From: Desulfotomaculaceae bacterium
Lineage (GTDB): Bacteria > Bacillota > Desulfotomaculia > Desulfotomaculales > Pelotomaculaceae
NCBI GenBank assembly: GCA_028696455.1
Contig: JAQVGZ010000016.1
Coordinates: forward strand, 1 to 35,038
Reading direction: 5' to 3'
Length of the DNA stretch: 35,038 bases
Position numbers and translations under genes: made by a program. Each line of letters opens with the position of its first letter. Positions within the stretch are counted from its first letter, which is position 1. The notes below the pieces were generated by a model. The model was given only the letters and a program-made list of their open reading frames with translations. It made no database searches and was not told the origin of the DNA. Shown piece after piece: positions 1-35,038 of the stretch.

Positions 1-198
1 GGTGCTTTAATTTGGCGGAACAACCCAATCTTCGCGAAATGGCTAATATAATTTCCAACCTCAGACAGGAAGCAGAAAAGTTAAAAACATTAGGCGCCGG
101 CGTTAAATGTGTTGAAATGAATGTTGTGAGAATGTCTGCGGCAATAAAAATGTTGGAGCTTGAAATTAATGAGGTTGCTGATATTCTAGATGCCTGAT
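1..198. repeat. Left copy of inverted end repeat (partner 34841-35038)
   Basis: Read inward, this stretch and the reverse complement of the last 198 bases agree except at two sites in one short segment (GTG/GTT and ATG/TTG codons of the 61-residue gene). Similarity falls abruptly just after the stop codon, then returns over the promoter, palindrome and start of the next reading frame. Both copies reach the window edge, so the true outer limit of the repeat is not visible. A contig that broke at a repeat would look like this. Confidence 0.95.
12..197 (+). CDS. Unrecognised 61-residue protein, left copy
   Basis: I do not recognise this protein. It is small, has no membrane segment, and is rich in Glu, Leu, Asn and Ala. 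The heptad-like hydrophobic spacing after residue 8 suggests a helical, possibly coiled-coil, fold. A TTG start is possible, but the frame stays open to the window edge, so the gene may begin upstream; no ribosome site can be judged. It differs from the right copy by one residue (Met here, Leu there, near residue 42), and the only other base difference is silent, which fits a translated gene. It lies upstream of, and in the same direction as, the palindrome-bearing promoter of the iclR region, as its twin does for the Mo-hydroxylase operon. Confidence 0.6.
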   Translation: MAEQPNLREMANIISNLRQEAEKLKTLGAGVKCVEMNVVRMSAAIKMLELEINEVADILDA

Positions 199-246
199 TT
201 GTAAAAACAATAAAATAGAATGGGATAAATATTTAGGGTCTATTTG

Positions 247-315
247 TTGACATATAATGTTTCCCAGTACATAATAATTATTACAGTAAACATTGTTTAC
301 TGTAATAATTATTAT
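247..315 (+). promoter_or_regulatory. Promoter with 45-bp palindromic operator, iclR side
   Basis: A -35 box TTGACA (247-252), a 17-bp spacer and a -10 box CATAAT (270-275) form a good sigma-A-type promoter. A perfect palindrome with 22-bp arms and a single central base spans 271-315, with core AGTAAACATTGTTTACT. It begins inside the -10 box and covers the expected transcription start, so a bound protein should block initiation. The same arrangement and spacing precede the Mo-hydroxylase operon at the other end. Which protein binds is inference; the adjacent IclR-family regulator is the nearest candidate. Confidence 0.75.
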
Positions 316-353
316 TATTTATTTAAGTTGTAAATCGATAGAGGGGGGTGACC

Positions 354-428
354 ATGTACTTACTGGATGGGGATATTTGTAAAGATGCCCGGATTGTCCT
401 GGGCGCTGTTGCCCCAGTGCCACACTAA
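354..428 (+). pseudogene. In-frame deletion remnant of the Mo-hydroxylase FAD-subunit gene
   Basis: Behind a G-rich ribosome site (341-349), a 24-codon frame starts with the first three codons of the FAD-subunit gene at 34684. It then jumps to the DGDICKDARIVLGAVAPVP segment (residues 206-224 of that protein) and ends at TAA after one more codon. Bases 364-421 are identical to the intact gene. About 200 codons are missing and the frame is kept across the junction. The remnant ends 26 bases before the iclR start codon, so it is probably translated as a leader. Whether that has a function is unknown; it may be only debris from the rearrangement that placed iclR behind this promoter. Confidence 0.85.
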
Positions 429-454
429 AATTTTCAGAGTAGGACGAAAAAGAC

Positions 455-1225
455 GTGATCAAAGAAAGCAGCAGTTACAACGCTCCTCTTGTATATAAGA
501 TATTTTCCATTCTAGATGAGGTTGCCAAAAACCCGTCATTATTAGGTATTAGCGACCTCTCACGTATACTAAATATTTCAAAAAGCACTGTTTACGGAAT
601 AACCAAGGCGCTTATTGAAATAGGTATACTTCGCCAGAAACCGGAAACAAAAAAGTTCAGACTTGGTCCGTCACTTATTCACTTAGGTAATCAGGCGTTG
701 GGTGGAGTGGACCTGAGAACAGTTGCGAAGCCGCTAATGGAAGAAATAACCCGGCAATTTGGGGAAACTATTTTTCTTGGTATCTTCGATAAGCAAGGTA
801 TAACAATTATTGATAAGTGCAATAGTCCTATGGAATTAAAGATTTCCTCACCTGTTGGAACCAGGATTCCTTTATTGGCAGGAGCTACAGGGAAAGTCTT
901 TCTGGCAGGCCTGGAGGAAACTGTGGTTAATAAACTCTTGAAAGAAAAAACCCTTCCAAAATTTACCGAAAACTCAATAACTGATCCTGTGAAATACCAT
1001 AAGGAAATACAGAACGTACGCAGGATGGGCTATGCAACAGATTTTGAGGAGTATATCCGTGGAGTTAATGCAATTTGCACGCCCATTCCAAATTCCTGGG
1101 GGTGGCCAGCAACAGCGCTATGGATGGTGGGCTTTAGCCAGTCTTTGACCAAGGAAAAAATCAGTATGGCTACTACGGCGCTAATACAAGCTGCTATTGA
1201 AATCAGCGAAACCCTGGGGAACTAG
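455..1225 (+). CDS. IclR-family transcriptional regulator
   Basis: This is a DNA-binding regulator of 256 residues, the usual IclR-family length. The N-terminal winged helix-turn-helix covers about residues 12-75, with the recognition part around ISDLSRILNISKSTVYGI. The C-terminal effector-binding domain (about 90-250) includes the characteristic RRMGYATDFEEYIRGVNAICTP-type segment. Translation starts at GTG behind AGGA. Family members commonly control aromatic-acid or organic-acid catabolism as repressors or activators. The gene sits 26 bases after a remnant of the Mo-hydroxylase FAD gene and behind a copy of that operon's promoter and palindrome. I infer that it is autoregulated and may also control the Mo-hydroxylase operon. 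The effector cannot be read from the sequence. Confidence 0.9.
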   Translation: MIKESSSYNAPLVYKIFSILDEVAKNPSLLGISDLSRILNISKSTVYGITKALIEIGILRQKPETKKFRLGPSLIHLGNQALGGVDLRTVAKPLMEEITRQFGETIFLGIFDKQGITIIDKCNSPMELKISSPVGTRIPLLAGATGKVFLAGLEETVVNKLLKEKTLPKFTENSITDPVKYHKEIQNVRRMGYATDFEEYIRGVNAICTPIPNSWGWPATALWMVGFSQSLTKEKISMATTALIQAAIEISETLGN

Positions 1226-1579
1226 CTTCTTTTATAGATCAAGCGCAATAAAAGCTGCTGCATAGATACCCCGAAATGATAATAGGAGAGGCCATTTATA
1301 ATGAACTCTCCTTTCCCATCCTACTACGCGCCCTCATCTGCCCGCTTGTTTACCCCCTCCAGACTCTGCAGATCTTCTGCAGATAACCTAGTTTTATAGT
1401 TTCAAACTCAAGTCTCCCTTAGCCCCTTATAAAGGTTTTCAGGAATATGCTTGGTTAGATCGATTATTCCCAATTCATAAAAGTTGGAGGTTATACTGAT
1501 CGGGCTGGTTGGAAACACTTTGCTTAACAGGTATTATTCTAATTTGTAAAGTACAAATTATCAGAAGGAGACGGACACT
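1226..1579 (+). promoter_or_regulatory. Intergenic region with promoter and palindrome before the usp gene
   Basis: No gene is visible. A small inverted repeat (AGGAGAG at 1284-1290 with CTCTCCT at 1306-1312) lies after iclR but has no T-run, so it is a doubtful terminator. Before the next gene, TTGGAA (1509-1514), a 17-bp spacer and TATTAT (1532-1537) make a plausible promoter. A perfect 9-bp inverted repeat, TAATTTGTA-AAG-TACAAATTA (1540-1560), covers the expected start point and looks like an operator. A ribosome site AGAAGGAG follows at 1562-1569. Confidence 0.5.
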
Positions 1580-2023
1580 ATGATTAAAAAAATACTGGTT
1601 GCCTTTGATAATGGTAAAAAAGCTCATAAAGCCCTAGAAACTGCAATTGAAATTGCCAAAGGGAGCGAGGCCGAAATTTGCCTGCTGGTCTCAGTGCAAA
1701 TGCCTCATTTTTTATCATCCGTGACCAGTTCTGGCATGCTTAAGGATCTGGAAGAGCAAAATCGTCAATTTTTTACGGACATCTTAAAAGAATCTGAAGA
1801 GAAGGTCAGAAAGGAAGGGATCCCAGTATGTTCTGTTATCCTTAATGAGAGTCCCGGCGAAGCCATTGTCCGTTATGCTGAAAAGGAAAATATTAATTTA
1901 ATCGTTATGGGTTCAGCAAACCGGCGAGCTATAGAACGAATGCTGTTGGGATTAGGTAGTGTCACCAATTATGTACTGCACCACGCTAAATGCTCAGTCT
2001 TAATTATCAAATGCTATCCTTGA
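1580..2023 (+). CDS. Universal stress protein, UspA family
   Basis: This is a single-domain soluble protein of 147 residues, typical for the family. It has the initial beta strand KKILVAFDNG, the central strand NLIVMGSANRRAIERML and the C-terminal strand CSVLIIK. The nucleotide-binding signature G-x2-G-x9-G-S is nearly present in GSANRRAIERMLLGLGSVT, but the second glycine is Asn, so ATP binding is likely but not assured. Such proteins help cells survive starvation, oxidants or energy stress. The gene has a good ribosome site (AAGGAG, nine bases before ATG) and its own promoter with a palindrome over the start point. It converges with the downstream permease gene and appears monocistronic. 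Confidence 0.92.
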   Translation: MIKKILVAFDNGKKAHKALETAIEIAKGSEAEICLLVSVQMPHFLSSVTSSGMLKDLEEQNRQFFTDILKESEEKVRKEGIPVCSVILNESPGEAIVRYAEKENINLIVMGSANRRAIERMLLGLGSVTNYVLHHAKCSVLIIKCYP

Positions 2024-2058
2024 ATACGGCTCCGCCGCTTTTGGGGCACCTGCCTGCC

Positions 2059-3462
2059 TTAATGCTGCCCAGCATTGGACTCATTTCCTTTAGGTCCAAT
2101 TAGCATGTTTTTTGAGGGCTTTAAGAGCAATGTCAGGATAACTCCCAAGCCAAGTGTTCCACCAGCCACAGGCAAATGGCCATACAGGTGCCAAATCATC
2201 AGATAGCCGGTAGAAATTATAATGGACATCAGCATCATGGGGAAGGCTATTTTTAAAAAATTCATGAAGCTGATTAGATGACCTCCCTTCTCCGCCAGGC
2301 CGACAACAATAATGTTGGCGGAAGCCCCAATGATGGTTCCGTTGCCGCCAAGACAAGCCCCCAAAGATAATGACCACCAAAGGAGATTCAGATCGGTAAT
2401 ACCTCCGAGACGTCCCATATCCTGGATTAGCGGGATCATGGTCGCTACAAAGGGTATGTTATCCACAAAAGACGAGGCTAAAGCGGACAACCACAGTATC
2501 AGCAAACCAGTCGGCAATAGGTTGCCGCCGGTTGCCGCCAAAGCCCATTTGGCCACCGATTCAATAACCCCTGTCTCTTCCAGCCCCCCCACTACCACGA
2601 AAAGTCCGGCGAAAAAGAAAATCACCGGCCACTCCACTGCCTGCAGGGTGTGCCCAACATCCTCTTTGGTGATCAGGAGCAGGAAACTGGCCCCCGTCAG
2701 AGCTATGACCGAAGATTCAAGGTGGACATACTGGTGCACGACAAATCCCAGAATGGTCAATCCCAGTATAACCAGGCTTTGGCGCAGAAGCAGGGGGTTC
2801 TTGATCTGCGCCCGTTCGTTTAGCTGCATGATATCAGAACACATGTCTTTTCCCGCGCCAAGTTGATGCCGGTAGAGTAATTGGAACCAATAGATTGTCA
2901 ACACGTAAATGACCACTACCACCGGGGTCAAGGTGAGAACAAAGTCCATAAACCCCAGGCCGGTGGCGCTACCGATCATAATATTGGGAGGGTCTCCGAT
3001 CAGCGTGGCTGTTCCTCCGATATTTGAAGCTATTATTTCAGCGTAAAGGAAAGGCATTGGGTTTACCCGGAGCTGCCTGGTGATGGCAAAGGTAACCGGT
3101 ACAATTAATAGTACTGTTGTGACGTTATCAAGCAAAGCTGAGAGAACAGCTGTGATCAGGGAGAGGGAGACAAGAATTCTGAGCGGATCTCCACCCGCCA
3201 TCCTGGCAGCCTTAATAGCCATATATTCAAAAACCCCGGTTTTTTTAGTAATGCCCACAATAATCATCATACCAATCAACAGACCGATAGTGTTGAAGTC
3301 TATTGCGTTTATGGCATTATCCCAGGTCATCAGTCCAGTTAATACCACCACCACCGCCCCGACCAGGGCTGCCACCATACGGTGAAATTTCTCGGATACA
3401 ATGATCACATAGGTAATCAAAAATACTGCAATAGCTAATGTGGCCTGGTGATTACCGCTCAT
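2059..3462 (-). CDS. ArsB/NhaD-type ion permease
   Basis: This is a polytopic inner-membrane transporter of the ion-transporter superfamily (ArsB, NhaD, P-protein group), with about 11-12 hydrophobic segments over 467 residues. The signature EIIASNIGGTATLIGDPPNI in the N-terminal half is typical. A second, related half contains SSFVDNIPFVATMIPL and GGNGTIIGASANIIVVG, the inverted-repeat topology expected. Substrates in the family include arsenite, Na+/H+ and dicarboxylates; the sequence does not decide between them, and no ars genes are nearby. I chose the ATG at 3462, eight bases after AGGAG; an upstream in-frame GTG at 3471 lies too close to that site. The gene converges on the usp gene with 35 bases between stop codons. 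Confidence 0.88.
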   Translation of the reverse strand: MSGNHQATLAIAVFLITYVIIVSEKFHRMVAALVGAVVVVLTGLMTWDNAINAIDFNTIGLLIGMMIIVGITKKTGVFEYMAIKAARMAGGDPLRILVSLSLITAVLSALLDNVTTVLLIVPVTFAITRQLRVNPMPFLYAEIIASNIGGTATLIGDPPNIMIGSATGLGFMDFVLTLTPVVVVIYVLTIYWFQLLYRHQLGAGKDMCSDIMQLNERAQIKNPLLLRQSLVILGLTILGFVVHQYVHLESSVIALTGASFLLLITKEDVGHTLQAVEWPVIFFFAGLFVVVGGLEETGVIESVAKWALAATGGNLLPTGLLILWLSALASSFVDNIPFVATMIPLIQDMGRLGGITDLNLLWWSLSLGACLGGNGTIIGASANIIVVGLAEKGGHLISFMNFLKIAFPMMLMSIIISTGYLMIWHLYGHLPVAGGTLGLGVILTLLLKPSKNMLIGPKGNESNAGQH

Positions 3463-3875
3463 CAACACCACTCCTCATAAATAATGCAATGCCACAGTTA
3501 TAGTTAACGTATAAAAATAAAATAGGTGGCCGAGTCAAAAGTAATTGACTCCCCACCCCAGAAGTCTGCGTTGTAAACAACCTGGTTAAAGCTTGCCCAA
3601 GACAGCAATACGCTATGTAATTTTGAGATCGATTTTCAGGCCATCGCCGGTGAGTGCCCTTAGACTTAGTATGATTTCGTCAAATACACCAAAAAATGTG
3701 ATACAATAAGAATTAGCTTGGAAAAATGCCCGATTTAATCGACAAGCGAATATTATTTCAAATGCCATCATATTTATGGGGATAGCTTTCTCCTCGATTT
3801 TAGCCGGGAGCGCCCGGCAGAACAATATATAATCTTTACTCTGCTCTCTTGCAGAAGCAGAGCTAGGAGACGATA
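3463..3875 (+). other. Intergenic region with hairpins upstream of the glucanotransferase fusion
   Basis: No convincing gene is visible. Three inverted repeats stand out. GAGTCAA (3532-3538) pairs with TTGACTC (3545-3551), extended outward by GGTGG/CCACC. GCCGGG (3803-3808) pairs with CCCGGC (3813-3818). CTCTGCT (3839-3845) pairs with AGCAGAG (3856-3862) and ends just before the ribosome site AGGAGA (3865-3870). A TATAAT lies at 3828-3833, but I see no good -35 box at the right distance. The last hairpin could affect translation of the fusion gene; this is speculative. Confidence 0.4.
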
Positions 3876-6800
3876 ATGATGTCAGACTGTCCACGGAAGC
3901 TGTGTTTTTATCATAACTCCCACTTGGCGGAATACAGAAGCCCCTTTGGCGCCGTCCAGTGCGGGCAAAACATCAAACTGAGGCTGCTCGCCGGCCTGCA
4001 GCCAGACGCGAGCCACCCCGGGCAAAAAGAGCAGTCCGCCGAAATTGCGCGCTGCCGGTGCTCTCTTCGGGTATGGCAACAGGGGACGAAAAAAGAGCTG
4101 CCAATGGCTGCTAATTTGACGCTGCCCGCGGGCCCTGGCCAGTTTTTTTTTGAAACGGTTTACCAGGCGCCTGAAACACCAGGGCTAATCTGGTATGACT
4201 TTGTGATCACGGACGGAACTAGGGTTTACCAATACGGGAACAACGCAGCACAAGCCGGCGGTGTTGGCCAGCTGTGGACGGGGGACTACTCACCGGGATA
4301 TCAGATTACGGTTTTCAAGCCCAAGTATAACCCGCCCCGGTGGTTTAATGAGGGCATCGTCTACCAAATTTTCATCGACCGCTTTTGCCGCTCCGGATCC
4401 AGGACATTAAGCCCGGGCAACAAGTCGGGCGCTCTTATACACCTGGAATGGGAAGACACCCCCTTCTACATCAGGGACAGCTGCGGCGATGTTGCGCGAT
4501 GGACCTTTTTCGGCGGGAACCTGCTGGGTGTCATCTCCAAGCTGGACTATCTTGAAGAAATGGGCGTCAGCGCGCTTTATTTTAACCCCATCTTTGAAGC
4601 CGCCAGTAATCACCGCTATGATACAGCGGATTACCATAACATCGACCCGTTGATCGGGACGGAGGAAGATTTTCAACTGTTGATCGCGGAGGCTGGGCGG
4701 CGGGGCATTAGCATTATCTTAGACGGCGTGTTCAGCCACACCGGCAGTGACAGCCGGTATTTTAACCGGTACGGCCATTATCCCGACCTGGGCGCTTTCC
4801 AGTCCAAGGCTTCGCCGTATTATCAGTGGTACAAATTTGAGCAGTACCCCCTCCGCTATACCTGCTGGTGGGGACATCATTTTATGCCCGATGTCAACGA
4901 AATGGAGCCATCCTACCGCGACTTTATTTACCGTGGGGAGCAAAGCGTGATTCGCCACTGGATGCGCCACGGCGTCAAAGGCTGGCGCCTGGACGTAGCC
5001 GATGAACTGCCGGACCAGTTTATTCGCGAACTGCGCGACGCCATCCACGAGATAGACGATGATGCCGTGATGATTGGTGAAGTCTGGGAGGACGCCTCTA
5101 ATAAGATCAGTTACAACCAACAGCGGGAGTATTTCTACGGGGGATCACTGGACAGCGTCACCAATTACCCGTTCCGTAAAGTTCTGCTCGAATTTTTACT
5201 GGGCCAGGTTGAGTCCAAGGATGTGCGTCGCCAACTGCAGCAGCTTTATGAGAATTACCCACGGCACAACTTTTACGCGGCGCTTAATATCATCGGCACC
5301 CATGATACCGTGCGGGCACTGACCATGCTGGGTGAGGCGCCGGCAGCAGATCACCTTTTGGACAAAGAGCGGGCTGAGTACCGGCTGAGCGAAGGCCAAA
5401 GGCGCCTGGCCGTCGCACGGCTGAAGCTATTGTCACTAATCCAGTTCACCTTTCCGGGGGTCCCGTGTATTTACTACGGGGATGAAGCAGGCCTGGAAGG
5501 ATACACCGACCCCTATAACCGGGGGCCTTTCCCCTGGGGTCAGGAGGACCAAGAGCTGCAGGCCTGGTATAAGCGAGTCTCCACCCTACGCCGCGAATAC
5601 AGTGTCTTAATCGAAGGCGATCTGCAGTTCCTGGCTCTGGAACCGGACTTGTTTGGCTTCGCGCGCATGTCGGAGAAGGAGTCCATCACGGTAATTGTGA
5701 ACCGGCACCGCAACAGCAGCAAGACTGTCGTGCTGGCGAAAGAGCTACTGGGTCTGGTCCCGGAGGCCCGGCCGGAGATTGTGATCGAGCTCCTGACCGG
5801 CCGGGTATTGCGCCGGCCTGCAGACCAGCCCGAAACAGCTATAAGCATTGAGCTGCCGGCGCTGCAGGCGGCCGTAGTTTACTGCAAGCGGGCCGACAGT
5901 CCAGGCGCCCGGACGGTAAAAGTCCTGGACCGGGCGGCTGGCATCCTCTTGCACCCGGGCTCTTTGCCCTCCAGGTGGGGAATCGGGGACCTGGGGCAGG
6001 AAGCCTATGCCTTTGTGGATTTTCTGGCCCGGGCTGGCCATTCACTTTGGCAAGTGCTGCCGCTTAATCCAGCGGACAACACGGGATCGCCCTATCTGAG
6101 CGAGTCGGCTTTTGCCGGTTACCCGCTTTTAATCAGCCTGGAAGCGCTGCATGAGCAAGGCCTGCTGACAAAAGCGGAGCTCGCCCAGGTAGCCCCCTTG
6201 CCTGCCGCCAAGGAAGACTTGCTGAGAAAAGCCTTTTCGCGCTTTAGCCGGCTGGAAGAGAAATATGACTACCAGGAGTTTTTGGCATCAGAAAAGTTCT
6301 GGCTGGAGGAATACTGCCTGTACAAGGCACTGAAAAAAGAGCGCCACGGACTGCCCTGGCAACAGTGGGAGAAACCCCTGGCTGCCAGGAAGAAAAATGC
6401 CCTGGCTGCAGCCGCGCAGGCACTGGCGGTGGAAATCGAGTACCAAAGGTTTTTGCAGTATATATTTCACCGGCAGTGGCTCAACTTGAAGAGCTACGCC
6501 AACCGGCACGGCATCCGCATCATCGGGGACCTGCCCATTTATGTCGCGCCGGACAGCTCCGACACCTGGGCCTTTCGACAGTGTTTCAAAATGGACAGCA
6601 ATGGCGCCCTGCTGGGCCAGGCCGGCGTGCCGCCGGACTACTTCAGCAGCACCGGTCAGCTCTGGGGCAACCCCCTTTACGACTGGGACGCCCTTCGCGC
6701 GGATGGTTACGCCTGGTGGAAAGAGCGCTTCCGGCGCGCTATCAAAAACTATGACTTCATCCGTATTGATCATTTCCGCGGCTTTGAGGCCTTCTGGGAG

Positions 6801-7352
6801 GTCGGACCGAATGATGTGACTGCCGAAAACGGCAGGTGGCTGAAGGGGCCGGGCAAGCGGCTCTTTGAAGCTTTGGAAGAAGAGTTTGGCCGGATGCCAA
6901 TTATCGCCGAGGACCTGGGCTTGATCACACCGGAAGTGGAAAACCTGAAGCATCTCTTCCAGTTCCCGGGGATGCAGGTGCTGCAGTTTACCACCGCGGA
7001 GCCGCTGGAGCCGGACCAGCGCACGACCCAGCGTGTCTATTATACTGGAACTCACGACAACGATACCCTGCTAGGCTGGGTCAAAGAGGAATATGCCGCC
7101 TCTGGAGTCCGGATGGACGAAGGAAAGCTGGTACGGATCTGTGAAGAATTAATCGAATCCGTCTACGAAAGCGACGCTGCCTGGGTGGTTGTTCCCTTGC
7201 AGGATATCTTAGGCCTGGGCAGCGAAGCCAGAATCAACACCCCCGGCACCAGCGAAGGCAACTGGCAATGGATGCTGCCACCTGGCTGCCTGAGAAGCGA
7301 ACTGCAAAGACGGCTGTCCCAGCTGGCCAGGAAACACCAGCGGGGTAAGTAA
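3876..7352 (+). CDS. GH13 amylase/neopullulanase fused to GH77 4-alpha-glucanotransferase
   Basis: This 1158-residue soluble enzyme joins two alpha-glucan-active modules. Residues ~1-150 form a beta-rich domain like the N-terminal domain of neopullulanases. The GH13 barrel (~150-640) keeps the key blocks: DGVFSHTG (~283), RLDVAD with the nucleophile Asp (~373), GEVWED with the acid/base Glu (~401) and GTHDT (~475). The GH77 module (~690-1150, MalQ type) has RIDHFRGF with nucleophile Asp (~964), IIAEDLG with catalytic Glu (~1011) and GTHDND (~1060). Both active sites look intact. The likely job is breakdown and rearrangement of maltodextrin or glycogen in the cytoplasm; no signal peptide is seen. 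ATG 3876 or 3879 could start; AGGAGA precedes both. The gene stands alone with its own terminator. Confidence 0.93.
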   Translation: MMSDCPRKLCFYHNSHLAEYRSPFGAVQCGQNIKLRLLAGLQPDASHPGQKEQSAEIARCRCSLRVWQQGTKKELPMAANLTLPAGPGQFFFETVYQAPETPGLIWYDFVITDGTRVYQYGNNAAQAGGVGQLWTGDYSPGYQITVFKPKYNPPRWFNEGIVYQIFIDRFCRSGSRTLSPGNKSGALIHLEWEDTPFYIRDSCGDVARWTFFGGNLLGVISKLDYLEEMGVSALYFNPIFEAASNHRYDTADYHNIDPLIGTEEDFQLLIAEAGRRGISIILDGVFSHTGSDSRYFNRYGHYPDLGAFQSKASPYYQWYKFEQYPLRYTCWWGHHFMPDVNEMEPSYRDFIYRGEQSVIRHWMRHGVKGWRLDVADELPDQFIRELRDAIHEIDDDAVMIGEVWEDASNKISYNQQREYFYGGSLDSVTNYPFRKVLLEFLLGQVESKDVRRQLQQLYENYPRHNFYAALNIIGTHDTVRALTMLGEAPAADHLLDKERAEYRLSEGQRRLAVARLKLLSLIQFTFPGVPCIYYGDEAGLEGYTDPYNRGPFPWGQEDQELQAWYKRVSTLRREYSVLIEGDLQFLALEPDLFGFARMSEKESITVIVNRHRNSSKTVVLAKELLGLVPEARPEIVIELLTGRVLRRPADQPETAISIELPALQAAVVYCKRADSPGARTVKVLDRAAGILLHPGSLPSRWGIGDLGQEAYAFVDFLARAGHSLWQVLPLNPADNTGSPYLSESAFAGYPLLISLEALHEQGLLTKAELAQVAPLPAAKEDLLRKAFSRFSRLEEKYDYQEFLASEKFWLEEYCLYKALKKERHGLPWQQWEKPLAARKKNALAAAAQALAVEIEYQRFLQYIFHRQWLNLKSYANRHGIRIIGDLPIYVAPDSSDTWAFRQCFKMDSNGALLGQAGVPPDYFSSTGQLWGNPLYDWDALRADGYAWWKERFRRAIKNYDFIRIDHFRGFEAFWEVGPNDVTAENGRWLKGPGKRLFEALEEEFGRMPIIAEDLGLITPEVENLKHLFQFPGMQVLQFTTAEPLEPDQRTTQRVYYTGTHDNDTLLGWVKEEYAASGVRMDEGKLVRICEELIESVYESDAAWVVVPLQDILGLGSEARINTPGTSEGNWQWMLPPGCLRSELQRRLSQLARKHQRGK

Positions 7353-7408
7353 TATCCGCTCACTTGTCAAATCATGCAATAGCACTAATTCGCTCCTGAT
7401 GAAGACAT

Positions 7409-7437
7409 AAACCCCGGGGCATTCGTCCCAGGGTTTT
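7409..7437 (+). terminator. Rho-independent terminator after the glucanotransferase fusion
   Basis: AAACCC (7409-7414) pairs with GGGTTT, with further GGG/TCC-type pairing inside and a CATTCG loop, and is followed directly by a short T-run. It lies about 55 bases after the stop codon of the fusion gene. Confidence 0.8.
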
Positions 7438-7481
7438 TACTATATCCGTATTTAGAATTAAGAATTAAACCTAACCGTCCG

Positions 7482-7793
7482 CTAATTTTTATCTTTTAAT
7501 AAAAGGTTATGATTTATGGCATAATTATATGCAAGCACAGCCTCAGAGAATTTAACAAACTGTTTGACCATTTTTCCGCCGACAGACCCATTCATCCTGC
7601 TGGGTAAGCTCCCCTTATCAATATTTTCATAATCGACGCCAAGTAATTCTATAGCGATTTCATTTTTAAAATTATTCAGTGCGGGTTCTACAAACGGCTG
7701 CAATTCAGGAGGTATTTCAGAGTTTGCGATGTGATGCATATATTCTTTAGGAATTAAATCATATTCCTTGGAAATTATACTATTCTCAGCCAT
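7482..7793 (-). CDS. Small acid-soluble spore protein, alpha/beta type
   Basis: This DNA-coating spore protein protects the chromosome in dormant spores. The C-terminal part holds the family signature: FKNEIAIELLGVDY, which resembles the germination-protease site (E-I-A-x-E), followed by SLPSRMNGSVGGKMVKQ, close to the conserved (T/S)SR-x-NGSVGG-x-MVK block. At 103 residues it is longer than the usual 60-90. The extra N-terminal ~40 residues, ending in a PPELQPFVEPALNNFK stretch, are typical of clostridial rather than Bacillus members. It starts at ATG with AAGGAG ten bases upstream. A sigma-G promoter would be expected, but I could not place one with confidence. It is strong evidence for a spore former. 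Confidence 0.88.
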   Translation of the reverse strand: MAENSIISKEYDLIPKEYMHHIANSEIPPELQPFVEPALNNFKNEIAIELLGVDYENIDKGSLPSRMNGSVGGKMVKQFVKFSEAVLAYNYAINHNLLLKDKN

Positions 7794-7904
7794 ATATTAT
7801 ATTCTCCTTTTTAAAATAGTTTATGCAAAATCAAAAATATTATTTTAACTATTTAAGGTTTTTACTAATGATGTCATTCCAAATAATACAGGAAAACGTA
7901 AAAT

Positions 7905-9386
7905 TTAATAACAAATGACAGGAGTACCCGGTGTAATATTATTAAATATCTGCTTTGCTACATTGTAAGGTGCATTTACACAACCATGGGAGCCATTTGT
8001 ATAATAAATATTAAGTCCAAATACACTTCTCCAACTGGCATCATGTATCCCTATAGCTCCATCAAATGGCATCCAAAAGTCGACGTGAGCAGCATAACCC
8101 GGACCTCTCAGTACAACATTTCTTGCCTTATATTTTAAACTATAAACTCCTTTACGTGTTGAATGATTTTTACTTACATTTCCAGTAACAACATTACCTT
8201 CTACTATTAAAGAGCCATTTTTATAAAACCATAAGTGCTGTTTTGCTAAAGATATTTCTACATAGGTATTTCCTATATCATTATTATCATAGACTAAGGT
8301 ATTTTGAATGAACATCGGTTCTCTTGTTATAGTTTTTCCTTCTTTAATAGTAGAAATGAGGTAATTTTTCTCTTCAATTTTATTTATAGACCTACCGTAA
8401 TCACCACCACTTATTATTATTGTTTCTCCCGATGATGTAACAAAACTTCTCGCCTTGCCTGCTGTGTCAAAAATATCAGAAAGTATATTAATATAATCTT
8501 CCATTTCTTTTTCATTAACTTTAACTCGTAAATTTTCATCAATTTCAAGCCAATGATTTATTTGGGACCCGTCTAGAATTTTTATACTGTCTTCAACGGT
8601 ATAAATAATCTTTGTTGCTACATATTTGTTAAGTGTTTTTTTAACTTCCAAGACTTCTGGTGACTTTGCATCATACTGTGGCTTTATATAGCAACCCATA
8701 GATTCCAAGTCTATTTCAGCTTCCATGCTCCGTATTGAATCTGCCACACAAGAATATAAAATATTTTTATCCACCTTGTTTCCTACAGCTCCATCTATAA
8801 TTTCATAGCATTTATCGTTTTCTGCATACCTAAAACTGGGGTTTTTAGGTTCGACTATACTACCTGGTTCAAAACAAGACAGTTGATTGATTCGTTCCTT
8901 TAGTAGTTTCTCATCAAATTCTAATACAACCGTCTTTTTAGTATCTCCCCTGGTGAAACACGCTAATACCCATTTAAAACCATCCTGCTCAGCCATTATT
9001 TTTTCAATTTCTTCATCTAAGTCGTACTTTAATCCCACATCATCAGCTTTTATATGTTCAATTTTACCCTCCCGCTCTTTTATGTTAAGGGTATAATCAT
9101 TAAGTTCTGATGCCATCACTGCCTTTGCAGCCTCTAAAGATTTTCCTGAAATATTTATACCATTGATTTCAGTGCTAAAATAAAAATGATGTTTAAAATA
9201 TTGCGCCATTCCTAAATAAATAACTAATAGAGCAAAAAGAAGAATCAGTCCGCCAATTAGAAAAGATTCTTTAACAAGTTCCTCTGTTGGTTCTTCTGTT
9301 GATTTTGTTGGTTCCTCTAAACCTTCTATTGTTTCTTCAATAAGTGTTTTTACCGGATTTTGTAATCCCTCTTCCGTATTGTTCAC
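7905..9386 (-). CDS. Membrane-anchored L,D-transpeptidase (YkuD) with peptidoglycan-binding domains
   Basis: This predicted cell-wall enzyme forms or edits 3-3 cross-links or attaches proteins to peptidoglycan. It has an acidic, Thr/Glu-rich cytoplasmic N-terminus (~1-45), one membrane helix (~46-66, GGLILLFALLVIYLG), an extracellular region resembling PF12229-type peptidoglycan-binding repeats (~75-340), and a C-terminal YkuD domain (~375-493). The catalytic block is present: IGIHDASWRS and SHGCVNAPY, with catalytic Cys and His. Asn replaces the Arg more usual after the Cys-Val, as in many clostridial homologues. The GTG start overlaps its purine-rich site (AGAGAGG), so the start is uncertain. 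It is AT-rich compared with the fusion gene on the other side. A link to spore cortex or the vegetative wall is possible but unproven. Confidence 0.9.
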   Translation of the reverse strand: MNNTEEGLQNPVKTLIEETIEGLEEPTKSTEEPTEELVKESFLIGGLILLFALLVIYLGMAQYFKHHFYFSTEINGINISGKSLEAAKAVMASELNDYTLNIKEREGKIEHIKADDVGLKYDLDEEIEKIMAEQDGFKWVLACFTRGDTKKTVVLEFDEKLLKERINQLSCFEPGSIVEPKNPSFRYAENDKCYEIIDGAVGNKVDKNILYSCVADSIRSMEAEIDLESMGCYIKPQYDAKSPEVLEVKKTLNKYVATKIIYTVEDSIKILDGSQINHWLEIDENLRVKVNEKEMEDYINILSDIFDTAGKARSFVTSSGETIIISGGDYGRSINKIEEKNYLISTIKEGKTITREPMFIQNTLVYDNNDIGNTYVEISLAKQHLWFYKNGSLIVEGNVVTGNVSKNHSTRKGVYSLKYKARNVVLRGPGYAAHVDFWMPFDGAIGIHDASWRSVFGLNIYYTNGSHGCVNAPYNVAKQIFNNITPGTPVICY

Positions 9387-9745
9387 CTCTCTTTATACAA
9401 AATCCAAAAAAACACATTATTTTTAACATGTGGATATGACCGCATTAATCTATCCTACATCGCATTTTATGTTTCAAAATTCACACTTAAAACCAAAAAT
9501 AAAAAGGGCTTTAGCTAATTTAAGCTAAAGCCTGGATGGCAAAAATGGATTAAATAAGGCCAATCACTGAACTGCCTCAGATGGTTGGCCTTATTGATTG
9601 GTGAAAAATAAGTTTGCTATGTCGCAGCATTTCTCAAGGGATAAATCACTAATCTTGACACATGGCTATAAGGCAACATGTCAAGTGATCAAGAATTGGC
9701 ATGCCGTCAGCTTCCTTTTCCATCGCCTTCATCCTTTACCAATTA
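9387..9745 (-). other. Intergenic region rich in stem-loops
   Basis: No gene is seen. GGCTTTAGCT (9507-9516) pairs perfectly with AGCTAAAGCC (9523-9532); on the minus strand it is followed by a T-rich run, so it can end transcription coming from the HD-domain gene. Upstream of it, AATAAGGCCAA (9553-9563) pairs with TTGGCCTTATT (9585-9595) around a 21-base loop. CCAATCA (9560-9566) can instead pair with TGATTGG (9595-9601), so two structures compete. A third imperfect hairpin spans about 9654-9685. The set could be a long 3' untranslated region or a small RNA. Confidence 0.5.
9507..9532 (-). terminator. Probable Rho-independent terminator for the HD-domain transcript
   Basis: A ten-base-pair perfect stem with a six-base loop is followed on the minus strand by CTTTTTATTTTT. 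It lies about 210 bases beyond the stop codon of the HD-domain gene and ahead of the transpeptidase start. Confidence 0.65.
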
Positions 9746-10315
9746 TTATGCTTTTTCAAAAAGTTTCCTGATTAATTCCAGCCTGCCGTTATCCATTTCT
9801 TCTGCTTTCTTTGTATAAAAGTTTGGCTTCATCTTTCGGAGAAACAGCCTGATATAGTCCTGATAAGTTATATTGAATTCCCGGGCAACATTATTAAATA
9901 ATCCTTCCATTATAACCATCAAGTCGGATTTCTCAAGTAAATCAGCATCAGCAACGATCTTAGCTTCAATAGTCTGCGGCAGCACTCCGGAGTCCGGATC
10001 ATGGGCTTCGATGCAATGACATATCTGTTCAATTATTGGCTTTGGAAGGTTATATTCCGGCAAAATATTTTCCCTGCATGCCCTTGCTCCGCTGAGGGCG
10101 TGGCCTTCGGGGCCGAATAGATATCCCAGATCATGCATAGTTATAGCTGAAAGCACGACGAAATCATTTGCCTTTTCCTCGGCGCAAATTATCTCTGCTC
10201 TCCTGTAGTCCCGCATTATATGATCCCAATTATGGTGGATCCGGTTCATCTGGTCATATATTTTTTTGCTGAAGTCCATGATTTGTACAAGTATGTTTCT
10301 TTCTAGATCATTCAT
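9746..10315 (-). CDS. HD-domain metal-dependent phosphohydrolase
   Basis: This 189-residue soluble protein has the ordered HD-superfamily metal ligands: His in HHNWDHIMRD (~27-36), the His-Asp pair in MHDLGYLFG (~61-62), a distal His in CIEAHD, and Asp in VADADLLEK (~134-136). The spacing fits the single-domain HD hydrolases related to YedJ and to (p)ppGpp or nucleotide phosphohydrolases. The substrate cannot be predicted. The start ATG has AAAGGA six bases upstream. It lies about 70 bases downstream of mntP on the same strand and could be read from the same transcript. Confidence 0.82.
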   Translation of the reverse strand: MNDLERNILVQIMDFSKKIYDQMNRIHHNWDHIMRDYRRAEIICAEEKANDFVVLSAITMHDLGYLFGPEGHALSGARACRENILPEYNLPKPIIEQICHCIEAHDPDSGVLPQTIEAKIVADADLLEKSDLMVIMEGLFNNVAREFNITYQDYIRLFLRKMKPNFYTKKAEEMDNGRLELIRKLFEKA

Positions 10316-10385
10316 TTTTTCCTTTACCCTCCTCTTTAACCTGGAAGCGCCAAACTTTTCCTGTGGTTTCTACGGAATTTTGCTT

Positions 10386-10979
10386 CTAAAAATTGATTAT
10401 TCCTGTATGCTCTAGCAAAATTTTAATACCCATAAGGATTAGAATAAGCCCCCCTGCAAATTCTGCTTTTGATTTGTACCTTACGCCAAATACATTCCCT
10501 ATCTTTACACCAATCATCGACAATATAAGAGTTATAATACCGATAAATGAAACTGCCGGAACAATATTTACTTTAAGAAATGCAAAGGTTACTCCTACCG
10601 CTAAAGCGTCAATACTGGTTGCAGTTGCAAGAACAGACATATTTCTGAAACTAAGTGAGTCGTCCACGCTCTGAGCAAACGAAGAACCGCTTATAATCTC
10701 CTGTTTGCTTTTTTTTGAATCTCGAATCATGTTTATACCGATAACTACAAGTAATAAAAGTGCGATCCAATGGTCAATAGATGTAATTTTGTCTTGAAAC
10801 CGCACTCCTAAAAAATAACCAATTAAAGGCATCCCTGCTTGAAATGTTCCAAAATATAGGCCTACAATTCCTGCTCTCTTTATGTTAATCCGCCTCATAG
10901 ACAATCCTTTAGAAACCGCGACTGCAAATGCGTCCATTGACAAACCAATAGCAATAATAAATAATTCGGATAAACTCAT
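10386..10979 (-). CDS. mntP: MntP-type manganese efflux pump
   Basis: This is a six-helix membrane protein of 197 residues, standard length for the MntP (former DUF204) family, which exports Mn2+ to prevent metal toxicity. It has the internally duplicated signature: [15 protein letters not shown] near the N-terminus (~12-26) and [16 protein letters not shown] in the second half (~120-135). The paired Asp residues are thought to lie in the transport path. A charged cytoplasmic loop ([11 protein letters not shown]) separates the halves. Ribosome site AAAGGTGA precedes ATG. A strong hairpin lies 40 bases before the start codon; manganese exporters are often controlled by leader RNA, but I do not recognise the known manganese riboswitch here. 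Confidence 0.93.
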
Positions 10980-11354
10980 TTTTTATTCACCTTTGTCTTC
11001 TAAATAGAAAATATAGAAAGAGACTCACCTGCAGTCTTTTACTGTAGATAAGTCTCATTATTTAAAAAACAGCCAGATATAATCATCATTATGTTGAATT
11101 TTTTACACAATTCTCATTTGTGCTAACTTTTCTCAATTATAATTAATAATACTTATGCTGTCAATTCATTATTCGGCTCCCCCTAGGTCTCTAGGTGATC
11201 AAACGGAAGTCTTTACCAGGCAGGAAACTATTAAGTTATGGTCGTATTTCTCCATAGCAAGATATTTTTAGGCCAGATCTTATCTCCTTTAAGCAATCCC
11301 GGCGGGGGGAACCAGATTATCCCAGATTAATAAAAAAACGAGGAGGGAGTTTTT
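10980..11354. other. Divergent intergenic region between mntP and pepD
   Basis: The mntP side carries the leader hairpin described separately and an AT-rich stretch (about 11085-11160). The pepD side has a small repeat CCTAG-GTCT-CTAGG (11182-11195) and a strong ribosome site GAGGAGGGA just before the TTG start. I could not place convincing -35/-10 pairs for either gene. Confidence 0.4.
11020..11056 (-). promoter_or_regulatory. Leader hairpin upstream of mntP
   Basis: On the minus strand GAGACT pairs with AGTCTC, and the inner TATCTACAGT with ACTGCAGGTG. This gives a 16-pair stem with two G-T wobbles and one mismatch, closed by a five-base loop. It is followed by TTTCT rather than a clean T-run and lies just upstream of the mntP ribosome site. 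It could be a weak terminator or attenuator, or part of a metal-responsive leader. The consensus of the yybP-ykoY manganese riboswitch was not recognised. Confidence 0.55.
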
Positions 11355-12953
11355 TTGAATAACAAAGACATTTTTTTTACACCTAAGATAATCAGTGATT
11401 ACTTTATTGAATTAACCCAAAAAGCTCACCCGTCAGGCGGGGAAGATCCGCTTCGCCAATGGGTCATCAAGAAAGTTTCTGCTATTCAAAACAAATATAC
11501 CGACAACAGGGGTAAGGTTCAAGTCAAATTTTATCACCCGGAAGCAAAAGAACCGGACGAGCGAATAATCTTCCTGCAACGAAAAGGTGCTAACCTTTAT
11601 GCAGACAAATTGCCAGTTATTCTGCAGGCCCATTTGGATATGGTAGCCGTTCCCGGTGAAAAAATTTTCCCGTTAAAATTAGATAAATATACCGAGAACA
11701 ACATCACCTGGCTGAGAGCCTTGAAGGATCTTGCCCATCCTGAAAAAGGGGGTACTACTCTTGGCGCGGATGACGGCATCGGCGTAGCTACAATTTTATC
11801 TGTCTTAGAAGAAGAGACCTTGCAAGATATGCCTTTGGAGTGCCTTTTCACCGTCCAGGAAGAAACCGACATGGCCAGTGCCAGGAATTTTGATGTAAAT
11901 TTACTTACCGGTTCAAAATTCATCAATCTTGATGCGGCGGATTTAAAAGTAATTATCTATGGCAGCGCTGGCGGCTGCGCCAGTGTATATAAAAGAAAAG
12001 TGGCCTGTAGAGAAAGTATGGAAAGCAGCCAAATCTTCCGCATTTCCGTGTCTGGGTTAAAAAGTGGTCACTCCGGGGCTGATATAAATAAAGGCAGACA
12101 AAATGCCATTAAAATTATCACGGATATATTGGTAAGATTAAATGGCAGGATAAACCGGATTGATGCGGCAGGCAGGATCAACAGTTACGATTTGCTTCTG
12201 CACACTATTAACAGAACGGACCGTGTAGTGCAAAATTCAATTCCTGCCGAAGCACAGGCAGTGGTTTCTGTTCCGGTGGCTCAGGCAGATAATTTCGTTG
12301 AGGATATTAACAAATTATTGGATTTAACAAGAGCGGCAAACATGCCTGTCGAAGATCAATTCAGTGCTTCGGTAAGGGTTGCTGACTCTAAAGAGTTGCC
12401 AATGACGGCGGCCTGCACTGATTCTGTGCTGCTCTTGCTGAAGCAATTGCCGCATGGTGTGATTAGCATGATCCCGGCCCGCCCTGGCCTTGTGGAAACA
12501 TCAACTAATCTTTTCGACGTCGTAATTTGTGATGGCGAGCTGCAAATCAGATCTTTTAACCGGAGTTCCAATATAGAAGCTCTTTCATGCTTAAATAACA
12601 TTCAAATGAATATGGCCAGGTGTTTTGGCTTTGAACCAACAATTAACATTGATCATTTTCCGCTCTGGCAGCCTGATGATTCTTCTGAGCTTTTAAAAAT
12701 TGCTAAATCAGTTTACCAAAAAATATATGGTCCCGAGGCGGAAGCAACAGTAATCCACGCCGGCCTGGAATGCGGGTGGATTATAGAAAGGTGCGGTACC
12801 AAAGTTGAGTGCATCTCCATTGGGCCCACAATTCAAGATCTTCATTCCGAAAATGAACGTCTGCAATTAGAGGATAACGGGATAAACACCATAGAATCCT
12901 ATTACCATGCCGTGCTCAAAATAATTTTAAATTCATTTACCGGCGCAAGGTAA
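11355..12953 (+). CDS. pepD: Aminoacyl-histidine dipeptidase, peptidase family M20C (PepD)
   Basis: This cytoplasmic zinc peptidase hydrolyses Xaa-His and other dipeptides. The expected di-metal ligands are visible in order: His in LQAHLDMV (~93), Asp in GADDGIG (~139), the Glu pair in TVQEETD (~169), Asp in FINLDAAD (~194) and His in DLHSENER (~496). A lid domain is inserted between (~215-390). The block ISIGPTIQDLHSENER is characteristic of PepD. At 532 residues it is somewhat longer than the usual ~485, mainly at the N-terminus. The start is TTG behind a very strong GAGGAGGGA, and no better start follows. The stop codon lies inside a 12-bp GC-rich inverted repeat. Confidence 0.9.
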   Translation: MNNKDIFFTPKIISDYFIELTQKAHPSGGEDPLRQWVIKKVSAIQNKYTDNRGKVQVKFYHPEAKEPDERIIFLQRKGANLYADKLPVILQAHLDMVAVPGEKIFPLKLDKYTENNITWLRALKDLAHPEKGGTTLGADDGIGVATILSVLEEETLQDMPLECLFTVQEETDMASARNFDVNLLTGSKFINLDAADLKVIIYGSAGGCASVYKRKVACRESMESSQIFRISVSGLKSGHSGADINKGRQNAIKIITDILVRLNGRINRIDAAGRINSYDLLLHTINRTDRVVQNSIPAEAQAVVSVPVAQADNFVEDINKLLDLTRAANMPVEDQFSASVRVADSKELPMTAACTDSVLLLLKQLPHGVISMIPARPGLVETSTNLFDVVICDGELQIRSFNRSSNIEALSCLNNIQMNMARCFGFEPTINIDHFPLWQPDDSSELLKIAKSVYQKIYGPEAEATVIHAGLECGWIIERCGTKVECISIGPTIQDLHSENERLQLEDNGINTIESYYHAVLKIILNSFTGAR

Positions 12954-12979
12954 CCAGGGGGACGGTTCCCCTGGTTACC
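12949..12979 (+). repeat. REP-like GC-rich inverted repeat at the pepD stop
   Basis: GGTAACCAGGGG pairs perfectly with CCCCTGGTTACC around GACGGTT and includes the pepD stop codon. It is followed by a run of nine C and no T-run, so it is not a classic terminator. AACCAGGGGGACGGTT occurs again, inverted, at 23569-23584, which points to a dispersed repeat family of the REP/RAYT kind. Confidence 0.7.
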
Positions 12980-13146
12980 CCCCCCCCTGGCTATTTTCAT
13001 GATGTAAATTCCGAGAATTTTTACTCAAATATATTTTTGATGTCCAAGGGGCAAGATAAATCAAACAAGCCAAAGGAGCCAATCAATTCCGATTATATAT
13101 TTAAACTTTAAAGTTTGCTTGGAAAGCGCTTTTGAGGGTATGCATT

Positions 13147-13953
13147 ATGGAGAAGAAACAGCCTCAATCAATCAGAAACCAACGCCGGCCCAAAGGGTTA
13201 ATCAGCCCTTTTACCGTGAACTACTTTCATATAAAAAACCCCTGGGTCACGGCCTGGTGGTCCGCAGCTTTTCCGGGGTATGGCTTCATCATCCTGGGCA
13301 GCTATGTTAAAGGGTTTCTTTTAGTAGGCTGGGAGTTGTTCATCAACATTTCCTGTAAACTAAACACCGCAATCGTGTACTCCCTGACGGGAAGGTTTGA
13401 ACAGGCTAAAGAGGTTATCGACTTAAACTTTTTTTTGTTTTATGTGGCCGTGTACATAATGTCTATTTGGAGAACTTACGGTTTAACAGTTGATTTAAAT
13501 AAGCTTTCCATACTGGCAGACCAGGAAGATTCATCTTTTGCTCCGGTTAAATTAAGCGCCCTGGAAATATGTTACCTGGACAAGAAAAATCCCTGGATGG
13601 CGGCAGCACTTTCCGCGCTGGCCCCGGGCCTGGGTCATTTATACACCCATCGCATACCTACGTTCTTTTTTTTGCTGGTAAAGTTCGTTATTGTCGCCTA
13701 CTTTGCTCACCTCCTGCCTGCCATCCACTACACAGCAGTAGGGGCGTTTGAGCATGCTGTAGCTTTGCTTGACCCGCAATGGCTTCTGTTTTTTCCTTCC
13801 CTGTACGGTTTTGCCATTTATGACGCGTATATGAACACGGTTGAGTACAACAAGCTTTTCGATATGGAGCAATCCCGCTTTATCAAAGATAATTACCAAA
13901 GCAAAAACCTGTATCAATCTCTGGAGTGTGAATTTGGCAGATGTTTGTCGTAG
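13147..13953 (+). CDS. Membrane protein with an internal duplication
   Basis: I do not recognise a named family. The protein consists of two related halves. Each starts with NPW(V/M)-x-A, a hydrophobic stretch with a Pro-Gly pair (FPGYG, APGLG), then further helices. Each half ends with a motif of the form Y-x-(L/T)-x(V)-x-(L/Y)NKL, seen in GLTVDLNKL and MNTVEYNKLF, and contains a similar GRFEQAK/GAFEHAV segment. Four to six membrane segments are likely. The chosen ATG has GAGGG eight bases upstream; an in-frame TTG at 13132 overlaps that site and is less likely. The gene overlaps the next by 13 bases, so the two are probably translationally coupled and work together at the membrane. Confidence 0.75.
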   Translation: MEKKQPQSIRNQRRPKGLISPFTVNYFHIKNPWVTAWWSAAFPGYGFIILGSYVKGFLLVGWELFINISCKLNTAIVYSLTGRFEQAKEVIDLNFFLFYVAVYIMSIWRTYGLTVDLNKLSILADQEDSSFAPVKLSALEICYLDKKNPWMAAALSALAPGLGHLYTHRIPTFFFLLVKFVIVAYFAHLLPAIHYTAVGAFEHAVALLDPQWLLFFPSLYGFAIYDAYMNTVEYNKLFDMEQSRFIKDNYQSKNLYQSLECEFGRCLS

Positions 13954-14426
13954 CTACGTTTGATTATTCATTTTATCTTGAGCTTGCAATTACCGACTTG
14001 GAAAAAAGGGGGATCCCCAGAGAAAATATCGGCGGGATCCCCCTGGACAAAAGGGTTGAGGAAAGAAAAACACTGGACAGCATCCACCGTGCGGACGGGT
14101 TTAGCGCCTTTGACGGGGCTGCCGTACTGGGAACAATCTTCATGCTGCTAGGGGCAATTTACGGTTTCATATTAAGCTGGGGACCGATCATATGGGGACT
14201 AATCGGGCTGTTTACGGGGGCACTATTAGGTTTTGTACTGGACAATTCATTTAGTAAACTACACCACAGCAAAGGTAAAAAAAAGACCGGGGAGAAGTCT
14301 TCCGAGATTGTTATTTTGCTTAAGTGTGAAGAACAACACTATGAAATGGTTAAAAAAATTCTATGGGATAACCAGGCGTTAGGTGTTGGTGTTTTTAAAA
14401 TAAACGATTTAATCTCCGTTAATTGA
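13941..14426 (+). CDS. Small membrane protein, unrecognised
   Basis: This is a 161-residue protein of unknown function. It has an N-terminal soluble segment (MFVVATFDYSFYLELAITDLEKRGIPRENI-like, about 1-50) that resembles the alpha/beta start of stress-protein GS17M/DUF1269-type proteins. Two adjacent Gly-rich membrane helices follow (~60-100: AAVLGTIFMLLGAIYGFI and IIWGLIGLFTGALLGFVL). A Lys-rich linker leads to a C-terminal alpha/beta segment (SSEIVILLKCEEQHYEMVKKIL). The soluble-hairpin-soluble layout suggests a peripheral sensor or regulator with a membrane hairpin. The start overlaps the preceding membrane-protein gene; the stop overlaps the convergent phosphoesterase gene by 18 bases. 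Confidence 0.7.
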   Translation: MFVVATFDYSFYLELAITDLEKRGIPRENIGGIPLDKRVEERKTLDSIHRADGFSAFDGAAVLGTIFMLLGAIYGFILSWGPIIWGLIGLFTGALLGFVLDNSFSKLHHSKGKKKTGEKSSEIVILLKCEEQHYEMVKKILWDNQALGVGVFKINDLISVN

Positions 14427-15251
14427 ATACAAGGTAATGATCGCGACCTGAGGTCTGCAAAAAAAACGCAACGGCAACAGGGTTGTCCCCACCCCCCAGG
14501 TGGTATAGAGCAATAATTTATCTATCTTATATAAACCGGAATGATATTTTCGACCGAGCCTGGTTGTAATCAGTGGACCTATATAGGGCAGGCGGACCTG
14601 TCCGCCGTGGCTATGGCCGGATAGCTGCAGGCTAACCGGGCGACTGGCGGCACTGTCAGCAAAGTCAGGCTCGTGAACCAGCAGTATGCTGCAGGCCTCC
14701 TCCGGGATTCCGGCCATTGCTTTGGCCAGGTCCGGCCCGCCTTTTAGAACATCCGCGAGACCTACTATAAATAGCCGGCCACCCTTTTTTTCTAAAACCG
14801 CATGCTCATTGATTAGGACATGAAAGCCACCCAGTTCCAACGCCCGGCTCACGTATTTGGTTCCAGCCCGGCAATCGTGGTTGCCTAAAACGGCAAACTT
14901 ACCGGAGGGGGCTTTTAATTTGCGTAAGATTGGCGCCGCTTCCAACAACATACCCGTACCTGCATAAGCGTTCAGAAAATCCCCGGTAAAGCAGATTATG
15001 TCAGGGTGCTCGCGGTTAATTAGCTCAACCACACCCGACAATCGCTTTGGTGAATAAAAGATGCTCAGATGAACATCACTAAACAGAGCTATGCGCAGCC
15101 CAGCGTAGGAACGGGGCAACATCGAAAGTGATACGCTTAATTTCCGGACCTCCAGCCAGAACCGCTCAATGGCAAAGGCGTATAACCCAATTAACAAAAC
15201 TCCAGCCCCAAAAAACCAAATCAATGGGGGGGATGCCACAGTATCATTCAT
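14409..15251 (-). CDS. Membrane-anchored metallophosphoesterase (YaeI/YkuE-like)
   Basis: This 280-residue calcineurin-like phosphoesterase has one N-terminal membrane helix (~8-27) followed by the catalytic domain. The five metal-binding motifs occur in order: SDVHL (~55), TGDF (~89), GNHDC (~122), VHEPD (~190) and GHSHGGQVRLP (~210). The arrangement matches the YkuE/YaeI group, which includes UDP-diacylglucosamine-type and other phosphoesterases acting at the membrane; the exact substrate is not readable. The start has only a distant GGAG. It converges on, and slightly overlaps, the small membrane-protein gene. Confidence 0.88.
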   Translation of the reverse strand: MNDTVASPPLIWFFGAGVLLIGLYAFAIERFWLEVRKLSVSLSMLPRSYAGLRIALFSDVHLSIFYSPKRLSGVVELINREHPDIICFTGDFLNAYAGTGMLLEAAPILRKLKAPSGKFAVLGNHDCRAGTKYVSRALELGGFHVLINEHAVLEKKGGRLFIVGLADVLKGGPDLAKAMAGIPEEACSILLVHEPDFADSAASRPVSLQLSGHSHGGQVRLPYIGPLITTRLGRKYHSGLYKIDKLLLYTTWGVGTTLLPLRFFCRPQVAIITLYSINGD

Positions 15252-15414
15252 TTTAACGAATCCGCTCCGGTCACTCTTTATACCTTCCTCAATTGTAGCA
15301 TTATAGGTGTAATTTTACACCACCGCCGAATCTATTCTTCCGGTATCCTTAAGAAAATGTGACCGGGTGGGATTTGCACAGATATCTTAATATAGCGCGG
15401 CAGAGCAAATATCA

Positions 15415-15930
15415 TTACTTTTTACCAGTAGTAGCTTTATTTCTTTTACCCCAGGGCTTGAGTACAGATATAAACACTAATACAATCAATAATGCCACCT
15501 GTATACTACCTAAAAAATTATTCATTTCCTTAAAATATAAATAATTGGTATTTTGAAGGGCATTTATTCTTTCAGCATCAGCAATTGCTAAAGCTCCATT
15601 AACCCATGGGCCTAAATAGAATGTTCCAAATAATATCTGTGCAACTGTGGCAATCCATTTAAAAATAACCCAATTATATTTTAAAAACCCCCATTGAGTT
15701 AACCAACTTATAAGAAATCCAGTAATTAAACAGCCAAGAGCCGAAGGAATTATAATGTAGTCATCTAATAATCTAATTGAAAAATTAAATGCATATAATT
15801 CATCGCCATTTGGCACATGACTTGTAAGAAATCCAAGTAATACCATAGACAGGCCGGTACCTATCCAGGTGCAGCAAAATAAGATATGCAGTCCTTTAAG
15901 CCATTGTCTGCCCTTGGGGCCAAGTTTCAT
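15415..15930 (-). CDS. Four-helix integral membrane protein, DUF2269-like
   Basis: This 171-residue hydrophobic protein has four predicted membrane helices. The first carries GLHILFCCTWIGTGLSM, then IPSALGCLITGFLISW, a WIATVAQILFGTFYLGPWV segment and a final QVALLIVLVFISVLKPW, followed by a basic tail. A Trp-Leu-x-x-Leu-His-Ile start and a conserved Trp-Ile-Gly are typical of DUF2269-like and CopD-related proteins, where the His may bind heme or metal; this is a weak resemblance. AAAGGAG sits seven bases before the ATG chosen. An upstream in-frame ATG at 15948 overlaps that site and is rejected. A TTGACA (16011-16016, minus strand) could be its -35 box, with a short spacer to TATTAA. Confidence 0.7.
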   Translation of the reverse strand: MKLGPKGRQWLKGLHILFCCTWIGTGLSMVLLGFLTSHVPNGDELYAFNFSIRLLDDYIIIPSALGCLITGFLISWLTQWGFLKYNWVIFKWIATVAQILFGTFYLGPWVNGALAIADAERINALQNTNYLYFKEMNNFLGSIQVALLIVLVFISVLKPWGKRNKATTGKK

Positions 15931-16238
15931 AAGGAAATCTCCTTTCATTAACGAGGGAAGTTTCGCTTTTCTCTTGATCTATTCCTAACTTAATATAGCA
16001 TTTACCATTATGTCAATACCGTATCTAATTACCCTCCAAAGGTGGTAAAGTCAATGTCTATTCTCTGGAGATGGCAACTCTGCCAGCGCCCAGTGGCTTG
16101 AGCAAATAGAAACCTTTTGACTGTCTAAACCATCCCCTTGGCTTAGTAACCTAACCAATGCGAAAAGCACCCCGTTTGCAGGAGTGCATATTCGTATTGG
16201 CAGAATTCTTTTATATGCTATTAAGATATACTCTTTTT
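15931..16238. other. Intergenic region between the DUF2269-like gene and the anti-sigma gene
   Basis: Apart from the possible promoter of the DUF2269-like gene (TTGACA at 16011-16016, minus strand) and the terminator at 16163-16187, I see nothing supportable here. Confidence 0.5.
16163..16187 (-). terminator. Probable terminator of the first ECF sigma operon
   Basis: On the minus strand GCACTCC pairs with GGGGTGC (one G-T wobble) around TGCAAAC and is followed by TTTT. It lies about 50 bases beyond the anti-sigma stop codon. Confidence 0.6.
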
Positions 16239-18161
16239 CTAATCAATAGCATTCACAAAGGCCTTAAACCGGACATCCTTTGTCCCGATCCTGGCAGTGC
16301 CCGTAAACATATACATGAGATCATAGTTTTCATTACGGGCCATATTCGTATGACGAGGCTTATAAATTAACTCTACTTTAGTAACTTTTGAGTAAGTTGC
16401 GGCAAAGCGGTTCCCCGGAATAAACCCAAAGAAATCTTCGATGAGAATCTGGAAGTCATTCTTAAGTAGTTTTTCCCATGCCCTCTCAGGGCTGATTAAA
16501 GGCTGTCGCTCTTCTAGCAGAACCATGGGTTTACTACATTGAACCGACCATATTTCTCCCTGGGGGCCGACCTGTACTGTTATATTGGACTCATAGCCGG
16601 GCCCACCAGTGCTAAATACGTGTTTACCCTCGTAAATAACCGGGTAGATCACATATTTAAAATCATCACCTGCGCCGGCCCTTACAAAAGGCTCTCCCAA
16701 ATCACCCGGCAGGGCCGGAATGCCGGCAACAATTTGATTAGCTGACGCGACGGCAACATCATCAGGAACAGGAGTGCCGCAATGTCTGACCCCGATCAGC
16801 GGTGACCGATAGAGCCACCCCCCATTCCATGAGCTCGGTGATATTTTACCATTTTCACCGGAGATGCCACCGCTGTCATCGGGCTGCCCAACCACCCCGA
16901 AATACCGGGCCAGCACCGGCAGCTCGGCCCTGGCCACCTCGTTTCCCCGCTCGGCGATACCCGAACTAAACGACTCAACCTGCGGCAATGCTGCATCCAA
17001 GATGAAATTACCGGCATTCTCCCGCTGGTTATTTTCCAGCAATGAAACAAAGGCTGTAAAGTTTTCTTTCGTGCCGCCCTCCGGGGTAAATTCACCCTCG
17101 AAAACAGCCACCGGCACATAGTACGGAGTAAAGTCCAGGGAATATGCCAACTGATAAGCGGCACCGGTTTTCTGAATTTCAGCAGTTCCGGCGGTAAAGG
17201 GCCGGTAGCCCCTGGCTTCGAAAACCCCTTCGCCGCGCTTCAAGGCCTCCAGTGCCTGCTCATAGCCGGCCAGCCGTACCTTTTCCGAGCCGTCTTGCTC
17301 AAACCACGTGCCCGTGGCGCTGACCACCCGGCCCTGTTCAGTGACGATCACCCTGATCTGCGGCGCTGACCCTACAATAGTCACTTCCGGACCCTCGGCT
17401 GGCTTGATCACCGTTTCAAAGAAAGTCTCCGGAGACTGGGTTTGATTCACCGCGTATTCACCCTGGGGCAACAGCCCGGTAGCTGCCAACCACTGGACCG
17501 CAATATCTTTGGCTGCCTCTTCTGATACCGGCTGGCTTGGTTTTACTATACTGTCCGCTTCCTGCTCATAAAGCCAGGTACCCTGGTTAAGCCAGACTGA
17601 GAGCCGCCCATTTTCCCCCGACACCATCACCCAGCTTGTTTCCGGCTCCTCTGGCCCGTCCGGCGCCCTGGGTTGTTTGTCCGACACCTTTGGCTCCTCA
17701 ATCCCCATAGCTGCAGCCATTTCCAGGACATCCTGTTCAGTATTGATCGCTTTTTTTAGCTTGACAATGGTACCTTCCCGCTCTCCTGCCGGCAATGCGC
17801 CCTGGACATTAAACTTCACCAGGCGCATACTGTCAAGATTGTCCCCAAAGGTAAGCCCGGGGGCACCTGTAGCCTGGGCAGTGGCCAAAAACAACGGCCC
17901 CGTGGTGTAGCCCGGCGGTTTTTGCACCGGATAGAAAGTTAATGTGCTAATTAAGGCAATCAGCAAACCTGCTGCCACTGCACCAAACCGAAGAATGTTT
18001 CCGCGGTTTTTCTTGCTCCTCCGTTCTTTGGCCAGTTCCGCATGACGTTTTGCCAGCGTCTGGCCAAGCTGCTCCTGGAAGGTGCGGTCCGGCCGCACTT
18101 CAGGTAGGGCCCTGAGCGCATTTTCAATCTCAATTATTTTATCTGTCTTCTTCATTGCCAT
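16239..18161 (-). CDS. Large membrane-anchored anti-sigma factor partner
   Basis: This 640-residue protein starts inside the end of the ECF sigma gene (23-base overlap), the usual arrangement of a sigma factor with its membrane anti-sigma. The N-terminal ~50 residues are cytoplasmic and helical (RALPEVRPDRTFQEQLGQTLAKRHAEL), like anti-sigma segments of the PDPEF type and without a zinc-binding His/Cys set. One membrane helix follows (~56-75, ILRFGAVAAGLLIALISTL). The remaining ~560 residues are predicted extracellular, with no Cys-rich or enzyme motif that I recognise; they contain two similar-looking beta-rich parts and an abundance of Gly, Pro and Glu. I infer that it holds the sigma factor inactive until an outside signal is sensed. 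The signal is unknown. Confidence 0.78.
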   Translation of the reverse strand: MAMKKTDKIIEIENALRALPEVRPDRTFQEQLGQTLAKRHAELAKERRSKKNRGNILRFGAVAAGLLIALISTLTFYPVQKPPGYTTGPLFLATAQATGAPGLTFGDNLDSMRLVKFNVQGALPAGEREGTIVKLKKAINTEQDVLEMAAAMGIEEPKVSDKQPRAPDGPEEPETSWVMVSGENGRLSVWLNQGTWLYEQEADSIVKPSQPVSEEAAKDIAVQWLAATGLLPQGEYAVNQTQSPETFFETVIKPAEGPEVTIVGSAPQIRVIVTEQGRVVSATGTWFEQDGSEKVRLAGYEQALEALKRGEGVFEARGYRPFTAGTAEIQKTGAAYQLAYSLDFTPYYVPVAVFEGEFTPEGGTKENFTAFVSLLENNQRENAGNFILDAALPQVESFSSGIAERGNEVARAELPVLARYFGVVGQPDDSGGISGENGKISPSSWNGGWLYRSPLIGVRHCGTPVPDDVAVASANQIVAGIPALPGDLGEPFVRAGAGDDFKYVIYPVIYEGKHVFSTGGPGYESNITVQVGPQGEIWSVQCSKPMVLLEERQPLISPERAWEKLLKNDFQILIEDFFGFIPGNRFAATYSKVTKVELIYKPRHTNMARNENYDLMYMFTGTARIGTKDVRFKAFVNAID

Positions 18162-18687
18162 TCATCCTTTCCCGCAAAGTTTTTATGGCCCTGTAACAAA
18201 GTTGCTTGACGGATCCTTCCGAGCAAGCCATAATCCGCGCTGTATCCCGGATGCTTAAGTCCTGGATGTAGCGCAGCGTCAGGACCTCCCGCTGCATCCC
18301 GGGCAAAGTGCGCAGCAGCAGCAGAAGGTCCAGCCTATCTTCTGCAACTATCTCCCCTCCCGCCAATTGAACCGGGTCCGCCGTGCTAAACTCGTTTTTT
18401 CTATCTCTTTGGCCGTGGTAAATAATACTGGAGGCAATACGGTATAGCCAGTGTCCGAACGGAATACCCCTGTAGGTATATTTATGGAGGTTCTCCATGG
18501 CCTGCAAAAAAGTCTGGGACACCACATCCTCCGCTTCTTGTTTATCAATTACCTGATAATAGGCGTATTTATAAATCCGGGGCAGGTAGTGCTCATAGAG
18601 AAGCATAAACGATCGGACATCTTTTTTAGCTTTTTCAATTATTTCCGCTTCATTTTCCAGTTGGATATCAATCACCTCCGTCCTCAT
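18139..18687 (-). CDS. ECF-type RNA polymerase sigma factor
   Basis: This 182-residue sigma-70 family protein has regions 2 and 4 only. Region 2 is YKYAYYQVIDKQEAEDVVSQTFLQAMENLHKY (~40-75), followed by the GHWLYRIASSIIYHGQRD linker. Region 4 is REVLTLRYIQDLSIRDTARIMACSEGSVKQLCYRAIKTLRERM (~130-175), a clear helix-turn-helix. It should direct RNA polymerase to a small regulon controlled by the downstream membrane protein. The annotated ATG has only a distant AAAGG; a GGAGGTGAT sequence lies inside the first codons, so the exact start is uncertain. I could not identify an ECF-type promoter upstream. Confidence 0.92.
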   Translation of the reverse strand: MRTEVIDIQLENEAEIIEKAKKDVRSFMLLYEHYLPRIYKYAYYQVIDKQEAEDVVSQTFLQAMENLHKYTYRGIPFGHWLYRIASSIIYHGQRDRKNEFSTADPVQLAGGEIVAEDRLDLLLLLRTLPGMQREVLTLRYIQDLSIRDTARIMACSEGSVKQLCYRAIKTLRERMNGNEEDR

Positions 18688-18833
18688 GACTTGGTATTAC
18701 CTTTCTATCTAGTTAAAGTAATTTTCACTGCAAAAAGTTACGCTAAAACTAAAAAATCAGCCCATTAATATTAAATGATATTTAATATCATGGGTAGCTT
18801 AGTTTTTATACCATTTATAGTGGAGCTTATTAG

Positions 18834-19043
18834 CAGCACCCGTCTTCATTTATTGAATATCACGATGGCGAGTATAAAGAAAAGGATATTGATGCTGAAT
18901 TATGTGAGGCAGTTGAGGATTTTGGCGTGGAAACCGGCTATTACAGCAGTATCCGTAATGCACAAGGGTGCTTATACCCTTACTTTTATACTGTGGCCGG
19001 CAATCCGAGAGAAAGTTATATTGACGGAATTTGGAACAAAGCG
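18834..19043 (+). pseudogene. Remnant of a MerR/AraC-type GyrI-like effector-binding domain
   Basis: An open frame without a usable start codon, preceded by an in-frame TAG, reads IEYHDGEYKEKDIDAELCEAV, then a short unmatched part, then AGNPRESYIDGIWNKA. The first piece matches the (Y)-x-D-x-E(Y/F)KE-x-DID-x-E middle of GyrI-like effector-binding domains. The second matches their C-terminal P-R-E-x-Y-IDG-I-W-NK stretch. The DNA-binding part and the core between the two blocks are missing, so this is a doubly truncated relic. Beyond 19043 the frame runs antisense into the next gene. Confidence 0.6.
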
Positions 19044-20069
19044 CTAAAAGTTGTACTCCTTGCCGTCACAGTTTTTCATATTAATGCCTTCAAGAACAAA
19101 ATTCATGGTATCTTCCTTGTTGAAACCCGGAACAGAGAAACAACTGTGCAGCGGTAATCCATGCAGACCGCGGGGAGCCGTTTTTTCTTTATTCTTTGAT
19201 ACGGCAAAAATGGCTGTAGGACCATTTGCCCCGCCAATGATACCAATGGATGCAGCAGTGGTAGGGCTAAACCTGTCTCCTGGAGGGACTGAGTATTGGA
19301 TGCTGCTGTTAAACTGCAGGGAGTCCCCTTGAGGCAAAGCGGGCTTTATTTCATACCTGGCCTGTACAGCGTAAAAACGGCGATTTACGTCTCTGCCCAT
19401 TGGCATTTCTATAAGCTCGGGGTTTTGGAGGAACAATGAATGTGTGATTCTTGTTTTAGGATGTACAAAGCAAACCTCTTTTTGGCCTTCTCTCTTCGAT
19501 ATTTCAAAATGAATATCCAACGGAGAAAACCAATGGACAGGCTGCGTAGATAGTTTTACGCCGCTTATTCTATTAAGTCGGAAAAACCTCAGTAATTTTT
19601 CTACTTTAGAGTCTGTTTCCGGGTATGGCACGCAAAAACGCTGACAGGCAAAGCAGGCAGTATCCTTTAGAACGGACGCATATGCTTTACGCACAGGCGC
19701 CAACTGATCATCCTGCCGTGCCCACGGTGCGCTGACAGTACTGCTGGAAGAATAGCCGCTTTCTACTTGCTTCCCATTCATCCATATTTTTCTTATTGGT
19801 ATGGCTTGATAAGGATGCTCCTGCTTTGCGCAGCGCCGCTGCAATGGTGTTAATGTTTCTTCAACAGCTTCATACTTTTTAAAAAACGCACGTAGCTTTT
19901 CTTGGTCCAAAAAACTGATCACATCAAAAACAATGCCTTTTGAAAAACGATATAAAACAGGAATGCGATGGATGTTTCCCGCGTACTCAAACTGCCAGTT
20001 TACCCTCTGCGGCACTCCGCAAAGCCCTTTCCCCTTCCCCCATAAACTGGAACTATAATATACTTTCAT
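19044..20069 (-). CDS. Unrecognised soluble protein with a GGANGPT (OadB-like) motif
   Basis: This is a 341-residue protein with no clear membrane segment. The N-terminal ~250 residues match no family I know; they are rich in aromatic and basic residues and include ACFACQRFC (~138-146). Near residues 265-280 it carries SIGIIGGANGPTAIFAVSK, which resembles the SIGIIGGADGPT(S/A)IF membrane motif of the beta subunit of sodium-pumping decarboxylases (OadB), although nothing else of that ten-helix protein is present. The protein ends about 60 residues later. The start ATG lacks a strong ribosome site. Alternatives are a fused or degraded OadB piece, or a clostridial protein family that uses this motif independently. 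I favour the latter, with low certainty. Confidence 0.6.
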   Translation of the reverse strand: MKVYYSSSLWGKGKGLCGVPQRVNWQFEYAGNIHRIPVLYRFSKGIVFDVISFLDQEKLRAFFKKYEAVEETLTPLQRRCAKQEHPYQAIPIRKIWMNGKQVESGYSSSSTVSAPWARQDDQLAPVRKAYASVLKDTACFACQRFCVPYPETDSKVEKLLRFFRLNRISGVKLSTQPVHWFSPLDIHFEISKREGQKEVCFVHPKTRITHSLFLQNPELIEMPMGRDVNRRFYAVQARYEIKPALPQGDSLQFNSSIQYSVPPGDRFSPTTAASIGIIGGANGPTAIFAVSKNKEKTAPRGLHGLPLHSCFSVPGFNKEDTMNFVLEGINMKNCDGKEYNF

Positions 20070-20273
20070 TTGTATGCCCCGGCCTTAATTATTTTATCAT
20101 TTTTTATATACCCGGCTTGTGATGAAACGGTATGCAGCCCCATCAGGTATTTTCATTGGGATAAATATTTTACCAGTACTGGATACCTGCTGCTATGATA
20201 TCTGCTACTATGATTTCCATTTCTTTTTTTCAAACCCGTAAAATGGCAAACTACTTTACGTTATTGATCTCAA

Positions 20274-22730
20274 TCACTCACCCTTAAAACGCCGCAGTCT
20301 CAGAGCATTAGTTACCACCGACACCGAGCTAAAAGCCATAGCCGCTCCGGCGACAACCGGGTTTAAAAAGCCCAGCGCCGCCACAGGGATGCCGACGGTG
20401 TTGTAAAACAGAGCCCAGAAAAGGTTCTGCTTGATGTTTTTCATGGTGGCCCGACTGAGTCTAATGGCGGCAACAATCCCTCTCAGATCTCCCCGCATCA
20501 GGGTAATGTCCGCAGCTTCAATGGCCACGTCGGTACCGGTGCCAATGGCAAAGCCAACGTCAGCGGTGACCAGGGCCGGGGCGTCGTTGATACCGTCTCC
20601 CACCATGCCAACGGTTTTACCCTGGCCTCGGAGCTTTTCAACTTGTTCTGCTTTATCCTCCGGCAGCACCTCCGCCAGTACGTTTTCAATCCCCACTTGC
20701 CTGGCGATGGCTTCGGCAGTGCGCCGGTTATCCCCGGTCATCATCCACACCTCCAGGCCCACGCTCTTTAACTGGGCGATGGCCTCTTTTGAGGTTTCCT
20801 TGATGGTGTCCGCCACACCAATGATGGCTGCGGGCTTGCCGTCCACCGCCATGAGCATGGCCGTCTTGCCCTCTCCTTCCAACCTTTCAATAGCTGGGGT
20901 CAGCTCCGCGATGTCAACTTGATTTTCCTGCATCAGTTTCCTAGTGCCCAATAAAATCCTGCTGCCTTCGGTTTCCGCCTTCACGCCGTGACCGGGGATG
21001 GCCTCAAATTGCTGCGGATCATTTAATGCTGCGTCTTTTTCTTTGGCGTATTTGACAATAGCCTGAGCCAGCGGATGCTCGGAATTTTTCTCCGCACTGC
21101 CGGCCAGCTGCAGCAGTTCCCTCTCGTCCCCTTTATATTCCGGCGCAGGGAGCAGATCCGTCAAAGCTGGCTCCCCTTTGGTAATGGTTCCGGTTTTGTC
21201 CAGGATTATCGCCGTCAGTTTATGAGCTTTTTCCAGGTACTCGCCGCTTTTAATGAGGATACCGTTTTCCGCTCCCTTGCCGGTACCTACCATAATTGAC
21301 GTTGGAGTGGCCAGGCCAAGGGCGCAGGGGCAGGCAATCACCAGTACGGCGGTAAAATTTAAAAGTGCCCTGGTAAAATTACCGGGCGCGCCAAAGTAGA
21401 ACCAGGCAAAAAAAGTGACCAGCGCAAACGCTACTACCACAGGCACGAAATAGGCGGAGATCACGTCGGCCATGCGCTGGATTGGCGCCTTGGAGCCCTG
21501 GGCTTCTTCCACTATTTTGACGATCTGGGCCAGGGCGGTGTCTTTCCCTACCTTGGTCGCCTCAAACTTAAAAGTTCCCAGCTTGTTTATTGTCGCTCCA
21601 ATCACTTCATCACCGGCCTTCTTGTCCACCGGCACACTTTCCCCGGTAAGCATGGATTCATCCACCGTAGAATAGCCTTCTTTCACGATCCCGTCCACCG
21701 GTATTTTTTCACCGGGGCGAACCACGACGAGATCACTTACTACCACTTCTTCCACGGGTAATTCTATTTCCCGGCCGTCCCTAACCACGTGCGCGTGCTT
21801 GGCCTGGAGCCCGATCAGCTTTTTAATTGCCTCGGAAGTCCTACCTTTGGCAATGGTCTCCAGAGTTTTGCCCAATAGAATCAGGGTAATGATGACGGCT
21901 GAAGTTTCGTAGTAAACCCCGGTCACCCCAATCCGCCCGCCCCAAAAGGTAACTACGACACTATATAAGTAGGCGGCGGTAGTGCCCAGAGCTACCAGCA
22001 CCGACATGTTAGCGCTTCGCCCCCGCAGGGCCACGTAAGCTTCCTTATAGAAATTGGACCCCGCTATAAACTGGATCGGTGTGGCCACGGCAAATTGAAA
22101 ATAAGGGTTCATCAAAAAAGCCGGGATTACGTGGTGCAAGTTCAAAACCATCGCCAGCATTTCAACCACCAAGGGAGCGGACAAAACACCGGAAAATACC
22201 AACAGAAACTTTTGCCGCCTGATTTCACGTTCCCGCTCTTCCCGTTCCAACTCGGCAGTAGTGCGATCGTCCACTTCAAAAGCCTTGTAACCTATGTCAG
22301 CCACGGCTTTTTTAATCCCCGGCACATCGATCCCGGCCGGGTTATATTCCACTACGGCTTTTTCTGTGGCGAGATTTACTGCCGCCCGGGTGACGCCGGG
22401 CAGTTTGTTAAGGCCCTTTTCGATCCTGGCGGCACAGGCAGCGCAGCTCATCCCGGAAAGCTTCAGTTCGGTGCGTCCCATTACCGGCTTATAGCCGGTT
22501 TCTTTGATCTTGTCCAAAATCTTCTCCGGGCTTATCGCTTCCGGCCGGTAATCCACGGTGGCGGTTTCAACCGCAAAGTTTACCCTGGCGCCCTCAACGC
22601 CTGTTGTTTTAGAAAGCGCTTTTTCTATGCGGCTGGCGCAGGCTGAGCAGGACATGCCGGCCACTTTTACGGTCAGTTTTTCCAGCCCCTCCGGTTTAGA
22701 GCAGGCGGCGGTCGTTTCAATACCTGTCAA
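20274..22730 (-). CDS. copA: Copper-exporting P1B-type ATPase (CopA)
   Basis: This polytopic membrane ATPase pumps Cu+ out of the cell. Two N-terminal heavy-metal domains carry [15 protein letters not shown] and [15 protein letters not shown]. The ion pore has CPC within [20 protein letters not shown] with the phosphorylated Asp, SEHPLAQA and [10 protein letters not shown] mark the actuator, phosphorylation and nucleotide domains; C-terminal helices carry the [11 protein letters not shown] and [15 protein letters not shown] blocks typical of Cu+ pumps. I place the start at TTG 22730, behind GGGGGAGGGG, giving 818 residues. An ATG 33 bases upstream has no ribosome site. A good promoter lies upstream. 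No CopZ chaperone or CsoR/CopY regulator gene is seen beside it. Confidence 0.95.
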
Positions 22731-22768
22731 ACAAACCCCTCCCCCAAAATTATCTTCTAACATAACTG

Positions 22769-22797
22769 AGCATAAATAAATAAATTAGTGTTGTCAA
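22769..22797 (-). promoter_or_regulatory. Promoter of copA
   Basis: On the minus strand TTGACA (22797-22792), a 17-bp spacer and TATGCT (22774-22769) form a near-consensus sigma-A promoter about 40 bases before the preferred copA start. No CsoR- or CopY-type operator was recognised. Confidence 0.65.
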
Positions 22798-22922
22798 TCA
22801 CGGCTCCGTTGCAACTGCGTTACCCTTGCCTTCCGTCATCTTGATTACCTACTAAAAACCACCTTCCACTTTTGTCAAACTAGCTGTGAACATCAGCTTA
22901 TTTGCTCATAATCAAATTCAAT

Positions 22923-22943
22923 GCCACCGGTTAAACCGGTGGC
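22923..22943. repeat. Perfect 10-bp hairpin between coat gene and copA
   Basis: GCCACCGGTT and AACCGGTGGC are separated by one base. There is no T-run directly after it on either strand; it sits just downstream of the coat-gene terminator and may assist transcript ending. Confidence 0.5.
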
Positions 22944-22949
22944 CTGGTC

Positions 22950-22977
22950 AAAAAAAACCAGCCATCAATGTGGCTGG
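22950..22977 (-). terminator. Rho-independent terminator of the CotF-like gene
   Basis: On the minus strand CCAGCCA-CATTGA-TGGCTGG is followed by eight T. It lies about 40 bases after the stop codon of the coat-protein gene. Confidence 0.9.
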
Positions 22978-23015
22978 AGAGATTTTACTGTAAGAAGCGC
23001 AGACACTGCAGAAAT

Positions 23016-23483
23016 TTATTGAGGATTGTACATTCCGTTGCTTTCCATATACTTAAAAATTTTTTCTCCATGCTCTTGTTCTTCTTTTTGGATATGATTT
23101 AATACCTGGCGAACGTTAGAATCGGTAAATTCAAAAATAGAAGTATCATATGTGCCGGAAATATACTTTTCTGTAGTAAGCATATCATTGCACAACGTAG
23201 CGTCGGCCTGATTTGCCATTGCCCCACGCCCAGTAATTTGCTGATATCCTTGTGCTTGCTGTCCTCTTTGGCTTTGTTGAGTGTTAGGAAGCTGACCGCT
23301 TAAAATTTGATTGATGGAATTTAAGTGTTGTTGCTCCTGTTGAGCCAAAGAGCTAAAAAGTTGTTTTAATTGTGGATCCTGTGCCTGATTGGAATAATTT
23401 TGATATTTCTGGACACAAAGTTCCTCATGAGCTTTTTGGTCTTGCATAAGCATTTTTTCTTTGGCAGTTAATGAAAGCTCCAA
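23016..23483 (-). CDS. Spore coat protein, CotF family
   Basis: This 155-residue helical protein belongs to the coat F/ferritin-like group that contributes to the spore coat. Two helical halves (KEKMLMQDQKAHEELCVQKY at ~10-30 and ATLCNDMLTTEKYISGTYDT at ~95-115) are joined by a Gln/Gly-rich linker. The C-terminal QVLNHIQKEEQEHGEKIFKYM carries the conserved E-x-x-H pair. TTG 23483 is taken as the start because GGAGG lies eight bases upstream; a GTG three codons earlier falls inside that site. It has its own terminator. With the SASP it marks a spore-forming host. Confidence 0.85.
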   Translation of the reverse strand: MELSLTAKEKMLMQDQKAHEELCVQKYQNYSNQAQDPQLKQLFSSLAQQEQQHLNSINQILSGQLPNTQQSQRGQQAQGYQQITGRGAMANQADATLCNDMLTTEKYISGTYDTSIFEFTDSNVRQVLNHIQKEEQEHGEKIFKYMESNGMYNPQ

Positions 23484-23568
23484 TAAAATCACCTCCAGGT
23501 TTTTTTAATTATGCCATTCTATCTGGTTTTATATGCGTAGTAATTCGAACCATAAGGATAACCACGAG

Positions 23569-23600
23569 AACCGTCCCCCTGGTTTTGTCCCCCTGGTTTT
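23569..23600 (+). repeat. REP-like repeat with 14-bp tandem unit
   Basis: The unit GTCCCCCTGGTTTT occurs twice in tandem (23573-23586, 23587-23600), preceded by AACC. The leading AACCGTCCCCCTGGTT is the exact reverse complement of sequence at 12952-12967. It lies between the coat gene and the membrane-protein gene, four bases from the latter's stop codon. Confidence 0.75.
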
Positions 23601-23603
23601 AAT

Positions 23604-24113
23604 TTATAATTTAAGGAGATTACGCAAGCGGTAATCAGTCTCCTTCCGGTTTCCTTTAGCATACATTTTCTCTCCAAGCAATTCTTCAGCAATCCATACA
23701 AGTGTAACCAAGCGATAAAGAATAAAAACAAAGGAATGTAAGAAGGTAAAGTTATCGTGAACATGGCCGCCAACCCTAACCGACAACATGTCCAGGGCCA
23801 GTGCTAAAATCGTAAATAATAGCAGTGTCAGGATTTTTTTTATAAATTCCCTGGGCATAAAACCAATCAATAGCAGGCCGGCCCCAAAGCTCCAGAACAA
23901 ATGAAAAAGCGGTACTCCGGCCAAGGTCAGGAAACCCTCGTTAAAATGTGCTGAGCCAAGTGAGCTTAAGAAGAAATGAGAAGTCAGCAACAATACAGAT
24001 GACAACAATCCTATAGGCCATAGGGCTTTAATACGCTCAATATCTAAAAAAACAAATACGGCCATCCATACTACTATCGAATAAACAACGCTTTCCCAAT
24101 ACCAAAATTCCAA
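23604..24113 (-). CDS. Five-helix membrane protein, CBO0543-like
   Basis: This 169-residue hydrophobic protein starts with EFWYWESVVYSIVVWMAVFVFLD and has about five membrane helices, ending with a basic cytoplasmic tail. The layout and the conserved acidic and Trp residues in the first helix, a central HLFWSFGAGLLL helix and an HDNFTFLHSFV segment resemble the CBO0543 family of uncharacterised membrane proteins in spore formers; this is from memory and uncertain. No function is known. No clear ribosome site precedes the ATG. Confidence 0.62.
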   Translation of the reverse strand: MEFWYWESVVYSIVVWMAVFVFLDIERIKALWPIGLLSSVLLLTSHFFLSSLGSAHFNEGFLTLAGVPLFHLFWSFGAGLLLIGFMPREFIKKILTLLLFTILALALDMLSVRVGGHVHDNFTFLHSFVFILYRLVTLVWIAEELLGEKMYAKGNRKETDYRLRNLLKL

Positions 24114-24175
24114 CTATACCACCCTGTTTTTATTTGTTAGCTATTTCTTTACTGCGCTAACCCGGCCGCCTCTGC

Positions 24176-24211
24176 AATAGGTGTATCCCACTTAATAGGT
24201 GTATCCCACTT
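24176..24211 (+). repeat. 18-bp direct tandem repeat, two copies
   Basis: The unit AATAGGTGTATCCCACTT occurs twice in exact tandem. It may be a replication slip or the edge of a lost insertion element; nothing else in the window matches it that I noticed. Confidence 0.85.
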
Positions 24212-24455
24212 GATTTTTACGTGGCGATCCTCGAAGCTCTATTATTGTTCACCATATACCTGATAATTATCATAAGCTAAATATAATAAAAATTTAAAGG
24301 AAATAAACATGCCTTCTAGAACATATCAATAGCGTTTAAAATTATGAAATAGACAGGGCATAAATGGGCAACGCCTATTTGTGCCCATTAAATTTTTAGT
24401 TTGGTAGGTTTAACCACGCAATGGTAATATTCGGTGGAATTTGAATAATTCTATT

Positions 24456-24483
24456 TGAACCGCGCCGATCTGTTTTTCGTCTA
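24456..24483 (+). promoter_or_regulatory. ECF-type promoter of the second sigma operon
   Basis: TGAACC (24456-24461), a 16-bp spacer containing a T-run and CGTCTA (24478-24483) match the AAC/CGTC pattern of SigW-like ECF promoters. It lies about 28 bases before the sigma start codon, so the operon is very probably autoregulated. Confidence 0.75.
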
Positions 24484-24511
24484 TAAGACAGAAATAATCT
24501 GAAAGAGATTA

Positions 24512-25051
24512 ATGATGAATGTTGATGCGAGCGAGCACAAATTGATATTAGCGGCTCAGACCGGTGATCATGAAGCCTTTTCTGAACTAACCCGAAGGCA
24601 TGCCGGCTATATCTACCGGGTAGCCTATTCCGTCCTGAAAGATCAGGGCGAGGCAGAGGACTTGACCCAGGACGCCTTTTTAATATGTTTTCGTAAACTG
24701 GCGAACTTTCGCCTGGAATCATCTTTTCGGACCTGGCTCAGTCGGATCACTGTAAACCTTTGCTATGATCACCTCAGAAGAAAACGGCGAGAGGGGGTAC
24801 TGCTGGGGAAAATGGCAGACCGTGAAACTGCAGTGGCAAAAGACTGGGTGAGTCGTGCCGACCAGAGTATGGAACTGAAAAATGCCGTCAGAAGGCTAAG
24901 TGACACCCACCGTGCCGTACTGGTCATGTATTATGAACTGGACCTTGATGTTAAATCAGTGGCCAGAATCTTGAATATACCGGTGGGAACGGTAAAGTCC
25001 CGTCTGGCTGGCGCGCGCACCACCTTACGAGAGATTTTAGAAAGAGGCTAG
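24512..25051 (+). CDS. ECF sigma factor, SigW-like
   Basis: This 179-residue sigma factor has region 2 (HEAFSELTRRHAGYIYRVAYSVLKDQGEAEDLTQDAF, ~17-55, then FRTWLSRITVNLCYDHLRRKRR) and region 4 (RAVLVMYYELDLDVKSVARILNIPVGTVKSRLAGARTTLREIL, ~132-175). These close matches to SigW-type factors fit the ECF promoter directly upstream. It should turn on envelope or stress genes when its anti-sigma lets go. The ATG is preceded by AAGAGA. The anti-sigma gene starts four bases after the stop, so the two are co-translated. Confidence 0.93.
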   Translation: MMNVDASEHKLILAAQTGDHEAFSELTRRHAGYIYRVAYSVLKDQGEAEDLTQDAFLICFRKLANFRLESSFRTWLSRITVNLCYDHLRRKRREGVLLGKMADRETAVAKDWVSRADQSMELKNAVRRLSDTHRAVLVMYYELDLDVKSVARILNIPVGTVKSRLAGARTTLREILERG

Positions 25052-25055
25052 AAAA

Positions 25056-26282
25056 ATGCTTTGTGAGCAAATCAGAAACTTGTTTAATGACTACCTGGAC
25101 GGCGATTTAAGACCTGCCAAAAAAAGAACAGTTGACTCTCACCTGTCCCAGTGCAGCCAGTGCCGGGAGGAATTTGAAAAAATGAAGCACGTGGACGCCT
25201 GCCTGCGCCGGGAGGTCAAATTTATGTTCGAGGAAATACCCGTGCCGGAAGGCCTCCTGGAGAGGATTACGGACAGGGTTGACCGGGCTGGCTACCGGAC
25301 TTCTTTTTTCCAACGCCTTCAGCCGTTTGGCCGCTATACTGGCATCGCCGCCGCCCTGCTCGTCTTTGCTGCCGCCTACGGTCTGTTCCACCAGCAATTC
25401 GGCGGCATGCCCTTCGCAAACTTAGCAGCTGACCGGCCATCACGGGCAATGGTTGAAAATGCCGGCCCGTCTGGTACCATCGGTGGTTTGTCGGAGGGCG
25501 CCGCAACGTCGCTAGAAGATAGTGCCGGCCCGACCGCAAGTGCTGGGGGGGAAGAAGCTGAGATACAAGATAGAGATGTGATTTTGGCCGACAGTAACCT
25601 GACTAATAAACCTAAAGATACCAGGGTGGGAGGCACAGCAAACACAGCTGCCGGTGCGCCGGAGCCGATTGAGCAGACAGAATATAGCACGTTAATGAAA
25701 ACCGGACAAGGTGCAGGCGCGGCCGTCGACACCACAGGCGCGCTGAAACAGGCCTCGCCGCCAGGGGCGGGTATTATGTCTGGGACCGAAGTAACGGCCG
25801 AACCAGTCGCCGGTCAAGGGCCCGGGTCGAATAGGGAAACAGTCCCTCAAATCTCAACCAGGGGCACCCAGCCGGCAGACCAGGAGCTTATATCGGAATT
25901 AATTGCAGTCCCGGACAGCGGAGCGCAGCTAGACTACGCTGACGGCTCAGCCGGGTCGGACGGCGTCCCACTATGGCCGGACTATCTGCCGGCAGGGGTA
26001 AAACTGATTAAGGTCGACCGTTGGGGCGCTGCGGTCCGCCTTAATTATTCGGACGGTCAGTCGGACTTTTTTATCGAAGAAAGCCCGGCCTGGGAAAACC
26101 AGGCTGCCGCCCCGGGTTTAACCGTCGGTAAAGCGCTCAGGATCAACAATCAGGACGCGCTCTTACAAAACCCGGCCCCCGGTGGCGGGATAAGCCTGAC
26201 CTGGGAGCAGGACCAGCATGTCATCACTATTAACGGCAACCTTCCCGAGCCGGAGCTGATTAAAATTGCCGAGTCATTTTGA
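25056..26282 (+). CDS. Zinc-finger anti-sigma factor with extracellular DUF4367-like domain
   Basis: This 408-residue membrane protein is the partner of the preceding sigma factor. The N-terminal domain carries the anti-sigma zinc motif H-x3-C-x2-C in SHLSQCSQC (~29-37). A single membrane helix follows at ~93-112 (YTGIAAALLVFAAAYGLF). Then comes a long Gly/Ala/Thr-rich, probably unstructured linker (~120-305). The C-terminal beta-rich domain (~308-408: LPAGVKLIKVDRWGAAVRLNY, GLTVGKALRINNQDALL) looks like DUF4367. By family knowledge the zinc domain binds sigma at the membrane, and proteolysis or signal binding outside frees it. The extracellular ligand is unknown. Base use is more GC-rich than in its flanks. 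Confidence 0.88.
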   Translation: MLCEQIRNLFNDYLDGDLRPAKKRTVDSHLSQCSQCREEFEKMKHVDACLRREVKFMFEEIPVPEGLLERITDRVDRAGYRTSFFQRLQPFGRYTGIAAALLVFAAAYGLFHQQFGGMPFANLAADRPSRAMVENAGPSGTIGGLSEGAATSLEDSAGPTASAGGEEAEIQDRDVILADSNLTNKPKDTRVGGTANTAAGAPEPIEQTEYSTLMKTGQGAGAAVDTTGALKQASPPGAGIMSGTEVTAEPVAGQGPGSNRETVPQISTRGTQPADQELISELIAVPDSGAQLDYADGSAGSDGVPLWPDYLPAGVKLIKVDRWGAAVRLNYSDGQSDFFIEESPAWENQAAAPGLTVGKALRINNQDALLQNPAPGGGISLTWEQDQHVITINGNLPEPELIKIAESF

Positions 26283-26312
26283 TTTTTAGCTCACAGGCCA
26301 TCATTATTGATT

Positions 26313-26795
26313 TTAGGAAAGTCTGGCCAATGCGTCCAGCAACTTCTTATAGGTGACCTCCAGAGACTCGGATATTACCCGGACATCCCCGAACACCGGC
26401 ATGAAATTGGTGTCGCCGCCCCAGCGGGGGACCACATGCACGTGCACGTGTCCGGGCACACCGGCGCCGGCAATACTACCCATATTAATTCCGACATTAA
26501 ACCCCTCCGGATTAAAAGAGCGCAGCGCCTTGATCATTTTTTGCGTGTTCTTAAAAAGTTCCAGCATTTCTTCATCGGTTAAATCCTCAAGATCTCCCAC
26601 ATGCCTTTTAGGCACAACCATCACGTGGCCGTTAGTGTAGGGATACCGGTTCATCAAAACAAATGTTTTTTCAGCCCGAAACAGGACCAGGTTTTCCGCA
26701 TCCGTGTCTGACTCCAGGATCTTGCAAAAGATACATCGATCATCGTGTTCACCCCCGATATAAACACTGCGCCAGGGCGCCCAAATCTGTTTCAT
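26313..26795 (-). CDS. HIT-family nucleotide hydrolase or phosphorylase
   Basis: This 160-residue protein contains the histidine-triad motif HVHVHVVPRW (~119-128), whose central His attacks the alpha-phosphate of nucleotide substrates. A CIFC pair near the N-terminus (~18-21) resembles the zinc site of Ap4A-phosphorylase-like HIT proteins. The N-terminal MKQIWAPWR and NRYPYTNGHVMVVPKRHV are also typical of that branch. AGGAG lies eight bases before the chosen ATG; a GTG three codons earlier overlaps it. It appears to be a single-gene transcription unit that converges with the anti-sigma gene. Confidence 0.9.
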   Translation of the reverse strand: MKQIWAPWRSVYIGGEHDDRCIFCKILESDTDAENLVLFRAEKTFVLMNRYPYTNGHVMVVPKRHVGDLEDLTDEEMLELFKNTQKMIKALRSFNPEGFNVGINMGSIAGAGVPGHVHVHVVPRWGGDTNFMPVFGDVRVISESLEVTYKKLLDALARLS

Positions 26796-26970
26796 CGCAC
26801 TCACTCCTTACCCCCAAAATTTTCAGTACACTTACCCGGCAGGCCAGGACCGCCAAAGCCTGGTATGTGTCAGCGTATGTATGCGCAGCTTCCAAAAGTT
26901 ATTATATATTCTACCAGTGTAATTGTATACCAGGATAAACCACCCGGCTATTGCCGGCAGTTGTAACCAC

Positions 26971-27009
26971 AAAAAAAATTACCACCGGATCTGATGTCGT
27001 AACGGTGGT
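26971..27009 (-). terminator. Rho-independent terminator of the sigI-rsgI operon
   Basis: On the minus strand ACCACCG pairs with CGGTGGT around a 15-base loop and is followed by AATTTTTTTT. It lies 15 bases beyond the rsgI stop codon. Confidence 0.85.
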
Positions 27010-27023
27010 GTTCAGGTGCAGCT

Positions 27024-28193
27024 TTAGTAATTTCTAATATTATCCCTGTTCCCTTCCCTATTATTTTTCTCATTATTATCCCGGCTGTCCCGACTATTGT
27101 CCCTGTTATTTTCTCTGCTATTGTCTTTATTGTTGTCCCTGTTGTTTTCTTTGTTATTGTTTTTGTTATTATCTCTGTTATTGCCCCATTCATTTTTCCT
27201 GTTAATATCTTTATTATTACTCTTCTCCCAGCTGTTTTCCCTGCTGCTTTTATTCCTGCTGCTGGTATCATTTTTCTTAGTTTCCGCTATTTTTTCGTAG
27301 TTATTTGATTTTTTTTTGCCTTCGGGGAGAAACTCAATATTTTGTTCACTATAAGCGCCCGCTGACTTTTGCAGCTTCATGTATACTCCTCGATTAATTG
27401 ATCTCTTTTCTTGATTTTTACTGCTATCAGTAGCCTTGACCGCTTTATTTTCCCGGATCAACTCAATTACGGACACTTTCTTTTCCTTTTGCAGTTTTCC
27501 TAAATTAATCGAGTTGATCTCACTGGCGCTGATCTTCACCCCTTTTTTAGCCGTATTCTGCAGCAAAATATACCTGCCGGTGGAGATGCCGGCTTTTTCA
27601 GCCTCCTGCCGGACCGAGCTTTCTACCGGTTCAATAATCACTTCGGTATTCACGGGACTAATGGCGAGCTGGCTTTTTACGGATTCATAAATGCCATCTA
27701 CATCCACCAGGGGCGCTTCTTCGTTCTGACCGGTAGTTATGGTTACCAGGATTACATTATCGTCGTTATCTGCAAGATACTGATTCTTTATCGCCTGGGC
27801 AACGATTTGCTCAACAGCCTCATGCAAATTGAGCTTGAGCACCTGCACCTCCCGCATCAGGGAATCACCTTCGCTATTGAGACCGCGCGCTGAAACGACT
27901 CTCTGGTCTGCCGCCACCCCTAGTTCCACACTGGGGTTAATATCAATAGTCAGGTAAGCTGCTGCCGGCTGCATTTGTCCCGTCCAGAGGTGCCCGCAAA
28001 GGGCGATCATGAGCACCGACGCCGCCACCGCCAACAACTTGATATATGGTATTTTCCTTTTCTCTTCCAGGTTGATTAGTTGCCCCAACCTGGTACTGCC
28101 CGCGGGCAAAGGCACTTTCCTGTACTCACCTTCGCGGGTCAGGATAATACAAGACTTGCCGGTAATTTTGACAATCATACCACTGGTCTTCAA
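27024..28193 (-). CDS. rsgI: RsgI-family anti-sigma-I factor with low-complexity tail
   Basis: This 389-residue membrane protein controls SigI. Residues ~1-45 form the cytoplasmic RsgI N-terminal anti-sigma domain (GMIVKITGKSCIILTREGEYRKV). A membrane helix follows (~50-68, KLLAVAASVLMIALCGHLW). The conserved extracellular region starts AAYLTIDINPSVELGVAADQRVVSA (~78-105) and extends to ~235. The last ~110 residues are an extreme Asn/Arg/Asp/Lys/Glu tail made of units such as NNRDNNKDN and SRENNRDN, where some clostridial RsgI proteins instead carry sugar-binding or enzyme domains. The tail may interact with the wall or anionic polymers; that is inference. The gene overlaps sigI by four bases. 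Confidence 0.9.
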   Translation of the reverse strand: MKTSGMIVKITGKSCIILTREGEYRKVPLPAGSTRLGQLINLEEKRKIPYIKLLAVAASVLMIALCGHLWTGQMQPAAAYLTIDINPSVELGVAADQRVVSARGLNSEGDSLMREVQVLKLNLHEAVEQIVAQAIKNQYLADNDDNVILVTITTGQNEEAPLVDVDGIYESVKSQLAISPVNTEVIIEPVESSVRQEAEKAGISTGRYILLQNTAKKGVKISASEINSINLGKLQKEKKVSVIELIRENKAVKATDSSKNQEKRSINRGVYMKLQKSAGAYSEQNIEFLPEGKKKSNNYEKIAETKKNDTSSRNKSSRENSWEKSNNKDINRKNEWGNNRDNNKNNNKENNRDNNKDNSRENNRDNSRDSRDNNEKNNREGNRDNIRNY

Positions 28194-28927
28194 CTCAGTT
28201 CCTCCTTTAAACTAGGAGCCGGCAGCTTCAAATAATCTGCAAGGTATAAAAAGTCGTGCCGCCGGTAAATCAAAACAGCCATCGCAATGATATATTTGCG
28301 GCCCCTTTCCAGCGTTTTACGGCCTATGCCGGTGCTTTTTTGCAGCTCAAGCAGCGGCAGCTTTTTGTTAGCCGCAAATTTTTCAAACAAACTGCCTGCC
28401 TCGGCCAGCTCCCAGGCTGCCCGGATTAACGACTGGCGCGTTTCCCGGTGGCGCGGTGAACAGCTGACCAGCTCAACAAAGGACACCCCATATTCTTGCA
28501 GCAGCTCATCATACTCCTTAATCTCCTCTTCCCTTTCCCTGGCAACAACTTCTTCCCGGTAATTATCCCAGGCCACGGCAATTTCGGCATTATTCTGACC
28601 ATCGTCCGAAAATGGCAGCTGCACATTGGCCTCAGCATTCTTCTTCTCCTGCCGGTAGTGGTCAATCAGCCTGCTGTAAATCACTCTCCGGGCGTAAGGA
28701 AGAAAGGGAACCCCATGATCAGAACAAAACCGGTCGACGGCTTCGTTAAAAGCAATCAGCGCTATGGCCAGTTCATCGTCCCGACCCCATTCCAGAATCC
28801 GCTTGGCAAATTTACACGCACATTTAAAAACAAAGGGACGGCAGGCTTCTAAAAAACTCTCCCGAAACAAGCTGTCCCCTTGTTGAATTCTTTTTATGTC
28901 AGCATCCATATCCTGTACAGGAAACAA
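28190..28927 (-). CDS. sigI: RNA polymerase sigma factor SigI
   Basis: This 245-residue protein matches SigI. The N-terminal sigma region has WGRDDELAIALIAFNEAVDRF and GVPFLPYARRVIYSRLIDHYRQ (~48-95). The C-terminal conserved segment has LIRAAWELAEAGSLFEKFAANKKLPLLELQKSTGIGRKTLERGRKYIIAMAVLI-type residues (~165-225) in place of a normal region 4. SigI works in heat stress and, in clostridia, in polysaccharide sensing. The overlapping rsgI downstream confirms the identity. The start is probably TTG behind AGGAGGGGAG; an ATG six codons later is an alternative. I looked for the A-CCCCC/CGAA SigI promoter upstream but could not place both boxes at a proper distance. Confidence 0.92.
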   Translation of the reverse strand: MFPVQDMDADIKRIQQGDSLFRESFLEACRPFVFKCACKFAKRILEWGRDDELAIALIAFNEAVDRFCSDHGVPFLPYARRVIYSRLIDHYRQEKKNAEANVQLPFSDDGQNNAEIAVAWDNYREEVVAREREEEIKEYDELLQEYGVSFVELVSCSPRHRETRQSLIRAAWELAEAGSLFEKFAANKKLPLLELQKSTGIGRKTLERGRKYIIAMAVLIYRRHDFLYLADYLKLPAPSLKEELS

Positions 28928-29177
28928 GTATTCACTCCCCTCCTTTTTCGGAGACCACCTCCACTTGCATCAAAAGCTTGGGTCCGGGGGGGTTTGACCG
29001 CTCTTAAATCCTATATACGAACCGGAAGCGGTTTTTCCAGTGTTATTCCAAGATAAATTATATCATATGATAAAAAAAAGACAGCGGTAAAGTATACCAT
29101 TTAGTCAAGGGTAAAACTGTTATTTTGTCGCATCCTGTGGTAAACTCACTATATGCATATATACAGGAGGATTGCAT

Positions 29178-30665
29178 ATGAGCGAAGTACGTGTGAGATT
29201 TGCACCCAGCCCAACCGGCCGCCTGCACATCGGAGGAGCCCGGACGGCCCTCTTTAACTGGCTCTTTGCCCGTCATTATGAAGGTAAATTCGTGTTGCGA
29301 ATAGATGATACCGATACCGCACGCTCTACCGAGGACTCCATCGGGCAGATCCTATCCTCAATGAAGTGGCTGGGGCTCTTCTGGGATGAGGGTCCAGGTG
29401 TGGGGGGCCCTTATGAGCCCTACTGCCAGTCTCAGCGCCTTGAGCTCTACCGGCAGGCGGCCAATCAGCTGTTGGCTGAGGGCAAGGCTTACTTATGCTA
29501 CTGCACGCCGGAAGAGCTGGCCGAGCGACGCAAACAGGCCATGGCGGACAAACAGGCGCCGCGCTACGACGGCCGCTGCCGCTACCTAAGCCCGGCCGAG
29601 CGCGACCGGCTGGAGGCTGAGGGACGCTGGCCGGTGATCAGGCTGAGGGTTCCCGACAGCGGTGAGACAGTAGTGCACGACTACTGCCGGGGTGATGTTT
29701 CCTTTGCCAACGCACTGCTGGATGACTTCATCATTATGAAGTCCAACGGTGACCCCACCTATAACTTTGCCACTGTGGTGGATGACGCGGCAATGCGGAT
29801 CACCCATATCCTGCGGGCCGAGGAGCACCTCTCCAATACCCCGCGGCAGATCCTGGTCTACCAGGCGCTGGGCAAGCCCCAGCCGGTCTTTGCCCATGTC
29901 TCCATGATCCTGGCGCCGGACAGAAGCAAGCTCTCCAAGCGACATGGCGCCACCTCGGTGGAAGAATTCAGGGAGCAGGGCTACCTGCCTGCGGCACTGA
30001 TCAACTACCTGGCGCTGCTCGGCTGGTCCCCGGAGGGGGATGCGGAGATCATGTCCCCGGCGGAAATGGTATACCAATTCTCACTGGAGCACGTGGGCAA
30101 AACTGCGGCCATTTATGATTTAAAAAAATTGACCTGGCTCAACGGCCACTACCTGAACGAGGCTGATCTAACCCTGATCACCGGCCTGGTCATCCCCCTT
30201 TTGAAAAAACGCGGGCTGGTGCCGGAGGAGATTACGCCCCACTTCTATTATTACATCATGGAAGTGGTCGGAACAGTGCGCACCAGAGTCAAGACGATCA
30301 ACGAAATCGTGGATGCCTCTACTTATTTCTTCAGTGATGATTTCGAATATGATCAGAAAGGCGTGCTCAAATACTTCAGCAAGCCCGGTGCAGCCAAATT
30401 ACTAAAGCAAGCCCGGCATGTGCTGGAGTGGGTGAAGCACTTCGACCTGGAGACAACAGAAGCTACTTACCGGCAATTGAGTGAAAAGCTTGGGATTAAG
30501 GCAGGTGATCTGATTCATCCCACCAGATTAGCCCTCACCGGCCGTACCATGACCCCCGGACTCTTCGATGTAATGGTCACCCTGGGAAAAGAAAAGTCAC
30601 TGGAGCGGCTGGATCGGGCCATAGCCTTTATCGAGCAGCTTGACCTTGATGGCGGGAAGGATTAG
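29178..30665 (+). CDS. gltX: Glutamyl-tRNA synthetase
   Basis: This cytoplasmic class I synthetase of 495 residues has HIGH-type PTGRLHIGGART (~9-20) and KMSKS-type DRSKLSKRHG (~250). A Cys-rich zinc segment lies between (CYCTPEEL at ~104 and DGRCRYL at ~133). A C-terminal helical anticodon-binding domain follows. The family attaches Glu to tRNA-Glu. In Firmicutes without GlnRS the enzyme is non-discriminating and also misacylates tRNA-Gln, which GatCAB then corrects. The presence of tRNA-Gln 120 bases downstream fits that role; I infer but cannot prove it. ATG is chosen because AGGAGG lies seven bases before it. No T-box leader was recognised. Confidence 0.96.
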   Translation: MSEVRVRFAPSPTGRLHIGGARTALFNWLFARHYEGKFVLRIDDTDTARSTEDSIGQILSSMKWLGLFWDEGPGVGGPYEPYCQSQRLELYRQAANQLLAEGKAYLCYCTPEELAERRKQAMADKQAPRYDGRCRYLSPAERDRLEAEGRWPVIRLRVPDSGETVVHDYCRGDVSFANALLDDFIIMKSNGDPTYNFATVVDDAAMRITHILRAEEHLSNTPRQILVYQALGKPQPVFAHVSMILAPDRSKLSKRHGATSVEEFREQGYLPAALINYLALLGWSPEGDAEIMSPAEMVYQFSLEHVGKTAAIYDLKKLTWLNGHYLNEADLTLITGLVIPLLKKRGLVPEEITPHFYYYIMEVVGTVRTRVKTINEIVDASTYFFSDDFEYDQKGVLKYFSKPGAAKLLKQARHVLEWVKHFDLETTEATYRQLSEKLGIKAGDLIHPTRLALTGRTMTPGLFDVMVTLGKEKSLERLDRAIAFIEQLDLDGGKD

Positions 30666-30726
30666 AAGAACAGCGGGGTATAGATAAAATTTAATATAGA
30701 AGCTTAATTGAACCCATTAACAAAGC

Positions 30727-30755
30727 TTGCATTATCTAAGGCGGTATGGTATACT
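30727..30755 (+). promoter_or_regulatory. Promoter of tRNA-Gln
   Basis: TTGCAT (30727-30732), a 17-bp spacer and TATACT (30750-30755) form a strong sigma-A-type promoter about 33 bases before the tRNA. The tRNA can therefore be made independently of gltX. Confidence 0.7.
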
Positions 30756-30787
30756 TTGTGATAGTTTAAAAATGGGCAGGGAGTTAT

Positions 30788-30861
30788 TGCGGGATGGTGT
30801 AGTGGTAGCACAGGTGACTCTGGATCATCTAGCCTAGGTTCGAGCCCTAGTCCCGCAGCCA
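30788..30861 (+). tRNA. tRNA-Gln (anticodon CUG)
   Basis: A full cloverleaf can be folded: acceptor TGCGGGA with TCCCGCA, D-arm GTGT/GCAC, anticodon stem GGTGA/TCATC with loop CTCTGGA (anticodon CTG), T-arm CTAGG-TTCGAGC-CCTAG, discriminator G and an encoded CCA. It reads CAG codons. Confidence 0.95.
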
Positions 30862-30877
30862 TAAAAATTTTGAGATT

Positions 30878-30912
30878 AATACACCTGCAGGGTTACTGCA
30901 GGTGTATTTTTT
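30878..30912 (+). terminator. Strong terminator after tRNA-Gln
   Basis: A perfect 13-bp stem (core ACACCTGCAG with CTGCAGGTGT, flanked by AAT/ATT) with a five-base loop is followed by a T-run. It ends two bases before the stop codon of the convergent Mo-hydroxylase large-subunit gene, whose transcripts would meet the same hairpin but without a good T-run. Confidence 0.92.
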
Positions 30913-30914
30913 AC

Positions 30915-33284
30915 TTATTCTTCTTTATTTTTTTCCTTTTCTCTCTTTTCCTTTAAAGCCCGCCAGACCTTTTCATAGCTCAATGGCAGGCTATTCACTT
31001 GCACCCCCGTGGCATCGTAAATAGCATTGTTATAACAGCCCATAGTAGGAATAGTGGCTCCTTCGCCTACTTCCTTAACGCCCCAAGGCCCTAGCGGCTC
31101 ATAACTTTCCACCAGCTCAGAAGATATTTTCGGCATGTCTAACGCCGTCGGCAAACGATACTCGCCAAGATTAGGGTTGAGGATCTTTCCTTTATCATCA
31201 AATACAACTTCTTCCCAAACCGTCTCTCCCATACCCATATAGAGAGCACCGTGGACCTGAGCGTGAAGCAGCGACGGGTTAATTACCTGGCCGCAGTCGT
31301 GGACATCCCATACTTCTTTGACATCGATTTCCCCGGTCTCCTCGTCAATCTCAACCTCACTGATTTGCGTCGCGAAGCTATAAGCCGGCGAGGTTCCTAC
31401 CGCCGCTCCTTTGAACTTTCCTCCAAGCTTAGGCGGGGAATATACTCCACGTCCCACCAGCGGGCCTTTTTGAACAAAGAACGTCCTTGCTACTTCCCCA
31501 AAAGACTTCCTGATTTCAGGGTTTGACTTGCAAAATACTACTGCTTCCCGGCAGTCCAGGTCCCCAACGTCCACTTCCATCATGACTGAGGCCATTTCTA
31601 AAATCTGCGCCTTAACCTCTTCACCAGCTTGTTTCACGGCCGCGCCGGACATAAGGGTTTGACGGCTGGAGTAAGCTCCAAAATCAAGGGGGGTAGTCTC
31701 GGTATCGGCAGCAACGATTTTCATATTTTCATAAGTAAAGCCCATTGCCTCGGCGGCCATCTGGCAAAGGATTGTGTCCGAACCCTGCCCAATATCATTA
31801 GCGCCGGTGTAAAGGGTAGCTGACGTACCGTCCTCACCTACCTTAATTATGGCCGAGGAGTGGGGCAGGTCGGTCCGGTATATAGGATAGCCGGCGCCGC
31901 TGACGAAACTGCCTACAGCCACCCCAATCCCTCTACCCTTGGGAAGTTTACCTTTCTTTTCATTCCAGCCAGAAATCTCCCGGGCTTTCTCAATGCAGGC
32001 GGTTAACTCACACGACTGAACGCCGAAATCGTTAGGGGTAACTGTATTGGGTTTGCGGGCGTTCCGCAGCCTCAGTTCCACCGGATCGATTCCCAGGTGC
32101 TCGGCAATACGATCCAGGTGGCTCTCAAAAGCATACCGAGGCTGGGGAGCTCCATGGCCTCGTTGAGCGCCGCAGGCCGGCAGGTTAGTATAAACTCGCA
32201 ACATGTCGAATTTAAAGTTTTCAAAATCATAAGTCAGGGGAAGCATAGCCCCGGCATAGTAAGCGGTGGCAATGCCAAGGCTTGTGTAAGCCCCGCCGTC
32301 CTGAATAAAGTTGGCGTGCACCCCCAGGATCTTGCCGTTTTTATCCACGCCGGTGGTGATCTCCATATGCACTCTATGGCGGCCGCGGTTATGGGCAAAC
32401 ATATCGGCCCGGTCGTAGAACATCCTGACCGGGCGGCCGGTCATCTTAGCTATAACAGCCCCGGCAAACTCCAGACCGGTAGGCTCAAGCTTGCCCCCGA
32501 AGCCTCCTCCGATAAAGGTCTTGAGCACCCGCACATCACCCATTTTCATACCGAACTCCCGGGCGATGTAATACTGAAAGTAGTGCGGTGACTGGGTGCT
32601 GCAATAAACAGTCAGCTTGCCATTTTCCCAGATCGATATGGCCGAATGGGGCTCCATGGGAGCCTGATAGGCTCGATTTCCCACAAAACGGTCAGTGCGC
32701 ACGTAATAAGCTTCCGCAAACGCTTTTTCCACATCGCCAAAGTTTTGGTGAATTTCAGCGTTCAGATTGCGGGGGTACTCGTCGTGCACTAGAGGCGCAC
32801 CCTCTTTCATGGCCTCATACACATCAAATACTGCCGGTAAAACTTCATATTCAACCTTAATCAGCTTTAATGCCTTATAAACGGTATCTTCGTCGACAGC
32901 GGCCACGGCTGCGACCTTATCCCCCACAAAGCGGACTTTATCAATACAGAAAATGTTTTCATCCCAGCGGGCCGGGCTGATCCCGTACTTCAGGCTGGGT
33001 ACGTCCTTATGTGTTATTACCGCCTTAACTCCCGGAAGTTTTTCCGCTTCCGAAGTGTCTATACTCAAAATTCTGGCGTGAGCATGCGGGCTGGTAAGGA
33101 TTTTCCCCACCAGCATATTGGGAAATTTTAGGTCTCCGGTGTATTTTGCCTGGCCGGTAACTTTAACCCGCCCGTCAATCTTGGGCACACTCTTTCCTAT
33201 AACTGAATATTTCTCTTCACTTAGTTTAACCCCACTTATATCCTCTGGTTTGTAATTTGTATAAGAACTTCTTTTCTTTTCCAT
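30915..33284 (-). CDS. Molybdenum hydroxylase large subunit (xanthine oxidase/4-hydroxybenzoyl-CoA reductase family)
   Basis: This 789-residue catalytic subunit binds the molybdenum-cytosine-dinucleotide cofactor. The N-terminal domain GRVKVTGQAKYTGD (~40) is followed by Mo-binding segments including IGGGFGGKLEP (~257), CGAQRGHGAPQPRYAFE (~372-388), TGANDIGQGSDT (~500) and the C-terminal catalytic Glu block KEVGEGATIPTM (~738). The AYxCSFR loop of true aerobic CO dehydrogenase is absent. The QRGHG-x-PQPR segment resembles 4-hydroxybenzoyl-CoA reductase alpha subunits, so an aromatic or N-heterocyclic substrate is likely. A strong AGGAGG precedes ATG. It is the last gene of a FAD, FeS, Mo operon with 15-20-base gaps. 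The exact substrate is not decided. Confidence 0.9.
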   Translation of the reverse strand: MEKKRSSYTNYKPEDISGVKLSEEKYSVIGKSVPKIDGRVKVTGQAKYTGDLKFPNMLVGKILTSPHAHARILSIDTSEAEKLPGVKAVITHKDVPSLKYGISPARWDENIFCIDKVRFVGDKVAAVAAVDEDTVYKALKLIKVEYEVLPAVFDVYEAMKEGAPLVHDEYPRNLNAEIHQNFGDVEKAFAEAYYVRTDRFVGNRAYQAPMEPHSAISIWENGKLTVYCSTQSPHYFQYYIAREFGMKMGDVRVLKTFIGGGFGGKLEPTGLEFAGAVIAKMTGRPVRMFYDRADMFAHNRGRHRVHMEITTGVDKNGKILGVHANFIQDGGAYTSLGIATAYYAGAMLPLTYDFENFKFDMLRVYTNLPACGAQRGHGAPQPRYAFESHLDRIAEHLGIDPVELRLRNARKPNTVTPNDFGVQSCELTACIEKAREISGWNEKKGKLPKGRGIGVAVGSFVSGAGYPIYRTDLPHSSAIIKVGEDGTSATLYTGANDIGQGSDTILCQMAAEAMGFTYENMKIVAADTETTPLDFGAYSSRQTLMSGAAVKQAGEEVKAQILEMASVMMEVDVGDLDCREAVVFCKSNPEIRKSFGEVARTFFVQKGPLVGRGVYSPPKLGGKFKGAAVGTSPAYSFATQISEVEIDEETGEIDVKEVWDVHDCGQVINPSLLHAQVHGALYMGMGETVWEEVVFDDKGKILNPNLGEYRLPTALDMPKISSELVESYEPLGPWGVKEVGEGATIPTMGCYNNAIYDATGVQVNSLPLSYEKVWRALKEKREKEKNKEE

Positions 33285-33299
33285 ATGCTTGCACCTCCT

Positions 33300-33794
33300 C
33301 TACTGTTCGTCAGCCGCAGCCAGGACGGCCTTAACAATATTAACATAGCCTGTGCAGCGGCACAGGTTGCCGGCAATTGCTTCACGCACTTCCTGTTCGC
33401 TGGGATGAGGATTGCGGTTAAGGAGAGCCTTGGCAGACATTATCATGCCGGGCGTACAGTAACCACACTGTACTGCAGCATTGTTTACAAAGGATTCCTG
33501 CAGCTTATCCAGTTTTTCATGCTGCGCCAGTCCCTCAATCGTGGTAATATGGCGCCCGTCTGCCTCTACCGCCAGAACCAGGCAGGAGTCCACCGGTTTG
33601 TCGTCCAACAGGACGGTGCAGGACCCGCAGTCGCCCAGCTCGCAACCTTTTTTAGTCCCGGTCAAATCCAGTTCTTCACGCAGGAAATTGGCCAGGGTGG
33701 TATTAGCTTTAACAACCCTGCTATAACTGTCCCCGTTGACGTTTAAAGTAATCAGATAGCGCTTAACACCGTTATTGTCTGTAATCGCCTGCAT
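33300..33794 (-). CDS. Molybdenum hydroxylase 2Fe-2S subunit
   Basis: This 164-residue electron-transfer subunit carries two [2Fe-2S] clusters. The plant-ferredoxin-like domain has GCELGDCGSC followed by DSC (~50-75). The helical domain has QCGYCTPGM and NLCRCTGY (~115-155), so all eight cluster cysteines are present. It passes electrons between the Mo centre and the FAD subunit. The ATG lies ten bases after a G-rich ribosome site. The gene stands between the FAD and Mo subunit genes, the common order for CoxMSL/Hcr-type operons. Confidence 0.95.
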   Translation of the reverse strand: MQAITDNNGVKRYLITLNVNGDSYSRVVKANTTLANFLREELDLTGTKKGCELGDCGSCTVLLDDKPVDSCLVLAVEADGRHITTIEGLAQHEKLDKLQESFVNNAAVQCGYCTPGMIMSAKALLNRNPHPSEQEVREAIAGNLCRCTGYVNIVKAVLAAADEQ

Positions 33795-33814
33795 CTATTT
33801 TATTCCCCCCTTTT

Positions 33815-34684
33815 TTAGCAGTGTCCTTCTTGAATTGCTTTCTTCAGGGCACGCTTGGTAAAAACCCGCACCATATCCCGCCGGTACTCAGCCGAGCCAC
33901 GTATATCAGATATAGGCTTACTTTCTCCGGCAGCGCACACACCGACCTCTTCCAGGAGCCCGTCTGTAACAGATTTACCTTTAAGCAATTCTTCTGCTTT
34001 TTTAGCACGTATGGGCACTGGGGCAACAGCGCCCAGGACAATCCGGGCATCTTTACAAATATCCCCATCCATAACTACCGCGGCAGCCACCCCGACTACA
34101 GCCAGGGCGCCGGAGCGGCGCAGCCCGAATTTCATGTAGGTACTGCCGGTGAAGGGCTGGTCGGGAAGGATAATTTCGGTTAAAATCTCGTCTTGTTTGA
34201 TCACAGTCTTACCCGGGCCGCTAAAAAATTCTTCCAGGGGCACTGTCCTCTCTCCCCCGGTTCCAACTAGCTTAACTATAGCGCCAAGGGCAATCAGGAT
34301 CGGAGGCAGGTCGGCGGAAGGCACCGCGTTAATAATATTGCCGCCCACGGTTCCCCTATTCCTGACCTGGTTATTGGCCATGTGGTGCGCGGCCTCACAA
34401 ATGGAAAGGTATTTTTCCTGCAGGACAGGTGAATTAGCCAGGTCATTATGAGTGGCACGGGAGCCGATAATTATCCCTTTTTCCTGTTCGTAAAAAATAT
34501 TAGTGAGCTGGCTGAGGTTTTTAAGTGATACCAGGGCCTCGGGGGCCATAAGCTCCTGTTTCATTTTTGGTAGGGCGTCAGTGCCGCCTGCGATTACTTT
34601 TGCCCTGGCGCCAAATTGTGCCAGAAGCCCGCATGCTTCCGGCAAACTGGATGGGGCGTAATACTCAAAATCCGGTAAGTACAT
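33815..34684 (-). CDS. Molybdenum hydroxylase FAD-binding subunit
   Basis: This 289-residue flavin subunit of the CoxM/HcrB type has FAD-binding motifs AKVIAGGTDALPKM (~28-41) and NRGTVGGNIINAVPSADLPP (~109-128). A C-terminal CO-dehydrogenase-flavoprotein domain contains YMKFGLRRSGALAVVGVAA (~183-201). It lacks the ~40-residue Cys-bearing insertion that holds the extra [4Fe-4S] cluster in Thauera HcrB. I chose ATG 34684, six bases after AGGAGG; an in-frame GTG at 34711 has no such site, and the left-end remnant begins at the equivalent ATG. It is the first gene of the operon, directly behind the palindrome-bearing promoter. Confidence 0.93.
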   Translation of the reverse strand: MYLPDFEYYAPSSLPEACGLLAQFGARAKVIAGGTDALPKMKQELMAPEALVSLKNLSQLTNIFYEQEKGIIIGSRATHNDLANSPVLQEKYLSICEAAHHMANNQVRNRGTVGGNIINAVPSADLPPILIALGAIVKLVGTGGERTVPLEEFFSGPGKTVIKQDEILTEIILPDQPFTGSTYMKFGLRRSGALAVVGVAAAVVMDGDICKDARIVLGAVAPVPIRAKKAEELLKGKSVTDGLLEEVGVCAAGESKPISDIRGSAEYRRDMVRVFTKRALKKAIQEGHC

Positions 34685-34721
34685 GTTCACCCTCCTCTTA
34701 TTGATTTGCACGTAGAAAATA

Positions 34722-34790
34722 ATAATAATTATTATAGTAAACGATGTTCACTATAATAATTATTATGTACTGAAAAGCATCATATGTCAA
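34722..34790 (-). promoter_or_regulatory. Promoter with palindromic operator, Mo-hydroxylase side
   Basis: On the minus strand TTGACA (34790-34785), a 17-bp spacer and CATAAT (34767-34762) mirror the iclR-side promoter. The 45-bp palindrome (34722-34766) has 22-bp arms with two mismatches and again starts within the -10 box. The AT arms are almost unchanged from the other copy, although much of the neighbouring non-coding sequence differs, which implies selection on this site. Confidence 0.75.
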
Positions 34791-34840
34791 CAAAATAAAC
34801 CGAACATTATATGACGGTTCCCGGAAATAACCGTACAAAT

Positions 34841-35038
34841 ATCAGGCATCTAGAATATCAGCAACCTCATTAATTTCAAGCTCCAACATTTTTATTGCCG
34901 CAGACAATCTAACAACATTCATTTCAACACATTTAACGCCGGCGCCTAATGTTTTTAACTTTTCTGCTTCCTGTCTGAGGTTGGAAATTATATTAGCCAT
35001 TTCGCGAAGATTGGGTTGTTCCGCCAAATTAAAGCACC
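34841..35038. repeat. Right copy of inverted end repeat (partner 1-198)
   Basis: This is the reverse complement of the first 198 bases with two substitutions. It ends exactly at the window edge, so its outer boundary is unknown. Confidence 0.95.
34842..35027 (-). CDS. Unrecognised 61-residue protein, right copy
   Basis: This is the near-identical twin of the gene at the left end (Leu instead of Met near residue 42). It lies directly upstream of, and in the same direction as, the Mo-hydroxylase promoter. As on the left, the frame stays open to the window edge, so the true start may lie outside. No motif, membrane segment or Cys/His cluster suggests a function; a small helical protein is likely. 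Confidence 0.6.
   Translation of the reverse strand: MAEQPNLREMANIISNLRQEAEKLKTLGAGVKCVEMNVVRLSAAIKMLELEINEVADILDA

Follow-up and report, generated by a model that had tools for sequence, protein, structure and literature searches.

Organization of the locus

The window is an entire contig of 35,038 nucleotides (G000:C67:1-35038) and carries a promoter overlapped by a large palindrome near each of its ends. At the left end, a promoter on the forward strand (247-275; TTGACA, 17 bp, CATAAT) leads into a 45-bp perfect palindrome (271-315, forward strand; ATAATAATTATTAC-AGTAAACATTGTTTACT-GTAATAATTATTAT), in which all 22 of 22 pairs form around a single central T (22+1+22). The core, AGTAAACATTGTTTACT, occupies positions 285-301, and the outer arms are AT-rich and contain TAATAATTATTA. 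The second copy lies on the reverse strand (34722-34766; core AGTGAACATCGTTTACT) with its promoter at 34762-34790 on the same strand. The -35 hexamer TTGACA, the 17-bp spacer length and the -10 hexamer CATAAT are common to both copies, and the first bases of each palindrome fall within the -10 box. The first-pass annotation had described such a palindrome overlapping the -10 box at both promoters, with equal hexamer spacing and equal placement, and this description holds, with 22/22 pairs on the left and 20/22 on the right. The mismatches of the right copy are both in the core (G.T and A.C), and relative to the left copy one C-G pair is swapped for T-A.

A chance origin of the palindrome is rejected. 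The hairpin energy of 271-315 has z = -9.6 against dinucleotide shuffles, and among 20,000 first-order Markov sequences of local composition (25% GC) the longest perfect arm is 14. A genome-wide scan finds no further core in the genome above a reversed-pattern control; the genome thus has just two copies, which rules out a dispersed repeat. The leave-one-out matrix scoring described below also speaks against chance. Elsewhere in the window, a strong hairpin, GGTAACCAGGGGGACGGTTCCCCTGGTTACC, at 12949-12979 overlaps the end of an ORF and is possibly a terminator or a repeat.

The left promoter precedes a short ORF (discussed below) and a gene for an IclR-family regulator (455-1225, forward strand), an intact frame of 256 aa with an N-terminal HTH_IclR domain (Pfam, 8e-9) and a C-terminal IclR_C domain (9e-38). 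Its best NCBIfam model is KdgR (NF011671), with 145 bits, below the cut-off of 275. The right promoter precedes a reverse-strand operon for a molybdenum hydroxylase, composed of a FAD subunit (33815-34684; 289 aa, start MYLPDF), a 2Fe-2S subunit (33300-33794) and a molybdopterin (Mo) subunit of the 4-hydroxybenzoyl-CoA reductase (4-HBCR) alpha type (30915-33284). The Mo subunit passes TIGR03194 (1138 bits, cut-off 994.55), and the nearest solved structure is 1rm6_A. The FAD subunit does not reach the cut-off of the beta model TIGR03195 (122 versus 404.55 bits), its nearest solved structures being CO dehydrogenase flavoproteins. With the alpha model passed and the beta model failed, the enzyme is best described as 4-HBCR-like only. 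Its substrates are probably 4-hydroxybenzoyl-CoA-type aromatics, and the failure of the beta model may reflect a difference in electron flow or substrate. A further FAD-FeS-Mo operon is present in the genome at G000:C143:41507-42373 (L107:7508-8374), without the operator. Its FAD gene and that of the window differ in about 20% of positions at the 5' end but are near-identical at the 3' end, a pattern that suggests gene conversion.

A duplicated block at the contig ends

Both palindromes are embedded in a block of about 368 bp that is present at the two contig ends in inverted orientation and is 88% identical overall. Identity is 100% over positions 1-127, 95% over 128-203, 38% over 204-245, 84% over 246-270, 91% over 271-315 and 78% over 316-368. 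The earlier statement that the surrounding DNA largely differs is therefore correct for 204-245 only, the rest of the block being 78-100% identical. This comparison identifies the two palindrome copies as paralogues that arose with the duplication of one block, and so their mutual similarity alone is no proof of selection and only weak evidence for function. The outermost segments (1-127 and 34912-35038) are exactly identical over 127 bp in inverted orientation, which we infer to be an assembler k-mer overlap at a collapsed repeat, judging from its appearance.

The outer part of the block encodes the end of a small conserved ORF, here called gene X, that lies upstream of the hydroxylase operon. 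The left copy (3-197, forward strand) is a 3' part of 64 codons plus stop, truncated by the contig end, and the right copy (34842-35036, reverse strand) is likewise a 3' part, whose protein is 98.4% identical to the left; the C-terminal 64 aa are visible. No Pfam family matched gene X. It also precedes the FAD gene in L101/L086 (76%), L104/L087 (69%) and, more distantly, L098 (38%), and is kept in Pelotomaculum relatives. The genome bin contains no further copy of gene X, so the piece connecting the contig ends is missing.

Between the left palindrome and iclR lies a 24-codon ORF (354-428, forward strand; MYLLDGDICKDARIVLGAVAPVPH, followed by a stop) that begins at ATG 354 and is the scar of a FAD-subunit gene, with the start joined to codons about 206-223. 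The intact FAD subunit on the right begins with MYLPDF, and around residues 206-223 it reads DGDICKDARIVLGAVAPVP; the DGDICKDARIVLGAVAPVP stretch of the scar is identical at 58/58 nt to both intact FAD copies of the genome. In tblastn the ORF matches FAD residues 204-224 (E 1.7e-6), and microhomology can be seen at the junction (GTACTTACCGGAT versus GTAGTTATGGATG). The fusion of the FAD start to codons about 206-223 and the 58/58 identity mark the left copy as the remnant of a deleted hydroxylase operon. As read from these sequences, this operon underwent an internal FAD deletion and lost its remaining enzyme genes, leaving the promoter, the operator and iclR. The left copy is thus not an independently evolved iclR promoter.

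The proposed operator and the regulator in related genomes

Whole-genome searches of relatives recover IclR orthologs with 50-69% identity to the 455-1225 protein. The ortholog immediately follows the Mo subunit in L092/L124, L094, L095, L096 and L118; otherwise it is divergent in L090, behind yqeB-xdhC-modABC in L101 and between two operons in L119. The promoter architecture of the left copy is also present in L101, L091 and L093, and in L090 with a different -10 box; low-scoring DNA matches to the promoter occur in the relatives G002, G031, G035, G041 and G057. Directly downstream of the operon -10 box, relatives share a conserved core of 20-22 bp, ATAGWRAACA-N1-2-YGTTYACTAT, which extends to orthologous promoters in other families. 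Conservation before homologous operons, which the first-pass annotation had named as its own test, is accordingly seen for this core and not for the perfect 45-bp form. In the fetched loci of relatives, the form with AT-rich arms has no counterpart before the hydroxylase operon. The arms that extend the core to 45 bp are seen in this genome only, and one of them includes part of the -10 box; they may give a second dimer additional contacts or may be a by-product of AT-rich promoter sequence. Other strong palindromes near hydroxylase genes (L104 5800-5827, L112 3057-3100 and L113 10363-10397) are found immediately after the operon and resemble terminators.

A position weight matrix was trained on sites picked by eye from the same promoters, with L118 outside the set, and was scored leave-one-out with close relatives also omitted, over 11,500-70,000 positions per locus. 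The site ranks first in its locus for the right window copy (winR), L101, L118, L119, L093, L094, L095 and L096, second in L090 and third for the left window copy (winL); the L118 site was recovered blind. Ten sites score at least 15.7, compared with at most 8.1 in the FAD promoters that were counted as lacking a site. The value of 8.1 is reached by a weak remnant, all that is found in the same-genus genome L105, which has no IclR ortholog.

The site accompanies the regulator. It is present in 9 of 13 genomes with an IclR ortholog and in 0 of 20 without one (Fisher p = 2e-5, a value to be read with the relatedness of the genomes in mind, by which independence is overstated). When linkage is considered, the site occurs in 8 of the 9 genomes whose iclR is linked, compared with 0 of 23 otherwise (p = 9e-7, where relatedness again overstates independence); L093 is omitted from this count, its contig being too short to reveal linkage. 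One exception is L092, with a linked iclR and a half-site only. In L089, L097 and L099 the IclR homolog is unlinked and no site was found. In L120 the site sits on the promoter of iclR itself, and in L090 one strong site lies within the 178 bp that separate the divergent iclR and FAD genes.

Two loci contain additional features. In L101, a second operator-promoter copy (L101:1555-1605, reverse strand) precedes a gene for a molybdopterin-binding (MoCF_biosynth) domain, which is divergent from an aryl-CoA-ligase-like gene. In L119, a truncated IclR remnant (L119:9177-9509, residues 141-251) is found behind one Mo subunit, in addition to an intact IclR gene. The matrix gives no good site for the second L119 operon. 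L119, with two hydroxylase operons and an IclR remnant, is a parallel example of duplication with decay.

Proposed mechanism and alternative explanations

We propose that the palindrome is the operator of the IclR protein 455-1225, a dimer of which would repress its own promoter and that of the hydroxylase operon until an aromatic or aromatic-CoA ligand is present, and that the operon was duplicated and then split; to this reading we give a probability of about 0.8. The IclR dimer, or a dimer of dimers, would sit on the core immediately after the -10 box, covering the transcription start, and so block RNA polymerase at its own promoter and at that of the FAD/2Fe-2S/Mo operon. An aromatic acid, or the CoA ester of one, would release the protein. 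The binding, the repression and the nature of the ligand are all predictions here. Repression seems likelier than activation from the position of the site and the family of the regulator. The first-pass annotation had suggested a shared operator through which one regulator controls both promoters. The conserved operator stands, with the IclR protein (455-1225) as the likeliest regulator to read it on the sequence evidence; the two copies belong to one duplicated block.

In the ancestral state, the regulator would have been located beside or inside the hydroxylase operon. After duplication of the operon, one copy would have lost the enzyme genes and kept the operator and iclR, and the other would have kept the operator and the enzyme genes, without iclR; the order of these events is our reconstruction. 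A more ambitious version of this history, somewhat short of even odds, is that a self-regulated aromatic-CoA hydroxylase operon was split by duplication and complementary loss into a two-promoter regulon, with an operator going with both halves and a 24-codon scar remaining, and that the operator lengthened into the 45-bp perfect palindrome, which may hold extra regulator dimers.

The two palindromes could be alike only through recent block duplication, with the left copy a non-functional relic and iclR expressed otherwise or not at all. The 88% identity of the block, the 58/58 match of the scar to the intact FAD copies and the clear deletion scar in the stretch before iclR would all fit such a relic. 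We nevertheless consider it unlikely, because the hexamers of the left promoter are undamaged, the palindrome there is better paired than on the right (22 versus 20 pairs), iclR retains an uninterrupted frame of 256 aa, and in relatives this operator stands before iclR itself or before an operon that includes iclR. That the element serves a regulator other than the IclR protein is improbable given how the occurrence of the motif follows that of the IclR ortholog and of its linkage, its position on iclR's own promoter in L120 and its published IclR group-2 form, although the IclR assignment is itself drawn from sequence, and the copy before the molybdopterin-binding-domain gene in L101 makes a molybdenum-responsive factor conceivable.

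A role in RNA would require transcription to begin within the palindrome, so that a stem-loop at the 5' terminus of the mRNA stabilises or attenuates it. With CATAAT as the -10 box, transcription would start near 282, which would allow a 5' hairpin to form from the core, and the right copy preserves one pair via a double change. However, the full 45-bp hairpin is not transcribable from the CATAAT promoter, and in L093-L096 the halves are poorly complementary, yet the IclR consensus persists, which makes this role very improbable. Scarcely credible is the end of a mobile element or another repeat without a regulatory role: inverted copies do occur at both contig ends, but there are no others in the genome, the repeated block takes in host coding sequence, and orthologous promoters of other families retain the core. 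Operator function with IclR as the reader remains our preferred reading. It provides a testable regulator-operator pair for a 4-HBCR-type hydroxylase operon in Desulfotomaculaceae and related anaerobes, and it clearly illustrates the change of an autoregulated operon into a dispersed regulon.

Comparison with known systems

The hydroxylase operon resembles the Thauera-type 4-hydroxybenzoyl-CoA reductase operon (1rm6) in its Mo subunit, which passes TIGR03194, and in the aryl-CoA-ligase-like gene near the operon in the relative L101. It differs in the FAD subunit, which has 289 aa, fails TIGR03195 and is closest to CO dehydrogenase flavoproteins. The Thauera beta subunit has an extra 4Fe-4S cluster. 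The literature found on 4-HBCR with IclR describes no such regulator-enzyme pair, and searches on Pelotomaculum terephthalicicum with IclR and on 4-HBCR with operator returned nothing; no described regulator for such an operon was found in the literature searched. The kind of switch is already known, and as far as this search shows it is new for this enzyme.

The core, which the first-pass annotation did not recognise, fits the group-2 consensus of the IclR family, TGRAACAN1-2TGTTYCA (Suvorova and Gelfand 2021, PMC8222616), and is arranged like a KdgR box. The KdgR box, from an IclR-family system of pectin catabolism, is RWWGAAACGNCGTTTCAKKA (Table 1 of PMC8222616) and has the same arrangement around its centre as the window core. 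The regulator here, however, is far below the KdgR cut-off (145 versus 275 bits), and its target is a Mo-hydroxylase, not pectin genes. Group-2 operators consist of inverted RAACA/TGTTY half-sites with a 1-2-bp centre, an arrangement found in the window core GTAAACA-T-TGTTTAC, which agrees with the consensus at the five inner positions of both half-sites. The centre is N1 in both window copies, L119, L118, L093, L095 and L096 and N2 in L101, L090 and L094, with some half-site variation. The outer TG/CA of the consensus is replaced by GT/AC in the window and by GA or GT in relatives; the published consensus spans many groups, and we take this mismatch as variation and call the site group-2-like. 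Group-2 operators also lie at promoters near the IclR gene, as does the strong site in 8 of the 9 genomes with a linked iclR. The 45-bp length, which comes from the AT-rich arms, sets the window site apart from group-2 operators.
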